DNA from: Dysgonomonas sp. Marseille-P4361
GTDB taxonomy: Bacteria; Bacteroidota; Bacteroidia; Bacteroidales; Dysgonomonadaceae
DNA length: 64,000 nucleotides
Assembly: GCF_900343125.1 (NCBI RefSeq)
Contig: NZ_OPYL01000003.1
Location: forward strand, 186,001 to 250,000
Direction: 5' to 3'
Made by a program: the position numbers and the translations under genes. The notes beneath the pieces are model-generated. The model was given only the letters and a program-made list of their open reading frames with translations, made no database searches and had not been told where the DNA came from. This document shows positions 1 to 64,000 of this stretch, piece after piece. Each line of letters opens with the position of its first letter. Positions within the stretch are counted from its first letter, which is position 1.

Positions 1-338
1 TAAGGTGCATATCCCGGTCTGATACTCCGCCTGTAACGAGGCTGTTTCGGTACATAACACTCGTATCCATGTCGGCACATAAACCGGGACAGCTGGGACC
101 AAACAGAGTATTTGCCTTGTAAAGTTCCGTCACTGTCATTCTCCCTGGTCTTACGCCACTGCCCGATAAGCTCTCTGGTAATTATTGGTTCCATTATATT
201 ATTAGCTAGAATAAATCTATCAATTTCCAGTAAAATCCACTTATTTCCACGAGTGTTTATGCCGATAGTCTCTTTTAAGGCTATAAATTCTTTAATGAAT
301 GGAGCCAGAACACTTTTATATTCAATATTACTATTCAT
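1..338 (-). CDS. Tyrosine recombinase, N-terminal part (runs off the left edge)
   Basis: I translated this minus-strand frame directly; it begins MNSNIEYKSVLAPFIKEF and stays open to the window edge. The visible ~112 residues look like the N-terminal DNA-binding part of a phage-type (XerC/D-like) integrase; the catalytic domain lies outside. The ATG (338-336) overlaps the last 8 bases of the upstream recombinase gene, and a purine-rich AGGAGG precedes it, uncommon in Bacteroidota where Shine-Dalgarno use is weak. Two tandem overlapping recombinases suggest a recombinase-in-trio (RIT) element with the third gene off the edge. That reading is inference; the family assignment rests on context and N-terminal resemblance. 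Confidence 0.7.
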   Translation of the reverse strand, partial: MNSNIEYKSVLAPFIKEFIALKETIGINTRGNKWILLEIDRFILANNIMEPIITRELIGQWRKTRENDSDGTLQGKYSVWSQLSRFMCRHGYECYVPKQPRYRRSIRPGYAP

Positions 339-1566
339 AAAAAGCTCCTCCTTTCTGCGTGTAAAAGTTATCGTTTACTGGTGGAACCGGAAGTACACAC
401 TTCTGTAATGATACTAGATCAATACGCAAATAGCCCATTGTGGTCTCTGTCTTTTCATGCCCTAAGACACCGGATATTACAGACATAGGAGTATTACATT
501 CCAACAAACGGCTGCCTAAACTATGGCGCAACGAATGTGGACCACGCCGGCATCCTGCCGTTGAGACACCGGAGTCCCCTATAAGTTTTCTTATTATTCC
601 GCATACTATTGCTGCGGTTGCCGGCACATACGGAGCTCTATGGGCAAGGAAAATATACCGGGAATCGGACTTAGCACGACCATACTTCAAATAATCGATA
701 ATTGAATGACCTATTTCCGTTAATAAAGGCAACTTAATCGGATCATTTGTTTTACATTGGGTTAATGATATTTCATTCTTATCCCAGTTTACATTTGAGA
801 ATTGCAGATTAGCAATGTCGCATGCCCGAAGACCCAACCGGCTGGCAAGAAGTAGTATCACATAGTTTCGCTTTCCTAATCCGCTATTTCTGTCGACAGC
901 GGATTCTATGACTTGAACTTCGTCTGCATGATAATATGACGGGATCTTCTCTCTTTGTGTCCATTTATAATTTTTTAAAATATTTTCATAGTTCTCATCA
1001 GATATGTGATTCTCATGCCAATAACGAAAAAGTACCCGGAAACAACTTATAACATTACTTTTATTATTCGATGTAGTTGAGATAAATTTTAGTATATGGC
1101 GTTCACTTATCTCATGTACCGAGGTAACTCCTTCATTACAGAGATAAATGGAGAAACGGCTCAGATTAAGTATATAACGATCTATTGTAATAGTACTTCT
1201 TCGCATTGATTGCAGGTAGTTTATAGCCTTTTGCATTTGAGTTCCTATATCTCCATGTAGAGGATGTTTTACAGGCACGATCAATCGTCGTTGTTTTATA
1301 TCGCCATGATTCAGGGCATCATCTAATATTCGAATACTCCTGATCATTTCTTTTGCAACAGTACGAAGATCATCTTCAGGAAAGCAATCTTTGATAAATA
1401 TTCGTCCAATTTCAGATGTGTACATGATAATATTCTTTTCTTTCATATATCGGAGAATTCCACGATGCCACAAAGATCTGTAGTTTTCAATACTACGTTC
1501 AACATAATGGTGTTCAATAAAGAACTGCATGCAGTTCTCTATGAGTTGGTTAATTTTTCTTTCCAT
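331..1566 (-). CDS. Tyrosine recombinase / phage-type integrase (411 aa)
   Basis: Site-specific DNA recombinase of the tyrosine family. The catalytic pieces are visible: the first Arg in LASRLGLRACDIANLQ, the box II HxLRH in PHSLRHSLGSR, the GHEKTETTMGYL segment with the conserved His, and Tyr in GYL as probable nucleophile. The N-terminal half (about residues 1-200) is a SAM-like core-binding region. Length is normal for the family. Translation is probably coupled to the next recombinase, whose ATG overlaps this stop. The upstream noncoding region holds a perfect 26-bp palindrome that may be a recombinase or terminal site. Whether the enzyme moves a RIT element or a larger island cannot be told here. 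Confidence 0.88.
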   Translation of the reverse strand: MERKINQLIENCMQFFIEHHYVERSIENYRSLWHRGILRYMKEKNIIMYTSEIGRIFIKDCFPEDDLRTVAKEMIRSIRILDDALNHGDIKQRRLIVPVKHPLHGDIGTQMQKAINYLQSMRRSTITIDRYILNLSRFSIYLCNEGVTSVHEISERHILKFISTTSNNKSNVISCFRVLFRYWHENHISDENYENILKNYKWTQREKIPSYYHADEVQVIESAVDRNSGLGKRNYVILLLASRLGLRACDIANLQFSNVNWDKNEISLTQCKTNDPIKLPLLTEIGHSIIDYLKYGRAKSDSRYIFLAHRAPYVPATAAIVCGIIRKLIGDSGVSTAGCRRGPHSLRHSLGSRLLECNTPMSVISGVLGHEKTETTMGYLRIDLVSLQKCVLPVPPVNDNFYTQKGGAFYE

Positions 1567-1722
1567 AACTATAAGGTTTTAATGCTAGCTGAATTGCTAT
1601 GCTTTATAAATATAATTATGGAAAGAGATAATGAAAAGTAGAATGATAAATATATTGATAATTAACAGTTTACTGCATCTGTAATACCATAACTTTACAT
1701 AATGATTTACTCTCCATAAAAA

Positions 1723-1748
1723 CTGTTATGTATAGCTATACATAACAG
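1723..1748. repeat. Perfect 26-bp palindrome upstream of the recombinases
   Basis: The sequence CTGTTATGTATAG followed by its exact reverse complement CTATACATAACAG gives an uninterrupted 26-bp palindrome with no loop. It lies 157 bp upstream of the recombinase start codon at 1566. Such a site could bind a dimeric repressor, or be a recombinase binding or crossover site or an element terminus. It lacks a T-run, so it is not an obvious terminator. Confidence 0.85.
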
Positions 1749-1784
1749 CTTCAATAACGACAACTCAAAAGAAGAGGAATAGTT

Positions 1785-1880
1785 ATGATGACGATGATGG
1801 TTATCTCATATATTATCACTTGGATAAGTATAATTTATTCGTTAGTGACTGCTCCGAGTGATGTTGAATTGTATACATAG
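1785..1880 (+). CDS. Possible 31-aa membrane peptide
   Basis: A short frame starting MMTMMVISYIITWISII has one hydrophobic stretch (about residues 5-22) and a short polar tail. A purine-rich GAAGAGGAAT lies just before the ATG. It sits alone in the 435-bp space between the recombinase and the SIR2-like gene. No homologue is recognised. An open frame this short can arise by chance in AT-rich DNA, so support is weak. Apart from this and the palindrome at 1723-1748, I see nothing else in 1567-2001. Confidence 0.22.
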   Translation: MMTMMVISYIITWISIIYSLVTAPSDVELYT

Positions 1881-2001
1881 AATAACATTTAATCTCTCCA
1901 ATAATTAGATCACTTTGTTATTTGAGAAGTCACAGATTTTTAATCTGGACTTCTCAAATATTTCATATAATTACTTTAACTTTAAACAACGTTTACATAT
2001 A

Positions 2002-3038
2002 ATGATATACTTTGATATGGATCAAACTGAATTTATGAATCGACAACGTAGTCGGTCACATCTAGTTATTTTAGGAGCAGGAGCTTCAATCGCTGCGATT
2101 CCTAATGGAGATAAAAATGGTAGGAAATTATCATGTATGGACAATTTCTTTACTGAATTAAATATTGAAGGGCTATTGTCTCATTGTAAACTAAATCAAA
2201 TAGTAAGAATCTAGAGGATATTTATTCTGAACTTGAGGAACGCCCAGAATGCGAAGAAATAAAAAATAATCTTGATGCTATAATTATAGAGAAGTTTCGT
2301 AAACTTTTACTTCCCGATCATATGACTGTTTATGATTATTTAATAATATCTCTCAGAAACAAGGACTTAATAGCCTCTTTTAATTGGGATCCTCTTCTGG
2401 TTCAAGCATATAATCGGATGTCTAAATTAACAAAAGATTTACCAGACCTAGTTTTTCTACATGGTAATATTTGTGCTGGTTTTTGTATTGACTGCAAAAG
2501 TTATGGACATATTAAAAATGTATGCCAAATATGCGGAAAGGCTTTATCTCCAACAAGATTATTATATCCAATTAAAAATAAAGACTATGAGAAAGATCCG
2601 TTTATTGCAGAACAATGGCGTCGTGTAAAAAAATGGGTAAAAGATTCTACTATAGTTACTTTTTTTGGCTATAGTGCACCAAAGACAGATGCAGCAGCAA
2701 TTGAATTATTGAAAAATATTTATAATGATGGCCCTTTGCATAGATTCGATAGAATTGAGATTATAGACATTAAAGAAAAAAAGCTATTAGAAAATACATG
2801 GGAGGATTTTATTAATGTTGAAGGTGCATACAATCCTATATATTTAAAGTCTTTCTATGAAAGCATTTTAGCAGAATTTCCAAGGAGAAGTATTGAAGGA
2901 TATTCTGAACGCTATTTTAATGGATGGTGGGGAAAGGGAAGTAATCGAATATTAGAGAAAAAGCAGACAATTAAAGAATTTCATCGACAAATCAAACCGA
3001 TTCTTATTAAAGATCAGAAGGATGATTTTTCATTATAA
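2002..3038 (+). pseudogene. SIR2-like NAD-binding protein gene, broken by a frameshift
   Basis: The first part (ATG at 2002 or 2017) encodes SHLVILGAGASIAAIPNGDKNG, a Rossmann GAGAS motif typical of SIR2-like domains. This frame stops at TAG 2212-2214. The adjacent frame is open from about 2199 through 3038 and continues the protein smoothly (LEDIYSELEERPE, then SFNWDPLL, a four-Cys zinc knuckle C-x2-C and C-x2-C around 2480-2540, and VTFFGYSAPKTDAAA). Loss of one A in the AGAAT run near 2206-2211 would explain the break. SIR2-like proteins are often NADases in anti-phage defence; that role is inference. The break may be real decay or a sequencing error; a programmed frameshift is less likely. 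Confidence 0.7.
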
Positions 3039-3082
3039 AAAATTGGCTGATCTAAATTAAACAGTTTCTCTTCGGTCTTTTG

Positions 3083-3118
3083 CTTCTTTTCTTCCGTTCA
3101 GACTCATGAGAAAAGAAG
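3083..3118. terminator. Hairpin between convergent genes
   Basis: CTTCTTTTCT (3083-3092) pairs perfectly with AGAAAAGAAG (3109-3118) across a 16-base loop. It lies between the convergent SIR2-like gene and the minus-strand PcfJ cluster. The stem is AT-rich and there is no clean T-tract, so terminator function is only plausible. Confidence 0.4.
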
Positions 3119-3140
3119 ACGGCGAGAATTTTCCCACCGT

Positions 3141-3317
3141 TCAATCTTTAGTCTTTTTCAAATTTATCAACTGTTGGAGCATAAAAAGATAATTCTCCCC
3201 AACAGTATGCCCAGAATCCATTATAAATGGACTGCCGATACATAGTCTGCATTGTTTTATAGCCCTATTTAGATTTGTTACATGAATAGGCTTTCCTGTA
3301 ATATCTTTTATTTTCAT
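3141..3317 (-). CDS. Small 58-aa protein, translationally coupled to pcfJ
   Basis: The protein starts MKIKDITGKPIHVTNLNRAI and ends LQQLINLKKTKD. Its ATG (3317-3315) overlaps the TGA of the PcfJ-like gene in an ATGA arrangement, which is strong evidence of a real, coupled gene. It contains two Cys in QCRLC but no domain I can name. It is probably an accessory gene of the conjugative-element cluster; function unknown. Confidence 0.6.
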   Translation of the reverse strand: MKIKDITGKPIHVTNLNRAIKQCRLCIGSPFIMDSGHTVGENYLFMLQQLINLKKTKD

Positions 3318-4585
3318 GCTGCTAATCTCTGTTCAATAAGTGAAATATTCTGATTCACAAGATTGATAATTCGGTCATGGTATTGGGTATTCTTATTACA
3401 TATACCTCTCGATTGGATAACCCGTAATTGAGAGAGCGACACTTCAATTGTTTCAATCCTTTTCCCATCAATGCAAGCAGATAGAATAAGTGAATCCGTT
3501 TTTGTGTGGTAACTACCTACACAATGGTGCATCAACTTACCTTCCAATATTATTTCTTTGACGCTTTCAAGTACACGCACGTTGATAAGTCCATCTGAAA
3601 ACACAAGTCCGAAAAACTTTTCTTTAGCTTCTCTGTATTCGGATTCTTTCTCCAATTGCTTTTCGAATTCTTGCTGTGCATCAGCTTTTGCTTTCTTGAT
3701 TACATAGCGGTCATGTTCGACTTTTAAGTCATTCGGACATACATATTTTGCATTATACAAGTCCTTTCCGAAGAAGCGAAGCAAATCAATATAGTCGCAC
3801 CAAAGCGTAGCATCTTTAATTTTGTAGTTGTTACGAATACAAATTCGTATCGACTGCCAATAGTTGTCAATATTTTTCCAACCGCTATCCATGATTCGTT
3901 TGAACAACTTTGTATATCCTGCTTTTATAAGAGTTTCGGCTCTACTATCACTTAATAATGTTCGGAATAATTCTAATGGTTTCTGACTGTAAAAAGTCTT
4001 TTTCAGTCCTGTCCTTTTAAGTTCGGGTATCAGCTTTTGACGTGGATAGACTACATCCGTAAAAATACGATTATAAACATCATTCTCTTGACGTAATTCC
4101 AAAGGAGTGTAGTATATCCATGCGTCATAATACATTGTACCCATTGTTTGACGAAGTTTGGCAAAAGTGCAATATTTCCCATTCGGTGCAATCCATCGTT
4201 GCATTACTTCCGAATGTTCGTATTCGGGGAGTTTCCCAACTCGTGCCGTACATTTAACCATGATTGATCGCACTACTTGGTATCCCTCACAAGTGGTTAT
4301 TACGGTCATGTAATAGCTTGTCCTAAATACTCGTTTATTTGTAGCTTTCACTACTAATTTGGCTTTACAGTTCGGACAAACACAGTCCGTAAGGGTATCA
4401 ACCAACGGACCTAGACCTTGCCACGAATGAGAACATTTGGTACAAGTAATTTTTCCTTTGTCATTCCTTCGTGCAATGTGTTCAATAACGTTATTTTTAC
4501 TCCATTCTATTTGCTCTTGGGTGAGAGCTGGAAGCTTTTTAGCTGCTTCAACTACTTGTTGTTGGAATCTATTTCTTGGTTTCAT
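3314..4585 (-). CDS. pcfJ: PcfJ-like protein of an integrative/conjugative element
   Basis: About 423 aa, starting MKPRNRFQQQ at the ATG 4585-4583; a longer frame to 4606 would need a TTG start and overlap pcfK. The protein carries a zinc-binding pattern C-x2-C then C-x2-C (CTKCSHSW and CVCPNCKAK, about residues 50-75) and the C-terminal block HHCVGSYHTKTDSLIL typical of PcfJ-like proteins. These occur beside PcfK in conjugative plasmids and Bacteroidota elements; the biochemical role is not established. It lies directly after pcfK and is coupled by ATGA overlap to a 58-aa gene. It is a remnant or cargo, because no transfer genes are visible nearby. Confidence 0.8.
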   Translation of the reverse strand: MKPRNRFQQQVVEAAKKLPALTQEQIEWSKNNVIEHIARRNDKGKITCTKCSHSWQGLGPLVDTLTDCVCPNCKAKLVVKATNKRVFRTSYYMTVITTCEGYQVVRSIMVKCTARVGKLPEYEHSEVMQRWIAPNGKYCTFAKLRQTMGTMYYDAWIYYTPLELRQENDVYNRIFTDVVYPRQKLIPELKRTGLKKTFYSQKPLELFRTLLSDSRAETLIKAGYTKLFKRIMDSGWKNIDNYWQSIRICIRNNYKIKDATLWCDYIDLLRFFGKDLYNAKYVCPNDLKVEHDRYVIKKAKADAQQEFEKQLEKESEYREAKEKFFGLVFSDGLINVRVLESVKEIILEGKLMHHCVGSYHTKTDSLILSACIDGKRIETIEVSLSQLRVIQSRGICNKNTQYHDRIINLVNQNISLIEQRLAA

Positions 4586-4595
4586 AGTTTTAATT

Positions 4596-5009
4596 TTAAA
4601 AGTCAAATAAACTTGGTTGGGTATTCAATACTACTTTTTTAGCTTTTCGAATCGGCTGTTTCATTCGGCTGTAAGTCTCATTATGGACTTTCTCTAGTGC
4701 TTCTTTTTTAGCTTGTTCTTTCTCTTCTTCCGTTAATTCAACAATGTGATTGACAGCGATATGGCAATTGACAGGCTTACCTATGTCAATATTATCTTCG
4801 TCCCAATAGTGAACAGCCATTGAGAATATTTCCTCATCGGCAAAACCATTGCAACCACTTTCCTTGACTTGATTGAGTATATAGGAACAACAATCATCAA
4901 TGTTTTTATTTTCTTTGGTGCTGTATGACCATTCGAACATAGCATCGGTTTGGGCACGTTGTTCCAAATAGTTTTGAATGGTATTTTTGAAATGTGTTGT
5001 TGCTTTCAT
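4596..5009 (-). CDS. pcfK: PcfK-like protein
   Basis: A 137-aa protein starting MKATTHFKNTIQNYLEQRAQ; the ATG is 2 bp after the stop of the upstream gene (TAA-CG-ATG on the minus strand), so I prefer it to the longer frame reaching 5075. The run of acidic and Cys residues, NIDDCCSYILNQVK, and the sequence MAVHYWDEDNIDIG match the PcfK family found next to PcfJ. It ends in basic RKAKK followed by QPSLFDF. Its function is unknown beyond association with conjugative elements. Tight spacing to both neighbours implies one transcript. Confidence 0.8.
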   Translation of the reverse strand: MKATTHFKNTIQNYLEQRAQTDAMFEWSYSTKENKNIDDCCSYILNQVKESGCNGFADEEIFSMAVHYWDEDNIDIGKPVNCHIAVNHIVELTEEEKEQAKKEALEKVHNETYSRMKQPIRKAKKVVLNTQPSLFDF

Positions 5010-5011
5010 CG

Positions 5012-6019
5012 TTATTCTGCTTTTAGTTTTAATATTGTCTCTAATTCTTCTCTCTTTGAGGTCTGAAATATCCATCCTGCACGTTTATCGGCTTTATAGA
5101 TTAATCTTGGGTTGAATCTTCCTCCCATAGCTTTCAGTAGGTCTTTGATAGGTTTAGTATCTCCAAATAGGGCGATTGATTTCTCTGAATAATCGACTAT
5201 TTCAAATAGAGTGTAATGTTCTCCGATACAAGTTCTTTTATATGAATGTGTATCTTTTATCTTTTTGAGGTAAATACCATCAGAACAGCCAGCCACATAA
5301 GAAAATTCTTTAATTGTATTTTCTCGATTATATATTGGTGCTTTTTTAATTATCCAACCACTGTAATAGCTTTCGCCCAAATAGTAGCCATGCCCCATCG
5401 AATACTTTTCCCGATGTTCGTAATCTTCGTTATATTTCGCTAAATGTGCTGTTTCTTCAAAATTGGATGCATGTTTTCGCATTTCGGAAAAGATGTCTTT
5501 TTTATGTTTGGAGAAGCCTAAAATAACTGTTCGGGTAGTTCTTGATGCGTAATAATCGGTTTGGCTGTCGCTCTCATCTTGCTTCAAACAAGCTATAATT
5601 ATTGCTTGTGCATCTTCGGGCAGGTTTTCTTCTAACCATTTTCGACCAATAACCCGAATAGCTTCCCGTTGTTTTTCATCTTCTCTTTCTTTTTCTATAC
5701 GATTGATTTTCTTTTCTTGTGCTTTGGCTAAAAGTTCTGCTACTTCTTCATAGGTTTTAAATTCAATATTGTTTTCATCGTAATACATACCAATACCGAA
5801 TTTTTGACTCAGAGGTTTGATGATTTCAGACTGTTGCATATCGAGCGTACGCAGGTTGATTAAATGGTAATGATAACCGTACTTTTCATCATGGGTAATC
5901 TTGTACACCACATAGCGGTCATAGCTGTAGCCTTCCATCTGAATCACTTGGTTTAGTTCTACTGCTTTTACTTCTGTGTCTGTGGTTGTTCCACCAAAAA
6001 GGGAATATAATTTTGTCAT
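5012..6019 (-). CDS. Conjugative-element protein with C-terminal LPD-type domain (335 aa)
   Basis: I place the start at the ATG 6019-6017 (MTKLYSLFGGTTTDTE). The open frame extends to 6316, but that extension runs antisense-free through another gene on the same strand and looks non-coding. The middle has a charged helical stretch (KAQEKKINRIEKEREDEKQ). The C-terminal IALFGDTKPIKDLLKAMGGRFN segment, ending in AGWIF, is a small domain seen at the ends of large polyvalent proteins and methylases in Bacteroidota mobile elements. No catalytic motif is visible. It precedes pcfK by 2 bp in the same operon. Function unknown. Confidence 0.65.
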   Translation of the reverse strand: MTKLYSLFGGTTTDTEVKAVELNQVIQMEGYSYDRYVVYKITHDEKYGYHYHLINLRTLDMQQSEIIKPLSQKFGIGMYYDENNIEFKTYEEVAELLAKAQEKKINRIEKEREDEKQREAIRVIGRKWLEENLPEDAQAIIIACLKQDESDSQTDYYASRTTRTVILGFSKHKKDIFSEMRKHASNFEETAHLAKYNEDYEHREKYSMGHGYYLGESYYSGWIIKKAPIYNRENTIKEFSYVAGCSDGIYLKKIKDTHSYKRTCIGEHYTLFEIVDYSEKSIALFGDTKPIKDLLKAMGGRFNPRLIYKADKRAGWIFQTSKREELETILKLKAE

Positions 6020-6030
6020 GGTTGTTGGAT

Positions 6031-6273
6031 TTAAAAGATTAGGAATAAGAAAATTGTGATAAGGATGATAAAGGAGAGGATGGATAAGACTATTTTTATA
6101 AATAGTTTTACCATTTTGAACACACAGCAGATTATCATATAGCAGATAACAAATGCAGCTAAAACCAAAGTATTTATACTCACTTGTGTAACTATCCATG
6201 CACATAGACCAAATACAGCTACCCAGAAACCCAATTTTATGATGATTCCAGAGGGGAGGGAGTTTTGTTTCAT
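6031..6273 (-). CDS. Small membrane protein (about 80 aa)
   Basis: Two strongly hydrophobic stretches follow a short polar start (MKQNSLPSG): one around residues 10-50, and a C-terminal one rich in Ile, Leu and Phe. The coding frame has ATGs at 6306, 6294 and 6273; I show the last because the first two add only a charged lead. The gene ends 11 bp before the LPD-type gene and heads the minus-strand cluster. I do not recognise the family; a two- or three-helix inner-membrane protein accompanying the element is all that can be said. Confidence 0.5.
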   Translation of the reverse strand: MKQNSLPSGIIIKLGFWVAVFGLCAWIVTQVSINTLVLAAFVICYMIICCVFKMVKLFIKIVLSILSFIILITIFLFLIF

Positions 6274-6319
6274 TATTTTTCTTTCGTTTCTCATAACTAG
6301 CGACATTTTTTTTCATGCG

Positions 6320-6521
6320 TCATCCGCCGTGTCGGTCGTTTTATGTTTCAAGGGCGACAAAAGGGTATAGGAGTTTTAGGCAGGCATATTTTTTCATAAT
6401 AAATACGCTCGCCTGAAAGGAAAGAGGAAGATTTGTTCTGAAAACCGCAAGGCTAGAATATGCAGCCTAAAACCCGTTCATACCTTTGCCCGATGAACAG
6501 AAAGACCGACACGGCGGATGA
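6320..6521. repeat. Long imperfect inverted repeat with perfect 18-bp ends
   Basis: TCATCCGCCGTGTCGGTC (6320-6337) is the exact reverse complement of 6504-6521. Inside, the similarity continues with gaps: GTTTTAGGCAGGCATATT on the left resembles the reverse complement of AATATGCAGCCTAAAAC on the right. The region is richer in G and C than its surroundings and lies between divergent transcription units (the PcfJ cluster leftward, DUF5131 rightward). A transfer origin, a single-strand origin or a large regulatory RNA fold are candidate roles. Apart from this repeat and the promoter box at 6597-6604, I see nothing in 6307-6633. Confidence 0.75.
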
Positions 6522-6596
6522 CTTCAAATAGAATGTGGAGCAGTTATAAAATGAGAAATGAAAAAGGAAAATTCATTCTCAAACTCTATTAATACT

Positions 6597-6604
6597 TATC
6601 TTTG
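6597..6604 (+). promoter_or_regulatory. Promoter -7 box (TATCTTTG) for the DUF5131 gene
   Basis: TATCTTTG matches the Bacteroidota -7 consensus TAnnTTTG and lies 29 bp upstream of the ATG at 6634. No clear -33 element is visible. Confidence 0.5.
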
Positions 6605-6633
6605 ATGCAAATGGAATATTTTAAGATTATTCG

Positions 6634-7377
6634 ATGCCCCTAAATGCTATTATCAAACCATCTAAAATGTGGAATCCTTGGCATGGCTGCCATAAGCTAA
6701 GCGAAGGTTGCAAACATTGCTATGTTTATCGTGGCGATGCTAAGCGAGGAATTGATAGTTCGATTATTACTCAAACTAAAAATTTCAACTTGCCTATACA
6801 GAAAAAATGGAATGGAGAATATAAAATACCTTCTGGAACAATGGTATACACCTGTTTCACTTCCGATTTTCTGGTAGCAGATGCAGATGAATGGCGTACT
6901 GAAGCATGGGAAATGATGAGAATTCGAAGCGACCTGGATTTTATGTTTATTACTAAACGTATTGATCGCTTATTGGAGGTATTACCCGATGATTGGGGAG
7001 AAGGATATAATAATGTTACAATCTGTTGTACAATTGAGAATCAGGATAGAGCAGATTATCGTTTACCAATCTATAAAAGAGCTCCAATCAAGCATAAGAT
7101 TATTATTTGCGAACCACTTTTAGAACAAATAGATTTGCGTTACTACGACATCGGATCTTGGGTAGAACAAGTAGTGGTAGGTGGAGAATCTGGGTTTGAA
7201 GCCCGTCCTTGTAACTTTGATTGGGTTATGAAATTGCACAATTTGTGCGTTGAAGAAAAAGTAATGTTCTGGTTTAAACAAACAGGAGCAAAGTTTATTA
7301 AGGATGGAAAACTTTATCCGATCAAACGACAGCTACAACATCCACAAGCCAGAAAAGCCGGAATAAATTTGTGGTAA
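6634..7377 (+). CDS. DUF5131 (phage Gp37/Gp68-like) protein
   Basis: A 247-aa protein with the Cys cluster C-x6-C-x2-C in CHKLSEGCKHCYVYR near the N-terminus, preceded by WNPWHG, and with VVVGGESG and MFWFKQTG later. These are landmarks of the DUF5131 family, named Gp37/Gp68 after phage proteins. The Cys cluster resembles radical-SAM or photoproduct-lyase chemistry, so an Fe-S cluster is plausible, but the reaction is not known to me. It heads a plus-strand pair with the nucleotidyltransferase-like gene 19 bp downstream, in a neighbourhood rich in DNA-repair functions (exonuclease, UmuDC). Confidence 0.78.
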   Translation: MPLNAIIKPSKMWNPWHGCHKLSEGCKHCYVYRGDAKRGIDSSIITQTKNFNLPIQKKWNGEYKIPSGTMVYTCFTSDFLVADADEWRTEAWEMMRIRSDLDFMFITKRIDRLLEVLPDDWGEGYNNVTICCTIENQDRADYRLPIYKRAPIKHKIIICEPLLEQIDLRYYDIGSWVEQVVVGGESGFEARPCNFDWVMKLHNLCVEEKVMFWFKQTGAKFIKDGKLYPIKRQLQHPQARKAGINLW

Positions 7378-7396
7378 ACGATATAGAGGTAAAATA

Positions 7397-7984
7397 ATGA
7401 AAGAGATTTTAGCATTATCAGAAAAAAATCAAAAGCGTGCATGGGAGATTATCCAAGAAACCAATGTTATTGGTATTTGGGAATCTATTGGAGCAACCGT
7501 AAACCTAATCGGTTCATTAAAATTGGGATTGATGGGGAAGTATTGTGATATTGATTTGCATATCTATACTTCGCCTTTCAATCTATCCGATAGTTTTAAG
7601 GCTATCGCACAACTTGCAGAACATCCGTCAATCAAGCGTATTGAATATTATAATTTTCTTGAAGAGGAAGATGCCTGCATCAGTTGGCACGCATGGTTAG
7701 AGGACATAGATGGTGCAATCTGGCACATCGATATGATTCACATTGTACGAGACTCTCGCTATGATGGCTATTTTGAGAAAGTTGCAGAGCGTATAGCTGC
7801 TGTACTGACAGATGAAATGAGAAATACAATTCTACAACTTAAATTTGATACACCCGATAGTGAGAAAATTATGGGAATCGAATATTATCGTGCAGTCATT
7901 GAAGGGAATGTACGCACCTTTGAAGGATTTGAAAATTGGCGTAGAACAAATCCAGTGGAAGGTATATTAGAGTGGATGCCTTAA
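7397..7984 (+). CDS. Nucleotidyltransferase-fold protein (195 aa)
   Basis: The segment NLIGSLKLGLMGKYCDIDLHIYT has the GS-x(n)-DxD layout of the polymerase-beta-type nucleotidyltransferase fold. WHIDMIHIVRD could provide the third acidic residue. The C-terminal half is helical (MRNTILQLK to TFEGFENWRR). The target is unknown: it could modify RNA, a small molecule or a protein. It follows the DUF5131 gene by 19 bp and probably shares its transcript. Its 3' end lies 2 bp from the stop of the convergent exonuclease gene, so no intergenic terminator is possible. Confidence 0.5.
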   Translation: MKEILALSEKNQKRAWEIIQETNVIGIWESIGATVNLIGSLKLGLMGKYCDIDLHIYTSPFNLSDSFKAIAQLAEHPSIKRIEYYNFLEEEDACISWHAWLEDIDGAIWHIDMIHIVRDSRYDGYFEKVAERIAAVLTDEMRNTILQLKFDTPDSEKIMGIEYYRAVIEGNVRTFEGFENWRRTNPVEGILEWMP

Positions 7985-7986
7985 TG

Positions 7987-8481
7987 CTATAACAACTGTA
8001 AAGCTATTTCCGCACACGCTTCTGCATCAGCTAGAGCATGGTGATGATTGGTCAGAATATAGCCACAATCTTCTGCAACGGTGTGTAGTTGGTGGTTAGG
8101 TAAATGTTTCAACTGGCGACGAGATTCTGCCAGAGTACAATAAAATATATAATCGGGATAATCCATGCTATATGTTCTAAATACAGCTTTTAGGCATGAT
8201 TCGTCAAAACCTTTATTGTGAGCGACAAAAGGCAATCCTGTTATAAGAGTTTCAACGTTTAGCCATACCTTTGAGAAAACTTTCTCGTTTTCTGTATCCT
8301 CTTGAGTCAGCCCGTGTATCGAACTATTTACATGCTTGTAGTAATTCGGTTCAGGTTGTACAAGGCTATAGAAACGGTCTGTAATGACTCCATTTCTGAC
8401 AATCACAAGTCCAATACTACAAATACTGGAGAGTTGTTCGTTGGCTGTTTCAAAATCTATAGCTGCAAAATCACGTAACAT
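7987..8481 (-). CDS. DEDDh 3'-5' exonuclease, DnaQ/epsilon-like
   Basis: A 164-aa stand-alone proofreading-type exonuclease. Motif I is FAAIDFETAN (D and E), motif II is PFVAHNKGFDESCL (N and D), and motif III is HHHALADAEACAEIA (H and D), the DEDDh arrangement. It starts at ATG 8481; the longer frame to 8526 would need TTG. It is divergent from umuD across about 80 bp, next to the UmuDC translesion polymerase genes, which suits a role in trimming or editing DNA ends during repair, though that is inference. A TTACTTTG sequence on the minus strand about 45 bp upstream could be its promoter box. Confidence 0.85.
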   Translation of the reverse strand: MLRDFAAIDFETANEQLSSICSIGLVIVRNGVITDRFYSLVQPEPNYYKHVNSSIHGLTQEDTENEKVFSKVWLNVETLITGLPFVAHNKGFDESCLKAVFRTYSMDYPDYIFYCTLAESRRQLKHLPNHQLHTVAEDCGYILTNHHHALADAEACAEIALQLL

Positions 8482-8551
8482 CTTATCAAATTTACTGTGA
8501 AGATAAAAAGATTTTAACTGAAACAAAGTAAGGAAAAAGTAGTATCTTCTT

Positions 8552-8559
8552 TACCTTTG
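8552..8559 (+). promoter_or_regulatory. Promoter -7 box (TACCTTTG), near-leaderless umuD transcript
   Basis: TACCTTTG fits TAnnTTTG and ends only 5 bases before the umuD ATG at 8565. Transcription would begin at or within a few bases of the start codon, so the mRNA is probably leaderless. Confidence 0.6.
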
Positions 8560-8564
8560 TAACA

Positions 8565-8999
8565 ATGAAAGAAAAGAATCTCGAAATATATAAAGCTGAT
8601 ACCGATACTCAATTGGTATTACCTATTGCCGACGGAGGAATAAAAGCTGGTTTTCCGAGTCCGGCACAGGACTTTATGGACTTATCCATTGACCTGAATA
8701 AAGAATTAGTCAAACATCCTTCAAGTACTTTTTATGGAAGGGTTAGTGGAGATAGCATGATAGATGCAGGTATCTATGATGGAGATATTCTGATTATAGA
8801 TAAATCATTGGAGCCTAAAGACGGGGATATGGCAGTCTGTTTTATTGATGGAGAATTTACAATCAAATATATCAAAATAGAAGAAAAAGTGATTTGGTTA
8901 GTTCCTGCCAATGAAAACTATAAACCAATAAAAGCAACCGAAGACAATGATTTTCTGATTTGGGGGATTGTTACATATTCAATAAAGAAGCAACGATGA
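8565..8999 (+). CDS. umuD: UmuD-like S24 self-cleaving protease, Pol V subunit
   Basis: A 144-aa S24-family protein. It has the Ala28-Gly29 self-cleavage site in KAGFPSPAQ, the catalytic Ser64 in SGDSMIDAG and the catalytic Lys101 in EFTIKYIK, all at normal UmuD positions. After damage, RecA filaments trigger cleavage to UmuD', which joins UmuC as translesion DNA polymerase V. Its stop codon overlaps an ATG (8995), as if a coupled short frame once followed. Here umuC does not follow directly: about 1.9 kb with an ABC-F gene lies between. No LexA box is recognised upstream. Confidence 0.9.
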   Translation: MKEKNLEIYKADTDTQLVLPIADGGIKAGFPSPAQDFMDLSIDLNKELVKHPSSTFYGRVSGDSMIDAGIYDGDILIIDKSLEPKDGDMAVCFIDGEFTIKYIKIEEKVIWLVPANENYKPIKATEDNDFLIWGIVTYSIKKQR

Positions 9000-9040
9000 T
9001 ATATATTGAAATGGTAAGACTAATCCTTAGAGATTGGAAG

Positions 9041-9048
9041 GAAGTGAA
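9041..9048. repeat. Left copy of 8-bp direct repeat flanking the ABC-F insertion
   Basis: GAAGTGAA occurs here after umuD and again at 10945-10952, just before umuC. The segment between holds the ABC-F gene and its leader. Joining the two copies would restore a close umuD-umuC spacing, so the repeats may mark the insertion. Confidence 0.45.
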
Positions 9049-9096
9049 ATAAAATATTAAATTCATCAAGAAAAGAATAAAAGCAAAATAAAATAC

Positions 9097-9104
9097 TATC
9101 TTTG
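9097..9104 (+). promoter_or_regulatory. Promoter box (TATCTTTG) for the ABC-F leader transcript
   Basis: TATCTTTG matches TAnnTTTG. If used, it gives a leader of about 245 bases before the ABC-F start at 9355. The leader holds a three-codon frame (MYR, 9133-9144), a short stem CATTG/CAATG near 9270-9290, a 25-codon frame and a start-proximal hairpin. Confidence 0.45.
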
Positions 9105-9305
9105 CTCTCAGTATTCACCTAACACCGTAATAATGTACAGATAAGAGACCTCACTACAACTATTGGGTTTCATTTTAATAAGCAATTATTAAAGTATCGA
9201 TATCTTTCTTTCAGATATTGTTCTGTTACATTTTCAAAAATCTAAAACATAATTGTAGGAGTAGCGCTGTGCATTGTTGAGGGCAATGTTAGTTACTACT
9301 GTTAT

Positions 9306-9383
9306 ATGAATGAAACTCTGAAAGATTATTGTTTTCACCATAAGAGTTTCAGCTATGAGTATAATCAACATACAAAATTTTAG
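9306..9383 (+). CDS. Possible 25-aa leader peptide overlapping the ABC-F start
   Basis: A short frame, beginning MNETLKDYCFHHKSF, starts 49 bp upstream of the ABC-F ATG and ends 28 bp inside that gene in a different frame. It spans both arms of the hairpin at 9311-9351, so ribosome stalling on it could open or close the ABC-F start region. This is the geometry of translational attenuation, but there is no proof that it is translated. Confidence 0.35.
   Translation: MNETLKDYCFHHKSFSYEYNQHTKF
9311..9351 (+). promoter_or_regulatory. Leader hairpin just before the ABC-F start codon
   Basis: TGAAACTCT (9311-9319) pairs perfectly with AGAGTTTCA (9343-9351); the ATG of the ABC-F gene is at 9355. 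The stem would cover the ribosome landing region and could keep translation low until opened. Such start-proximal stems are common before inducible ribosome-protection genes. Confidence 0.55.
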
Positions 9384-10944
9384 CTATCAGCATCCTGATA
9401 GAACAGAATTGTTTAACAATATTAACCTGCAAATTAATCAAGGTCAAAAGGCAGCCTTGGTTGGTAAGAATGGTACAGGCAAGACAACCTTGCTTCAAGC
9501 AATCAGTAACCACCAATCATTCGCTCCAATTCAAGTTTCCGAAAGTGTCTATACAGTGCCTCAGCATACCGAAAAGTATGATAATCAGACAATAGCCGAC
9601 ATCTTACAAGTTTCAGCAAAGTTGCAAGCACTTCAAGCCATACTCAAAGGCGATAGTAATCCGGAGTATTTTGATGTCTTAAACGATGACTGGGAAGTAG
9701 AAACGAATACCTCCATTGCTTTGGAGTATTGGGGACTGGTGGATGTTCCGTTAGATACACCTTTGCGTCAATTAAGTGGAGGAGAAAAAGTAAAAGTCTT
9801 TTTAGCAGGTATCCATTTAAATAAACCTCGGTTAGTTATTATGGACGAGCCAACCAATCATCTGGACTACTCCTCACGTGATAAATTGTATGATTGGATT
9901 CAGGAAACAACAGTAACTTTGCTTATTGTGAGCCACGATAGGCACTTGTTAAACTTGTTGACTGACATTTATGAGCTATCTAGAGAAGAAATTAAATATT
10001 ATAAAGGTAACTACGATAGTTACGTTGAGCAAAAAGAAATAGAAAAACAAGCCCTAATCCGTCAGCTGGAAAGCAGGCAGCAAGAGATCAAAAAAGCAGA
10101 AAAAGTAAAACAACAAGTAGTAGAACGTCGTCAACGTCAGGAGTCCAGAAGTGAAGCACACGCTGCTAAAAAATCTCTTCCTCGTATTGTAGCAGGCAAT
10201 CGCAAGAGAGATGCTGAACGTACTAGTGGAAAGCTTGCCGATAAGCATGAAATAAAATTAACAAATCTGAATGAATCGTTGGAAGAACTTCAACAAAAGG
10301 TAGATAGCTCTAAGAATTTAAAGTTGAAACTGAAAAGTTCGGACTTGCATATAGGTAAGATACTCGCAGAAGCTAAGAATATTAACTATGCTTATGATGA
10401 ACAAAAACTATGGGTTGAAGATTTAAATTTTATGATTTATAGTGGAGATCGGTTGTTGATCAAAGGAAAAAACGGATCGGGTAAGACTACACTAATCAAA
10501 CTGCTAACCAAACAAATAATACCCACTACTGGTGTCCTGAAAATAGCAGATTTTGAATACTTGTATCTTGATCAGAATTATTCACTCATAGATAATAATA
10601 AAACGGTTTACGAACAGGCACAAAGCTACAATATTGATATGCCCGAACATGAAGTAAAAATGAATCTAGCTCGTTCCCAGTTCACACCAGATTCATGGGA
10701 CAAAATATGTAATATGTTAAGTGGAGGTGAAAGGATGAAACTATCTCTCTGTTCTTTGATTATTTCTAATAAAATACCTGATATGCTGATATTAGATGAA
10801 CCTACAAATAATTTAGATATTGATAGTATGCAGGTTCTGACATCTACTATCAGGCAATATACAGGAAGTCTACTTGTTGTTTCACATGATAAATATTTTA
10901 TTAAAGAGTTACAATTAGATAAGGAAATAGATTTAAATTTGTAA
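9355..10944 (+). CDS. ABC-F ATPase, probable ribosome-protection (antibiotic-resistance-type) protein
   Basis: A 529-aa protein with two ATP-binding domains and no membrane segments, as in ABC-F factors that act on the ribosome. Domain 1 has Walker A GKNGTGKTT, signature LSGGEKVKVF and Walker B VIMDEPTNHLD. Domain 2 has GKNGSGKTT, LSGGERMKLSL and LILDEPTNNLD. The basic, helical interdomain linker (roughly residues 215-340, rich in K, Q, E and R) is long, as in resistance-type members that displace drugs from the peptidyl-transferase centre. The long leader with hairpin and small frame supports drug-inducible control. Which drug class is unknown. The gene interrupts umuDC and is probably acquired cargo. 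Confidence 0.82.
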   Translation: MSIINIQNFSYQHPDRTELFNNINLQINQGQKAALVGKNGTGKTTLLQAISNHQSFAPIQVSESVYTVPQHTEKYDNQTIADILQVSAKLQALQAILKGDSNPEYFDVLNDDWEVETNTSIALEYWGLVDVPLDTPLRQLSGGEKVKVFLAGIHLNKPRLVIMDEPTNHLDYSSRDKLYDWIQETTVTLLIVSHDRHLLNLLTDIYELSREEIKYYKGNYDSYVEQKEIEKQALIRQLESRQQEIKKAEKVKQQVVERRQRQESRSEAHAAKKSLPRIVAGNRKRDAERTSGKLADKHEIKLTNLNESLEELQQKVDSSKNLKLKLKSSDLHIGKILAEAKNINYAYDEQKLWVEDLNFMIYSGDRLLIKGKNGSGKTTLIKLLTKQIIPTTGVLKIADFEYLYLDQNYSLIDNNKTVYEQAQSYNIDMPEHEVKMNLARSQFTPDSWDKICNMLSGGERMKLSLCSLIISNKIPDMLILDEPTNNLDIDSMQVLTSTIRQYTGSLLVVSHDKYFIKELQLDKEIDLNL

Positions 10945-10952
10945 GAAGTGAA
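10945..10952. repeat. Right copy of 8-bp direct repeat flanking the ABC-F insertion
   Basis: GAAGTGAA, identical to 9041-9048, lies between the ABC-F stop and the umuC ATG at 10961. Confidence 0.45.
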
Positions 10953-10960
10953 TTTGTACA

Positions 10961-12211
10961 ATGTACGCCCTGATAGACTGTAATAATTTCTATGTTTCGT
11001 GCGAGCGGGTTTTCAATCCTTCGATGAGCAACCGTCCCGTTATTGTATTGAGCAATAACGATGGTTGCGTTATATCCCGAAGCAATGAAGCCAAAGCTTT
11101 GGGTATTAAAATGGGAGTGCCATTTTTTCAGATACAGGATGCGATAAGGAAATACAATATAGCAGTCTATTCTACCAACTTTACCCTTTATGGTGATATG
11201 TCGGAAAGAGTAATGTCTACTTTGTCAGAACAAGTTCCTGATATGGAAATCTATTCTGTTGATGAAGCTTTCCTTCATCTGGACGGTATAAACGATTTGA
11301 ATGAGTATTGCAAACAAATTGTCCATAAGACAAGAAAATCCACAGGTATTCCTGTCTCTATCGGAGTTGCTCCGACTAAAACACTGGCAAAAATAGCCAA
11401 TCACTTTGCGAAAAAATATAAAGGCTATAAAGATGTTTGTTTAATTGATACAGAAAATAAACGCATCAAAGCACTTCAGCAAACACCTATAGGTGAAGTC
11501 TGGGGTATCGGGCGACGTTCTCAAAAGAAATTGTCTTATTACGGAGTTCATACGGCTTTTGATTTTACCCAGAAAAGTCGATCATGGGTACGCAGTAAGA
11601 TGACCGTTGTAGGAGAAAGAACCTGGCTCGAATTGCAAGGGATTTCTTGCATAGAGAAAGACGATCTATCGGATGATAAAAAGCAGATTTGTACTTCCCG
11701 TAGCTTCGGGCAACCAATAAAGGATTATGATACGTTAATAAGTGCAGTAGCTGAACTGGCAGCACATTGTGCATCAAAGCTCCGTAAGCAAAAATCAGTA
11801 ACAAAAGCTATTTATGTTTTTGTACAAACCAGTCGCTTTGCCGAGGACAGTTATATGCCATCCAAGATGATTCCTCTATCATTTTACACAGCAGATACCG
11901 CAGAGATAATCGGTCATTGTCGTAGAGCTTTGGATTTAGTTTTCCTCCCTGATGTTCCCTATAAACGTGCAGGAGTTATTCTGATGGATATTTTCAATGA
12001 TAATTATATACAACGTGATATGTTTGATCCGGTAGATCGGGATAAGCAACAACGTTTATCTAAAGTCATGGATACTATTACTAAAAAGAATGGACGGGAA
12101 AGCATCAAACTGGCTATTCAAGGGACAGGGTATCGCGATTATATCCGTCAGGAACATTTGTCAAAATGCTACACAACGAATTTGAATGACATTATTCAAA
12201 TAAAGGTATAA
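10961..12211 (+). CDS. umuC: UmuC-like Y-family DNA polymerase V catalytic subunit
   Basis: A 416-aa translesion polymerase. The N-terminal [18 protein letters not shown] carries the first catalytic Asp and the steric-gate region. The central [14 protein letters not shown] holds the Asp-Glu catalytic pair. The helix-hairpin-helix region ([16 protein letters not shown]) and the little-finger domain ([14 protein letters not shown]) follow. Length is full. It works with UmuD', encoded 2 kb upstream; the intervening ABC-F gene is only 16 bp from this ATG, so umuC may now be expressed from the ABC-F promoter as well. UmuDC pairs are common cargo on Bacteroidota conjugative elements. Confidence 0.92.
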
Positions 12212-12223
12212 CTTATAATAAGG

Positions 12224-12260
12224 AACAATGGCGATTATTTATTTATCGATCGCCATTGTT
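12224..12260. terminator. Probable terminator after umuC
   Basis: AACAATGGCGAT (12224-12235) pairs perfectly with ATCGCCATTGTT (12249-12260), 12 bp with a 13-base loop, between the convergent umuC and integrase genes. The T-tract is weak on both strands. Confidence 0.6.
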
Positions 12261-12306
12261 TGATAAAAGCTTTCCTAATTCAGAAATCATCTCTTCTGAT
12301 TTTACC

Positions 12307-13524
12307 TTATTGACTTTGTCGTCTGTTCATTTTCTGAGCCAGCATATCCATATCCTGACTAATCTTTCGGTCTGTAATTTTCGCATATATCTGTGTTGTT
12401 CGGATGCTGGTATGACCAAGCATTTTAGAAACACTTTCTATCGGAACTCCGTTCGATAAAGCGATTGAAGTGGCAAACGAGTGCCTAGCAACGTGGCAGG
12501 TGACCGTCTTTGTAATGCCACATATTGTTGCAATTTCCTTCAAATATTCATTCATCTTTTGATTCGATACAACAGGCAGGCATTTGCCGTTTTTCTGCTT
12601 CCCTTTGTATTTCTCTAATATGGCTTTAGGAATATCCAACAAGCGGATGTTTGAATTCACATTGGTTTTTTGCCGCTTGGTCATTATCCACAGATTTCCA
12701 TCAAAAGCTTCTTTAATATCTTCATCTGTCAGATTAGCCATGTCGATATAACTGAGTCCTGTGAAGCAGCTGAAAATAAAAATATCTCTAACCTGCTCCA
12801 ATCTTCCGCTAATGAACTCTTTATGGTATATCATATGAATTTCTTCTTCTGTCAGAACCTCTCTGTCAACAGATTCGAAATGTACCCGAAAACTTTGAAA
12901 AGGATCAGCCATAGCTTCACCCATGTTTTTAGCGAAATAAACAATTTTCCGCAAACGTTGCATGGTCTTCATCGATGAATTATTCTCGCAATTACATTCT
13001 TTTCGCAAATACAAATAAAAATTCTCTAATACAACGGGAGTTAAATCACGCAAAGGAATATCCGATAGATTGTATTTCAATTTTAGAAAGTCCTGTACTC
13101 GTTGTTTCATTAACTGATAGCGAACAAAAGTGGTACGGGTGGTATTGATGCCGATTCTATTTGCATATTGCTCGTTATGCAAATCAATAAATTCGATTAA
13201 AGTTTTTGCTCCTTTTTCAAGTCCTAAAACCTGATTACGAATTTTCTCAGGAATGACGTAGCCATATTCTTCCAATTGCTTATCATAGGATTTAAGAATC
13301 GCTACTCTTAGTTTATCCAGAGAAGCATTGCTGTCCATTACCTCTTTAGAGCGTCCAATGGCTTTACCCACTCTTGAATCCCAATTGGTAGGATGAATAT
13401 TGACCTTGCTGTTAAATTGGACAGATTTTCCATTTACGGTAACTTTTACCATAATAGGGGCTGTGCCATCTCTTCTAGGTTGATTCTTTCTTAGATAGAA
13501 AAGTGTTCGGAATGTTGATTTCAT
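12307..13524 (-). CDS. Tyrosine integrase of the Bacteroidota conjugative-transposon type (405 aa)
   Basis: Start ATG 13524 (MKSTFRTLFYLRKNQPRRDG); the open frame to 13734 has no supporting start. The N-terminal arm-binding domain has the usual TAPIMVKVTVNGK strand pattern; a SAM-like core-binding domain follows. The catalytic domain shows Arg in FSCFTGLSYIDMANL (note FTGLSYID, the Ser variant at the usual first-Arg position), HVARHSFAT as box II, and LGHTSIRTTQIYAKI with His and the Tyr nucleophile. Ser in place of the box-I Arg is common in Bacteroidota integrases. It faces the 3' end of the tRNA-Arg gene, as expected for an island integrated at that tRNA. Confidence 0.88.
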   Translation of the reverse strand: MKSTFRTLFYLRKNQPRRDGTAPIMVKVTVNGKSVQFNSKVNIHPTNWDSRVGKAIGRSKEVMDSNASLDKLRVAILKSYDKQLEEYGYVIPEKIRNQVLGLEKGAKTLIEFIDLHNEQYANRIGINTTRTTFVRYQLMKQRVQDFLKLKYNLSDIPLRDLTPVVLENFYLYLRKECNCENNSSMKTMQRLRKIVYFAKNMGEAMADPFQSFRVHFESVDREVLTEEEIHMIYHKEFISGRLEQVRDIFIFSCFTGLSYIDMANLTDEDIKEAFDGNLWIMTKRQKTNVNSNIRLLDIPKAILEKYKGKQKNGKCLPVVSNQKMNEYLKEIATICGITKTVTCHVARHSFATSIALSNGVPIESVSKMLGHTSIRTTQIYAKITDRKISQDMDMLAQKMNRRQSQ

Positions 13525-13741
13525 AATCTTCAATTTTTTAATTACAAATTTTTGTTTTTTTGTTTTGAAGAATACGAGACAACTCTGTGACAAGATGCAG
13601 TAAATGAGCGTTTTTAGTCTAAAACAACTACTGAATTTGTGAAAAATCAAAGTAGTAGTCAAACAGTAGTAAATTATGACTTTTAGTAGTCCTTTTTTCG
13701 ACTTAAACTTGTCATAAGTTTTGAGGTCATACAATGAAAAA

Positions 13742-13770
13742 AGCCTTCTAAAACATTAGTTTAGAAGACT
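13742..13770 (-). terminator. Rho-independent terminator of the tRNA-Arg transcript
   Basis: CTTCTAAA (13745-13752) pairs with TTTAGAAG (13760-13767). Read on the minus strand, the stem is followed by a TTTTTT run (complement of the A-run ending at 13742). It sits downstream of the tRNA. I see no other element in 13525-13741. Confidence 0.65.
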
Positions 13771-13818
13771 TTGTCTTTTTATTGGCTTTGAACTGTCTGT
13801 TAAGTTCTGACCTAAAAG

Positions 13819-13892
<74 letters not shown>

Positions 13893-14024
13893 TCACTTTT
13901 GCTTAATTGCGAGTGCAAAGATAATGAATTTTATAAAAAGAAAAAGCTTTTAATGTAAAATTTTAGAACAAAGAAAGGTTCAACTATGCATTAACACTCA
14001 TTACAAAGTAATTATAAAGAAATA

Positions 14025-14714
14025 TCATATATATTTTCTTAGTTGAGCGGCATCTAAGATATAGACGATTTTCCCTTTTATAGATATTACATTTTCTTTT
14101 ATCATCTTATTTATCTCTTTTGTCAACGCAGGACGTGTAACACAAAGATAGCCGGCCAACTGAACTTGATTATGTTCTATCTCCACGATGTCACTATCAC
14201 ATGATTTTTGTTCGAAAAGATATGCAATAAAACGACTTCTTACAGTCTTATGAGACAATGCTCTTAAACGTAAGACTGTGCATTTATTACAATTACCAGA
14301 TACAGATAAAAAACTCTTCAATAGTTCCGGATTCTCACTGATTAGTTTAAAAACTGAGTCTTTCGTAGCCATCATCAATACACCATCTTCTAGAACCGTA
14401 AAAGTAGCAGGAAGAGTTGTATCTTTCTTAAACAAATGAGGTGTAGCAAAAGCGCGAGGAGCTACAATATATTCAATAAAAACATCATTTCCTAAAGCAT
14501 CAATAATATTTACATCTAGCTTTCCTTCAAGTAAAACAAACAGATGCCTACACTCTGAATCCTGCCTGGCAACAACCTCTCCTTTTCGTATACTGAAAAG
14601 AGTATAATCTAGTTTATCTAGTAAAGTTTGTTTTATATTTAAAGACAAATCTTTAAATAAAGGTATCTGAAATAATAGTTTTTCGTGATGTTCTGTCAAT
14701 ACAATTTGCTCCAT
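14025..14714 (-). CDS. Crp/Fnr-family transcription regulator (first of two)
   Basis: A 229-aa regulator. The N-terminal cyclic-nucleotide-binding-like beta-roll (about residues 15-130, with GEVVARQDSECRHLFVLLEGKLDV) leads through a long dimer helix to a winged HTH (VQLAGYLCVTRPALTKEINKMIKENVI). A CNKC motif at the end of the dimer helix could sense redox state or bind metal, but this is speculative. The gene follows the second Crp/Fnr gene by 31 bp on the same strand and is probably cotranscribed. Location next to hcp/ytfE/nrf suggests a nitrosative-stress regulator (HcpR/Fnr-like), an inference from context. Confidence 0.85.
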   Translation of the reverse strand: MEQIVLTEHHEKLLFQIPLFKDLSLNIKQTLLDKLDYTLFSIRKGEVVARQDSECRHLFVLLEGKLDVNIIDALGNDVFIEYIVAPRAFATPHLFKKDTTLPATFTVLEDGVLMMATKDSVFKLISENPELLKSFLSVSGNCNKCTVLRLRALSHKTVRSRFIAYLFEQKSCDSDIVEIEHNQVQLAGYLCVTRPALTKEINKMIKENVISIKGKIVYILDAAQLRKYI

Positions 14715-14745
14715 AATTTATATTTGAACTCTCCTTTACAAAGAG

Positions 14746-15426
14746 TTATTCTTGACCTAAAAGTTTATTTCTATTCAATATAGTTATAGATTTACCTTTC
14801 ACCAAAATCAATCCTTCTTCTTCCAATTCGGATAATGAACGGCTAAGAGCTGGCCTAGCTATGGCAAATTTATCGGCTAGTTCTTGCTTTGTTAATGTTA
14901 AAGTTATTGTTCTATTGCCACCAATTCTATCCGACTGTTGTAATATATATTCGGACAATTTACCTTTGATCGTTTTCAAGGATAAAGAATGAATTTTTGT
15001 ACTTAAAAAACGATTAATATCTGATACAATCTGTATAAAATTATACAATAATATTTCATTCTGAAGCATCGCTTTCAAAAAGACATTTTTATTCATAAAA
15101 AGGACAAACACATTATTGTCTGGTATAACGTTTACGGGAAATACATTATTTGAAGCAAATAGCATAGCCGGTGCAACAACTCTCCCCTCTCCTATTTTGT
15201 CAATCTGAATATACTTCCCTGAATCGGAAACCATTCGGGCAATTAACTCTCCCTCAAGAACAATCATAAGATAATTTACTTTGTCTCCGGCAAGAGCAAA
15301 TACATCATTCTTGGTATAGCTTTCTATTCTATACTCGTTTTTGTCCAGAAAAGAGAATATTTCGTCATAAGATATACCCTTAAACAAATCTGAATGTGAT
15401 AAAATATCTATATGATTATCTTTCAT
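14746..15426 (-). CDS. Crp/Fnr-family transcription regulator (second of two), HcpR-like candidate
   Basis: A 226-aa protein with a beta-roll sensor domain (GDKVNYLMIVLEGELIAR) and a winged HTH (LTKQELADKFAIARPALSRSLSELEEEGLI). No Fnr-type Cys set is visible, so direct Fe-S sensing is unlikely; heme or another ligand is possible. Its promoter box TATCTTTG (minus strand 15441-15434) ends 8 bases before the ATG and overlaps a 16-bp palindrome at 15446-15461 similar to those before hcp and nrfH, so it may regulate itself and those genes. Divergence from its tandem neighbour means the two probably read different signals or sites. Confidence 0.85.
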   Translation of the reverse strand: MKDNHIDILSHSDLFKGISYDEIFSFLDKNEYRIESYTKNDVFALAGDKVNYLMIVLEGELIARMVSDSGKYIQIDKIGEGRVVAPAMLFASNNVFPVNVIPDNNVFVLFMNKNVFLKAMLQNEILLYNFIQIVSDINRFLSTKIHSLSLKTIKGKLSEYILQQSDRIGGNRTITLTLTKQELADKFAIARPALSRSLSELEEEGLILVKGKSITILNRNKLLGQE

Positions 15427-15433
15427 AACCTAA

Positions 15434-15441
15434 CAAAGATA
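15434..15441 (-). promoter_or_regulatory. Promoter box (TATCTTTG) of the second Crp/Fnr gene
   Basis: On the minus strand, TATCTTTG lies just upstream of the ATG at 15426. The predicted transcript has a leader of at most a few bases. Confidence 0.55.
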
Positions 15442-15445
15442 CAAA

Positions 15446-15461
15446 GGTTATAAAAATAACT
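15446..15461. promoter_or_regulatory. Palindromic operator overlapping the Crp/Fnr promoter
   Basis: GGTTATAAAAATAACT contains GTTAT-4-ATAAC and matches 11 of 16 positions of the palindrome before nrfH. Its centre lies about 20 bp upstream of the end of the -7 box, between the -7 and -33 regions, the position expected for repression. Autoregulation is the inference. Confidence 0.45.
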
Positions 15462-15534
15462 TTAATAAATAGATATTTTAAATTTGTTAATTACTTAATC
15501 TATTATATTATAACAGTTAATCTAAATTACACTT

Positions 15535-16068
15535 TCACTCTATCACCATTATCTTATCCTGAAGACTAACCTTTTCATTATCTCCAACAAAGATTTCTTT
15601 TACAATCCCATCAGATGTTGCTTTAATCTCATTTTCCATTTTCATTGCAACCAATACACAGAGAGGATCCCCTATTTTAACCTCATCCCCTTCTTTAACA
15701 TATACCTTCAATATTACACCAGGCATAGGAGATGTTATTATTTGCACTCCTGCATGAACCGATTTTTCATGTTGAGCTCTAGTTCTTTCTAATTCGTTTA
15801 CAAGGTCTACACGATATAAGTCCCCTCTGTTAATCACTTCATAAGAAGCGTTTTCTACTCGTGTTAATTGAACGCCATTAGATCGATTATTAATAATCAC
15901 AGAATAAATAGAATCTCCTCCTACATTATAGTCGACTTCATATTCAACACCATCTACAAGCACTCTCTTTATAGGACCATCTTCAATGATTTCAACCTTA
16001 AATTCTTTATCAGGAAAGTCATCTACCTGAGCATAATATGTTGCTAAAACTTTTTTTACTTCTTCCAT
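15535..16068 (-). CDS. Biotin carboxyl carrier protein of an acyl-CoA carboxylase
   Basis: A 177-aa carrier. The C-terminal biotinyl domain (about residues 108-177) has the biotin site VAMKMENEI with Lys143 as the biotinylated residue and the supporting PMPGVILKVYVKEGDEV strand pattern. The N-terminal half is a beta-rich linker domain that probably docks the other subunits. It is the last gene of a three-gene minus-strand operon (carboxyltransferase, biotin carboxylase, carrier), with 14 bp to the carboxylase gene. Together they make a propionyl-CoA or acetyl-CoA carboxylase; propionyl-CoA is more likely from the carboxyltransferase type. Confidence 0.9.
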   Translation of the reverse strand: MEEVKKVLATYYAQVDDFPDKEFKVEIIEDGPIKRVLVDGVEYEVDYNVGGDSIYSVIINNRSNGVQLTRVENASYEVINRGDLYRVDLVNELERTRAQHEKSVHAGVQIITSPMPGVILKVYVKEGDEVKIGDPLCVLVAMKMENEIKATSDGIVKEIFVGDNEKVSLQDKIMVIE

Positions 16069-16082
16069 TTCGAGATCTTGAT

Positions 16083-17597
16083 TTAGTAATTATTGACTGT
16101 CATTTTCAGTTTACCATAATGTTTCCATAACGATTCCCCAACAACAGGAAGCGTTGTTGCTCTAGCTGCAGCTTCTTTCTCCAATTCGTAATGACGTAAC
16201 GATGCTGTAATAATTGCAATAGTAGGGTCACTACTCCGTCTTTTCTTCAGATCTTCTTTATCGAAGCGAGTGTCTATAAAGGTTGTATCATAGTCTCCTT
16301 CTTCAAAAGCTTCGTTCATCAGTACGCGTTGATGAAAAGGGATAGTCGTCTTTATACCAAGCATTTTGTATTCACGCAATGCACGACGCATAGTTGCAAT
16401 AGCAGATTGTCGTGTACGCCCCCAAGAACATAATTTAGCAATCATCGAGTCATAATGTAAAGACACTTCAAAACCTGCATAAACTGAGCTATCAAGACGT
16501 ATATTTCGACCTTCAGGAACTTCTCTCACTTTTATAATACCGGGAGAAGGCATAAAATTATTTACAGGATCTTCTGCATATATCCGGCACTCTATAGCTG
16601 CCCCATGAAACATAATATCAGATTGCTTATATGGTAAGACACCACCTCCTGCTACAAGGATCATATCTTTTACAATATCAACCCCCGTACATAACTCGGT
16701 CACGGGATGTTCTACCTGTAAGCGAGTATTCATTTCCAGAAAATAGAAATTCTGATCTTTATCAACCATAAACTCTAAAGTTCCGGCACTATAATACCCT
16801 ATATTCTTAGCCGCTTTGACTGCTAAATCCAACATTTTCTCGCGGACTTCAGACTTCAAAAACGGAGAAGGACATTCTTCAATAAGTTTTTGATTCCTTC
16901 TTTGAATTGAACATTCTCTTTCTCCAAGATGAACCACATTCCCGTACCGATCTCCTAATATCTGAACCTCTATATGATGAGGTTTATCAATATACTTTTC
17001 GATATAAACAGCATCATTCCCAAAAGCGTTTGCCGCTTCGGATTTAGACATACGGATAGCAGCTTCCAGCTCCTCAGCAGAATGTACTAACCGCATCCCT
17101 TTACCTCCTCCACCAGCCAAGGCCTTGAGCATAATAGGGTAACCGATTTCTTCGGCGACTCCCCTAGCCTCTTCGATAGAGGATATAGGAGATTCTATTC
17201 CGGGAACAATGGGCAAACCTGCTCCTTTCATCACCTTTCTGGCCTCTGTTTTTATTCCCATACGTTCGATTATATCGGCACTAGGTCCGATAAATATCAC
17301 ACCTTCTTTTTCACATTGACGGGCAAAATCTGCATTCTCTGACAAGAAACCATATCCAGGGTGTATTGCTGCTCCTGTCTTCTTCGCTATTTCTAAGATA
17401 ACATCAGGTTTCAAATATGATGTATCATCGGGAGAGTCTGAAATACAATAAGCTTCTTCTGCATAACGAACATGCAAAGCTCCTCTGTCGGCATGTGTAT
17501 AAATAGCGACAGTTCCTAATTCCATTACCCGACATGTACGGAAGATACGCAAAGCGATTTCTCCTCTATTGGCTACTAATATTTTCTTTATCATCAT
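16083..17597 (-). CDS. accC: Biotin carboxylase subunit
   Basis: A 504-aa ATP-grasp enzyme that carboxylates biotin with bicarbonate and ATP. It starts MMIKKILVANRGEIALRIFR. The glycine-rich ATP lid KALAGGGGKGMRLV, the metal-binding FLEMNTRLQVEHPVTE with catalytic Glu and Arg, and the EECPSPFL region are intact. Compared with AccC of about 450 aa, it has a ~50-residue C-terminal extension (AIITASLRHYELEKEAAARA), common in propionyl-CoA carboxylase-type subunits, which may bind the partner. It lies 12 bp after the carboxyltransferase gene. Confidence 0.92.
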   Translation of the reverse strand: MMIKKILVANRGEIALRIFRTCRVMELGTVAIYTHADRGALHVRYAEEAYCISDSPDDTSYLKPDVILEIAKKTGAAIHPGYGFLSENADFARQCEKEGVIFIGPSADIIERMGIKTEARKVMKGAGLPIVPGIESPISSIEEARGVAEEIGYPIMLKALAGGGGKGMRLVHSAEELEAAIRMSKSEAANAFGNDAVYIEKYIDKPHHIEVQILGDRYGNVVHLGERECSIQRRNQKLIEECPSPFLKSEVREKMLDLAVKAAKNIGYYSAGTLEFMVDKDQNFYFLEMNTRLQVEHPVTELCTGVDIVKDMILVAGGGVLPYKQSDIMFHGAAIECRIYAEDPVNNFMPSPGIIKVREVPEGRNIRLDSSVYAGFEVSLHYDSMIAKLCSWGRTRQSAIATMRRALREYKMLGIKTTIPFHQRVLMNEAFEEGDYDTTFIDTRFDKEDLKKRRSSDPTIAIITASLRHYELEKEAAARATTLPVVGESLWKHYGKLKMTVNNY

Positions 17598-17609
17598 GTC
17601 GCTAGATTT

Positions 17610-19154
17610 TTAAAGTGGAAGATTAGAATGTTTCTTAGGCGGATTGGATTGGCGTTTGTTAGCCAACATCTCAAAACTACGTATCAAACGGATACGAGTT
17701 ACGGATGGATCTATAACTTCATCCATATAACCCAATTCTGCAGCTCTATAAGGATTTGCAAATTTATCTCTGTATTCGTCTTGCAATTCCTTACGTCTTA
17801 TCTCAGAATCTTCAGCCTGATCAATTTCTTTTTTGAATAGTATATTTACAGCTCCATCCGGTCCCATCACCGCTATTTCAGCTGTAGGATAAGCAAAGTT
17901 TATATCCCCTCTGATATGCTTAGAACTCATCACACAATAAGCACCTCCATACGATTTTCGTACAACGATTGTCACCTTAGGAACCGTAGCTTCACAATAA
18001 GCATAAAGTAATTTAGCCCCATGTCGTATAATCCCGTCATGTTCCTGATCCACTCCTGGTAAGAATCCTGGTACATCTACCAATGTTAGTAAAGGAATAT
18101 TGAAAGCATCACAAAAGCGAACAAAGCGAGCCGCTTTAACAGAAGCATTGATATCCAGTGTTCCGGCAAGTACAGCCGGCTGGTTTGCAACAACACCTAT
18201 TGTTTTTCCATTCAGACACATAAACCCAATGACTATATTAGCTGCAAATTCTTCCTGTATTTCGTAGAATCGATAGTCATCTGCAATTTCCTTAATCATT
18301 TTCTTTATATCATATGGCTGATTAGGATTTGTAGGAATAAGATCAACTAAATCAGTTGTCAAACGCGTTGGAGAATCCATCGTTGGCACAAATGGAGGTT
18401 CTTCCATATTATTGCCGGGAAGATAAGTTATCAGTTCACGTATACGATTTATACAATCAATATCGTTATCTGCGGCAAAATGAGCTACTCCAGACTTTGT
18501 CATATGAATATCTGTTCCACCAAGGTCTTCTTTAGTCACCTCTTCTTGTGTTACACTTTTCACCACGTCGGGACCAGTAATAAACATATAACTGCTTTTC
18601 TTCACCATAAAGATAAAGTCAGTCAGAGCAGGTGAATATACAGAGCCTCCTGCACAAGGTCCCATGATTGCGCTAATCTGAGGGACAACGCCCGAAGCCA
18701 TAGAATTCTTCAGAAAAATATCGGCATAGCCACCTAAAGATCTTACCCCTTCTTGAATACGAGCTCCCCCCGAATCATTTAAGCCGATAATAGGTGCCCC
18801 CATTTTCATGGCCATATCCATTACTTTACATATTTTCTGAGAATAGGTTTCGGAAAGAGATCCACCAAACACTGTAAAGTCTTGGGCAAAAACAAAAACC
18901 AATCGTTCTCCGATCATTCCATAACCTGTAACAACCCCATCTCCCAATATTTTAGATTTCTCCATCCCGAAATCGGTAGTGCGATGTGTAACAAATTTAT
19001 CTAGCTCTATAAAAGATCCTTTTTCAAGAAGGAGTTCAATACGTTCGCGAGCAGTCAACTTCCCCATCTGATGTTGCTTCTCTATTCGCTTTACTCCTCC
19101 CCCTAATTCAGCCTCATGATTTAGGTCTTCTAGTTTTTTAAGAAGTTCTTTCAT
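17610..19154 (-). CDS. Acyl-CoA (propionyl/methylmalonyl-CoA) carboxyltransferase subunit
   Basis: A 514-aa crotonase-fold carboxyltransferase that moves the carboxyl group from biotin to acyl-CoA. The N-terminal half has [13 protein letters not shown] and [16 protein letters not shown] (acyl-CoA and oxyanion sites); the C-terminal half has [23 protein letters not shown] and [11 protein letters not shown]. This is the PccB/MmdA type rather than the separate AccA and AccD. It heads the operon. In Bacteroidota the same subunit can also serve methylmalonyl-CoA decarboxylation in propionate formation; presence of a biotin carboxylase next door favours a carboxylase. An ordinary metabolic gene. 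Confidence 0.9.
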
Positions 19155-19242
19155 TGTGTAATATATTAAAGGTTAGACCAATCCTACATCAGTAAAAAAC
19201 AAACAGGATTGCTTTTAAATTTGGTATTATCTCAAGTATAAC

Positions 19243-19268
19243 CACTAATAATAAATCTATTATTAGTG
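19243..19268. repeat. Perfect 11-bp-stem inverted repeat in the carboxylase-hcp divergent region
   Basis: CACTAATAATA (19243-19253) pairs with TATTATTAGTG (19258-19268) around AATC. It lies between divergent promoters, about 90 bp upstream of the carboxyltransferase start. No T-tract follows on the minus strand. An operator is more likely than a terminator. The 308-bp gap 19155-19462 otherwise holds the operator and promoter of hcp. Confidence 0.55.
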
Positions 19269-19377
19269 TCAATTTTCGGTTCTCTATTATGATATTGTAA
19301 CAGCTATTCTCTATAAAGATATTAAAAAAAGTCTGCAACTATGCGTATTTACTATTTTTTTGGTTAAATCTTCCCAG

Positions 19378-19393
19378 TGTCACAAATGTGACG
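19378..19393 (+). promoter_or_regulatory. Crp/Fnr-type palindrome upstream of hcp
   Basis: TGTCACAAATGTGACG contains the perfect GTCACA-AA-TGTGAC repeat. Its centre (19385.5) is 36.5 bases upstream of the last base of the likely promoter box TACTTTG (19416-19422), so about -42 from the predicted start. This is the classic class II activator position for Crp/Fnr proteins. The protein is probably one of the two regulators at 14.0-15.4 kb. Confidence 0.65.
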
Positions 19394-19462
19394 AATTATA
19401 AAATTCCACATTCTTTACTTTGTAATACAATACAAAGAATACTAATTAAAGAATAAATAGAT

Positions 19463-21112
19463 ATGGAAAAAATGTTTTGTTATCAATGCCAAGAAACAGC
19501 CAAAGGTGAAGGTTGTATACTTAAAGGGGTATGCGGTAAAGATTTTATCACATCAAATTCGATGGATTTGCTGATCTATTCGGTACAAGGAATTTCTGTA
19601 CTTACGACTAAGATAAGAGAAAGAAAATCGGTCTATAATTTAGATGCTATCAACACATTTGTTCGCGATGCCTTATTTTGCACCATTACAAATGCTAATT
19701 TTGACGACTCTTCTATTAAAGAAAGAATTACCGAAAGCCTTAAAATCAGAAAAGATCTGATAGACTTCTGCACATCTAATAATATCTCTTTCCCTCAAGT
19801 TTCTCAGATTACATGGAATGGAGAAGAAAAAGACTATGATAAAATAGCTACAACTGTAGGAATACTAAGCGAAGAGAATGAAGATGTACGTTCATTAACT
19901 CAACTTACAATATATGGTCTGAAAGGAATGGCTGCTTATGCTGAACATGCTGCACGATTAGGCTATAAGGATGAAGATATTGATCAATTTATGCAACGAG
20001 CAATGCACGATATAACATTGGGTACACTATCCATAAATGAACTTATCGCATTGGTACTAGAGACTGGTTCTGTAGGTGTTAAAACTATGGCTTTATTGGA
20101 TAAAGCAAATACCGAAAGTTATGGTAATCCTGAATTGACTGAGGTAAATATCGGTGTTAGAAATAATCCGGCTATCCTCATCAGCGGGCACGATCTTAAA
20201 GATATGGAAGAGCTTCTGGCTCAAACCGAAGGTACAGGGGTGGATGTATATACTCATAGTGAAATGCTTCCGGCTAATTACTATCCTAAGTTCAAAAAAT
20301 ATAAACATTTTGTTGGTAACTATGGAAATGCTTGGTGGCAACAGAGAGAAGAATTTTCCAGCTTCAACGGACCTATTTTATTTACAACAAACTGTATCGT
20401 ACCTCCATTAAACAATGCCAGCTATAAGGATAAGGTATTTACAACAAATTCGACTGGTTATCCCGGATTTAAATACATTAATGAGGATGCAAATGGCAAA
20501 AAAGATTTTTCGGAAATCATCAAATTAGCTAAAAAATGTCCTGCACCAACTCAGATAGAAGAAGGAAATATTGTCGGAGGTTTTGCTCACCATCAAGTTC
20601 TTCAATTAGCAGACAAGGTTGTTGATGCTGTTAAAAGTGGAGCTATCAAGAAATTTGTTGTGATGGCGGGTTGCGATGGGCGTGTGAAAGGCAGAAGCTA
20701 TTATACCGAATTTGCAGAAATGTTGCCTAACGATACTGTTATTCTTACTGCCGGATGTGCAAAATATAGATATAACAAACTACCTCTTGGCGATATAGGC
20801 GGTATCCCTCGCGTGTTAGATGCCGGTCAGTGTAACGATAGCTACTCGTTAGCCGTTATTGCTATGAAACTACAGGAGGTCTTTGGCTTGCAAGATATAA
20901 ATGAACTCCCTATAGTGTACAACATTGCATGGTATGAACAAAAAGCTGTCATAGTCCTTCTGGCTCTACTCAGTTTAGGAGTTAAAAATATTCATTTAGG
21001 ACCATCTTTACCTGCTTTTATCTCACCTAATGTACTTAAGGTATTGGTCGAAAACTTTGGTATTGGAGGTATTTCTGAAGTAGAAGAAGATATGAAGGCT
21101 TGGATTGCTTAA
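19463..21112 (+). CDS. hcp: Hybrid cluster protein (Hcp)
   Basis: A 549-aa metalloenzyme carrying a [4Fe-4S] and a hybrid Fe-S-O cluster. The N-terminal cysteines [19 protein letters not shown] bind the cubane. Later residues for the hybrid cluster include His in ISGHD, Cys in TNCIVPP, Cys in MAGCDGR and Cys in TAGCAKYRY, all in family positions. Hcp reduces nitric oxide (historically assigned hydroxylamine reductase) and acts in the cytoplasm. It overlaps or abuts the downstream ric/ytfE gene, forming a nitrosative-stress pair. A palindrome and promoter at 19378-19422 indicate activation by a Crp/Fnr protein. Confidence 0.95.
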
Positions 21113-21125
21113 TAGAAAGAATAAA

Positions 21126-21857
21126 ATGGAAAATTTAAAAGATAAAACTGTTGGTGAAATTGTAGCCCTTAATATAGGCTATGCAAAAGTATTTCAAAAT
21201 TACGGAATTGACTTTTGCTGTGGAGGTGATATTTTGTTAGCAGATGCCGTAAGTAAAATAGATGTATCGCTAGATGATGTATTAAATGAGATTGAGATGA
21301 CTCCTCATTATAATATTCCACAAGCTCTGAACTTCAATGCTTGGTCGCTAGACTTACTTATTGATTATATAGTTAAATTTCATCATAACTATATTAGAAC
21401 TGAAGGTCCTAAAATTTACACCTTACTAGAAAAAGTTTGTAAAGCACATGGAGACACAGATAAACATTTGTACGAAGTTTTAGAGTTATTCAAAGAGTCA
21501 CTTATAGATCTGCATAACCATTTGGACAAAGAAGAAAATGTTTTATTCCCTTTTGTTTATGAGGTAATGAATGCTCTTAGCAAAGGTAAAGAAGCTCCCG
21601 AATTTCATTGTGGAAGTGTTGTAAACCCTATACGAGTAATGATGCAAGAACACGAAGATGAAGGTATTAGATTCAGAAAAATCTCAGCACTAACAAATTC
21701 CTATAAAGCTCCTGAATATGCATGTAATTCATATAGGTTAGTATTGGAAGAGTTGAAGAATTTTGAAGAAAATCTTCATATTCATATTCACAGTGAAAAT
21801 AATATTCTTTTTCCTAAAGCGATAAAAATAGAAGATAGCCTGATAAGATTCAACTAA
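21126..21857 (+). CDS. ric: Ric/YtfE/ScdA di-iron protein, repairs nitrosatively damaged Fe-S clusters
   Basis: A 243-aa protein; I start at ATG 21126 (MENLKDKTVGEIVALN), 13 bp after hcp, rather than at 21105. The N-terminal ScdA_N domain contains the conserved GIDFCCGG; the C-terminal hemerythrin-like four-helix bundle has di-iron ligands HHNYIR, HNHLDKEENVLFP, MQEHEDEG and HIHIHSENNILFP. It releases NO from, or donates iron to, damaged clusters. The operon with hcp is a classic nitrosative-stress unit. A strong hairpin terminator follows. Confidence 0.93.
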   Translation: MENLKDKTVGEIVALNIGYAKVFQNYGIDFCCGGDILLADAVSKIDVSLDDVLNEIEMTPHYNIPQALNFNAWSLDLLIDYIVKFHHNYIRTEGPKIYTLLEKVCKAHGDTDKHLYEVLELFKESLIDLHNHLDKEENVLFPFVYEVMNALSKGKEAPEFHCGSVVNPIRVMMQEHEDEGIRFRKISALTNSYKAPEYACNSYRLVLEELKNFEENLHIHIHSENNILFPKAIKIEDSLIRFN

Positions 21858-21869
21858 AAACTAAAAAGG

Positions 21870-21901
21870 AAAGAGCTCGTAATTTAAATTACGAGCTCTT
21901 T
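21870..21901. terminator. Bidirectional terminator between ric and the PepSY gene
   Basis: AAAGAGCTCGTAATTT is followed at once by its exact reverse complement, a 32-bp perfect palindrome, with T-runs on both strands. It serves the convergent ric and PepSY genes. Confidence 0.9.
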
Positions 21902-21912
21902 TTGCTTTTATA

Positions 21913-23463
21913 CTATTTCGTTTTTCTTCTCCGATGTCTTTTCCAATAAATTATATATCCTGACACAAATACGAGTAATGACATAATTCCGGATAATAAG
22001 ATGAAATAACTTTCACCCATTACACCATTTACAATGAAAGTATAAATTCTGCCTACATGTGCTTCGAGGCTTACATGCCAAAGAGACATTTTTGCATCTT
22101 TTACCTCATCCGGCATTGGAGCAAAAGATTCAGGTTTACCGACAGATAAAGCTCCGACAGAATAACTGAATATTATTTCTTTATTAGAAAAATCTTTCGA
22201 ATATCCACTTACATCCACGCCACCAATAACACCTCTCTGTGGCTCAACAATATTTTGAAGCATTTTTTGCTCACCTGAAAACAGAGGTCGCATTTGAGAA
22301 ATATCTACAGACATTCCGCTTTGTTTCTCCCAATAATACAATCCACTAAACGAGCCTACAACCCAAAGATTTGGTGCTATTTCTTCCATCACATTCACGC
22401 CCATCACACTCACACGAGGAGCTTTTCGTATAATCTCTGGTTGTTCCGATAAGCTTTTCATTTTAAAGAAGCCATTCGAAGTATACATAAACCATTCGTC
22501 CGAGTAACGGTCATATCTGATATTTCTCAGTTTCTCGAACCAAGGATTATCCGTATCGTGCATAGTGCCCGGTATTGGTTTCATTTTATCTTTTATAATA
22601 AAAATCATTGCCGGAGGTCTAAGAAATGTGCCGGAAACAATAACAATGATTGAGAATAGCAGAAACCATGCACCTAGCTTATTATGCCATTTAAGATTAC
22701 TTTTAAAGAACTGCGAATATTTTTGCTTCTTGTCCTTTTCTCTTACTTTCTTTATTATTTTAGGGAAAAACAAAAGAATTATACCTGTTATCGAAAGTAT
22801 TATAAATACAACTCCAATAAAGTCCACAAAAAGTTTACCTATAAGACCAAACATCTCGCCACTATGTAATGTCCAAAACGCTCTGAACATAGATACTTCT
22901 TTCTGATAACCTTCTGGTGCTTTCAGTTCTATTTCCTCAAAAGATGTATATGGATATGTTGATATATGTGCATGAGATCGGGAAATGACGACAATAGAAT
23001 CTCCTTTGAAGCTGATATCAGCTAATCTTTCTTCACCTACATCTAACAAATCAGTTTTAAGATTCCACTTCTGTTGACTTTCATCAAACTGATAAAGGTC
23101 GAATGTGGTTATAGCAAAGATCTCATTACGTCCAGTTTTAATTATATTTATTGTGTTTCTATTATCAGCTCCTTCATGCATTCCTTTTATATACGGAGTA
23201 AATTCAGTATGCAGTGAATCAGTAAGCCAAATACCACTCCCACCATAAAGAAGAATAGAGTCTGGTGCTATTTTTAAACTCCCCTTTACCGCCGAATTAT
23301 TCCAGTTCTTATATTCATAAGTATCTGGCAAAATCGAACGAGAAATATCAAGTCCAGCTATAGCATGCCTGTGATTAAGAAAAATTCCGGATAAAGAAAA
23401 TACAATCATAAATAAGGCTATAAGTACCCCCAGCCATTTATGAATTTTAATAAAAGTCTTCAT
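21913..23463 (-). CDS. PepSY-type membrane protein, last gene of the nrf operon
   Basis: A 516-aa inner-membrane protein. It starts MKTFIKIHKWLGVLIALFMIVFSLSGIFLNHRH, the first helix with the paired His characteristic of PepSY-TM (iron-reductase-like) proteins. Further helices are near residues 210-235 (GLIGKLFVDFIGVVFIILSI), 265-285 and 480-510. Large periplasmic loops lie between. The His pattern (HKWLG, HSGEMFG, KWHNKLGAW, SLEAHVGRIY) suggests heme or electron transfer across the membrane. It may feed electrons to, or help assemble, the periplasmic cytochromes made by this operon; that is inference. It follows the NimA-like gene by 20 bp. Confidence 0.8.
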   Translation of the reverse strand: MKTFIKIHKWLGVLIALFMIVFSLSGIFLNHRHAIAGLDISRSILPDTYEYKNWNNSAVKGSLKIAPDSILLYGGSGIWLTDSLHTEFTPYIKGMHEGADNRNTINIIKTGRNEIFAITTFDLYQFDESQQKWNLKTDLLDVGEERLADISFKGDSIVVISRSHAHISTYPYTSFEEIELKAPEGYQKEVSMFRAFWTLHSGEMFGLIGKLFVDFIGVVFIILSITGIILLFFPKIIKKVREKDKKQKYSQFFKSNLKWHNKLGAWFLLFSIIVIVSGTFLRPPAMIFIIKDKMKPIPGTMHDTDNPWFEKLRNIRYDRYSDEWFMYTSNGFFKMKSLSEQPEIIRKAPRVSVMGVNVMEEIAPNLWVVGSFSGLYYWEKQSGMSVDISQMRPLFSGEQKMLQNIVEPQRGVIGGVDVSGYSKDFSNKEIIFSYSVGALSVGKPESFAPMPDEVKDAKMSLWHVSLEAHVGRIYTFIVNGVMGESYFILLSGIMSLLVFVSGYIIYWKRHRRRKTK

Positions 23464-23483
23464 TTACTAGTTTTAGTTCTATA

Positions 23484-24047
23484 TTATTCAATTCTGCCCC
23501 ACTTCATTTCTTCTCCCGAAGAATCAAACTTTTTACGTTTTGAGGTTATTTCTTCAATATCGATACGATATATATTTGTTTTAGGCAGCCCTTCCTTTAC
23601 AGCCAGATCGAAATAGGGCATTTTGGAAGGTGTATACTTTTCGCACAGCAAACGAAGGGCGTTGATAGATTCTGTTTCTTCTTTTACCAAATATATTTTA
23701 CCCAATATCATCGCTGATTCATATTCCGTAGTAAAGACCTTACTAGAAAGAGTGGAAGCTTTAGATTCATTTGTTAAAAAACTCTGTAATTCTTCTTCTG
23801 AGAATAAATCTGGCACATCCACTGTCCCTACAAATGTTACCCAAACCGATTGACCATTAGAAAGAGAATCTGCTTTTTTGCCTCCTTTAGCGGAATGGAA
23901 GTAGAGAAACTTATCATCTCTTACAAGAGACAAAGGAATTCCGTATGGCTGACCATCCATGTCAATGATTGACAATACGCCAAAAGGAGATTTATCAATC
24001 AAACCAATTGCAAATTCCTGATTCATTTCTCTATCTTTCCGCCTCAT
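23484..24047 (-). CDS. NimA-like FMN-binding split-barrel flavoprotein
   Basis: A 187-aa protein of the pyridoxamine-phosphate-oxidase-like fold. FGVLSIIDMDGQPYGIPLSLVRDDKFLYFHSAKGGKKADSL is the FMN-binding strand set typical of Nim-like nitroreductase proteins; the variable C-terminus ends in RKKFDSSGEEMKWGRIE. Members can reduce 5-nitroimidazoles, but most are uncharacterised flavoproteins, so resistance should not be assumed. Its place between ccsA and the PepSY gene hints at a role in nitrogen-oxide metabolism or electron transfer. An alternative start is at 24026 (MNQEFAIG). It lies 11 bp after ccsA. Confidence 0.8.
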   Translation of the reverse strand: MRRKDREMNQEFAIGLIDKSPFGVLSIIDMDGQPYGIPLSLVRDDKFLYFHSAKGGKKADSLSNGQSVWVTFVGTVDVPDLFSEEELQSFLTNESKASTLSSKVFTTEYESAMILGKIYLVKEETESINALRLLCEKYTPSKMPYFDLAVKEGLPKTNIYRIDIEEITSKRKKFDSSGEEMKWGRIE

Positions 24048-24058
24048 ACCACTTCTTA

Positions 24059-24841
24059 TTATGAATAAACATGTATACTACTTTGAGCTGCCGGAAGATA
24101 ATTTACGCCTATCCAAGTAATCATCAACATGATAAATGCTACCGGCAACATCCACAATGTAAATTTAGGATGCTTATTTTGTAATCGCATATGGATATAT
24201 ATCAGATAAGCTGCACATGTGATAAATGCCCAAGTTTCTTTTGGATCCCATGACCAATAATGTCCCCAAGCTTCTTTAGCCCACAAAGCACCCATCAATA
24301 ACCCCAGCATCAGGAAACCAAAGCCAACATATACAATGTTATCCATAAAGTTATACAACTGCTCATCGGCCTTATTCTTATTTAATTTCACCAACTGTAC
24401 TATTGAAGCAATAGTTGCAGCACCTAGCATTGAATAAGATAAGATATAAACAGTCACATGCGGTACAAACCAATAACTCTGCAATGCAGGCATTAAATTT
24501 GTTGAATGTATCTCAGGTTTAACGATATTGATGATAACAAATACAATGGCCACTAAGGAAGAAAAGCCCAGTATCCAATTGTATTTCCAATGCTTATAAG
24601 TAATATAACCAATCAGAGCCAAAAAGAATGAGTACCATAAACGAGTTTCTCCCATTGTACGCAATGGCGGACGTTCCTGACCTATCCATAATCCGACAAT
24701 AAAAGCCCCAAAAATTACAATACCTAATATGGTAAGTACATCTACAATCAGATGTTTTTTTGTCTTAAATGCAAGTATTCCAGCCAGAAGCCAACATATA
24801 ATAGATGGTATTGCAAACCACAAATATTCGTTCCAAGTCAT
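24059..24841 (-). CDS. ccsA: Cytochrome c biogenesis protein CcsA/CcmC-like (heme handling)
   Basis: A 260-aa protein with about eight membrane helices. The heme-binding WWD motif is seen as WGHYWSWDPKETWAF, and conserved His residues lie in FVPHVTVYIL and YIHMRLQNKH. With ResB it forms the system II cytochrome c synthetase, which attaches heme to CXXCH motifs in the periplasm, here serving NrfA and NrfH. Start is 2 bp after the resB stop (TAA-TT-ATG), so the two are translationally close. Confidence 0.93.
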   Translation of the reverse strand: MTWNEYLWFAIPSIICWLLAGILAFKTKKHLIVDVLTILGIVIFGAFIVGLWIGQERPPLRTMGETRLWYSFFLALIGYITYKHWKYNWILGFSSLVAIVFVIINIVKPEIHSTNLMPALQSYWFVPHVTVYILSYSMLGAATIASIVQLVKLNKNKADEQLYNFMDNIVYVGFGFLMLGLLMGALWAKEAWGHYWSWDPKETWAFITCAAYLIYIHMRLQNKHPKFTLWMLPVAFIMLMITWIGVNYLPAAQSSIHVYS

Positions 24842-24843
24842 AA

Positions 24844-26139
24844 TTATTCTTTTTTCCTATTTCTGTTACCAAGCCACAACATACATATAGAGCCCATAGC
24901 AATCATAAATATACCAACATAAACAGCATATAACCATGGGTCATAAACTAATTCGAAACCACTCATACGTGACGCTTTACCCAAAGCATGATCATAATCA
25001 TATTGATAAATCATCCAATCTCCCATTCTCAAGGGACTATTAACTTCCAGTGTTGTACGAATAGGGTCTTTTCCATCCTTTGTCATAACAGTGACATCAG
25101 AAGCGAAACGTTTAGCTTCGGGTTTTGTCATAACTAACGAATAGGTAGAATCTAGATCGAGAGGCATTACAAATTGGTCTACACTTCCACAAGTCAACCA
25201 ACCCGAAACGGTTTGCTTTGTTTCTATATTAGTCACCTTCACTCTTGCAGCAGGCATCGATCCCGCCATTGGAATAGCCTGAAAGCTGGTATCTGTTTGA
25301 CGAACTGCTTCGTGAATATATTCTTGCAATTCTAATTCCCAACCCGCAAGAATTTCTTTACGATTTTTCTCATCGATTTGATAGTATGCTGGTTTATTTT
25401 CAGGTTGTACATCTCCTGAAAATTTATTCACAACCGCGAGTTTTGGCTCATATTCTTCCATTACAAAATCATGTAATTGTATTGCAATATCCAGTTCCAA
25501 AACATTTTCGTGATTGTCGTATACACGCCATTCCACATTTCCTTCTTCTACATACATCACATACCTTAACATGTCTGCTGAACCAAATCCTGCCGCGAAA
25601 AGGAATAGCCATAAACCAAAATGATTTAAGTAGAAACCATAATCTCTCCACTTGAAACGGTGTAGCCTTTTTGCTATAACAAGACCTAGTACAAGCAGGT
25701 TGAAAATATAAACAAAGACAAAAGGCCATGATGTAGTCACTTGTTTCAATCCCAGCTTGGTTATTGCATAATCTACGATCTCGTAAAAAGATGCGTGATC
25801 CATATGAATATGAAGATCTGTGTTTACCCTCGCAAATTGTGGTATTAATCCCATAAAGATGGTAAGGATAAAAAGCCCTCCAATAAGGGTCACCGATAGA
25901 GGTACACTAGAAAGCCAATTGACAATAGGATTATCTTTGACAAAAGACAACACTGCTATCAATACGATCAGACATGCTCCTATTATAAGATTGACTGGGA
26001 AATGCAGCAGATAAAAATCAAAACTGCCTAACGTTAGTTGGAGAAGAGTGCTTACAAGCAAAATTCCCAAAAGAAAGGCTATACTCTCCTTGTATAGCCA
26101 TGGGAATTGCCACATATTCCTTTTATTATTAGTATCCAC
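24844..26139 (-). CDS. resB: Cytochrome c biogenesis protein ResB/Ccs1
   Basis: A 431-aa membrane protein with four predicted helices (residues about 15-37, 48-68, 80-105, 145-165) and a large periplasmic domain before a final helix near 405-425. The periplasmic His in IHMDHASFYEI and the block LRMGDWMIYQYDYDHALGKASRMSGFELVYDP are ResB landmarks. It partners CcsA in heme delivery. It lies between the porin and ccsA genes with a 6-bp gap on the porin side. Confidence 0.92.
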   Translation of the reverse strand: MDTNNKRNMWQFPWLYKESIAFLLGILLVSTLLQLTLGSFDFYLLHFPVNLIIGACLIVLIAVLSFVKDNPIVNWLSSVPLSVTLIGGLFILTIFMGLIPQFARVNTDLHIHMDHASFYEIVDYAITKLGLKQVTTSWPFVFVYIFNLLVLGLVIAKRLHRFKWRDYGFYLNHFGLWLFLFAAGFGSADMLRYVMYVEEGNVEWRVYDNHENVLELDIAIQLHDFVMEEYEPKLAVVNKFSGDVQPENKPAYYQIDEKNRKEILAGWELELQEYIHEAVRQTDTSFQAIPMAGSMPAARVKVTNIETKQTVSGWLTCGSVDQFVMPLDLDSTYSLVMTKPEAKRFASDVTVMTKDGKDPIRTTLEVNSPLRMGDWMIYQYDYDHALGKASRMSGFELVYDPWLYAVYVGIFMIAMGSICMLWLGNRNRKKE

Positions 26140-26145
26140 TAGTAA

Positions 26146-27429
26146 TTATCTTTTTGTTGAAAATAAGTTTGGAGTAATATTTATAGATACCCAACCCCAA
26201 TCTTGCCATCTTTTATGATTGCCACCTTTTACGGCATCCATTGTTTTTGTTCCGAACATAACTGAATATCCAGCCATAAGTTTCACATCCGGCATTATAG
26301 ACCAGTTTATTTGGAAATCTAGCTCAGAGCCTAAACCTTTATCTAATTTAGCATTTTCTATTTCGAGTTCTTTAGCTGTCATGAAATAGTGATAGTTCAG
26401 AGACATATCTACCTTTGGAGAAGTCTTATAATAAAGTCCTAATTGATTGTCCCATAAACCAGGGTTGAATCCGGAAACAAAAGAAGATGCATAGAAATAA
26501 TCCATTGTACCATAAAATTTATGGTGAGTACCATACAGAGGATCAAATGCTTTATATTTTCCTTCACTCGAGTTAGATCCGCTCAGATAATCACTCCCTA
26601 CTCCAACAGCCCATTGATTGCTTAAATTAGCTTTAGCAAACACATTAGCCATATAAGCTGAAACTGATCTATCAAATTCATTCTTACCTGTCTGGTAATA
26701 TACAGCACCACTCAAGTCCAAGATATCTTTTTTATATGTTAGATATGTTCCAAATGTTTGCATATATGCATCTTTCGGTTTTTCTGGTATACCTATTTCC
26801 CTTCCTAAGTTCATCACTAACAGAGATATTCCGAATGGACGTTTGTTGTTTCCATAATGGTACCATAATGTTTGCATATTCTTGTATGGCTGTGCCCCTG
26901 CTGCATAATAATTTCCTCCATGAACTTTTTCATCATTCTGATTGAAGGCTAAAGATAAATGTAATGTATTTACATCATTAGCATACCCCAGTTTCAACAA
27001 GTCATGATAGCGACCTGCCACATTCCAATCCAAACCTCCTAAAATACGCTCGTCATCATAACTTAATACCTGACGACCTATTTGAGCAAAGAAACCTTCA
27101 TTAAAATTAATCTTAGCCCATGCTTCATTTAGTATAAAATCACTTTTCTTGTTGATTTGCGGTTGTTGTCCCCAAACACCGACATGTTGTCCGGCTAGTT
27201 TAAATTCTAAATTAGAACGTTTGTAGTCCATCGTTAAACGTGTGCGGTTGTTGATAAAGGTTGCTGCTTTATCACCCTCCTCTCTTGGAGTTAAAGAACC
27301 GTTTCTATATTCACCTCTTGCTCTTATTTGAGCCGAAATTGAGAAATCTCCATCTTTGAAATCTTGTGCTGATAGAATTAATGGGGTTAAAAATAACCCC
27401 ATTAATATGATATTTTTTATTATTTTCAT
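26146..27429 (-). CDS. Outer-membrane porin, alginate-export family-like, in the nrf operon
   Basis: A 427-aa beta-barrel protein; I start at ATG 27429 (MKIIKNIILMGLFLTPLILSAQD), which gives a clean signal peptide cleaved after Ala. The N-terminal FSISAQIRARGEYRNG and the repeated aromatic-ending strands (for example AKINFNEGFFAQIGRQVLSYDDERI) are typical of the alginate_exp porin family. The protein ends in a beta strand with a terminal Phe-Ser region. Placed directly after nrfA, it may be the nitrite or formate-size solute channel of the nrf operon, though specificity is unknown. In-frame start at 27480 would disrupt the signal peptide. Confidence 0.8.
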   Translation of the reverse strand: MKIIKNIILMGLFLTPLILSAQDFKDGDFSISAQIRARGEYRNGSLTPREEGDKAATFINNRTRLTMDYKRSNLEFKLAGQHVGVWGQQPQINKKSDFILNEAWAKINFNEGFFAQIGRQVLSYDDERILGGLDWNVAGRYHDLLKLGYANDVNTLHLSLAFNQNDEKVHGGNYYAAGAQPYKNMQTLWYHYGNNKRPFGISLLVMNLGREIGIPEKPKDAYMQTFGTYLTYKKDILDLSGAVYYQTGKNEFDRSVSAYMANVFAKANLSNQWAVGVGSDYLSGSNSSEGKYKAFDPLYGTHHKFYGTMDYFYASSFVSGFNPGLWDNQLGLYYKTSPKVDMSLNYHYFMTAKELEIENAKLDKGLGSELDFQINWSIMPDVKLMAGYSVMFGTKTMDAVKGGNHKRWQDWGWVSINITPNLFSTKR

Positions 27430-27484
27430 TTTGCTAGTTTTTAGTAAAAAATAAGGAGTCGATATTGATATAGACTGCACTATA

Positions 27485-28984
27485 TTACTTTTCTGCTACT
27501 AATCGTCCTTTTTGTTTAGCTTCTTCCAACCATTTAGGGACAACTGTTTTTATCCAATTTTCTTTCTTCTCTTTTTCTTTCTTTATATCCAATCCTATAT
27601 ATTCCTGAGCTTTTTCTTTAGTTGAGATATCAGGCATAGGAACTTCTGTTACACCATGAGCATATAATACTTTTTGAACTTCTAACTGAGCTTTGTATGC
27701 TCTATCTAAGCTATGAGCCAAGATGCGTTGAATTTCTACCGGAGCATGGAAAGATCCTCCATGAGTAGCTACTGCAAAATCCCAGCGCCATTGAGCTTGA
27801 CGAAGCAATTGAAGAGTATTCTTCATTTCTTCATCAGAAGCACCACTATCCCATGCTTTTTTTGCCATAACATGAGCTTTAGGAAGCTCTACTTCGATGC
27901 GGTTACGTATTTCATTTGCTTTATCTTGAATATCGTAAACATATTTCAGTAGGTTTTCTTCACTGTCTCTATGACATACCTGACAAGTATTTGCTACATT
28001 TTTTAGAGGACTCATAATTTGGTGATCAGAATATTTGATCCCGCCTTCCGACTTGTATGGCATATGACAATCGGCACAAGAAATATCTCTTTGCGCGTGT
28101 GTACCTAATAAGAAAACCTCATAGTCTGGATGCTGAGCCTTCAACATTGGAGCTTTACTCAATCCATGTGTCCAGTCTGTAAATTGTACACTATCATAAT
28201 AATTTTCCATATCTTCTACTGTCATACCATCTTTCCAAGGGAAAGTAACAACCTTACTGTCTCCTTTGAAATAATATTCAACATGACATTGAGCACAAAC
28301 CAAAGAACGCATTTCCTGAGGTGTTGCATCTTCGATACGTTTGCCTCTAGCTTCGAAAGCTTCTATCAGTGCAGGTTGAGATATCTGTAAGTTCATAGTT
28401 TCACTGTTGTGACAAGTAGCACAACCCACTGGATTTACTATCTCACTTCCCAAATCGCCCCATTTGTTTGAATAAAATTCATCTATACCATGTTCATGCA
28501 TATAGCGTGGCACATCCGGACTCTTACAAACCCAACAGGCTGCAGGCTGAGGACCATCTCCTTCATTTTCAGGAGTTCCTGTACGTAGTGTATTCCTGTT
28601 ATCTTCCAAAGCATACATATGACCACGAGGCGCATTATAGTCTTTAGAGAAAGCATATCCAGCCCATAGAATAACCATAGCAGGACGATCTTCCAAAGCA
28701 TCTTGCATTTCGTTTCCGTTATATTTACTACGAAAATCCATGTCCTGGGTTTTTCTCCATGTATCATACTCTCGTCTAAAATTATTCTTATAATTTTCAC
28801 TTCGAGCATCACCTAACTCAATTTTGTCAATTCTATTTGCAACAATAGTAGCAATTTCAGCTCTTCTCTCCGTTATCGATGCGGCTAATAGGCCCAGTAA
28901 AAAAACGATAACCATAGAAGCTAAAAATATACCCCAACCAATTATAGGTTTCTTTCTAATTGCTTCAGCTAATTTCTTTAACAT
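27485..28984 (-). CDS. nrfA: Cytochrome c nitrite reductase catalytic subunit
   Basis: A 499-aa pentaheme enzyme reducing nitrite to ammonia in the periplasm with six electrons. The active-site heme motif is CWVCK (Lys ligand), and four CXXCH motifs follow: CATCH, CAQCH, CADCH and CQVCH. An N-terminal helix (WGIFLASMVIVFLLGLLAA) anchors or exports it. Length is normal. It receives electrons from NrfH, encoded 14 bp upstream, and the heme is attached by ResB-CcsA in the same operon. It also reduces NO and hydroxylamine, linking it functionally to the hcp-ric unit. Confidence 0.97.
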   Translation of the reverse strand: MLKKLAEAIRKKPIIGWGIFLASMVIVFLLGLLAASITERRAEIATIVANRIDKIELGDARSENYKNNFRREYDTWRKTQDMDFRSKYNGNEMQDALEDRPAMVILWAGYAFSKDYNAPRGHMYALEDNRNTLRTGTPENEGDGPQPAACWVCKSPDVPRYMHEHGIDEFYSNKWGDLGSEIVNPVGCATCHNSETMNLQISQPALIEAFEARGKRIEDATPQEMRSLVCAQCHVEYYFKGDSKVVTFPWKDGMTVEDMENYYDSVQFTDWTHGLSKAPMLKAQHPDYEVFLLGTHAQRDISCADCHMPYKSEGGIKYSDHQIMSPLKNVANTCQVCHRDSEENLLKYVYDIQDKANEIRNRIEVELPKAHVMAKKAWDSGASDEEMKNTLQLLRQAQWRWDFAVATHGGSFHAPVEIQRILAHSLDRAYKAQLEVQKVLYAHGVTEVPMPDISTKEKAQEYIGLDIKKEKEKKENWIKTVVPKWLEEAKQKGRLVAEK

Positions 28985-28998
28985 AACTCTTCAATATT

Positions 28999-29583
28999 TT
29001 AGTTGTTTTTCTTCATTTTATCTTTTAACCAAGCTGGTACCGGAGACTCCGGAAGTGGAGCATATGCATTAGGTGCTCCTGATATATTACTCACTTTTGT
29101 ATGAGGTACTTCCTGATGACAATCCCAACATGCTTTACCTTTACCTTCCTTTACCTCGCAGTAAGAGACCATTCCTGTTTCCACAACAGCTGTATTGAGA
29201 TGCTCATGGCAACGAATACAATTATTCATTATAACTTCATAACTGGCATCTCTGGGTCTGATTGCCTGAGGCTCTCCTTTTACTGTAAATACTGCAGCAT
29301 GATACAATCCATCCATCGCTTTAAATGCATATCCTTCCACAATACTCGTTTGAGGAACATGACAGTCGTTACAGGTTGCCCATTGTGCATGGGAACTGTG
29401 TTGCCACGAAGCATAGTAAGGAGTCATGATATGGCAGTTAATACAAGCTTCAGGACTGTCGGATAGATAAGAATGTACCCTTGACATATATGCAGCATAT
29501 ACACCAAGTCCCACCAATATTCCTCCTACCAAAAATAAAGGGAATACAAATTGATGTGGAATAATTCTTAAAAATTTCTTCAT
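28999..29583 (-). CDS. nrfH: NrfH tetraheme quinol dehydrogenase subunit
   Basis: A 194-aa membrane-anchored cytochrome of the NapC/NirT family. I start at ATG 29583 (MKKFLRIIPHQFVFPLFLVGG). One helix (about residues 10-32) anchors it; four heme motifs follow: CINCH, CNDCH, CIRCH and CWDCH. It oxidises menaquinol and passes electrons to NrfA. It is the first gene of a seven-gene minus-strand operon reaching 21913. Upstream are a TAAATTTG promoter box and a 16-bp palindrome at activator distance. Confidence 0.95.
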   Translation of the reverse strand: MKKFLRIIPHQFVFPLFLVGGILVGLGVYAAYMSRVHSYLSDSPEACINCHIMTPYYASWQHSSHAQWATCNDCHVPQTSIVEGYAFKAMDGLYHAAVFTVKGEPQAIRPRDASYEVIMNNCIRCHEHLNTAVVETGMVSYCEVKEGKGKACWDCHQEVPHTKVSNISGAPNAYAPLPESPVPAWLKDKMKKNN

Positions 29584-29645
29584 ATTATTAGCTAATAAAT
29601 TAAATGCTTCTACTCTCAATAATATTGAGTTTGGTCATTAATATA

Positions 29646-29653
29646 CAAATTTA
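29646..29653 (-). promoter_or_regulatory. Promoter box (TAAATTTG) of the nrf operon
   Basis: On the minus strand TAAATTTG matches TAnnTTTG exactly. The predicted start is near 29641, giving a leader of about 58 bases before the nrfH ATG. Confidence 0.6.
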
Positions 29654-29674
29654 AGGTTAAAGAATCTGAAAAGG

Positions 29675-29690
29675 TGTAATAAATATTACA
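29675..29690 (-). promoter_or_regulatory. Crp/Fnr-type palindrome upstream of nrfH
   Basis: TGTAATAAATATTACA has arms TGTAATA and TATTACA around AA. Its centre (29682.5) is 36.5 bases from the end of the TAAATTTG box, identical to the spacing at hcp, and near -41.5. It matches the hcp palindrome at 11 of 16 positions. It probably binds the same or a related Crp/Fnr activator. Confidence 0.65.
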
Positions 29691-29865
29691 TCCAATTTGA
29701 TTATTTAGTTAAAATAAAAGATATGACAAATTTTGTTCAGTATAAAAAAGTTAAGTGTATCTTCGCACCAGAAACATTATATAAAATAAACAGATGTGTG
29801 AACAATGTTGTTCATTTATCTGTTTTAACAGATGAAAACTAACAATAAAACGACAAACTTAATTT

Positions 29866-31029
29866 ATGAACAAAATGAAAAAAACAATTTTAGGCCTTGC
29901 TGCGATTGCTTTAGTTTCTACTTCAACATTCGCTCAAGAAAAAGCTTTTACTCCGACTAAATTTACTGACAATTGGTTCATCCAACTACAGGCAGGTGCA
30001 TCATATACATTTAGTGAAAACCATAGAGATGCTTCATTTGGCGATCTTGTATCTCCTCACGCAGCTTTATCTATTGGTAAATATTTTACTCCTGCAATCG
30101 GTGGACGTTTGCAACTTAGTGGATGGGAATCTAAGAACTATTATCAAGATTATAGTTTACTACCAGGAAAAGGAACTTTTAAGGTAAAATACCTGCAAAC
30201 AAATGTTGACGGATTATTCAACTTTACTAATTTCTTTATGCCTTACGAACCAGAAAGACTATTTACACTGACAGGAATAGCCGGACTAGGTTACTTACAT
30301 GGATTTAAAGACACTAAAAATGGTCTGACAACAACAAACATGATTGTTCCTCGTGTAGGACTACAAGCTGATTTCCGTCTAAGCGACATGGCCAGTATCA
30401 ACCTTGAAGTTGTTGGAAACCTTTTACGTGATGACTTTAATGGTCGTAGAGAAGGAAAAAGCTATGATGGAACTTTGAATGCTCTTCTAGGAGTGACATT
30501 CCAATTATCTAAAGGAGGTTTCAAAACTGTAGATGCTTTAGACCCGTCTCAAATAGATGCACTAAACAAACAAATTAATGATCACAAAGCAGCTCTAGAC
30601 AGAAAAGAAGCTGAAATTAACAAATTGAGACAAGATTTGGCTAACAAACCAGAGCCTGAAGTTATCATTCAAGAAACTAAGGTTGAACAAAAAGCTGAAG
30701 AAGTAATGAATGCTGTTGTAGTGTTCCGTATTGGTAGCGCTAAACTAGAGCAAAATCAAGATATCAACATTTACAATGCAGCTCGTTTCCTTATCGACAA
30801 CCCTAATGTAAATGTTATTGTAACAGGTTATGCTGATAACACTACAGGAAGTGCAACCGTTAATCAAAGAATTTCTGAGCAACGTGCAGAGGCTGTAGCT
30901 AAAGTATTAATCGACAAATACAATATTTCTCCAAATCGTATTACTACTAAAGCTGCTGGCGATACTATACAATTATTCCCAACTCCTCAATGGAATCGTG
31001 TAGTTGTATTTACTGCTGTTAGCAAATAA
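29866..31029 (+). CDS. OmpA-family outer-membrane protein
   Basis: A 387-aa protein. The signal peptide (MNKMKKTILGLAAIALVSTSTFAQ) is followed by an N-terminal eight-strand barrel (about residues 25-215), a coiled-coil-like linker (IDALNKQINDHKAALDRKEAEINKLRQDL), and a C-terminal OmpA peptidoglycan-binding domain (about 285-387; VTGYADNTTGSATVNQRISEQRAEAVAKVL). It tethers the outer membrane to the cell wall. It is a single gene with its own terminator. A TATCTTCG sequence about 100 bp upstream resembles the promoter consensus. Such proteins are abundant in Bacteroidales. Confidence 0.93.
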   Translation: MNKMKKTILGLAAIALVSTSTFAQEKAFTPTKFTDNWFIQLQAGASYTFSENHRDASFGDLVSPHAALSIGKYFTPAIGGRLQLSGWESKNYYQDYSLLPGKGTFKVKYLQTNVDGLFNFTNFFMPYEPERLFTLTGIAGLGYLHGFKDTKNGLTTTNMIVPRVGLQADFRLSDMASINLEVVGNLLRDDFNGRREGKSYDGTLNALLGVTFQLSKGGFKTVDALDPSQIDALNKQINDHKAALDRKEAEINKLRQDLANKPEPEVIIQETKVEQKAEEVMNAVVVFRIGSAKLEQNQDINIYNAARFLIDNPNVNVIVTGYADNTTGSATVNQRISEQRAEAVAKVLIDKYNISPNRITTKAAGDTIQLFPTPQWNRVVVFTAVSK

Positions 31030-31046
31030 GACAATAATATATAAAT

Positions 31047-31078
31047 AAAAAGGGTCGCTAAATTTAGCGACCCTTTTT
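31047..31078 (+). terminator. Terminator of the OmpA gene
   Basis: AAAAAGGGTCGCTAAA is directly followed by its exact reverse complement, with a T-run at the 3' end. It also faces the convergent GH127 gene and could act on both strands. Confidence 0.9.
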
Positions 31079-31098
31079 ATTTTCAAAAATACCCCTAA

Positions 31099-33147
31099 TT
31101 ATTTTACAACAGGAAATTGAGATATTCTCAACGTTGTACATCCATAAGGAATTAAAGTTATTTCCTCAACCGGTTCTACTCCCGATCCACTTACAGAGAA
31201 AGGCATTGGTCCTGCCATTTCATTATAAAGGCTCCAAGTTGGAATTTCCTTCGCTTTAACCTTCAATTCAATAGGCGCATTTTCGATATTCCAAGGATAA
31301 GAAGACTTCATTTTACCTTCATCAATCACTACAGAGAAATTGTCATTAGCCTTGTTCTTATCAAAATTAACTATACCATAGTTCCATTTAGTAGTAGGAT
31401 GAACTTCCCAATAAACCTCTCCAAATCTCTTTCTTTCGGCTCCGTCAAATTCTTTTTTCTGCCAATCTTCGCCAATCTTCAAAGCATATACAAGAGGACC
31501 TCGCTCTACTGTCATTGACTTTTCATGCCAGCTATCATCTACCTTTATCTCCATTGGCATTTCCAGTTCTACATAATCTCCGCTCTTCCATTCCCGATTG
31601 ATTATTTCTACTTTATTTCCATCTGCGGTTTTATACTCAGTTCCGTTTATTTTTATTACAGCAGCCTTTGTCCAGCTCGGAATTCTCAGATGAAGAGGAA
31701 AATAAGCATACTTAGTCTTTTTATCTACTATATTTACTGTAAACTTAACTTTATTGTCCATCGGATAATATGTATCCTCCTTTATCTTTACTTCAGTACC
31801 ATTAGCTACTTTTGCTGTCACTTCTGACGGAGAATAAACCAAAGCGGCAAGACCACCGTCCGGAGTTGCGTACCATAAATTTTGAGTAAACTTAGGCCAA
31901 CCTTGATGCATATTTGAAAAACAACAAGGGAATCCGCTCAATGTTCCATATATATTATCAGTCTGTCCATGATGTGAGTCTTCATAAAAGTTACGGGAAT
32001 GACGAGAAATCATTACTTGATTTGCTTGCTGAAAATACTGCTTATACATAAAATCATCAGTAACCTGAGTAGGCAAAGCATTGAAAGCAATTTTTTCAAG
32101 ATGATCGACATAAGACATATCTCCCGTTATAGCCGCAATATTTTCTAAAGAATACATTAATTCGACAACAGAACAAAGTTCTACCCCCTGAGTCGGATTA
32201 TTACCATGTAACCCCTCATCTGCTCCATACATTCCTTGAGCCTGACCATTAAAATACCTGATATCAGAAAAACCTTTTTTCAAAGCCTCTAAATATTTCG
32301 AATCTCCACTTTGTTGATAATAGATTATGGGTTCCTTCAACCCTTGAGCTAAATTCACACAATGTATACTGTTCAAACGACACATATCATTTGTATGTAA
32401 AAACATATGTGTAAAATCATGACCTTGCTTATGTAGTAATTCCCCAAGTTCAAGCAAAGAAGGATTTCCTGTTATATTATAAAGCCATTGTACTACCTGA
32501 AGATTATCACAAACTCTGTAATTTGACCAAAAAGTCCAATTATCTAAAGGTATTGTTGGTAAAGTCTCTAATTGGTATTTAAAATAACTCTGCATAAATG
32601 CCAGAACTCGAATATCACCCGTCGCAGAATAGTATTGCTGTAATATCTTTAAAACCACCATACGAGGCCACCAGTCTGCAGAATTATTTCGTTGTAAACC
32701 ATCCTCATGAGGATAATCGGTATCAGGACCAAAATAGCCATTACTTTTCTGACTATTCAAAGCCCACTCTATCCAAGGTTGCACTTTGTCTTTTAGTTCT
32801 TTATCATCCAAAATATAAGCAAGCGGCAAAAGACCATCAATCCAGTAAGGACCTCTCTCCCACTGATCACCGTCGCCACCTAGCCAACCATTTCGTTCAC
32901 CCATTACATGCGGATACAAGGAATCCATATGCCCGGTAGCTCCACTCTTCTGGCGCTCCAGCATTTCTAAAAGCCAGCCATCTGCTTTTATTGCCCCTAG
33001 AGGCAATTCCATATAAGGCTTACGAACCAGGGGATGCCTATTATTCATGTAATTGATATTATCCACACTTTGCGCTTTTGTTACCAATATGCAAGAACTG
33101 CAAAAAAGTAAACTAAAAACAAAAGTTACAAGTTTCTTGTTTTTCAT
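31099..33147 (-). CDS. GH127-family beta-L-arabinofuranosidase
   Basis: A 682-aa secreted glycosidase; start ATG 33147 gives the signal peptide MKNKKLVTFVFSLLFCSSCILVTKAQ (a Cys near its end could mark a lipoprotein, but the site is weak). The (alpha/alpha)6 barrel follows. Diagnostic residues are the Glu in GVELCSVVELMYSLE and the pair Cys408-Cys409 in GFPCCFSNMHQGWPKF, which hold the catalytic Cys nucleophile and zinc-linked Cys of GH127/146 enzymes. It releases beta-L-arabinofuranose from plant glycans. It stands alone, without SusCD neighbours, so it is not an evident polysaccharide-utilisation locus. GH127 versus GH146 cannot be settled here. Confidence 0.85.
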   Translation of the reverse strand: MKNKKLVTFVFSLLFCSSCILVTKAQSVDNINYMNNRHPLVRKPYMELPLGAIKADGWLLEMLERQKSGATGHMDSLYPHVMGERNGWLGGDGDQWERGPYWIDGLLPLAYILDDKELKDKVQPWIEWALNSQKSNGYFGPDTDYPHEDGLQRNNSADWWPRMVVLKILQQYYSATGDIRVLAFMQSYFKYQLETLPTIPLDNWTFWSNYRVCDNLQVVQWLYNITGNPSLLELGELLHKQGHDFTHMFLHTNDMCRLNSIHCVNLAQGLKEPIIYYQQSGDSKYLEALKKGFSDIRYFNGQAQGMYGADEGLHGNNPTQGVELCSVVELMYSLENIAAITGDMSYVDHLEKIAFNALPTQVTDDFMYKQYFQQANQVMISRHSRNFYEDSHHGQTDNIYGTLSGFPCCFSNMHQGWPKFTQNLWYATPDGGLAALVYSPSEVTAKVANGTEVKIKEDTYYPMDNKVKFTVNIVDKKTKYAYFPLHLRIPSWTKAAVIKINGTEYKTADGNKVEIINREWKSGDYVELEMPMEIKVDDSWHEKSMTVERGPLVYALKIGEDWQKKEFDGAERKRFGEVYWEVHPTTKWNYGIVNFDKNKANDNFSVVIDEGKMKSSYPWNIENAPIELKVKAKEIPTWSLYNEMAGPMPFSVSGSGVEPVEEITLIPYGCTTLRISQFPVVK

Positions 33148-33373
33148 AAAAAAGATGAATTTGTATAATATTTTAATTGTGTTTTTCTGATATTCTTTCA
33201 AAAATACAATTAATTATGTCTATTCAAAAAATGAATAAACATCTTTTATTGACTCTAATTCATAAAAACGATTAGAAAGCATAAATAATACATTTGTAAG
33301 ATATCTCCGATTGAGGAAATAAAAAAATAAGTATATTTGGAGAAATAATATTAACTCAAAAGACTAATAAATT

Positions 33374-34489
33374 ATGGGGCTTTTTGATAAACTAAGAGGT
33401 GAATTAATAGATATTATTGAATTTCTGGATAATACCCAAGATACAATAGTATATCGTTTCGAAAGATACAATAATCAGATAAAGAACAAAGCTAAACTGA
33501 TTGTTCGTGAAGGACAAATGGCTGTCTTTGTTAACGAAGGACAGATAGCGGATATGTTCACACCGGGAACTTATACCTTAAGTACACAGAATCTTCCTAT
33601 CTTGAGTACACTACAAGGATGGAAATATGGTTTTAACAGTCCGTTTAAAGCTGAAGTATATTTTGTCAGTACAAAAAACTTTATCGATCAGAAGTGGGGA
33701 ACAAAAAATGCAATTATACTGAATGACAACCGCTTTGGCATGGTCGAAATTCGTGCTTTTGGTATTTATTCATTTAAAGTAACTGCTGCCGACACTTTTA
33801 TAAAAGAGATTGTTGGTACAAATCAGACTTTTACGACCGAACATATACAGGAACAGCTAAAGAGTATAATTGTTACCAGATTTACAGATGCTACCGGAGA
33901 ATCTCATTTACCAGTAGAATCATATGCGGCCAATCTGAATGAGCTTTCGGAAGCTATATTTGGCTACATGAAAGATGATTTTGCTGCTTATGGTATGGAG
34001 GTTACAAAATTCCTGATAGAGAATGTATCCATGCCTGACGAAGTCAAGAAAGAGATATTTGAACTTAGCCGCCTAGACAAAATAGATTTAGATAAATTGA
34101 CTAAGCTGAAAACAGCTAAAGCTATGGAGGCTGCCGCTGAAAATCCATCAGGAACAGCAGGAATGGGAATCGGACTTGGAGCCGGTATGGCAATGGCTAA
34201 TCAAATGACTCAGGCAATGGCTAATCAAGCTCAAAATCAAGGTAGTCAAAATAATACTCAAGCCACCCCTCCCCCAATACCCGGAGCCTTGTCATATTAT
34301 GTTGCTGTAGACGGCAAACAAGCTGGACCTTTCAATAAAGATTCTTTAACAGAGCTTGTTTCTAAAGGAATCTTGACAAAAGAAACATTAGTCTGGAAAC
34401 AAGGTTTATCAGAGTGGGTAATTGCAGGTAATCAAGCTGATCTAAATGGCTTGTGGAGCGAAACACCTCCACCACTACCAAAGCTATAA
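33374..34489 (+). CDS. SPFH-domain protein with C-terminal GYF_2 domain
   Basis: A 371-aa protein. The N-terminal SPFH/band-7-like domain (about residues 35-230; VREGQMAVFVNEGQIADMFTPGTYTL is a hallmark of the YdjI/virion-core-like branch) is followed by a Gly-Ala-Met-rich, Gln-rich flexible linker (about 250-295, GMGIGLGAGMAMANQM). A PPPIPG segment leads to a GYF_2 domain (about 305-365; YYVAVDGKQAGPF and TLVWKQGLSEWV). It is likely a membrane-associated oligomeric scaffold; the GYF_2 domain may bind proline-rich partners. The TPPPLPKL tail may itself be such a ligand. It precedes the zinc-ribbon gene by 7 bp. Confidence 0.85.
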   Translation: MGLFDKLRGELIDIIEFLDNTQDTIVYRFERYNNQIKNKAKLIVREGQMAVFVNEGQIADMFTPGTYTLSTQNLPILSTLQGWKYGFNSPFKAEVYFVSTKNFIDQKWGTKNAIILNDNRFGMVEIRAFGIYSFKVTAADTFIKEIVGTNQTFTTEHIQEQLKSIIVTRFTDATGESHLPVESYAANLNELSEAIFGYMKDDFAAYGMEVTKFLIENVSMPDEVKKEIFELSRLDKIDLDKLTKLKTAKAMEAAAENPSGTAGMGIGLGAGMAMANQMTQAMANQAQNQGSQNNTQATPPPIPGALSYYVAVDGKQAGPFNKDSLTELVSKGILTKETLVWKQGLSEWVIAGNQADLNGLWSETPPPLPKL

Positions 34490-34496
34490 TAAGATA

Positions 34497-35591
34497 ATGT
34501 CGGATAATACAGAAAATAACATACCATTAAGCAGCGACACATATCAGTGCATGAATTGTGGCGCTGCTTTAAAATACAAACCGGGAACAACTTTTCTTCA
34601 TTGCGACTATTGTGGCACTGATACTCCTATAGAAGCCAAAGTAGTTGATATAGTAGAAGAGTTGGATTTTGAAGAATATTCCCTGAGTTTTGAGAAGCTC
34701 AACACCAAAGCAACCAAAGTGATTGGTTGTAGAAAGTGTGGAGCTGAATCTACTTTTGACGAAAGCTTAAAATCTGTTACATGTCCGTATTGCACCACAC
34801 CTCTCATTGAAGCAGATGTTCACGAAGAGCGGCTAATACAGCCATCCTACCTATTACCTTTCAAAGTAAAGGAAAGTGATACTCAAAACCATATGTCTAC
34901 TTGGCTAAAAAGCTTATGGTTTGCTCCCAATAAATTAAGAAAACAAGCCACATATTCCAACAAACTGCAAGGTATATATATTCCGTGTTGGACTTATGAT
35001 GCTCAGACAAATACTGACTATAAAGGACAACGGGGAGATAATTATACGGTCACCGTAGGTAGTGGCAAGAATAGACAAACCATAGTTAAAACAAGATGGT
35101 CATATTGCAGTGGTCATGTATCTTTATTCTTCGACGATGTTATGGTTCCCGCTTCTAAAATGATATCCTCTCCAGTTATGAATAAAATTCACAATTGGGA
35201 CACGATGAACATGGTTGAAACAGACAATCGCTTCTTGAGCGGATTTATTACAGAAAAATATGTTCTGAATATGACCGATGGGTTCCAGTATGCAAAACAA
35301 CAAATGGAATCTGAGATACATCAAGCTATCCGAAGTCAGATAGGAGGAGATGATCAACGTGTAAACTCTAAAAGCACAAAATTTAGTGATATAAAATTCA
35401 AGCTCATTCTATTGCCTGTATATATGTCTTCCTATACATATAGAAACAAGCTATATCATTTTTTCGTAAATGGAAGAACAGGCCGCGTAACCGGAGATCG
35501 GCCTTATAGTGCAATCAAGATAGCAATAGCTATTATAGTAGGATTAATTCTACTTGCTCTGTTTGCTATATTTGTCAACAACCAACAATAA
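34497..35591 (+). CDS. Double zinc-ribbon membrane protein, partner of the SPFH protein
   Basis: A 364-aa protein; I start at ATG 34497 (MSDNTENNIPLSS), 7 bp after the SPFH gene, not at 34446. Two zinc ribbons are visible: CMNCGAALKYK with CDYCG, and CRKCGAE with CPYC (together about residues 17-85). The central part, up to about residue 330, resembles TFIIB-ribbon YdjI-partner proteins. One C-terminal helix (IAIAIIVGLILLALFAIFV) anchors it. Pairing with an SPFH protein recurs in bacteria; no enzyme activity is apparent, so it may couple ribbon-binding to the SPFH scaffold. Confidence 0.75.
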   Translation: MSDNTENNIPLSSDTYQCMNCGAALKYKPGTTFLHCDYCGTDTPIEAKVVDIVEELDFEEYSLSFEKLNTKATKVIGCRKCGAESTFDESLKSVTCPYCTTPLIEADVHEERLIQPSYLLPFKVKESDTQNHMSTWLKSLWFAPNKLRKQATYSNKLQGIYIPCWTYDAQTNTDYKGQRGDNYTVTVGSGKNRQTIVKTRWSYCSGHVSLFFDDVMVPASKMISSPVMNKIHNWDTMNMVETDNRFLSGFITEKYVLNMTDGFQYAKQQMESEIHQAIRSQIGGDDQRVNSKSTKFSDIKFKLILLPVYMSSYTYRNKLYHFFVNGRTGRVTGDRPYSAIKIAIAIIVGLILLALFAIFVNNQQ

Positions 35592-35748
35592 TTCAGCATA
35601 TTTTAGCACCTTCAAATAATTGCTTTTTTTATTTTCACCCTGATTAAAAGATTTAGGAGTGAAAAGGAAAATATTAGGATAAAATCGTGAATAAAGAAAG
35701 AAAAGTGTACTTTTGTATCTGTTTCGTAGAAATTTTAGGAATTAACAT

Positions 35749-36768
35749 ATGATAGACAAGATAAACGGACTTTTGTCTGAAATAGAAAACTTAAAAGCGA
35801 GTAAAGTTGAAGACATTGAAGCTTTACGTATAAAGTACCTAAGTAAAAAAGGTGAGATTTCGACACTAATGAACGATTTCAGAAATGTAGCTGCTGATCA
35901 GAAGAGAGAAGTAGGTATGAAACTGAATGAACTGAAAGAAAAAGCTCAAAACCAAATCAACCTATTGAAGGAGTCTCTTGAAAATTCTCAAGAAGGAGAT
36001 CAAAGTATCGACCTAACTCGTACTGCAGCTCCTATTGTTTTAGGAACTCGTCATCCGATATCTATTGTCAGAAAAGAAATCTGCGATATATTCCGTCGTT
36101 TAGGATTTTCAATTGCTGAAGGTCCTGAGATCGAAGACGATTGGCATGTTTTCTCTTCCCTGAACTTTGCAGAAGACCATCCGGCTCGCGATATGCAAGA
36201 TACATTTTTCATTGCTCGCAGTCCCGAAATTGTTTTACGTACACATACTTCTTCGGTACAAACCAGAGTAATGGAAAAACAAGAGCCACCAATACGCATT
36301 ATATGTCCTGGACGCGTATATCGTAACGAGGCAATTTCGTATCGTGCACACTGTTTCTTCCACCAAGTAGAAGCTTTGTATATTGACAAAAACGTATCCT
36401 TTGCCGACTTAAAACAAGCTTTATTGTTTGTAGCTAAAGAGCTTTTTGGTGCAGAAACAAAAATACGTCTACGTCCTTCTTATTTCCCTTTTACTGAGCC
36501 TAGTGCCGAAATGGATATCTCTTGCAACATTTGTGGTGGCAAGGGTTGCCCTTTCTGTAAACATACAGGATGGGTAGAAATTCTTGGATGTGGAATGGTT
36601 GATCCTAATGTCTTAGAAAATTGTGGCATAGACAGTAAAGTTTATACGGGATATGCTCTGGGAATGGGAATAGAACGTATTACCAACCTAAAATATAGAG
36701 TTAAAGACTTGAGAATGTTCTCTGAAAACGATATACGTTTCCTTGATCAATTCGAAAGTGCTTATTAA
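35749..36768 (+). CDS. pheS: Phenylalanyl-tRNA synthetase alpha subunit
   Basis: A 339-aa class II synthetase subunit. The N-terminal coiled coil (about residues 1-85) binds tRNA; the catalytic core has motif 2 (GRVYRNEAISYRAHCFFHQVEALYIDK), the Phe-binding region (YFPFTEPSAEMDI), and motif 3 (GMGIERITNLKYRVKDLRMF). A Cys cluster (CNICGGKGCPFCKHTGW) is a family feature of this branch. Start ATG 35749 follows a 150-bp space. The beta subunit is not nearby, which is common in Bacteroidota. Confidence 0.96.
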   Translation: MIDKINGLLSEIENLKASKVEDIEALRIKYLSKKGEISTLMNDFRNVAADQKREVGMKLNELKEKAQNQINLLKESLENSQEGDQSIDLTRTAAPIVLGTRHPISIVRKEICDIFRRLGFSIAEGPEIEDDWHVFSSLNFAEDHPARDMQDTFFIARSPEIVLRTHTSSVQTRVMEKQEPPIRIICPGRVYRNEAISYRAHCFFHQVEALYIDKNVSFADLKQALLFVAKELFGAETKIRLRPSYFPFTEPSAEMDISCNICGGKGCPFCKHTGWVEILGCGMVDPNVLENCGIDSKVYTGYALGMGIERITNLKYRVKDLRMFSENDIRFLDQFESAY

Positions 36769-36787
36769 CAGATTAAAATAACAAAAT

Positions 36788-36820
36788 AAAGGCGAGATAT
36801 ATTATTTATATCTCGCCTTT
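36788..36820. terminator. Bidirectional terminator between pheS and rpiA
   Basis: AAAGGCGAGATATA (36788-36801) pairs with TATATCTCGCCTTT (36807-36820). It separates convergent genes. Confidence 0.85.
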
Positions 36821-36845
36821 GTCTTTATCCAAGTACACTTCTAAT

Positions 36846-37541
36846 CTAAGAAATTACCTGTACATTATATCCTATAAACAATCCACTTTCTATAACTCCA
36901 GTAATTGCCTTTATTCTTTCTTCCAAATTATTATCTATTCTAAGAAAACGAGCATCAAGTAGTAAATTACCATTTTCAGTAAAAACAGGACCATCTTTTC
37001 CTTTTGCCATCCTTAACTCTACATTTTCAGCTCCCAAAATACTCAACTCATTTTCTACATAAGACAGAGCTGAAGGAAATACCTCAACTGGTACAGGAAA
37101 TTTTTCACCTAGGCGATTCACATATTTTGAGCTATCAACAAGGATATAGGTTTCAGCACTATTACGAATCAATAATTTCTCCTTAAACAGCGCCCCTCCT
37201 CTACCCTTTATCAAATTACATTCCTTATCCACCTCATCTGCCCCATCAAAGGTCCAATCAGGCTTTTTATTTAATAGTGATGTTTGTGGTATACCTAGCT
37301 GAATACAAGCCAACGATATTTCCATTGATGAAGGAATGACTTCTATTGTTAAGTACTCAGCCTTTATCTTATCAGCAATAGCAAATAATGTTACATAAAC
37401 AGTCGATCCAGAGCCGACACCTATTACATCACCATCTTTCACTTTAGCTGCAATCTGTTTAGCTACACTCTCTTTCTCGCTTCTATTAACAATAGAATCC
37501 GACCATTTCAGCCGACCAACAATATTATTATTCCATTCCAT
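36846..37541 (-). CDS. rpiA: Ribose-5-phosphate isomerase A
   Basis: A 231-aa isomerase interconverting ribose 5-phosphate and ribulose 5-phosphate in the pentose phosphate pathway. I start at ATG 37541 (MEWNNNIVGRLKW). The phosphate-binding GVGSGSTVYVTLFAI, the catalytic WTFDGADEVDKECNLIKGRGGALFKEKLL, and the C-terminal NNLEERIKAITGVIESGLFIG are intact. Monocistronic. Confidence 0.93.
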   Translation of the reverse strand: MEWNNNIVGRLKWSDSIVNRSEKESVAKQIAAKVKDGDVIGVGSGSTVYVTLFAIADKIKAEYLTIEVIPSSMEISLACIQLGIPQTSLLNKKPDWTFDGADEVDKECNLIKGRGGALFKEKLLIRNSAETYILVDSSKYVNRLGEKFPVPVEVFPSALSYVENELSILGAENVELRMAKGKDGPVFTENGNLLLDARFLRIDNNLEERIKAITGVIESGLFIGYNVQVIS

Positions 37542-37600
37542 AAACCAAATCCTTAGCTTTCTCAAATTTACATTATTATTCTCAAATTTAATCAAAAATA

Positions 37601-37632
37601 AAAAGCAGAGTTTAGTATAAAACCCTGCTTTT
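37601..37632 (-). terminator. Terminator of the winged-helix gene
   Basis: AAAAGCAG (37601-37608) pairs with CTGCTTTT (37625-37632) with an inner GTTT/AAAC stem. Read on the minus strand, it ends in T-rich sequence. Confidence 0.6.
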
Positions 37633-37691
37633 CACACCTTCGAAAGGTTAAAATATTCATCAAGCACTAACATCATCGTAATTTATTACAT

Positions 37692-37916
37692 TTAATAATA
37701 TATGTCTGTTAGAACCGATTTTAAAGAAACCTCTAATACTCCATCTCTGTCCGAAAAAGTAATCTTATTTTCTCTGGACAGCCAACCTAGAGCCAAAAGG
37801 ATTAAAGACTCTTTAAAGTTAGTCAACTCACTTATTTCTCTAATAGTAATACTCCCTTTTTCTGAAAGGAGGTTCCAAATAGCATTAGCATTGATTCTGA
37901 TATCACGCGTTATCAT
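37692..37916 (-). CDS. Winged helix-turn-helix protein (DUF2582-like)
   Basis: A 74-aa protein made of one winged HTH domain: IWNLLSEKGSITIREISELTNFKESLILLALGWLSRENKITF matches the small Bacteroidota winged-helix family (DUF2582). It probably binds DNA, but targets are unknown. It stands alone with its own downstream terminator. The 351-bp space 37917-38267 upstream is shared with a divergent membrane-protein gene; I see only a short TCTAT-3-ATAGA repeat near 38150 and a TATCTTTA near 38198, no sure element. Confidence 0.75.
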   Translation of the reverse strand: MITRDIRINANAIWNLLSEKGSITIREISELTNFKESLILLALGWLSRENKITFSDRDGVLEVSLKSVLTDIYY

Positions 37917-38267
37917 ATCGTTTATTATTAAAGTTTATAACACAAGAATAGTCTGGGCAAATGAGAGAGTTATAGGAACATTTATTTTGTCAAGAGAAAT
38001 CTTAAACAAAATCACACAAAACATATTACATATATGTCTGATAGTAAATATAACAATTTAAAACACAGCGCAAAAGATTTTAGTTGTTTTTTTAACATAA
38101 GAAATAACACTTTTACTAAAATGTTGAAATTTTAACACTATTTATCAAATTCTATAAAATAGATTTCTTGTCCTTAATTAGCTCAATCTTATTTCTTATC
38201 TTTATAAGAAACATAGTGACCCGTATAAGTAAAAACAAAAAATAAATTCAATTTAAACAATTATATT

Positions 38268-38840
38268 ATGTTTTCATTTCTAGAAACCTATCCTTGGCTA
38301 TTACCTATAATGATATTTTTCGGTCGTATTTGCGATGTCACTTTAGGAACATTACGCATTATATTTGTCTCAAAAGGGGAACGCTACAAGGCTCCTATCG
38401 TTGGATTCTTCGAAGTATTTATCTGGGTTGTCATTATTTCACAAATTTTCTCTCATGCCAATAGTATAATTGCCTATTTATCATATGCGGCAGGATATGC
38501 GGCAGGTAACTATGTGGGAATATTAGTTGAGAATAAAATAGCTTTCGGCTATCAATTAATCCGTGCATATACTCAGGAAGAGGTTTCAGAACTTATAAAA
38601 CTACTGAACAAAAAAGATATAGGTGCTACTTTTATTCGTGGAGAAGGAGCTATTTCTCAGGTGCATATTGTTGAAATAGTTATAGACAGAAAGTCTCTAA
38701 ACCAAGCAATAGATGTAATTGCCGAGTTTGATAACAATATATTCTATCTAGTAGAAGATATAAGGTATAAACGAAAAGGTATTTTCTCTTCTGATAATAT
38801 AAGTAAAAGCTCCAGACTACAGCAGGCACTAAGAAAATAA
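38268..38840 (+). CDS. DUF2179/DUF5698-type membrane protein
   Basis: A 190-aa protein. The N-terminal half has about three helices (YPWLLPIMIFFGRICDVTLGTL, GFFEVFIWVVIISQIF, AYLSYAAGYAAGNYVGILV), the DUF5698 part. The C-terminal half is a soluble DUF2179 domain (VSELIKLLNKKDIGATFIRGEGAISQ to VIAEFDNNIFYLVEDIRYKRKG). The function is unknown, though DUF2179 domains resemble a ligand-binding fold. It is monocistronic, followed by a strong terminator shared with the HTH-S24 gene. Confidence 0.8.
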   Translation: MFSFLETYPWLLPIMIFFGRICDVTLGTLRIIFVSKGERYKAPIVGFFEVFIWVVIISQIFSHANSIIAYLSYAAGYAAGNYVGILVENKIAFGYQLIRAYTQEEVSELIKLLNKKDIGATFIRGEGAISQVHIVEIVIDRKSLNQAIDVIAEFDNNIFYLVEDIRYKRKGIFSSDNISKSSRLQQALRK

Positions 38841-38848
38841 TAATACGA

Positions 38849-38890
38849 AAAAAACAGACAGATTGTATTCTCACAATCTGTCTGTTTTTT
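38849..38890. terminator. Bidirectional terminator
   Basis: An 18-bp perfect stem (38849-38866 with 38873-38890, core ACAGACAGATTGT) with A- and T-runs on either side separates convergent genes. Confidence 0.9.
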
Positions 38891-38901
38891 ATATGGATAT
38901 C

Positions 38902-39576
38902 TTACACAATTTGGGAATAAACAGCCCTTAATACCCAATATTGAGCCAGTGAGTTTATATTAAAAGGATATTCAACCCATTCATTTAGCGCTAATGTTAT
39001 ATTATCTTCTTTTTCTTTATACATACCTGCTTTAATTTCTTTTCCATCTATCATTATGCCTAGCTTATTACTTATTCGATGGATATTTTCCTTAACAACG
39101 TTTTCCATTATCAAAATATCTCCCGAATGATAATTATATTCGGCAGGTAAAGCATCCGGATTTTCAACTTCGAATGCTAATTGTTTGAATTTCGAATTTG
39201 TTGGCACAATTATCTGAGGAAGTCTTGCGATAAATTCTTCATCTGAATATTGTCTGATATAATCATCTATATATAATATAGGTATGTAAGGAATCTTAAG
39301 TAACTGCTGACCGACTTTCAACCGTTCCGTTTCAAGAACTAACCCAGCATTATAATGTAGTAATTCGTTAACAGAAAGGTCTTTTTGAATCAGATCGGAC
39401 AACGGAATGCTAAAATAATTAGCAATCCTAATTATCACCTCAATTCGAGGATCAGCTCTTCCTTCTTCATATGACGAAATATTGCCTCTAGTAAGCTCAA
39501 ACAGATCAGCAAAGGCTTGTTGGCTCAACCCCATTACATTTCTTATTTTTTTAATATTTTTTCCTATTTGCGTCAT
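38902..39576 (-). CDS. XRE HTH regulator with S24/LexA-like C-terminal domain
   Basis: A 224-aa phage-repressor-type protein. The N-terminal HTH (about residues 5-62; LSQQAFADLFELTRGNISSYEEGRADPR) is XRE type. The C-terminal half (about 105-220) has the beta-rich S24 layout: YNYHSGDILIMENVVKEN where a GDS-type Ser would stand, but the Ser is not conserved as such, so self-cleavage is doubtful. The gene is divergent from the ybjN-pspA unit, and its upstream region contains two 15-bp inverted repeats 40 bp apart. It most likely represses itself and the PspA/flotillin/ATPase genes. Confidence 0.75.
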   Translation of the reverse strand: MTQIGKNIKKIRNVMGLSQQAFADLFELTRGNISSYEEGRADPRIEVIIRIANYFSIPLSDLIQKDLSVNELLHYNAGLVLETERLKVGQQLLKIPYIPILYIDDYIRQYSDEEFIARLPQIIVPTNSKFKQLAFEVENPDALPAEYNYHSGDILIMENVVKENIHRISNKLGIMIDGKEIKAGMYKEKEDNITLALNEWVEYPFNINSLAQYWVLRAVYSQIV

Positions 39577-39582
39577 TTTATT

Positions 39583-39597
39583 GCTAAAAATATTTGC
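39583..39597. promoter_or_regulatory. Operator-like repeat 1 for the HTH-S24 regulator
   Basis: GCTAAAAATATTTGC, 7 bp upstream of the regulator's start codon. It is identical to repeat 2 except for one base (T versus A at the 12th-13th positions region), and its ends are complementary with one mismatch. Confidence 0.6.
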
Positions 39598-39622
39598 ATT
39601 GTAAAGTTATTCAACTACCTTA

Positions 39623-39637
39623 GCTAAAAATATTAGC
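39623..39637. promoter_or_regulatory. Operator-like repeat 2 for the HTH-S24 regulator
   Basis: GCTAAAAATATTAGC, with perfect GCTAA/TTAGC arms. Start-to-start spacing to repeat 1 is 40 bp, close to four helical turns, suggesting cooperative binding or a loop over the divergent promoters. Confidence 0.65.
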
Positions 39638-39724
39638 AAACTTAAGATTTTATTTCTTGAAAAACAAACTTTAGATTTAAAATCATGCTGCAACACTAAC
39701 AAACAACTTTAAACTATATAGCCT

Positions 39725-40114
39725 ATGTATTTCAAAAAGATCGAATCATTCATCACGAAGCTTGGCTACTCGGTTTCGTATCAAAACGAACAACAGGGCA
39801 TATTCCTTATCGAAAACGAATCAGACGGAATAAAGAACTTGATTATTGGCGTAGCACCTCCTATCCTAATTATGGAGCAATTTATCTTTGAACTCAAAAG
39901 CGATGATAAAGAGATTTACAAAGCCCTATTAAAAAAGAACAGAGATATTGTACATGGAGCTTTTGTATTGGACGAAGCTGGAAAGAAAGTCATTTTCAGA
40001 TACACAATGCAAATTGAACATTTGGATATAAATGAATTTGAAGGTGCATTAAACTCTTTAGGCTTATTATTAAGCGAATATTACGAACAAATTATTGAAT
40101 TTTCTAAAAAATAG
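39725..40114 (+). CDS. YbjN-like (secretion-chaperone fold) protein
   Basis: A 129-aa protein, all soluble, with the alternating strands and helices of the YbjN/type III secretion chaperone-like fold (YFKKIESFITKLGYSVSYQNEQQGIFLIEN and PPILIMEQFIFELKSDDKEIYKALLKKNRDIVHGAFVLDE). It is probably a small adaptor. It is the first gene of the presumed stress operon, 5 bp before pspA. In E. coli the corresponding position beside a PspA paralogue is occupied by a small DUF2170 protein, so an adaptor for PspA is a fair inference. Confidence 0.6.
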   Translation: MYFKKIESFITKLGYSVSYQNEQQGIFLIENESDGIKNLIIGVAPPILIMEQFIFELKSDDKEIYKALLKKNRDIVHGAFVLDEAGKKVIFRYTMQIEHLDINEFEGALNSLGLLLSEYYEQIIEFSKK

Positions 40115-40119
40115 AAGCT

Positions 40120-40821
40120 ATGAACATTTTCAAAAGACTTTTAAGAATCGGACAGGCAGAAATACATTCTGCAGTGGACAAAATGGAAGACCCTATCCGT
40201 ATGACAGAACAGGGGATCAGAGAAATGAGAGAAGATCTAGACAAAGCTCTTGAAGCATTGGCTCAAATAAAAGCATTAGCAATACGCACAAAAAACGATA
40301 AAACCAAGAAACAAACGAGTGCCGAGGATTATCAAAATAAGGCAATACTACTAATGACCAAAGCTCAAAAGGGAGAACTAGAACTAGATCAGACAGAACG
40401 ATTGGCTAAAGAAGCTTTGGCTCTGAAAGAAAACTTATTAGTGGAAGTAAACGCTTTAGGTGAGCAACAATTGATACACGAAAATTCGGCTGACGAAATT
40501 CAAAAGAACATAGACATTCTCCGATTCAACATCACAAAATGGGAGAATGAATTAAAAACACTCAAATCGAGAGTTAAAGTTAGCCGTGCAACGAAAGAAG
40601 TCAACAAACAGATGGCTCAAATTGACAGCAATAGCACCATCAGTATGCTCGAAAGGATGAAAGAAAAAGTAGAAGAAGAGGAAGCTCTTGCTCAAGCCTA
40701 TGGCGATATAGCCAACAAGAAGACTTCTGTCGACGATGAAATAGACAAAGCAATAGGCGATGATACTGGCAAGGTCAACCAAGATCTGGACGAAATAAAA
40801 AAACAACTAGGAATGTTATAA
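40120..40821 (+). CDS. pspA: PspA/IM30-family membrane-remodelling protein
   Basis: A 233-aa almost fully helical protein: MNIFKRLLRIGQAEIHSAVDKMEDPIRMTEQGIREMREDLDKALE is the typical N-terminal amphipathic helix and first hairpin. The long coiled coil continues to about residue 190, ending in a short flexible tail. PspA/IM30/Vipp1 proteins coat and repair the inner membrane and form rods related to ESCRT-III. It is placed between a YbjN-like gene and a YqiJ-like gene. No PspF or PspBC is nearby, so control is probably by the HTH-S24 repressor. Confidence 0.9.
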   Translation: MNIFKRLLRIGQAEIHSAVDKMEDPIRMTEQGIREMREDLDKALEALAQIKALAIRTKNDKTKKQTSAEDYQNKAILLMTKAQKGELELDQTERLAKEALALKENLLVEVNALGEQQLIHENSADEIQKNIDILRFNITKWENELKTLKSRVKVSRATKEVNKQMAQIDSNSTISMLERMKEKVEEEEALAQAYGDIANKKTSVDDEIDKAIGDDTGKVNQDLDEIKKQLGML

Positions 40822-40837
40822 GTTAGTGAATCAGGCG

Positions 40838-40891
40838 CCGATATGTCATAAACAGAAAGGTTATTGTCACTTGTCAAACTTGACATATCGG
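40838..40891 (+). promoter_or_regulatory. Stem-loop between pspA and the yqiJ-like gene
   Basis: CCGATATGTCA (40838-40848) pairs with TGACATATCGG (40881-40891). Inside the loop is a second repeat TGTCAA-AC-TTGACA (40873-40886), which shares the TGACA strand, so two mutually exclusive folds are possible. It could tune expression of the downstream genes relative to pspA. No T-tract follows. Confidence 0.5.
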
Positions 40892-40960
40892 TTCGCTTTA
40901 TTTATTACCGAAAGACACTTGTACTGATAAAGAAAATAATTACTTTTGATTTTAAATGCT

Positions 40961-41692
40961 ATGACTGATTTCTTATACAACTTAATGCATCCTCTTCCAA
41001 ATGCTATTATGACGGTAATAGTTGGAGTGACTGCTCTATATTGGCTCTTTGCCTTTATCAGTGGTGTTGGTGTTGATGCGCTCGATATTGACCTTGATTT
41101 TGACTTCGACACAGATATCGATACAGATGTAGACATAGATACTGATATTGATTCTGACATAGGCAAAAACATAGATATTGACACAGACTCAAACATAGAT
41201 GTACATCCCGAGCCAAGTGTATTTATGAAGTTTCTCAACTTTATGAATGTAGGGAAAGTTCCTTTTATGTTATTGCTCTCCACGCTAAAATTCTTCATGT
41301 GGATAATCACGTTGTTCACCACATCCATGGTCAATGTTACAGGTTGGGGACTATTTTCATTGCTTATATTATTACCAATAGGTATTATTGGCTTATTCTT
41401 TACTAAATTAGCAACCAATCCATTAGTTAAACTTTTCAAAGAGATGGGATATAAAGGAGAAGCAGAAATAGATTTTTTGGGGCGTTCGGGTAAAATGTTA
41501 TCTAATATAAAAGATCAGAAGATAGGCACAGCCGAGTTCTTAGTAGACAAAAATCCGATAAAGCTCAATGTCGTCAGCATCGATGGTCAGGAGTTGAAAT
41601 ATGGAGATTATGTCATTGTAGCCGATGAATCAGATGACAGAAGAATATATTATGTAAGTAAGGAAATCAGTATAAGGAACATGGACATATAA
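40961..41692 (+). CDS. YqiJ-like OB-fold membrane protein with Asp-X repeat
   Basis: A 243-aa protein (ATG 40961). Helix 1 is at about residues 14-37; a periplasmic or cytoplasmic loop (residues 39-81) then has Asp at every second position from 42 to 66, with Ile, Thr, Val, Leu or Phe between. Further helices lie near residues 98-120 and 122-140. The C-terminal OB-fold (about 165-243, GYKGEAEIDFLGRSGKMLS) is as in YqiJ/NfeD. In E. coli YqiJ is encoded beside the flotillin YqiK, as here. The acidic loop may bind cations, but that is inference. Confidence 0.75.
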   Translation: MTDFLYNLMHPLPNAIMTVIVGVTALYWLFAFISGVGVDALDIDLDFDFDTDIDTDVDIDTDIDSDIGKNIDIDTDSNIDVHPEPSVFMKFLNFMNVGKVPFMLLLSTLKFFMWIITLFTTSMVNVTGWGLFSLLILLPIGIIGLFFTKLATNPLVKLFKEMGYKGEAEIDFLGRSGKMLSNIKDQKIGTAEFLVDKNPIKLNVVSIDGQELKYGDYVIVADESDDRRIYYVSKEISIRNMDI

Positions 41693-41857
41693 ATGCTATT
41701 AAAAACTTTAAAAACTAACAAAATATAATTTTCATATTAGGTGCATGTATTTTAGGATTATACTTCCGTTTTTTATGACCTAAAATATAAATAAAACGAC
41801 ACAAATCATTTGATCTAAAATCAATTTAAATAACATATTAAATCTTTAAAACTTATT

Positions 41858-43921
41858 ATGGAAGGAATAAATCTTATTGTAATTATTGTAGGAGCCATAC
41901 TCTTCTTCATCTTCGTTATAGGAGGAGTTTTAGCCTCGTTCTACAAAAAAATTCCTCAGGGAAAAGCCATTGTACGTACAGGTGTAGGAGGTACAAAAGT
42001 AGCATTCAACAAAGGGATGATTGTTGTTCCTATTCTTCACAAAATGGAGATTATGGATATTTCTCTCAAGAAAGTGCAGATAGAGCGTATGGAACACGAT
42101 GGACTTATCTGTAAAGATAATATCCGTGCTGACATCAAAGTCGCATTCTTCGTGCGAGTAAATAAATCCGTAAACGATGTTATCAACGTAGCTCAATCTA
42201 TCGGAACATCTCGTGCCAGCGATATATCTACTTTGAATGACATATTCGAAGCTAAGTTTTCTGAAGCTCTTAAAACTGTTGGTAAGAAATTCGATTTCAT
42301 CGAGCTATACGAAGCGCGTAGAGAATTCCGTGACGAAATTATCAACATCATCGGTACAGACCTTAACGGATACGTACTTGATGACTGTGCGATTGACTAT
42401 TTGGAGCAAACTGAATTACAATATCTAAGTACAGATAACATTCTTGACTCAGAAGGGATCAAGAAGATTACAGACCTCACTACTGCTCAAAACATAAAAT
42501 CGAATCTTATCCGTAGAGAAGAAGAAAAGGTAATCAAAAAGCAAAATGTAGAAGCTCGTGAAGCTATTCTCGAATTAGAAAGACAACTTGCAGAGAAAGA
42601 AGAGAAGCAAAGAAGAGAAATAGATAACATCAAGGCTCGTGAAGAGGCTGAAATTCAGAAAGTAAGAGAAGAAGAACGTCTAAAAGCCGAAACAGTAAGA
42701 ATCACTACAGAAGAGAGCCTTGCCGTTCAGGAAGAGAATAAACTTCGTCAGATTATTATTGCTGCAAAAAACAAGCAACGTACAGATGCAGTTGAAACAG
42801 AGCGTGTAGAAAAAGACAGAGCTTTGGAGCAAACTGAAAGAGAAAGAATCGTTACACTATCGCAGATTGAGAAAGAACGTGTTATCGAAATTGAGAAAAA
42901 GAATATTCAGGATGTTATTCGCGAACGTGTACAGCTAGAAAAAGGCGTTGTAGAAGAAAAGCAAAACATGCAAGACATTGAAGCTTTCAGAACTATCGAC
43001 CGTCAAAAACAAGTTGGTATTACAGAAGCAAGTCAGCTTGCTGAACAACGACTAATAGAAACAGTAAAAGATGCTGAAGCCAGAAAGTTAGCAGCAGAAG
43101 AAAAAGCAAAAGAATTACTTATCGAAGCAGAAGCTCAGAAAGAAGCTTCTGCAAAACAAGCCGAGGCACGCAAAATACTTGCTGATGCTAAAGCTCGCGA
43201 AGATGCTACATTTGGCCTTGCAGAAGCAGAAGTAATCAAAGCCAAAGCTGATGCATTGGAACAACAAGGATTGATGGAAGCTACCATCATCGAGAAAAAG
43301 GCCAAAGCCGAAGCCGTTGGAATAGAAGCCAAGGCTGATGCGAAGAAAAAAGATGGTCTTGTTGAAGCCGAAGTTACTCGCGAAAAAGCACTTGCTGAAG
43401 CAACCGGTATAGAAGAGAAAGCTGAGGCTATGAAGAAACTTGACGGAGTGGGTAAAGAACACGAAGAATTCAAGCTTGCTCTTCAGAAAGAAAAAGATGT
43501 CGAGTTGGCTCAAATCAATATTCAAAAAGATATTGCAGATGCACAAGCTCGTGTATTGGCTGAAGCGCTTAAGAATGCGGATATTGATATCGTTGGTGGT
43601 GAAACAATGTTCTTTGAAAATATTGTTAAACAAATATCTAATGCAAAAGGATTCGATCGCTTGGTTAACGAAAGTTCAAATGCTACTCAGATCAAAGAAG
43701 CATTACTTGGTGACGGAGAATCTAGTGGTGATTTAATGGATCGTATCAGATACTTCGCCGAAAAATCAGGCATTACAACTGATGATATTAAGAACCTAAG
43801 CATTGCAGCTCTTATTCTAAAAATGCAAAGCGAAACTACCGACAAGGAAGATAAAGGCTTCCTTAGCAACCTTCTTAGTATGGCAAAAGCTGCCGGAATT
43901 TCGAATAAAAAACTAGGATAA
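41858..43921 (+). CDS. Flotillin-family SPFH protein (YqiK-like)
   Basis: A 687-aa protein. One N-terminal helix (INLIVIIVGAILFFIFVIGGVLASF) inserts in the membrane; an SPFH domain (about residues 28-200; KAIVRTGVGGTKVAFNKGMIVVPI) follows. A very long Glu/Lys/Ala-rich coiled coil (about 205-560) with repeating EEKEKQ-like and AEA-like heptads then leads to a globular C-terminus. Flotillins form ring-like membrane cages and microdomains. It sits between the YqiJ-like and AAA ATPase genes and is the likely platform of the module. Confidence 0.9.
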   Translation: MEGINLIVIIVGAILFFIFVIGGVLASFYKKIPQGKAIVRTGVGGTKVAFNKGMIVVPILHKMEIMDISLKKVQIERMEHDGLICKDNIRADIKVAFFVRVNKSVNDVINVAQSIGTSRASDISTLNDIFEAKFSEALKTVGKKFDFIELYEARREFRDEIINIIGTDLNGYVLDDCAIDYLEQTELQYLSTDNILDSEGIKKITDLTTAQNIKSNLIRREEEKVIKKQNVEAREAILELERQLAEKEEKQRREIDNIKAREEAEIQKVREEERLKAETVRITTEESLAVQEENKLRQIIIAAKNKQRTDAVETERVEKDRALEQTERERIVTLSQIEKERVIEIEKKNIQDVIRERVQLEKGVVEEKQNMQDIEAFRTIDRQKQVGITEASQLAEQRLIETVKDAEARKLAAEEKAKELLIEAEAQKEASAKQAEARKILADAKAREDATFGLAEAEVIKAKADALEQQGLMEATIIEKKAKAEAVGIEAKADAKKKDGLVEAEVTREKALAEATGIEEKAEAMKKLDGVGKEHEEFKLALQKEKDVELAQINIQKDIADAQARVLAEALKNADIDIVGGETMFFENIVKQISNAKGFDRLVNESSNATQIKEALLGDGESSGDLMDRIRYFAEKSGITTDDIKNLSIAALILKMQSETTDKEDKGFLSNLLSMAKAAGISNKKLG

Positions 43922-43945
43922 CATCCTTCACTTTCAATATTGAGT

Positions 43946-43963
43946 GGGCGGGTATCCCCGCCC
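43946..43963 (+). terminator. GC-rich hairpin after the flotillin gene
   Basis: GGGCGGG (43946-43952) pairs with CCCGCCC (43957-43963) with a TATC loop. No T-run follows, so it may only partly stop transcription or protect the flotillin mRNA 3' end. Confidence 0.5.
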
Positions 43964-44045
43964 TATTCTAAAAACAAATCAAATTATCCTATTCAAAAGG
44001 ATACAAACATAATTAGGAATAAAATTGCTATTCCTTGTAAAATCA

Positions 44046-44067
44046 GTTTGATTTATATAAATCAAAC
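44046..44067. repeat. Perfect 22-bp palindrome before the AAA ATPase gene
   Basis: GTTTGATTTAT followed by its exact reverse complement, 41 bp upstream of the ATPase start codon. It is too AT-rich for a stable terminator; an operator or second binding site is possible. Confidence 0.7.
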
Positions 44068-44108
44068 AACACATAAAACTGACTAAAACTAAAAATCTCA
44101 CATATATT

Positions 44109-47100
44109 ATGCAAGATTTGAATCAAAATAAAACTGTTGAAACTTTAGAAGCCGGCACTTACGAACTAATAAGGAAACGTCTCCACACTCAGAAAGATGA
44201 ATTATCTTCCCGACTAAATTCATTGAATGAAGCGAGAAAAGAAGTCTTCTCTTCAACAGACCTCTCATTATTGGCTAATCAACGAATCACGACAGAGAAC
44301 AACTGTGTTTCGAGAGGAATATTAGCCTTAGGAAATCTTTGTATTTTTGGTTACAATGTTCATTTCGGGCTACGTACTGATATACAACTGAGTGATGTTT
44401 TCAGTATCTATCTATTCGAGAACAATCAGTTTATTCCTCAACCGTTAGATTTAGTTAATGATCCTGCATTTATAACAGATTACAAGAATCTATACAAGTA
44501 TTATAGAGATTCTATTTTTTCCAGATTCAGAAAGACTGAGAATTATTTATACATGATTTTTCAGACTAGTAAAAATGCAGATGATCTGAAAGCCTTCAAA
44601 TGGTTGATAAAGAACAATAAACTTATATACCAAGATGACAGAAGCATACATGAAGTAGTCAATGCAACCCAACACGAATTCAAGTGGATAAAAACAACAT
44701 TGGAGGATCGTCGTTTAGGAACCCACCCGCATGTTTCTATTTTAGATAAAGTATTTATCGAAGCTGTAGGCGGAGATATTACTTTCAAGATAGAAGACAA
44801 CACTCATACTGGAAAAGGAATTTATTCTGAAAAAGTTGAAAATAAAGACCAGCAGCTAGATGATGCAGATTATTACTATGCTGACCTAGGAAATCTTATT
44901 CTTGTCAGAATCAAACCTTATCAAGAAGATTTCAGATCGTTTGTATTTAATACCCGAACAAAGGAAGTCAAGAATATTGAAACCTTAAATAATTCAGGAA
45001 TACTCCTACCTGATAATCATGGAATTATATTCCCTAATGGATATTATTTACAAAACGGGGATTACAAAATATTCGATAGCGAGTTAAGCAATCTAAAATT
45101 CTTTCGGAAAGTAGCTTCGCCCAATGGCGAAGACTTCTTGTATATGTTCTACCAATACGAACGAAATGTATATGTAATAATGTCTTACAACATTATTAAA
45201 CAACAGGTAGAAACTCCAATCATCTGTAATGGGCATACACTTTTCGGAGATGGGACATTAATTTTCTTCCGTTCCGAATTGGAAGCCACTCGCCATCATC
45301 AGGTTCAGATATGGAGAACTCCCTACTCTACCGAACTGATAGAAAATAAAGATAAAAAAGACAATATATTATATAAGATTGGCAATAAAGACATTGTCAA
45401 AGCGATGGCCGAATCTCAAGAGGTCATACACTTAATTAATAAAGAAGATACTTACGAGGGACTTTATGAAGATATCGTAAAGAAATCGAACGACATAATA
45501 GATGCTTATTTTTGGATATCCGACAATGCAACTTACAAATTGGCAGAACCTTTATCTGAAATAAAAGATATTGCCAACACAGCAATAGACGAATTTGAAA
45601 AAGTAAAAGCACAGAAAAAACATGCGACTGAAACTCTTGAATCAACAGAGAATAAAGTAGAAGCTTTACTGTTCGCCATCAAGAACACAAAATTCGATAC
45701 ACTAGATAAGTTAGTCAAGCTTCTTGCCGAAACGCGCAAAATGCAAGGAGAAGTCATCGAATTGAACAATGTAAGATACATTGATACAGTTCAAACAGAA
45801 GAATTAAAAAAGACTTTAATTTCGACCGGTACTAAGCTGTCGGAGAAAACTGTAGAATTTCTATTAAGACCCGAAGCACTTATCCCTTATCAGGAAAAGG
45901 TAGAAACAGAGCGAAAAGCAATTGAACAAGTAGAGAAAGTTATAGATGCCAACAAGATAGAGGATAACTGTAAACTTATTTCTTCTGAATTAGAGTTATT
46001 GATTGATATTCTGAATAGTCTTAAGATTGAAGACACTACTCAAACGACAAAAATCATAGAGAAAATATCTTTAATTTTTGCTTCGCTGAATGAAGTTAGA
46101 GCTCAATTGAAAAAGAAAATAGACTCTCTTAAGAATAAAGAAGCAATAGGAGAATTCAGGGCGCAACTAACACTGCTAGAACAGAGTATTGTAAACTATC
46201 TGGAACTAGCTACGTCACCCGAAAAGTGTGATGAATACTTCACCAAAGTTAGCGTTCAGGTAGAAGAACTGGAAAGTAAATTTGCGGACTTTGACGATTT
46301 TATTGTTGTTATAGCTGACAAACGGAATGAGGTTGTAAAAGCTTTTGATAGCCGAAAGGCTCAATTGATAGAGCAGATCAATAGACGAACATCTTCTCTT
46401 GAACAAATAGGTCTAAGAGTCCTCAAAAACGTAGAAAACAAAGCTCAATCTTTCAAATCGAAAGAGGAGATTCAAGCCTTCTATTCTACCGACTTGATGG
46501 TGGATAAAGTTCGCAAGCTGGTTGAAGACTTGAAGAATCTTGGTGATATCTCAAAGGCTGAAAATTTGGAAAACAGCCTAAAAACTTCACTCGAAGATGC
46601 CCTTCGTATCTTAAAAGATAAATCTGAATTGTTTGCTGATGGAGAAAATATTATTGCATTAGGAAATTATAAGTTTGCAGTAAACAAACAATCTCTAGAT
46701 CTGACAGTTGTTAGACGCGACAATCGTCTCCTCTATCACCTCACAGGAACCAGTTTTTATCAAGAACTACAAGACCCTAAAATAAATACATACCAAGATA
46801 TCTGGGAACAGGAAGTGGTTTCTGAGAACAAAGATGTATATCGTGGCGAATATTTAGCATATCTGGCTATTGAAGAAAGGCTAAAGTCAGACAGTTTCGA
46901 TGCAAAAGAATTTATTACAAATAAGGTAGAACAAAGCTATTCCGAATCTTACCTTAAAGGTGTACACGATTTTGATGCGCTGAATATATATAACGCTATA
47001 TGGTCTGTGTATGAGCAGCTGGGAGTTCTATCGTTCCGTCCACAGATACGTGTTGCTGCACAATTGTTCTGGAATAGCGTAGAAGCTGAAGAGAAAAGAT

Positions 47101-48956
47101 TACTAAAAGGACTTATAGTTTCTGCCAATAATGTGCTAAAAGCTTTTCCTGCTTCAAATAATTATGAGTATGTAATCAAGCAGATTGAAGAGCGATTCAC
47201 GCAGTGGAATACACATTTTAGTTTCTCTAAAATGAAAGCGAAACATATCGCATTGTATCTCTTCAAAGAGTATTCCAATTCTTCGGCATTTACTGTTACA
47301 GAACAATCTCAGGAGTTGGAGAAAGAGTTTTATGCTTATTTGAAAAAACAAAAATTATCGGAAAGATTTGAAGCTGACCTTGCTGAGGAATCATTCAGTA
47401 TAGTTGAGAGATTCTACCTTACACGCAACTGGCTATTGTCTTTTATCGACTTGTCCGACAAGTACAATAAATACATAAAATATGTAGGAGAAACATCTTG
47501 TCAACTTCTACTCAAAGAGCATCAGTTCGAAATGAGAAGAAGCCCTGATAGTGTCAAAATTGAAGATTTAAGAGGTAGCCATCCTGTTATTATAAATAAC
47601 ATTTACGAGGTTGATTTTCATGAATTTATTCTGAAACTGACTAATTTCACTGATGTAAGTGTCCCTACGTTCAATGAATTTACCCAACTGAAAGATCAGC
47701 TCGTTTCTTCGTACAAGAAATCATTAAAAATTAATGAATTAAAGCCTAGAGTATTAACATCCTTTGTAAGGAATAAGTTAATCAATGAGACTTATCTCCC
47801 GCTTATCGGAGCCAATCTAGCTAAGCAGCTTGGTGTAGCAGGTGATAATAAACGTACAGCCCGTATGGGAATGCTATTACTAATATCTCCTCCGGGATAT
47901 GGTAAAACAACATTGATGGAATATCTGGCAAATGTTATGGGACTAAACTTTGTAAAAATAAATGGCCCAACAATAGGTCATTCAATCACATCAATAGACC
48001 CTGCCGAAGCTAAAACTTCTGGAGCAAGAGAAGAATTGAAAAAGATAAATCTTGCTTTCGAAATGGCAGATAATGTGATGTTATATGTAGACGATATTCA
48101 ACACTGTAGTTCAGAATTCCTGCAAAAGTTCATTTCTCTTGCCGACGGACAGCGCAAAATGGATGGAATATTCGAAGGAGAAAGTAAGACATACGACCTA
48201 AGGGGAAAACGCTTCTGTGTAGTAATGGCAGGTAACCCCTACACCGAGAGTGGCGACAAATTTCAGATACCCGACATGTTGGCCAATCGTGCCGATGTGT
48301 ACAATCTTGGTGATGTTATCGGTGGCTCTGATCGTTTGTTTAAATTAAGCTTACTTGAAAACTCGATCATAGAAAATCCATATTTGCAAAAGATAGCCAG
48401 CAAAAGTTTCAACGACTTCTACAATCTGGTAAACTATATTGAAACGAAGAGTGAAATGATGCCCGACCTAGAAGGAAATCATACTCAGCAAGAGGTTGAC
48501 GACTTTATTGCTGTCGTTAAAAATTCTTTGATAATAAGAGATATTGTTCTTAAGGTTAATCAAAATTATATTGCCAGTGCAGCTACCCAAGATTCTTATC
48601 GCATAGAGCCGGCATTTAAGTTGCAAGGTTCGTACAGAAATATGAATAAATTGATAAGTCAAATCGTACCTTTAATGAATAAGAAAGAGATAGATGAGCT
48701 TATCCTTACTCATTACGAAAGTGAGTCGCAAACCCTAACCTCTGACAGTGAAGCAAATTTATTGAAATTAAAAGAAATTGCAGGATTGTTAAGCAATGAG
48801 GAAAAATCCCGTTGGAAACATATTAAAGAAGTATTTAATAAGAATAATAAATTTGCAGGCATCGATCAAAACAATCAGGCAGGGCAGGTTATTGCCCAAT
48901 TGGCTGAATTCAATGATAACTTAGCTGGAATAAAAAAAGCTATAAGTAAAGAGTAA
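44109..48956 (+). CDS. Giant AAA ATPase, DUF3686/"DNA repair ATPase" type (1615 aa)
   Basis: A 1615-aa protein. The N-terminal half (about residues 1-500) carries the DUF3686-like region (LLANQRITTENNCVSRGILALGNLCIFGYNVHFG and the following beta-rich part). Long coiled coils (about 510-870) come next, then a helical region and a single C-terminal AAA domain: Walker A SPPGYGKTT (Ser1260; Lys1266), Walker B MLYVDDIQ (Asp1328, Asp1329), VVMAGNPYTESGD as sensor 1, and an arginine-rich region near FKLQGSYRNMNK. The "DNA repair" name of the family is historical and untested. Its place directly downstream of a flotillin suggests a membrane-linked remodelling ATPase, like MoxR or Vps4 partners; that is inference. 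Confidence 0.8.
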   Translation: MQDLNQNKTVETLEAGTYELIRKRLHTQKDELSSRLNSLNEARKEVFSSTDLSLLANQRITTENNCVSRGILALGNLCIFGYNVHFGLRTDIQLSDVFSIYLFENNQFIPQPLDLVNDPAFITDYKNLYKYYRDSIFSRFRKTENYLYMIFQTSKNADDLKAFKWLIKNNKLIYQDDRSIHEVVNATQHEFKWIKTTLEDRRLGTHPHVSILDKVFIEAVGGDITFKIEDNTHTGKGIYSEKVENKDQQLDDADYYYADLGNLILVRIKPYQEDFRSFVFNTRTKEVKNIETLNNSGILLPDNHGIIFPNGYYLQNGDYKIFDSELSNLKFFRKVASPNGEDFLYMFYQYERNVYVIMSYNIIKQQVETPIICNGHTLFGDGTLIFFRSELEATRHHQVQIWRTPYSTELIENKDKKDNILYKIGNKDIVKAMAESQEVIHLINKEDTYEGLYEDIVKKSNDIIDAYFWISDNATYKLAEPLSEIKDIANTAIDEFEKVKAQKKHATETLESTENKVEALLFAIKNTKFDTLDKLVKLLAETRKMQGEVIELNNVRYIDTVQTEELKKTLISTGTKLSEKTVEFLLRPEALIPYQEKVETERKAIEQVEKVIDANKIEDNCKLISSELELLIDILNSLKIEDTTQTTKIIEKISLIFASLNEVRAQLKKKIDSLKNKEAIGEFRAQLTLLEQSIVNYLELATSPEKCDEYFTKVSVQVEELESKFADFDDFIVVIADKRNEVVKAFDSRKAQLIEQINRRTSSLEQIGLRVLKNVENKAQSFKSKEEIQAFYSTDLMVDKVRKLVEDLKNLGDISKAENLENSLKTSLEDALRILKDKSELFADGENIIALGNYKFAVNKQSLDLTVVRRDNRLLYHLTGTSFYQELQDPKINTYQDIWEQEVVSENKDVYRGEYLAYLAIEERLKSDSFDAKEFITNKVEQSYSESYLKGVHDFDALNIYNAIWSVYEQLGVLSFRPQIRVAAQLFWNSVEAEEKRLLKGLIVSANNVLKAFPASNNYEYVIKQIEERFTQWNTHFSFSKMKAKHIALYLFKEYSNSSAFTVTEQSQELEKEFYAYLKKQKLSERFEADLAEESFSIVERFYLTRNWLLSFIDLSDKYNKYIKYVGETSCQLLLKEHQFEMRRSPDSVKIEDLRGSHPVIINNIYEVDFHEFILKLTNFTDVSVPTFNEFTQLKDQLVSSYKKSLKINELKPRVLTSFVRNKLINETYLPLIGANLAKQLGVAGDNKRTARMGMLLLISPPGYGKTTLMEYLANVMGLNFVKINGPTIGHSITSIDPAEAKTSGAREELKKINLAFEMADNVMLYVDDIQHCSSEFLQKFISLADGQRKMDGIFEGESKTYDLRGKRFCVVMAGNPYTESGDKFQIPDMLANRADVYNLGDVIGGSDRLFKLSLLENSIIENPYLQKIASKSFNDFYNLVNYIETKSEMMPDLEGNHTQQEVDDFIAVVKNSLIIRDIVLKVNQNYIASAATQDSYRIEPAFKLQGSYRNMNKLISQIVPLMNKKEIDELILTHYESESQTLTSDSEANLLKLKEIAGLLSNEEKSRWKHIKEVFNKNNKFAGIDQNNQAGQVIAQLAEFNDNLAGIKKAISKE

Positions 48957-48994
48957 AAAATACAGATAGCCAAGAGGCAATGAACTTTACTATT

Positions 48995-49786
48995 ATGAAA
49001 AAAATTGAATTAATATTGTTCTTATCTTTTTTATTATTATACAGTTACAATGTTGATTCTCAAAATAAAGATTGGTCTCTTTCAACTGTAACTCATTTAG
49101 AGGACAAAATAACTAAAACAGATGGAAGTATCAGATATTTCATTGATCCTAAATCAAGCACAACTGCAAGGGATAGTATAATTGAAATAACGAAAGGATA
49201 TATAGAGCATAATTTGAAATTGATAGGTGAGTCTGATCTCAATGATTCTATTTATATAGTATTAGTTTGTAACAAGGATGATATGATCAAATATGCAGGA
49301 GGACGAATCTCGGGTATTTCCATATTGAAAGACGAATATGTTCCCCAAAATATGATATGTTGTATCCCTAAAGTACTGAAGCATGAACTCATGCATATGA
49401 TAATTAGCCTAAAATGGAATCCTTTGATAAAAAACTATATTGGGCATCCTGATTGGTTGGCGGAGGGTCTGGCCGTATACGCAGATCCTGAAGCTGAAGA
49501 CCTCTATGACGGAACCCTTGAGAAGGCATTTGCTAACTTTTATCAAAACAATAAACTATTAGAATTGGATTCGTTAACTAAATTTCCAAGTATTAAATCT
49601 AAAGAAATTGAAATAGCATATATTCAATCTGGTTATCTTGTACAATACCTAATTGAAAGATATGGAGTTCAAAAGTTTAAAGAACTGTGGTTAGGGATTG
49701 ATGATTTTGAAAAAATATATGGAATGAGTATGAAATGTATGATTCAAAAAATAAATAAAGAACTAGATAAAAAATATAACGATTGA
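48995..49786 (+). CDS. Secreted gluzincin-type metallopeptidase (MA clan)
   Basis: A 263-aa protein; ATG 48995 (MKKIELILFLSFLLLYSYNVDSQ) gives a clean signal peptide (48980 is also possible). The zinc site is KHELMHMIISL (HExxH) with a downstream DWLAEGLAVYADPE glutamate, as in clan MA gluzincins and the peptidase_MA family. It is probably periplasmic. It lies 38 bp after the AAA ATPase gene on the same strand, so it may belong to the operon as an envelope-facing member, but it may equally be an independent gene. Confidence 0.7.
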   Translation: MKKIELILFLSFLLLYSYNVDSQNKDWSLSTVTHLEDKITKTDGSIRYFIDPKSSTTARDSIIEITKGYIEHNLKLIGESDLNDSIYIVLVCNKDDMIKYAGGRISGISILKDEYVPQNMICCIPKVLKHELMHMIISLKWNPLIKNYIGHPDWLAEGLAVYADPEAEDLYDGTLEKAFANFYQNNKLLELDSLTKFPSIKSKEIEIAYIQSGYLVQYLIERYGVQKFKELWLGIDDFEKIYGMSMKCMIQKINKELDKKYND

Positions 49787-49793
49787 TAGCACT

Positions 49794-49832
49794 AAAAGAG
49801 GGTGTATTTATACTTATGACACATCCTCTTTT
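49794..49832. terminator. Bidirectional terminator after the peptidase gene
   Basis: AAAAGAGG (49794-49801) pairs with CCTCTTTT (49825-49832), with inner GTGT/ACAC. It separates the peptidase from the convergent TOPRIM-like gene. Confidence 0.7.
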
Positions 49833-49852
49833 TATAGGTATTCTATAGAATG

Positions 49853-50578
49853 CTACTTTTTTCGGTTATCTTTTTTCTTAAAATCTTCTATAATAGAAAT
49901 CAGCGTATTCAAGGGTTGAATATCATAACGCAAGTCATTTCTAATACGGTTAAAATCCAGACGATTTACCACTCTGGTGGTCATATTATAACGTTTAGTA
50001 TACGACTTCCCTACAAGCTTATAAATATTATCTAAATCTCTGGCAGGATGTACCCTATCCTGAGCATTGATTAAATATGGATCAAATCCTAGTTTCTCCT
50101 TTATAAAACGTCCTGTCAGACGTTTATCTATCTTTTTCAGATGATTAGTCTCTGCCAAGAACCAAGCTTCTATCTCGTGTATTGCAATAATTATATCAAA
50201 ATACTGACGCTCATTCTTCAACCTATTGGGTAAAAATTTTAATCCTTTTTCTAATCGTTCCAAGTCTTCAATAGAAAGAGGATATAGATCTCGAAGTCCG
50301 ACAATCATTTCACAACCTCTTTTTCTTAGGCTCTCAATATTGTCTAGTATTTCTGATTTTACTCTATTATCTGAACCACAATCGAAAAGGAAAATTTCAT
50401 ATTTGGGATTTCGGGAGTATGAAGAATTTCTCACAATTTCTTGTTTAGGAATATTTACTCCTCCACGAAATTGTTTCTGGATTATATTAATTTGTGTAGT
50501 ACCCAGAATATCCTTTATCAAGCGATTTACAAAAATCTGCTCAGTTTGCCCTTCTACAAAAAAAGCAATTCTTCTCAT
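49853..50578 (-). CDS. DUF4276 TOPRIM-like protein, effector of an ATPase pair
   Basis: A 241-aa protein. RRIAFFVEGQTEQIFVNRL is the EGxTE-type first motif of TOPRIM-like DUF4276 proteins; YEIFLFDCGSDNRVK, MIVGLRDLYPL and DIIIAIHEIEAWFLA supply the acidic residues. The last is diagnostic for the family. It likely cuts nucleic acid. Its ATG overlaps the stop of the upstream ATPase gene by 4 bp (ATGA), so the pair is cotranslated. Together they resemble OLD-family or PARIS-type (ATPase plus TOPRIM) anti-phage systems; exact class is not settled. Confidence 0.7.
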   Translation of the reverse strand: MRRIAFFVEGQTEQIFVNRLIKDILGTTQINIIQKQFRGGVNIPKQEIVRNSSYSRNPKYEIFLFDCGSDNRVKSEILDNIESLRKRGCEMIVGLRDLYPLSIEDLERLEKGLKFLPNRLKNERQYFDIIIAIHEIEAWFLAETNHLKKIDKRLTGRFIKEKLGFDPYLINAQDRVHPARDLDNIYKLVGKSYTKRYNMTTRVVNRLDFNRIRNDLRYDIQPLNTLISIIEDFKKKDNRKK

Positions 50579-51726
50579 ATACCTCCATTATCATCATCTT
50601 CTTCATCCATCAGACCAAACCCTTTACGATAAAAGTCTGTGGTGAGAAAATCGAAATTATTCAACCCTGTATATCTAAAGTCTTCGAATGTCTCTTTCGA
50701 GTTTGTGTAATCATAAAAGACCGATTTACAGCCTTCTCTCTCTATTACAGACCAAAATCGAATAGGAATATGATTCATCACCTGCCGATCGTTAGAAGAC
50801 ATAAAAAATTGCATGTTAGACCTGTTTACTTTTTTTACAACCATATCTATCACACTTCTCGATCTTTCGAAGTCTAGCCCCTCTCCCATATCATCGATCA
50901 AAATGCAGACTGATAAATTGCTCATTTTAGCATATGTCAATATTATAAATAAAGAAAGAGCTCTAAACATACCTTGTGACATATCCCTTTGAGAAACGGC
51001 ATATTTGCCATCCTCTTCAATAGACAATCCATATCTCCCGTTATACTCTTGGATACAGACATCGGTAATATAATACCCTAATTCTTCCATATTGGAGATA
51101 ACTTCTTTTATAAAAGGTTCTCCAAACTGTGTACATCCTTGATGAAAAGTATAAATTAACAAGTCAGCACCTTCGTCACCCGGATCTTCATCATCGAGCT
51201 GTGTATACGTCTTTACCAGACTATTTTTTTCTATTTGATTTGCAAACAGATAATTACGCAAGGTATTCCCCCATAAAACAAATTTTTCATAATACGGTTT
51301 TTCATCCTCATCCAATTTCGATATGCATAATTCATAATCCTCCACTTCAAAATGAAGTTCTTCTCCGCTTATTGATTTTAATATTTGTTTTTCTCTATCA
51401 ATTATCTTCTTATTATCTACATATAGAATTTCCGAAACCACCTTCTGGTCTATATATTCTAATACATATCTATACTTTCCCTTTTCATTTTTGAATATCA
51501 GATCAAAACTTTCAGTGGGACTTATTGTACCCTTAAGATTTATTCTTCCGGAGAATAAATTCCCAATTTCTCGCATAACACTTAATGTGCGACTTTTACC
51601 TGAGGCATTCTTGCCTACCAGCAAATTTATATTGTCAAAATATGCGTAATCATTATTTGGTCCTTCAATACTCCATTTGCGAGGAGCACCTTTATAACGA
51701 GTATATTTTAAAGCTTTAAGTATCAT
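50575..51726 (-). CDS. AAA/ABC-type ATPase, partner of the TOPRIM-like protein
   Basis: A 383-aa SMC/OLD-like ATPase. Walker A is LLVGKNASGKSRTLS (about residue 37); the signature is SQRDMSQGMFRALSLF; Walker B is VCILIDDMGEGLDFERS, where Asp replaces the usual catalytic Glu; and the D-loop/His-switch area is FFMSSNDRQVMNHIP. This DDxGEGLD form is characteristic of one ATPase branch that pairs with DUF4276 proteins. It is monocistronic with its partner, isolated between a peptidase and an antiporter gene. A phage-sensing switch is the likely role by analogy; no insertion repeats are seen. Confidence 0.75.
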   Translation of the reverse strand: MILKALKYTRYKGAPRKWSIEGPNNDYAYFDNINLLVGKNASGKSRTLSVMREIGNLFSGRINLKGTISPTESFDLIFKNEKGKYRYVLEYIDQKVVSEILYVDNKKIIDREKQILKSISGEELHFEVEDYELCISKLDEDEKPYYEKFVLWGNTLRNYLFANQIEKNSLVKTYTQLDDEDPGDEGADLLIYTFHQGCTQFGEPFIKEVISNMEELGYYITDVCIQEYNGRYGLSIEEDGKYAVSQRDMSQGMFRALSLFIILTYAKMSNLSVCILIDDMGEGLDFERSRSVIDMVVKKVNRSNMQFFMSSNDRQVMNHIPIRFWSVIEREGCKSVFYDYTNSKETFEDFRYTGLNNFDFLTTDFYRKGFGLMDEEDDDNGGI

Positions 51727-51907
51727 GTATGTAATTTATTTATTCTATATAAATAATAATATTTTTGTCCATCAAATGCATTAAATCTATTTTCAAATAT
51801 ACATATTAAAGTCAAAACATGAATCTTTTAGATTGTCGTTATCTTTCTTTTTAGTTATATATTTGCATTAGAAATAAGAATTATGCTATGAGCATGTCTT
51901 TAAGTGT

Positions 51908-54184
51908 ATGAAGAAATATAAAAATATAACATTTTATATAACAATTATAAGTTTTTTCTCGTTACTGGTTTACTTAATTATCAAACAAGGTAAATCTGAT
52001 TTTACGGAGAACATTAATGTATATGGATTAGCTACAGAAGCCACTCCGTGGAAAGATTTTCTCTTACACCTGAGTAATGATGTAGCTGGACCTCTAGCAA
52101 TATTGCTATTACAAATAGTAGTCATACTACTTGCAGTCAGAGTCTTTGGCTGGATCTGTCAAAAGATAGGACAGCCAACTGTTATTGGAGAAATATTTGC
52201 AGGAGTAGTATTAGGTCCTTCAATTTTAGGTTTGTATTTCCCTGATGTATCATCTTTTCTTTTTCCCGAATCATCCCTAGAGAACATAAAATTTCTAAGC
52301 CAAATAGGATTATTGCTATTTATGTTTATTGTTGGCCTAGAGCTGAACATAAAAACGATAAAACATAAAGCGAATAGTGCCCTTGTGATAAGCCATACAA
52401 GTATTGCTGTGGCTTTTACTATAGGAGTAGCTGTGGCCTATTATTTATATAGTGAGTTTACTCACACAAATACAGATTTTCTGCCCTTTGCCCTTTTCAT
52501 GGGGATAGCAATGAGTATAGCTGCTTTTCCCGTGATGGCTCGAATTATTCATGAGAGAGGAATAAATAAAACGCCTTTAGGAAGCACAATCATTACATGT
52601 GCAGCTATTGATGATATTACGGCATGGTGTTTACTTGCAACTGTCGTTGCCATTGTAAATGCAGGCTCTGTAGCCAGTGCTTTATTTATTATACTGCTGG
52701 CTATTATCTATATAATATTCATGTTCAAAGTTGTTCGCCCTTTTTTAAAGCGAATAGTTGAATTACAAGCTTCCAGCCGTTTCTTAAGTAGATCCCTTAT
52801 CAGCATCATATTTTTGGTCCTTTTTCTTTCAGCTTATGCATCTGAGGTTATCGGGATACATGCCTTATTTGGCGCCTTCCTTGCCGGAGTTATAATGCCA
52901 ACAAATATCAGCTTCAGAAATCTATTTACAGAGAAAATAGAGGATGTATCACTTGTATTATTACTCCCTCTGTTCTTTGTTTATACCGGACTCAGAACTC
53001 AAATTGGGTTACTGAATGAACCTAGACTGTGGTATGCCTGTTTAGCTATTATAGGTCTTGCTGTTGTAGGGAAAATGATGGGTAGTGCCTTTGCAGCTAG
53101 ATTTGTTGGTCAAAATTGGAAAAACAGCTTAACTATAGGCGCATTGATGAACACAAGAGGCTTGATGGAACTTGTTGTTCTAAATATAGGGTTAGATTTA
53201 GGTATATTAACTCCTGAAATTTTTGCGATGATGGTGGTTATGGCTTTGGTTACAACATTTATGACGTCTCCAATTCTCAACCTCATCGATAAAATATTCA
53301 AATCTAAAATAAACCAATCGACAGAAGAAGATAAGAAATATAAACTACTGGTTTATTTTGGTACTGCCGAAATGGGGCGAAAACTTCTACTACTAGCCAA
53401 TAGTTTTATTAGAAAACGTCAGGCTACATCTGAGCTGACAATGCTACATATTTCTGAGGGAAATCTTCTTTATCAGTATGCCATTGAGGAAGAAGAAGAA
53501 GATATGTTCAGACCTGTAATGGCAGAAGCTCATTCTTTACACCAGAATATTATCGCCGATTTTAAAGTTGCTGGAGATACAAGTACAAGTGTTGCAAAAA
53601 TTGCAAATAAAGGAGAATTTGACTTCTTACTTGTAGGTTATAAAGGATCTATCTTTTCTGATAATTTACTAGGAAAGATTCTTCAATTCTCAAATAGAGT
53701 TATACATATACCCAATTTTCTTTTATCAAAACTTGGCAATCAGAAAAAATGGCGTAGAATGTTGACTGCTCCGCTTGATGAGAACACAAGAACTATTGTT
53801 TACAAAAGCGATATGCCTGTTGGCATATTTATTGATAAAGGATTAGTAGACATTAAAAATATTTTTGTCCCTATATTGAATGAGAACGACCTATTTGTTG
53901 GAGATTTTATGCAACGCTTAGCAGAAAACTCATATGTTCGGATAACTCTATGGGATGCTATTGGACTGGTTGATAACTCGATGGAGTTTACAAAATCGGT
54001 CAGAGCAATAAAATCTGTTAACCCTTATTTGTTTCAGCTTTGGAATAATAACATACCGGTTGACAGTGATATATTGAAAAAACAAGATTTAATTATGATT
54101 AGTCTCAACAGTTGGGAGGAACTTGATTCTCGGAATCCAAAACTAATGAAAGAAGCCCCTTCCACACTAATACTAACTAACTAA
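51908..54184 (+). CDS. CPA2-family cation/proton antiporter with C-terminal USP-like domain
   Basis: A 758-aa protein. One N-terminal helix (NITFYITIISFFSLLVYLII), then about 12 membrane helices of the Na_H_Exchanger fold (about residues 60-440; GEIFAGVVLGPSILGLYFPD, AAIDDITAWCLLA with the key DD pair, NTRGLMELVVLNIGLDLG). A soluble C-terminal region (about 465-758) has USP-like alpha/beta segments (YKLLVYFGTAEMGRKLLLLA, FDFLLVGYKGSIFSD). It exchanges Na+ or K+ for protons across the inner membrane. The TPR gene follows by 19 bp in the same unit. Confidence 0.9.
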   Translation: MKKYKNITFYITIISFFSLLVYLIIKQGKSDFTENINVYGLATEATPWKDFLLHLSNDVAGPLAILLLQIVVILLAVRVFGWICQKIGQPTVIGEIFAGVVLGPSILGLYFPDVSSFLFPESSLENIKFLSQIGLLLFMFIVGLELNIKTIKHKANSALVISHTSIAVAFTIGVAVAYYLYSEFTHTNTDFLPFALFMGIAMSIAAFPVMARIIHERGINKTPLGSTIITCAAIDDITAWCLLATVVAIVNAGSVASALFIILLAIIYIIFMFKVVRPFLKRIVELQASSRFLSRSLISIIFLVLFLSAYASEVIGIHALFGAFLAGVIMPTNISFRNLFTEKIEDVSLVLLLPLFFVYTGLRTQIGLLNEPRLWYACLAIIGLAVVGKMMGSAFAARFVGQNWKNSLTIGALMNTRGLMELVVLNIGLDLGILTPEIFAMMVVMALVTTFMTSPILNLIDKIFKSKINQSTEEDKKYKLLVYFGTAEMGRKLLLLANSFIRKRQATSELTMLHISEGNLLYQYAIEEEEEDMFRPVMAEAHSLHQNIIADFKVAGDTSTSVAKIANKGEFDFLLVGYKGSIFSDNLLGKILQFSNRVIHIPNFLLSKLGNQKKWRRMLTAPLDENTRTIVYKSDMPVGIFIDKGLVDIKNIFVPILNENDLFVGDFMQRLAENSYVRITLWDAIGLVDNSMEFTKSVRAIKSVNPYLFQLWNNNIPVDSDILKKQDLIMISLNSWEELDSRNPKLMKEAPSTLILTN

Positions 54185-54203
54185 TCTATAGATTATAAGA
54201 AAG

Positions 54204-56417
54204 ATGAATAGTCAAGAAATACTTTCAATAAAAAAAGAGATATTCCTAAATCTGTCAAAAAGGCAGCTAAAAGATGTTTTTACTTTATTAATTAAATTAA
54301 CTGTAAATCTGCAGGATTGGAAATTCACGAATATCGTTAATGAGCATGAAACAAACTATAAGTTTATGCTTCATTATTTATTTGAAGGAGTTAATGACCC
54401 TGAGCGCGAAAAAGTTTACAACAATTTACTAAGATCTCTATATGAGTTGACAGATGATATAACTAATGAGTTATTGAAAACTGATTCTTCCAATATTTTT
54501 TATCAAAAATATCGTATCAATTCTATCAAAAATAACTCACTAAACGAATACACAAGCCAAATAAAAGATATAGTTGGAACTATTTCTCTACTAGATCTGA
54601 CCGAAGAAGGCGAAGAGAAGAAAGCTAAAATAAGAGATTTATCTGTAAAAAGAGAACGTATAGCTTCTGATATCTTTTATTTTGTATATGCGTCTCTTCG
54701 AATTTCTCAAAAGGATTATGAAGATTATTTATCTTTCTTGAATGATCCGGAAATTCCATTGAGAGAAAAAAGTTTATTACTTTCAGCAATTACATTGAGT
54801 TTATCTCACTACTTTGACTCGTTAAAGGTTCAAGTCTTAATGCAGATGACACAATCCGAAACCATGCAACTGAGAACCAGAGCTATAGTCGGACTAGTAG
54901 TTACGTTGCAAATGTATGACAATAGATGGGAACTATATCCAGAGCTTCAAAGTCAGCTTTTAATCATGTCTGAAAACCCAGAGTTCAGAAAAGCAGTATC
55001 TCGAGTTGTTATACAATTGATACGTTCGAGAGAAACTGAACAGATAAGCAGAAAAATCAAGGAAGAAATTTTCCCCGAAATGATGAAACTTAACAATCTG
55101 GCAGGGCGAAAATTAAATATGGAAGAATTGATGGGTGACTCCGATTTCTCCGAAAAGAATCCTGAATGGCAAAAAGAATTGGAAGAATCAGGATTAGGTA
55201 AAAAACTCCAAGAATACTCTAACCTTCAGATGGAAGGTGCAGATGTATTTCATTCTACTTTTTCCAGTTTAAAACATTTCCCTTTTTTCTCAGAAATCAG
55301 TAATTGGTTCTTACCTTTCGATCCTTCCTACTCTGAGATAGCATCTCTTTTTCCTGAGGGCAAAGAGAATAACTTACTAAAAATGGCTGTTTTAGATTCA
55401 GGTCACATGTGCAACTCCGATAAATATTCTTTCTGTTTGAGCCTTTCTCAGATACCTCAAGCACAACGTGATATGATGATGGGACGTATGGGTGAAGAAT
55501 CTGAACAGATAAAGCAACTGCAAAAAGAAGCTCAGGCTTTGAATCCTACAATTGATGATGAAATTGTATCAAACCAATATATTCAAGATTTATACCGTTT
55601 TTTCAAATTAAATCCGTACAAGCAACACTTCTTGGATATCTTCAAACTTGGAATAGATTTTTATGATAATAAAGCAATAAATCCTCTTATTTCAGACATT
55701 GATAATATCAAAAAAATAGCCCTATTCTGTTTCAATAAGAATTTTTTCAAAGAAGCACTCAATTTATTTGAAGTATTAATCAATATAGATAAAAACAGCG
55801 AAGACATCTGGCAAAAAATAGGATATAGCAAACAGATGCTCGAAGATATTGATGGAGCCCTTGAAGCCTACCTTCAAGCCAATTTATTAAATCCTAACAA
55901 TTCCTGGATCATCAGACGTATAGCTCAACTTTACAGAGTAAAGAAAGAAACTCAACTATCTCTTGATTATTATAAAAAAGCAGCGAAACTAACTCCCGAT
56001 AACATTAATATAGAATTAAATATTGGACATTGCCTCCTTGAGCTCAATGATTATGAACAAGCATTAAATACTTATTTCAAAGTTGAGCTTCTTGACTCAA
56101 AAGGAACTAAAGCATTTCGTCCTATTGCTTGGACAGCCTTCTTACTCAAGAAATATGAATTAGCGCAAAAATATTATGAACAAATAATAGCTAAAAAGCC
56201 AACCGTGCATGATTATCTTAATGCAGGACATGTAGAGCTATGTCTAACGAATAACAAAAAAGCTATTACATTTTATCAGCAAGCATTCTATCTTGAAAAT
56301 AACTTTAACCAATTCAAGGCCTTATACAACTCTGATAAGGACATACTAATTCAACATGGAGTAGATAAGGATATATTTCCATTCCTATTCGATCAGATTA
56401 GATACAAAACAGATTAA
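54204..56417 (+). CDS. TPR-repeat protein with unknown N-terminal half (737 aa)
   Basis: No signal peptide; probably cytoplasmic. Residues 1-450 are helical without a domain I recognise (HEAT-like stretches around 180-290 are possible: LSHYFDSLKVQVLMQM, VVIQLIRSRETEQ). Residues about 510-720 hold TPR repeats: KEALNLFEVLINIDKN, GALEAYLQANLLNPNN, LSLDYYKKAAKLTPDN, QALNTYFKVELLDSKG, and KAITFYQQAFYLEN. It may be a scaffold. It probably forms an operon with the antiporter; a strong terminator follows. Confidence 0.7.
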   Translation: MNSQEILSIKKEIFLNLSKRQLKDVFTLLIKLTVNLQDWKFTNIVNEHETNYKFMLHYLFEGVNDPEREKVYNNLLRSLYELTDDITNELLKTDSSNIFYQKYRINSIKNNSLNEYTSQIKDIVGTISLLDLTEEGEEKKAKIRDLSVKRERIASDIFYFVYASLRISQKDYEDYLSFLNDPEIPLREKSLLLSAITLSLSHYFDSLKVQVLMQMTQSETMQLRTRAIVGLVVTLQMYDNRWELYPELQSQLLIMSENPEFRKAVSRVVIQLIRSRETEQISRKIKEEIFPEMMKLNNLAGRKLNMEELMGDSDFSEKNPEWQKELEESGLGKKLQEYSNLQMEGADVFHSTFSSLKHFPFFSEISNWFLPFDPSYSEIASLFPEGKENNLLKMAVLDSGHMCNSDKYSFCLSLSQIPQAQRDMMMGRMGEESEQIKQLQKEAQALNPTIDDEIVSNQYIQDLYRFFKLNPYKQHFLDIFKLGIDFYDNKAINPLISDIDNIKKIALFCFNKNFFKEALNLFEVLINIDKNSEDIWQKIGYSKQMLEDIDGALEAYLQANLLNPNNSWIIRRIAQLYRVKKETQLSLDYYKKAAKLTPDNINIELNIGHCLLELNDYEQALNTYFKVELLDSKGTKAFRPIAWTAFLLKKYELAQKYYEQIIAKKPTVHDYLNAGHVELCLTNNKKAITFYQQAFYLENNFNQFKALYNSDKDILIQHGVDKDIFPFLFDQIRYKTD

Positions 56418-56436
56418 TCATAAAATGAATCTAAGG

Positions 56437-56466
56437 AAAAAGGGAGAAATTAATTTCTCCCTTTTT
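56437..56466 (+). terminator. Terminator of the TPR gene
   Basis: AAAAAGGGAGAAATT is directly followed by its exact reverse complement, ending in TTTTT. Confidence 0.85.
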
Positions 56467-56585
56467 ATTGAATGTCTTTTAATTTTGTTTATTAAAACAT
56501 ATAGGGGACAATCTAAAAAAAAAGACTATTTTTGTTTTTACGATAAAACAGAATATGTTAACATAATAATATAAAGCAAAATAGA

Positions 56586-58334
56586 ATGGAAAATAATGAT
56601 TTGCTAATGCAAGTAACGGCTAAGGCACAAAACTGGCTCTCAGACCGCTATGACGTAGAAACCAGAAAAGAGGTACAAGCATTATTGGATAATGAGGATA
56701 AAACACCTTTAATAGAAGCTTTTTATAAAGATCTTGAATTTGGAACAGGAGGCCTTCGTGGCATCATGGGAGTTGGAACAAATCGTGTTAACATTTACAC
56801 GATAGGTGCTGCTACACAAGGATTAGCAAACTATTTATTGAAAGAATTTTCATCTTTAAAACAAATTAAAGTAGTTATCGGACACGACTGTAGAAACAAT
56901 AGTCGTAAATATGCAGAAATATCTGCCGAGATTCTTTCAGCTAATGGTATCAAAGCATATTTATTTGAAGACTTACGTCCTACACCTGAAGTTTCATACG
57001 CAATTCGCAAATTAGGATGCCAAAGTGGTATTATGATTACTGCTTCACATAACCCGAAAGCGTACAATGGTTATAAAGTTTATTGGGAAGATGGTGCACA
57101 GGTTATTCCCCCTCATGACAAGAATATTATTGCGGAAGTTAACCGTGTGAATGTAGAGAACATCAAATTTAAAGGAGGTTCTAAAGATCTTATCGAAATC
57201 TTAGGCAAGGATATGGACAATGCCTATATCGAAGATCTTAAGACTATTCTTTTATCTCCCGATTCTATCAAGAGACATAACGAAATAGGTATTGTATACA
57301 CACCTCTTCATGGTACAGGTTCTACAATTATACCTAAAGCTTTAAAAGCTTGTGGTTTTACAAACATCATCCATGTACCGGAACAAGATGTATTAAGTGG
57401 CGATTTCCCTACGGTAATATCTCCAAACCCGGAAGATCCAGCTGCTATGAAGATGGCTTTAGAAAAAGCAGTAGCAACAAATGCAGATCTGGCTTTTGCA
57501 ACAGACCCCGATGCTGACCGCTTTGGAGCAGCTATCCGTAACAACGAAGGCGAGTTTATCCTTCTGAACGGAAATCAAACAATGCTCATCCTTATATATT
57601 ATATCATTACTCGCAAGAGAGAACTTGGACAACTAACAGGTAAAGAATACACAGTTCGTACAATTGTTACCAGCGAATTAACACAAGTTGTTTCAGAGAA
57701 AAACGGTGTAGAGATGTTTGAGTGTTATACCGGATTCAAATGGATTGCAGCCGTTATGCGCGAACTTGAAGGCAAACGTCAATACATAGGAGGTGGAGAA
57801 GAAAGTTACGGATTCCTTGCCGAAGATTTTGTTCGTGACAAAGACTCTGTTTCAGCAGCTATTCTATTCGGAGAGATCGCAGCATGGGCTAAAGATAATG
57901 GAAAGACTCTTTACGAAATGTTGCAAGACATTTATGTAGAGTACGGTTTCTCTAAAGAAAAAGGAATTTCTGTTACTAAAGAAGGCCGTAGCGGTGCTGA
58001 AGAAATTGAACGAATGATGAAAAACTTTAGAGAAAACCCAATTAAAGAAATAGCTGGTTCTAAAGTAACTTTGATTAAAGATTATGTAACCCTCAAAGCC
58101 CAAGATCTGGAACTTAATGAGGAATATACATTAGAAATGCCTACAACATCTAATGTTCTACAATATTTTACAAAAGATAAAACTAAAATTTCAATTCGTC
58201 CATCAGGAACAGAACCCAAAATTAAGTTTTATATAGAAGTTCACACTAAATTAAAAAACAGGGAAGACTTTGATTCTGTAGATGCTGCAACTGAAGAAAA
58301 AATTAAACTTATCTGCAAAGATTTAGGAATATAA
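56586..58334 (+). CDS. Phosphoglucomutase/phosphomannomutase family enzyme
   Basis: A 582-aa alpha-D-phosphohexomutase. All four signature loops are present: the phosphoserine loop MITASHNPKAYNGYK, the Mg loop ATDPDADRFGAA, the sugar loop GGGEESYGF and the phosphate loop RPSGTEPKIKFY. The 582-aa length is that of the large PGM/PMM type, interconverting hexose 1- and 6-phosphates in central carbon and envelope-sugar metabolism. It is monocistronic with its own terminator. Confidence 0.95.
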   Translation: MENNDLLMQVTAKAQNWLSDRYDVETRKEVQALLDNEDKTPLIEAFYKDLEFGTGGLRGIMGVGTNRVNIYTIGAATQGLANYLLKEFSSLKQIKVVIGHDCRNNSRKYAEISAEILSANGIKAYLFEDLRPTPEVSYAIRKLGCQSGIMITASHNPKAYNGYKVYWEDGAQVIPPHDKNIIAEVNRVNVENIKFKGGSKDLIEILGKDMDNAYIEDLKTILLSPDSIKRHNEIGIVYTPLHGTGSTIIPKALKACGFTNIIHVPEQDVLSGDFPTVISPNPEDPAAMKMALEKAVATNADLAFATDPDADRFGAAIRNNEGEFILLNGNQTMLILIYYIITRKRELGQLTGKEYTVRTIVTSELTQVVSEKNGVEMFECYTGFKWIAAVMRELEGKRQYIGGGEESYGFLAEDFVRDKDSVSAAILFGEIAAWAKDNGKTLYEMLQDIYVEYGFSKEKGISVTKEGRSGAEEIERMMKNFRENPIKEIAGSKVTLIKDYVTLKAQDLELNEEYTLEMPTTSNVLQYFTKDKTKISIRPSGTEPKIKFYIEVHTKLKNREDFDSVDAATEEKIKLICKDLGI

Positions 58335-58341
58335 AAAAAGT

Positions 58342-58371
58342 AAAAGAAGCCGAAAAATTTCGGCTTCTTTT
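58342..58371 (+). terminator. Terminator of the phosphohexomutase gene
   Basis: AAAAGAAGCCGAAA (58342-58355) pairs with TTTCGGCTTCTTTT (58358-58371), with a T-rich tail. Confidence 0.85.
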
Positions 58372-58567
58372 CTTTTATATACTATTCATACTTTTTTATC
58401 TATATTCAGGAAACTACACACTTAAGAAAAGCAAACTTAAAATAAGTGAACGATTGTTCATTAGTTTACATAAAAATTGTTAATAAGACAGATTTAGCCA
58501 AAAGTAAACATCACTTATTATAAGTACACTTAGTATATTTGCAGCTAAATTAATTCTACTTAGCAAA

Positions 58568-59032
58568 ATGAACGATAATTGTAGCCTAACAGAAACATCA
58601 AATGAAGATATTGGATATTTGATATGGAGGATCTCTAAAATATGGCAAAGAGGTAAACTTAAAATTCTTGATGAATTTGGTCTGACAGGACCTCAACTAG
58701 AATTACTGGGAGCTATTTATCATCTAAAAAAGCTAAATATAGAAACAACACAAATAGTTCTCTCTCAGGTTACGGACATTGATCCCATGACTACATCAAC
58801 AATATTGAGAAACTTGCAAAAAAAAGGGTTGATAGACAGAAAGGAAAGTAAAACCGACACAAGAGCTCGCATAGTTGAAATCACTCAACAAGGAACAGAT
58901 ATATCAACAAGAGCTATATTGAAAGTAAAAGAAGCTCAAGAAATATTTATGAAGAATATAGATAAAGAAGCTTTAAAAGCCCAATTACAAAATTTACTGA
59001 AAGAGATTGATAAAATAGACAAAACAAAATAA
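58568..59032 (+). CDS. MarR-family regulator of the RND efflux operon
   Basis: A 154-aa winged HTH protein. The helices GPQLELLGAIYHLKK and TQIVLSQVTDIDPMTTSTILRNLQKKGLIDRKESKTDTRARIVEIT (wing) are MarR type. It starts the transcription unit with the RND efflux genes 24 bp downstream, and MarR repressors in this position usually control the pump and respond to its substrates. The upstream 233 bp holds no recognised operator. Confidence 0.85.
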   Translation: MNDNCSLTETSNEDIGYLIWRISKIWQRGKLKILDEFGLTGPQLELLGAIYHLKKLNIETTQIVLSQVTDIDPMTTSTILRNLQKKGLIDRKESKTDTRARIVEITQQGTDISTRAILKVKEAQEIFMKNIDKEALKAQLQNLLKEIDKIDKTK

Positions 59033-59056
59033 AATATTCAAAATAATTAATTAGGT

Positions 59057-60172
59057 ATGAACGTGAAAAAGATTGTTTTAGGAGCAATAGCTCTATCACT
59101 GGTTATGGTTTCTTGCGGGAGCAAGAGTTCCAACCCTTTTGGGGAGACTGACAATACGCCCAAAGAATATCCGACGAAGGTATTAACTGGTCAGAATGCA
59201 CAGTTAGAAACTGTTATTCCTGTTACAGTAAAAGGACAGGAAGATACTGAAATAAGACCTCGTATAGACGGATTCATCGAAAAGATATATGTGGACGAAG
59301 GATCTGTAGTAAAAAAAGGACAGGCATTGTTCCAAATCAATTCTCCTCAAACAGCACAAGCTGTTAAAACAGCTGAAGCTGCCGTAAAAAGCGCAGATGC
59401 TCAAGTGGCTACTGCAAAATTAAATGTCGACAGAATAAGACCTCTTGCCGAAAAAGGAATTGTTAGTAATGTCCAATTAGAAACTGCCGAGAATACATAC
59501 CAAACTGCCCTTGCTCAAAAAGCTCAAGCTGATGCGGCATTATACAATGCAAAAGAAACTAGAAGTTGGGCAACAGTGACCAGCCCTGTTGATGGAGTAG
59601 TAGGTACTATCACCTATCGTACAGGAAGCTTAGTAAACTCTGCAAACTTACTGACTACTGTTTCTAGTATAGGCAATGTATTTGCTTACTTCTCTTTAAA
59701 TGAAAAAGAATTTCTCAAACTACTAGAAGGCCTTGAAGGAAATACACAAGCTGAAAAAATAAATAATCTTCCTGAAGTTTCTTTAATTATGGCAGACAGA
59801 AGTGTTTATTCTGAAAAAGGAAAAATTAAAACAATTTCAGGACAAGTTAATGTTACTACAGGTAGTGTTAATTTAAGAGCAGAATTCCCTAATCCTAATG
59901 GAGTGTTAAGAAGTGGGTTTAGTGGAAATATATCAATTCCTGAATATTATGAGAATGCATTGGTTATTCCTCAAAAATCAACATTTACACAACAAGATAA
60001 ATATCTAGTATATAAAGTAGTAGGAGATTCTGTAGTACAAACAATGATTTCAGTTCTTCCTACACCTGATGGGAAAGAATATGTTGTTACCAAAGGTCTT
60101 AACAGCGGTGATCGCATAGTAGAAGATGGTATCATCACATTATCAAACGGTAAAAAAATTATTGCTAAATAA
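59057..60172 (+). CDS. RND efflux periplasmic adaptor (membrane-fusion) lipoprotein
   Basis: A 371-aa adaptor. A lipobox (LSLVMVSCGSK, Cys near residue 21) predicts a lipoprotein. A biotinyl/lipoyl-like hairpin (GFIEKIYVDEGSVVKKGQALFQINSPQ), an alpha-helical hairpin (about residues 105-165, AVKSADAQVATAKLNVDRIRPLAEKG), and beta-barrel domains follow. It links the RND transporter to the outer-membrane channel. Confidence 0.92.
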   Translation: MNVKKIVLGAIALSLVMVSCGSKSSNPFGETDNTPKEYPTKVLTGQNAQLETVIPVTVKGQEDTEIRPRIDGFIEKIYVDEGSVVKKGQALFQINSPQTAQAVKTAEAAVKSADAQVATAKLNVDRIRPLAEKGIVSNVQLETAENTYQTALAQKAQADAALYNAKETRSWATVTSPVDGVVGTITYRTGSLVNSANLLTTVSSIGNVFAYFSLNEKEFLKLLEGLEGNTQAEKINNLPEVSLIMADRSVYSEKGKIKTISGQVNVTTGSVNLRAEFPNPNGVLRSGFSGNISIPEYYENALVIPQKSTFTQQDKYLVYKVVGDSVVQTMISVLPTPDGKEYVVTKGLNSGDRIVEDGIITLSNGKKIIAK

Positions 60173-60205
60173 TTATTGGATATATAAATATAAAAGAAGA
60201 AAACA

Positions 60206-63200
60206 ATGTTAAAAACATTTATAGAAAGACCGGTATTATCGACCGTTATATCCATTATTATTGTAGTATTGGGTATAATCGGATTGGCTACCTTACCGGT
60301 AGAGCAATATCCGGATATTGCACCTCCTACCGTACAGGTTTCAGCTACATATCCGGGAGCGAATGCGGATGTAGTACAAAATAGTGTAGTAATCCCATTA
60401 GAAGAGCAAATCAATGGTGTGGAAGGTATGACATATATGACCTCTACAGCGATGAATAATGGTATGGCAACTATACGTATATTCTTTAAACAAGGAATCA
60501 ATCCGGATATTGCTGCCGTAAACGTACAAAATCTAGTTGCACGCGCTACACCTATTCTTCCTGCAGAAGTAAGTCAAATCGGAGTTACTGTTGCAAAACA
60601 ACAGAACAGTACAATTTTAGGATTTACTTTGACTACAAATAATCCTGACTACGATGGACAATATCTTCAGAATTACGCCAACATCAACATCTTACCTCAG
60701 ATCAAACGTGTTTATGGTGTAGGTAGTGCCAGTGTATTTGGATCACAAGATTACTCAATGCGCATCTGGCTGAAACCGGATGTAATGGCATCTTATAAAA
60801 TATCAGCTCAAGAAATTATTGGAGCTTTAACAGATCAGAATATAGAAGCTGCTCCTGGTGAAATTGGACAAAATGCAGATCAATCCTTTCAGTACAATCT
60901 TAAGTATACAGGAAAGTTAGAAACTGCTGAAGAATTTTCAAACATTATAGTTCGCTCTCAAAATGGGCAAATCTTAAGAGTAAAAGATGTTGCTGAAGTA
61001 GAATTAGGTTCACTTAACTATAGTGTAATATCTCAAACGAATGGTAACGATGCAGTCTTCATGCAGATCAGCCAAACAGCAGGATCAAATGCAAGTGAAG
61101 TTATTGATGATGTAAAAGCTGTATTAGCTGAAGCTGAAAAGTCTTTCCCTGAAGGGGTTAAGATTTCTTACATGATGGACTCTAGTGAATTCCTGGATGC
61201 ATCTATAGATAAGGTTATTTCAACTTTGATCGAAGCATTTATCTTAGTATTTATCGTTGTTTTCGTATTCTTACAAGACATCAGAGCAACTGTTATTCCT
61301 GCTATTGCTGTACCTGTCGCAATTATAGGTACATTCTTTTTCTTGCAAATGTTTGGTTTCTCAATAAACCTACTTACATTATTTGCTCTTGTACTCGCCA
61401 TTGGTATTGTGGTCGATGACGCGATTGTGGTCGTCGAGGCCGTCCATGCCCAACTCGATGCGGGAGAAAAAGATCCAAAAGCAGCAACAATCATAGCAAT
61501 GAAAGAAATTGCACCTGCTATTGTATCTATTACATTAGTTATGTCTGCAGTGTTTGTGCCTGTTAGCTTTATTGGAGGAACATCCGGAATTTTCTTCAAA
61601 CAATTCGGGTTAACTCTAGCTATCTCGATCTTAATATCTGCAGTAAACGCATTGACTCTGAGTCCGGCTCTTTGTGCTTTATTCTTAAAAGCTCACAGTG
61701 AAGAAGATAAGAAAAAAAGCTTTATACAACGCTTTTACTACTACTTCAATGTGATGTTCAATAGTGCAACTCGTAAGTATAAAAACACACTGCACTTCTT
61801 AGGTAAAAAAGGACATCGCTGGATCACTGTTGCAATTATAATTATTTCTTCTGTTATTTTATTTGGACTGATGAAAATGATCCCAACAGGGTTCGTTCCG
61901 AATGAGGATAGTGGAGGTGTACTTGGTTTTATCACACTGCCTGCTGGAGCATCTCTAGAAAGAACAGATTCTATCGTTGCACAAGTTGTTGATATAGCAA
62001 GCGAAATAGAAGGTGTGGAAACCGTTACTAACATTACGGGAGTTAACTTCATGAGTGGCCTAGGTAGTTCATATGGAACTGTCATCATTAGAATGAAGCC
62101 ATGGAGTGAACGTGAATTATCAACTGGCGAAGTTTCTGCTATATTGAAAGAGAAAACAAGCCATATTAGAAATGCTACATTCTTCTATGTAGCAACTCCT
62201 ACCCTACAAGGTTTCGGTCTTGGAGCTGGAGTTGAGATGCAATTACAAGATCGTATGGGTGGAGATATTAATAAGTTCTACGAGATAACAACAAACTTGG
62301 TGAACAAGCTGAATGGAAGAGATGAAGTAATGATGGCGATGACCAACTTTAACCCTAACTTCCCTCAGAAATTGATTGAAGCCGATATACCAAAAATTAA
62401 AGCAGCAGGTCTAACCCTTAGTCAGGTAATGCAAACATTGCAGATAAACATTGGTAGCTCTTATATATCTACATTCAACCTATATGGTAAGCAATTCCGA
62501 GTTATGGCACAAGCGGCTCCTGAATATAGACGTACGATGGATGACCTAAATGGTATTTTTGTACAAACAGCATCAGGAGAGATGGCTCCTATTACCGAGT
62601 TCATACATTTTACAGATGTTACTGCTCCCCCTACACTAAACCGCTTTAACATGTACCAGTCTATGGACGTAACGATAGTACCTAACATGCTAGAAGGAAA
62701 AAGTACCGGGGATGTTATTAAAGTTATTGAGGAGATGTACCAAGATAAATCAATCTTCCCTGATGGCTATAGTTACGAATTTGCAGGTATGACGCGTGAA
62801 GAGGCTGGCGGTAGTAGCCAAATGATACTGATATTTGGTATCTGTTTGATATTTGTATATTTACTACTATGTGCTCTATACGAAAGTTACATTCTACCAC
62901 TTGCTGTTATTTTCTCTCTACCTGTTGGTTTGGCCGGAGTATTTATATTCTTGATAATTTTTGGACTATCTCAAGGTATAGTAAATAATATTTACGTTCA
63001 AATATCAATGATTATGCTTATTGGGCTATTAGCAAAGAATGCTATTTTGATTGTGGAATATGCAATACAACGTCGTCAACAGGGTATGAGTATTGTAGAG
63101 TCTGCTGTCAATGGAGCTGTAGCTCGTTTACGTCCAATTTTAATGACATCATTTGCATTCATTATGGGTATCACACCTCTATTCCTTGCTTCTGGAGCTG

Positions 63201-63376
63201 GTGCCATAGGTAACCGCTCTATTGGTATTAGTGCTATTGGAGGTATGTTCATTGGTACTATGATTGGAGTATTAGTTATACCATCATTGTATATTATATT
63301 CCAAACTATTCAGGATAAATTTAGCAAATCAGGTATGATCAACTCTAATGATGAGTTTATAAACAAAAGCAAATAA
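60206..63376 (+). CDS. RND multidrug efflux transporter (AcrB/HAE1 type)
   Basis: A 1056-aa inner-membrane pump. It starts MLKTFIERPVLSTVISIIIVVLGIIGLATLPVEQYPDIAPPTVQV, has 12 predicted helices and two large periplasmic loops, and the helix-4 Asp pair in GIVVDDAIVVVEAV that drives proton translocation. The length matches AcrB. It exports hydrophobic drugs and detergents. It is 33 bp after the adaptor gene. Confidence 0.95.
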   Translation: MLKTFIERPVLSTVISIIIVVLGIIGLATLPVEQYPDIAPPTVQVSATYPGANADVVQNSVVIPLEEQINGVEGMTYMTSTAMNNGMATIRIFFKQGINPDIAAVNVQNLVARATPILPAEVSQIGVTVAKQQNSTILGFTLTTNNPDYDGQYLQNYANINILPQIKRVYGVGSASVFGSQDYSMRIWLKPDVMASYKISAQEIIGALTDQNIEAAPGEIGQNADQSFQYNLKYTGKLETAEEFSNIIVRSQNGQILRVKDVAEVELGSLNYSVISQTNGNDAVFMQISQTAGSNASEVIDDVKAVLAEAEKSFPEGVKISYMMDSSEFLDASIDKVISTLIEAFILVFIVVFVFLQDIRATVIPAIAVPVAIIGTFFFLQMFGFSINLLTLFALVLAIGIVVDDAIVVVEAVHAQLDAGEKDPKAATIIAMKEIAPAIVSITLVMSAVFVPVSFIGGTSGIFFKQFGLTLAISILISAVNALTLSPALCALFLKAHSEEDKKKSFIQRFYYYFNVMFNSATRKYKNTLHFLGKKGHRWITVAIIIISSVILFGLMKMIPTGFVPNEDSGGVLGFITLPAGASLERTDSIVAQVVDIASEIEGVETVTNITGVNFMSGLGSSYGTVIIRMKPWSERELSTGEVSAILKEKTSHIRNATFFYVATPTLQGFGLGAGVEMQLQDRMGGDINKFYEITTNLVNKLNGRDEVMMAMTNFNPNFPQKLIEADIPKIKAAGLTLSQVMQTLQINIGSSYISTFNLYGKQFRVMAQAAPEYRRTMDDLNGIFVQTASGEMAPITEFIHFTDVTAPPTLNRFNMYQSMDVTIVPNMLEGKSTGDVIKVIEEMYQDKSIFPDGYSYEFAGMTREEAGGSSQMILIFGICLIFVYLLLCALYESYILPLAVIFSLPVGLAGVFIFLIIFGLSQGIVNNIYVQISMIMLIGLLAKNAILIVEYAIQRRQQGMSIVESAVNGAVARLRPILMTSFAFIMGITPLFLASGAGAIGNRSIGISAIGGMFIGTMIGVLVIPSLYIIFQTIQDKFSKSGMINSNDEFINKSK

Positions 63377-63378
63377 AT

Positions 63379-64000
63379 ATGATAAATAAATATATAAAAG
63401 GTGCAATTCTATTGGGAGCAATGCTCTCAATAGGATTCTCATCCTGTCAGATTGTGAATAAGTATCAAACTCCGGAAGTTGACACAGCTGACTTATTCAG
63501 AGATGAGACTCCTTCAGATACAACTACAATTGCAAATATTCCTTGGAGGGATTATTTTAATGATCCTGCTCTTCAAGCTCTTATAGATGAAGCATTAGTA
63601 AATAACTACGATATGCGCATTGTACAAGAGCGTGTTAAACAAGCTGAAGCTGCATTAGGAATGGCAAGAGCTGCATATTTCCCTAATATTGCATTAGCAG
63701 GTTCTGCAACACACAACAGAAGCAGTGTAGACAAAAGCGGCACAAAAGATGTCTTAGGATACCACAATACGACTTACTCTCTTGGTATTGCGGCTTCATG
63801 GGAATTAGATGTATGGGGAAAGCTTAATCGTCAATCACGCTCTAAATATGCAGATGTTCTAAATAGCTACGAAGGACGTAATTTGCTTCAGACTTCATTG
63901 ATTGCAAATATTGCAAATACTTATTATGCATTGTTGGCTTTAGACGAACAGTTGAAAGTCACATATGAAATGATAGATTTGATGCAAGAAAGCGTTGTTA
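63379..64000 (+). CDS. RND efflux outer-membrane lipoprotein (TolC/NodT family), partial
   Basis: The frame opens 2 bp after the pump stop and runs off the right edge (about 207 residues seen). It starts MINKYIKGAILLGAMLSIGFSSCQIV with a lipobox (FSSC). WRDYFNDPALQALIDEALVNNYDMRIVQERVKQAEAALGMARA and ASWELDVWGKLNRQSR are signatures of NodT-type factors. It forms the outer-membrane channel of the pump. Confidence 0.92.
   Translation, partial: MINKYIKGAILLGAMLSIGFSSCQIVNKYQTPEVDTADLFRDETPSDTTTIANIPWRDYFNDPALQALIDEALVNNYDMRIVQERVKQAEAALGMARAAYFPNIALAGSATHNRSSVDKSGTKDVLGYHNTTYSLGIAASWELDVWGKLNRQSRSKYADVLNSYEGRNLLQTSLIANIANTYYALLALDEQLKVTYEMIDLMQESVV

Follow-up and report, generated by a model that had tools for sequence, protein, structure and literature searches.

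A conserved flotillin-YqiJ-ATPase gene set in Dysgonomonas with a PspA-CesT pair and a divergent regulator, probably serving membrane stress

Gene content of the locus

The window analyzed here, a stretch of 64,000 nucleotides from Dysgonomonas sp. Marseille-P4361, contains a regulator gene that faces five collinear genes and a gene for a secreted gluzincin (Table 1). All seven open reading frames lie where the sequence-only reading had placed them, with the regulator divergent from the rest. One of its labels had to be replaced: the protein it had called YbjN-like is of the CesT/Tir type, as its Pfam match to YbjN (9.9e-6) is far weaker than that to CesT_Tir_1. The YqiJ-like open reading frame is listed from a TTG, and the in-frame ATG at 40961 is the more likely start. 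The encoded protein is expected to carry an NfeD-type OB fold, an expectation drawn in part from the accessible part of an earlier report (PMC2636767).

Table 1. Features of the gene set and its candidate operators, in window positions
Feature	Position	Strand	Details
Divergent regulator	38902-39576	-	224 aa; Pfam HTH_3 6.9e-11, HTH_19; predicted LexA/CI-like C-terminal domain
Candidate operator copy 1, GCTAAAAATATTTGC	39583-39597		one mismatch
Candidate operator copy 2, GCTAAAAATATTAGC	39623-39637		perfect; 40 bp from copy 1
CesT/Tir-like chaperone-type protein	39725-40114	+	129 aa; Pfam CesT_Tir_1 PF22550 1.3e-51
PspA/IM30, ESCRT-III superfamily	40120-40821	+	233 aa; PspA_IM30 PF04012 8.7e-45
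YqiJ-like membrane protein	40946-41692	+	YqiJ_N PF21001 0.0021, 18.7 bits, cut-off of 23 not reached
Flotillin-type SPFH protein (P0005)	41858-43921	+	687 aa; relatives annotated flotillin/SPFH
Flotillin tail segment, residues ~500-610	43355-43687	+	seen only in ATPase-bearing genomes
ATPase (P0006), DUF3686 + DUF7902 + C-terminal AAA+	44109-48956	+	1615 aa; DUF3686 3.8e-170 (Pfam)
Secreted gluzincin (P0007), HELMH	48980-49786	+	268 aa; Peptidase_MA_2 PF13485 5.6e-13

Pfam did not find Band_7 on P0005 at E 0.1, and we call this protein a flotillin on the strength of its relatives, which carry flotillin or SPFH annotations. Sequence searches returned no solved relative for it or for the CesT-like protein. 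In the ATPase, the residues that we take to be Walker A (GYGKT) and the two Walker B aspartates, together with N1376, R1394, and R1510, are invariant in 109/109 ATPases. Compared with solved AAA+ structures, the ATPase profile matched only around the P-loop among the matches listed; those to RuvB and Cdc48 were weak and confined to that region. Pfam found neither an MIT domain (at E 0.1) nor an M41 protease domain on P0006. The accessible part of Ravi et al. 2024 (PMC11237479) describes DUF3686 as beta-propeller repeats. Our literature search returned no paper with the term DUF3686 and none that joined "DNA repair ATPase" with "flotillin"; thus, the role of the ATPase looks unstudied in the literature searched. 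A terminator scan gave 5 sites where 5.5 were expected, and therefore no excess, with the longest stem just past the regulator gene. None of the sites on the + strand separates one of the five genes from the next, although this alone is no proof of a single transcript.

The gluzincin had been counted as a part of the module. BLASTP in L001-L072 found no relative of P0007 besides the window's own locus (L073-L152 lay outside the search), and the protein is apparently strain-specific rather than a part of the system. Secreted-looking HExxH proteins of other families occur in or beside the operon of relatives, one with DUF4932 (L056:2709-4106, -) and one of M54 (L076:9296-9922, +); counted with the Peptidase_MA protein of the window, these cases are too few for a conclusion on a peptidase as a system part. 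Just downstream of the operon, at 49853-51726 on the - strand, adjacent DUF4276 and AAA_21 genes form a candidate two-gene defense pair, with PADLOC matches to HEC-01B (3.1e-11) and AbiLi/AriA (2.7e-21 and 1.8e-14). A second SPFH gene (Band_7_1 and GYF_2) and, after it, a gene whose product weakly matches a zinc ribbon lie at 33374-35591 (+), 3.3 kb from the regulator gene.

Conservation and distribution of the ATPase loci

We surveyed 99 ATPase loci, which remained of 119 (the window and L035-L152) after one near-duplicate and 19 loci with less than 5.5 kb of upstream sequence were removed; the short loci L001-L034 were left out of this count, and a set of 80 loci used for further comparisons, the best 80 of 586 confirmed relatives, is biased to Bacteroidota. 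The neighborhood proposed from the window proved to be conserved. A flotillin gene lies within 9 kb of the ATPase in 96/99 loci, the window included (upstream and on the same strand in 95/99, with a median gap of 141 bp), and a YqiJ gene occupies the corresponding position in 93/99. PspA was found in 51 of the 99 loci, CesT in 49, and the regulator, never on the ATPase strand, in 50. Regulator and CesT-PspA pair occurred together at 48 loci, the regulator only at 2, the pair only at 1, and neither at 48. In 48/99 loci, a span of 9 kb contains all six genes and the regulator is divergent; the trio YqiJ-flotillin-ATPase stands alone in 40/99. The gene grouping exceeds chance and, because of these counts, we regard the trio as a core and CesT-PspA with the regulator as an added unit.

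At L056, the one locus scored as "pair only", a regulator does lie upstream, but at 9.6 kb it falls outside the 9-kb limit. As judged by the CesT profile, all 49 pair-bearing loci belong to Bacteroidota. The Pseudomonas plasmid pQBR103 (L063) was scored as carrying PspA without CesT; there, a YjfI-PspA-DUF350-glutathionylspermidine synthase operon is followed by the trio, and the YjfI may be a CesT relative. Three of the 99 loci (L045, L101, and L145) have no flotillin within 9 kb, and in the case of L045 a tailed flotillin is encoded on another contig. The distance correlation with the ATPase (49 loci) was 0.93 for flotillin, 0.91 for the regulator, 0.89 for YqiJ, 0.83 for CesT, and 0.69 for PspA. 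Thus, the correlation of the regulator is as good as that of YqiJ, which is a misfit with a purely added-on regulator. No further partner recurred, the largest cluster of other neighbors comprising 6 loci.

In genome G691 (L057 and L215) the operon is spread over two contigs, with the break between YqiJ and flotillin, and the open reading frame directly before the flotillin (L057 7236-8408) resembles a transposase by eye. In Dysgonomonas capnocytophagoides (L076), the ATPase frame is broken into two open reading frames, PspA, CesT, and regulator are absent from the available stretch, and the genome has no PspA match; this may be a decaying copy.

DUF3686 was found in 8/296 genomes of the window's phylum and, over the cut-off, in 18/393 genomes of its order (19 at E 0.001; G384, which is below the cut-off, was left out of the ATPase-bearing genomes). 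Within the genus, 7/25 genomes carry the ATPase. It also turned up in 12 plasmid records but in none of the phage records, and a scan of viral contigs that reaches close relatives only did not find it. In a quick tree of 109 ATPases, those of Sphingobacterium, Paenimyroides, Chryseobacterium oryctis, Empedobacter, and the Dysgonomonas group form one well-supported set, a grouping that suggests lateral transfer. The presence of the CesT-PspA pair requires at least seven changes on the tree, six of them forced by well-supported branches. An apparent ATPase of 3320 aa in L120 was discarded, since a run of N had produced it.

The flotillin tail and the divergent regulator

The 96 ATPase-linked flotillins share a strong block of conservation near residues 500-610, and this tail tracks the ATPase genome by genome. 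In the window's order, it was found at E <1e-10 in 18/393 genomes, the same 18 that carry the ATPase over the cut-off (two genomes with marginal scores, G325 at 6e-4 and G599 at 7e-4, were not counted as tailed, and G622 has only part of the tail, at the end of a contig). The same picture emerged in the phylum of the Rhodopirellula genome G721, with tail and ATPase each in 10/63 genomes, which are identical. In the window's phylum, the 8/296 genomes with the tail are again the 8 with the ATPase, and the match of 12 other flotillin-matched genomes stops at residue 497 or earlier. A tail profile built from Bacteroidota alone matched 29/29 flotillins of other phyla and 0/10 intact ATPase-less flotillins of the phylum, all 10 of which adjoin a YqiJ gene; 12 such loci had been fetched, but L178, truncated where its contig ends, and L185, whose match is weak and shorter, were excluded. 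Among plasmids, 321 records had a flotillin match, and the 12 ATPase-bearing ones head the ranking; in the best 60 of the 321, the matches of the 48 without ATPase end at residue 401. The E. coli plasmid flotillins among the matches listed match P0005 only to residue 401, and their records have no ATPase match. The tblastn match of S. globosus reached only residue 404, yet its open reading frame is tailed by the profile (L072).

In the three draft genomes of family f61 (3/3), flotillin and ATPase are both present on different contigs, and the flotillin contig keeps regulator-CesT-PspA-YqiJ-flotillin together without the ATPase. In G422, other genes surround both sides, which marks a real loss of linkage; the loss is also clear for the flotillin side of G305, while the contigs of G519 end near the genes. 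Together, the tail of ~110 residues and its matching occurrence point to flotillin and ATPase as partners, with the tail as a concrete candidate docking site.

Between the regulator and CesT genes lie two copies of a palindromic candidate operator, GCTAA-N5-TTAGC, a pair that the repeat search lists too. With up to two mismatches, it was present in 48/48 regulator regions against 7.3 expected and a maximum of 14 in 200 shuffles, a count that leaves out one longer region (L056) and includes the window by construction, as the motif was first read off it. By eye, 37/48 regions contain a site that is perfect or deviates at a single position. An operator matrix found a site at 9/9 unlinked regulator loci outside the matrix and at both loci in which the regulator faces YqiJ directly (p 0.003-0.02); 1/20 control promoters reached p 0.027. 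Thus, the proposal of a dedicated divergent regulator was borne out, as the conserved group faces a regulator with its own operator. We also considered a trans regulon and rejected it, since the operator was found at 0/10 promoters of unlinked trios and 0/3 promoters of unlinked ATPases. This shows that co-regulation is not general.

The sequence-only reading had described the regulator as an HTH-S24 protein. Its HTH part was confirmed, whereas S24 was not matched by Pfam on the window's protein at E 0.1, although 12/34 aligned relatives do match it. The structural model of the regulator (pLDDT 86.6, pTM 0.57) had its best PDB matches in lambda CI, 186 CI, and LexA, and the query-normalised TM-scores of the seven PDB matches at E 0.001 were only 0.27-0.47. 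By this model, the protein is predicted to combine an HTH with a LexA/CI-type C-terminal fold. At the likely site of the catalytic serine, the window's regulator has Asp-Ala and no serine; across the alignment, serine occurs in 1/34 at one candidate column and in 8/34 at the next, and 5 of those 8 regulators are among the window's eight nearest relatives. Because close relatives have serine at a neighboring column, the regulator may undergo self-cleavage and be linked to DNA damage. The operator offers a handle on what induces the gene set.

Proposed mechanism and alternatives

The gene set is real, conserved, and already described. In its accessible part, Ravi et al. 2024 (PMC11237479) sets out CesT/Tir-PspA with band-7/flotillin, YqiJ/YuaF, and an AAA+ ATPase that has a beta-propeller at its N terminus and a coiled coil, the same five protein types that share one neighborhood here, as well as shorter operons without PspA, and proposes roles in assembly or remodeling. 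The supposition that the set is under-described was thus not supported. By Pfam, the AAA+ protein here reads as DUF3686, DUF7902, and AAA, compared with the architecture given there. The accessible text makes no mention of a divergent regulator, an operator, or an ATPase-tied flotillin tail, and the new elements here are the pairing of tail with ATPase and that of regulator with operator.

This patchily distributed gene set probably serves membrane stress. We favor, as somewhat more likely right than not, a flotillin/NfeD-type scaffold that a dedicated AAA+ ATPase operates and to which PspA-CesT is often added for repair, under a LexA/CI-type regulator. The reading builds on gene order, co-occurrence, the tail, and the conserved operator, all read from sequence; what we infer is repression, each biochemical step, an inducing signal, a substrate, and binding of the tail to the ATPase. 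The core machine would consist of the tailed flotillin, the NfeD-like YqiJ, and the DUF3686 AAA+ ATPase. At the inner membrane, flotillin and YqiJ would form an assembly that corrals or holds damaged membrane proteins, by analogy with S. aureus FloA-NfeD, which according to the accessible part of its description stabilizes or holds unfolded proteins independently of ATP (PMC11222466). Flotillin and an NfeD-type partner are common to both, and a dedicated ATPase gene is added here. As far as the available text of the reports goes, a YqiJ/DUF1449 gene likewise adjoins a flotillin gene in E. coli YqiJ-YqiK (PMC2636767) and Shewanella SO1376-SO1377 (PMC1468410), and knock-out of the flotillin relative SO1377 leads to peroxide sensitivity (PMC1468410).

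The C-terminal tail of the flotillin would recruit the ATPase, as their matching occurrence suggests, and ATP hydrolysis would then open, recycle, or empty the scaffold. The latter step is suggested by the intact AAA+ motifs and by the precedent of HflK/C, which, in the accessible parts of two reports, surrounds the AAA+ protease FtsH (PMC12048511; PMC11260169). Common to both is an SPFH scaffold with an AAA+ protein at the inner membrane, here by co-occurrence only; the AAA+ protein here differs by having DUF3686 and DUF7902 and no M41 match. In Bacteroidota, the CesT-PspA pair with its own divergent regulator would have been placed in front, and the regulator, on leaving the GCTAA-N5-TTAGC operators, would allow PspA-based repair and the flotillin/ATPase scaffold to be made together. 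Teamwork of PspA with an SPFH protein, YdjI, is described for B. subtilis, with no DUF3686 ATPase named in the accessible portions of those papers (PMC9239133, PMC11188069). A more far-reaching version, to which we give slightly less than an even chance, is that these loci represent a second, widespread SPFH-AAA+ kind, in which a flotillin class marked by a C-terminal docking tail binds a dedicated giant AAA+ ATPase as an ATP-driven counterpart of the FloA-NfeD holdase, and which in Bacteroidota gained PspA-CesT as an ESCRT-III-type arm controlled by the one regulator.

An alternative that we consider unlikely, although it overlaps in part with the preferred scaffold reading, is that two stress units, regulator-CesT-PspA and YqiJ-flotillin-ATPase, are co-inherited and both answer membrane stress without forming a single machine. 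Regulator and pair indeed travel together across the 99 loci, the trio often stands alone, and unlinked trios have no operator. Moreover, at 20 PspA loci taken from the 30 ATPase-less PspA genomes, the regulator was found at 4, CesT at 10, and YqiJ and flotillin at 0. Nevertheless, the compact six-gene arrangement at 48/99 loci argues against two separate units, as does f61, in which regulator, CesT, and PspA stayed with YqiJ and flotillin when the ATPase was elsewhere.

Less probable still is an ESCRT-like role, in which the ATPase would disassemble PspA polymers as Vps4 does ESCRT-III, with the flotillin as a membrane platform only. PspA has been placed in the ESCRT-III superfamily in the accessible part of PMC11188069, and a gene of this superfamily accompanies the ATPase in the window and in 51/99 loci. 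The two are also coupled statistically. PspA is over the cut-off in 48/393 genomes of the order, comprising 18/18 ATPase genomes and 30/375 others (P 1.4e-18, and 6e-10 at the genus level, Fisher values that ignore shared ancestry), and in 13 of the 18 it was not at the ATPase locus fetched. Within the genus, PspA of the window type is present in 6/7 ATPase genomes and 0/18 others. We further examined 23 ATPase genomes chosen for lacking a complete local CesT-PspA pair (23 of 32 pair-lacking loci from the set of 80, with L120, L121, L126, L128, L133, L136, L140, L147, and L148 left out): 12 have PspA over the cut-off elsewhere, 2 have sub-cut-off matches only, and in 9 the search at E 0.001 returned no PspA. 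The nine include MAGs, and also the named isolates D. capnocytophagoides (with its broken ATPase frame), C. balustinum, C. aahli, and H. pacifica, plus R. baltica BR-MGV. Because PspA is in 18/18 ATPase genomes of the order but has no match in 9 of the 23 chosen genomes, it is a frequent companion of the ATPase and apparently not an obligate one. In contrast to Vps4, the ATPase has no MIT match, and its presumed substrate was not matched in every ATPase genome. An ATPase-specific PspA tail was looked for and rejected, as the C termini look alike by eye with (13) and without (20) the ATPase. Thus, of the proposal that PspA and the ATPase form one machine, the coupling in the order stands, while a Vps4 for PspA is not favored, the marker of the ATPase being the tailed flotillin.

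We judge it highly improbable that the gene set is an anti-phage system sensing envelope damage. Its patchy distribution (7/25 genomes of the genus) and the candidate DUF4276/AAA_21 pair just downstream would fit such a role; however, PADLOC matched the seven proteins only to generic HTH and SMC-like coiled-coil models and once, weakly, to an AAA model, so that phage defense found no specific match, and Pfam gave no nuclease match above the cut-off among them. The absence of the ATPase from phages and viral contigs is neutral in this respect.

Hardest to credit is a DNA-repair ATPase, the role given in the database and Pfam label and compatible with the weak RuvB and Cdc48 matches at the P-loop. 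Should the regulator function in the LexA manner in some relatives, induction by DNA damage would be conceivable. However, no DNA-repair family was seen among the recurrent neighbors, in agreement with the doubt voiced in the sequence-only reading, and the constant partner is a membrane flotillin. Docking through the tail, if true, would turn this "DNA repair ATPase" into a membrane machine.
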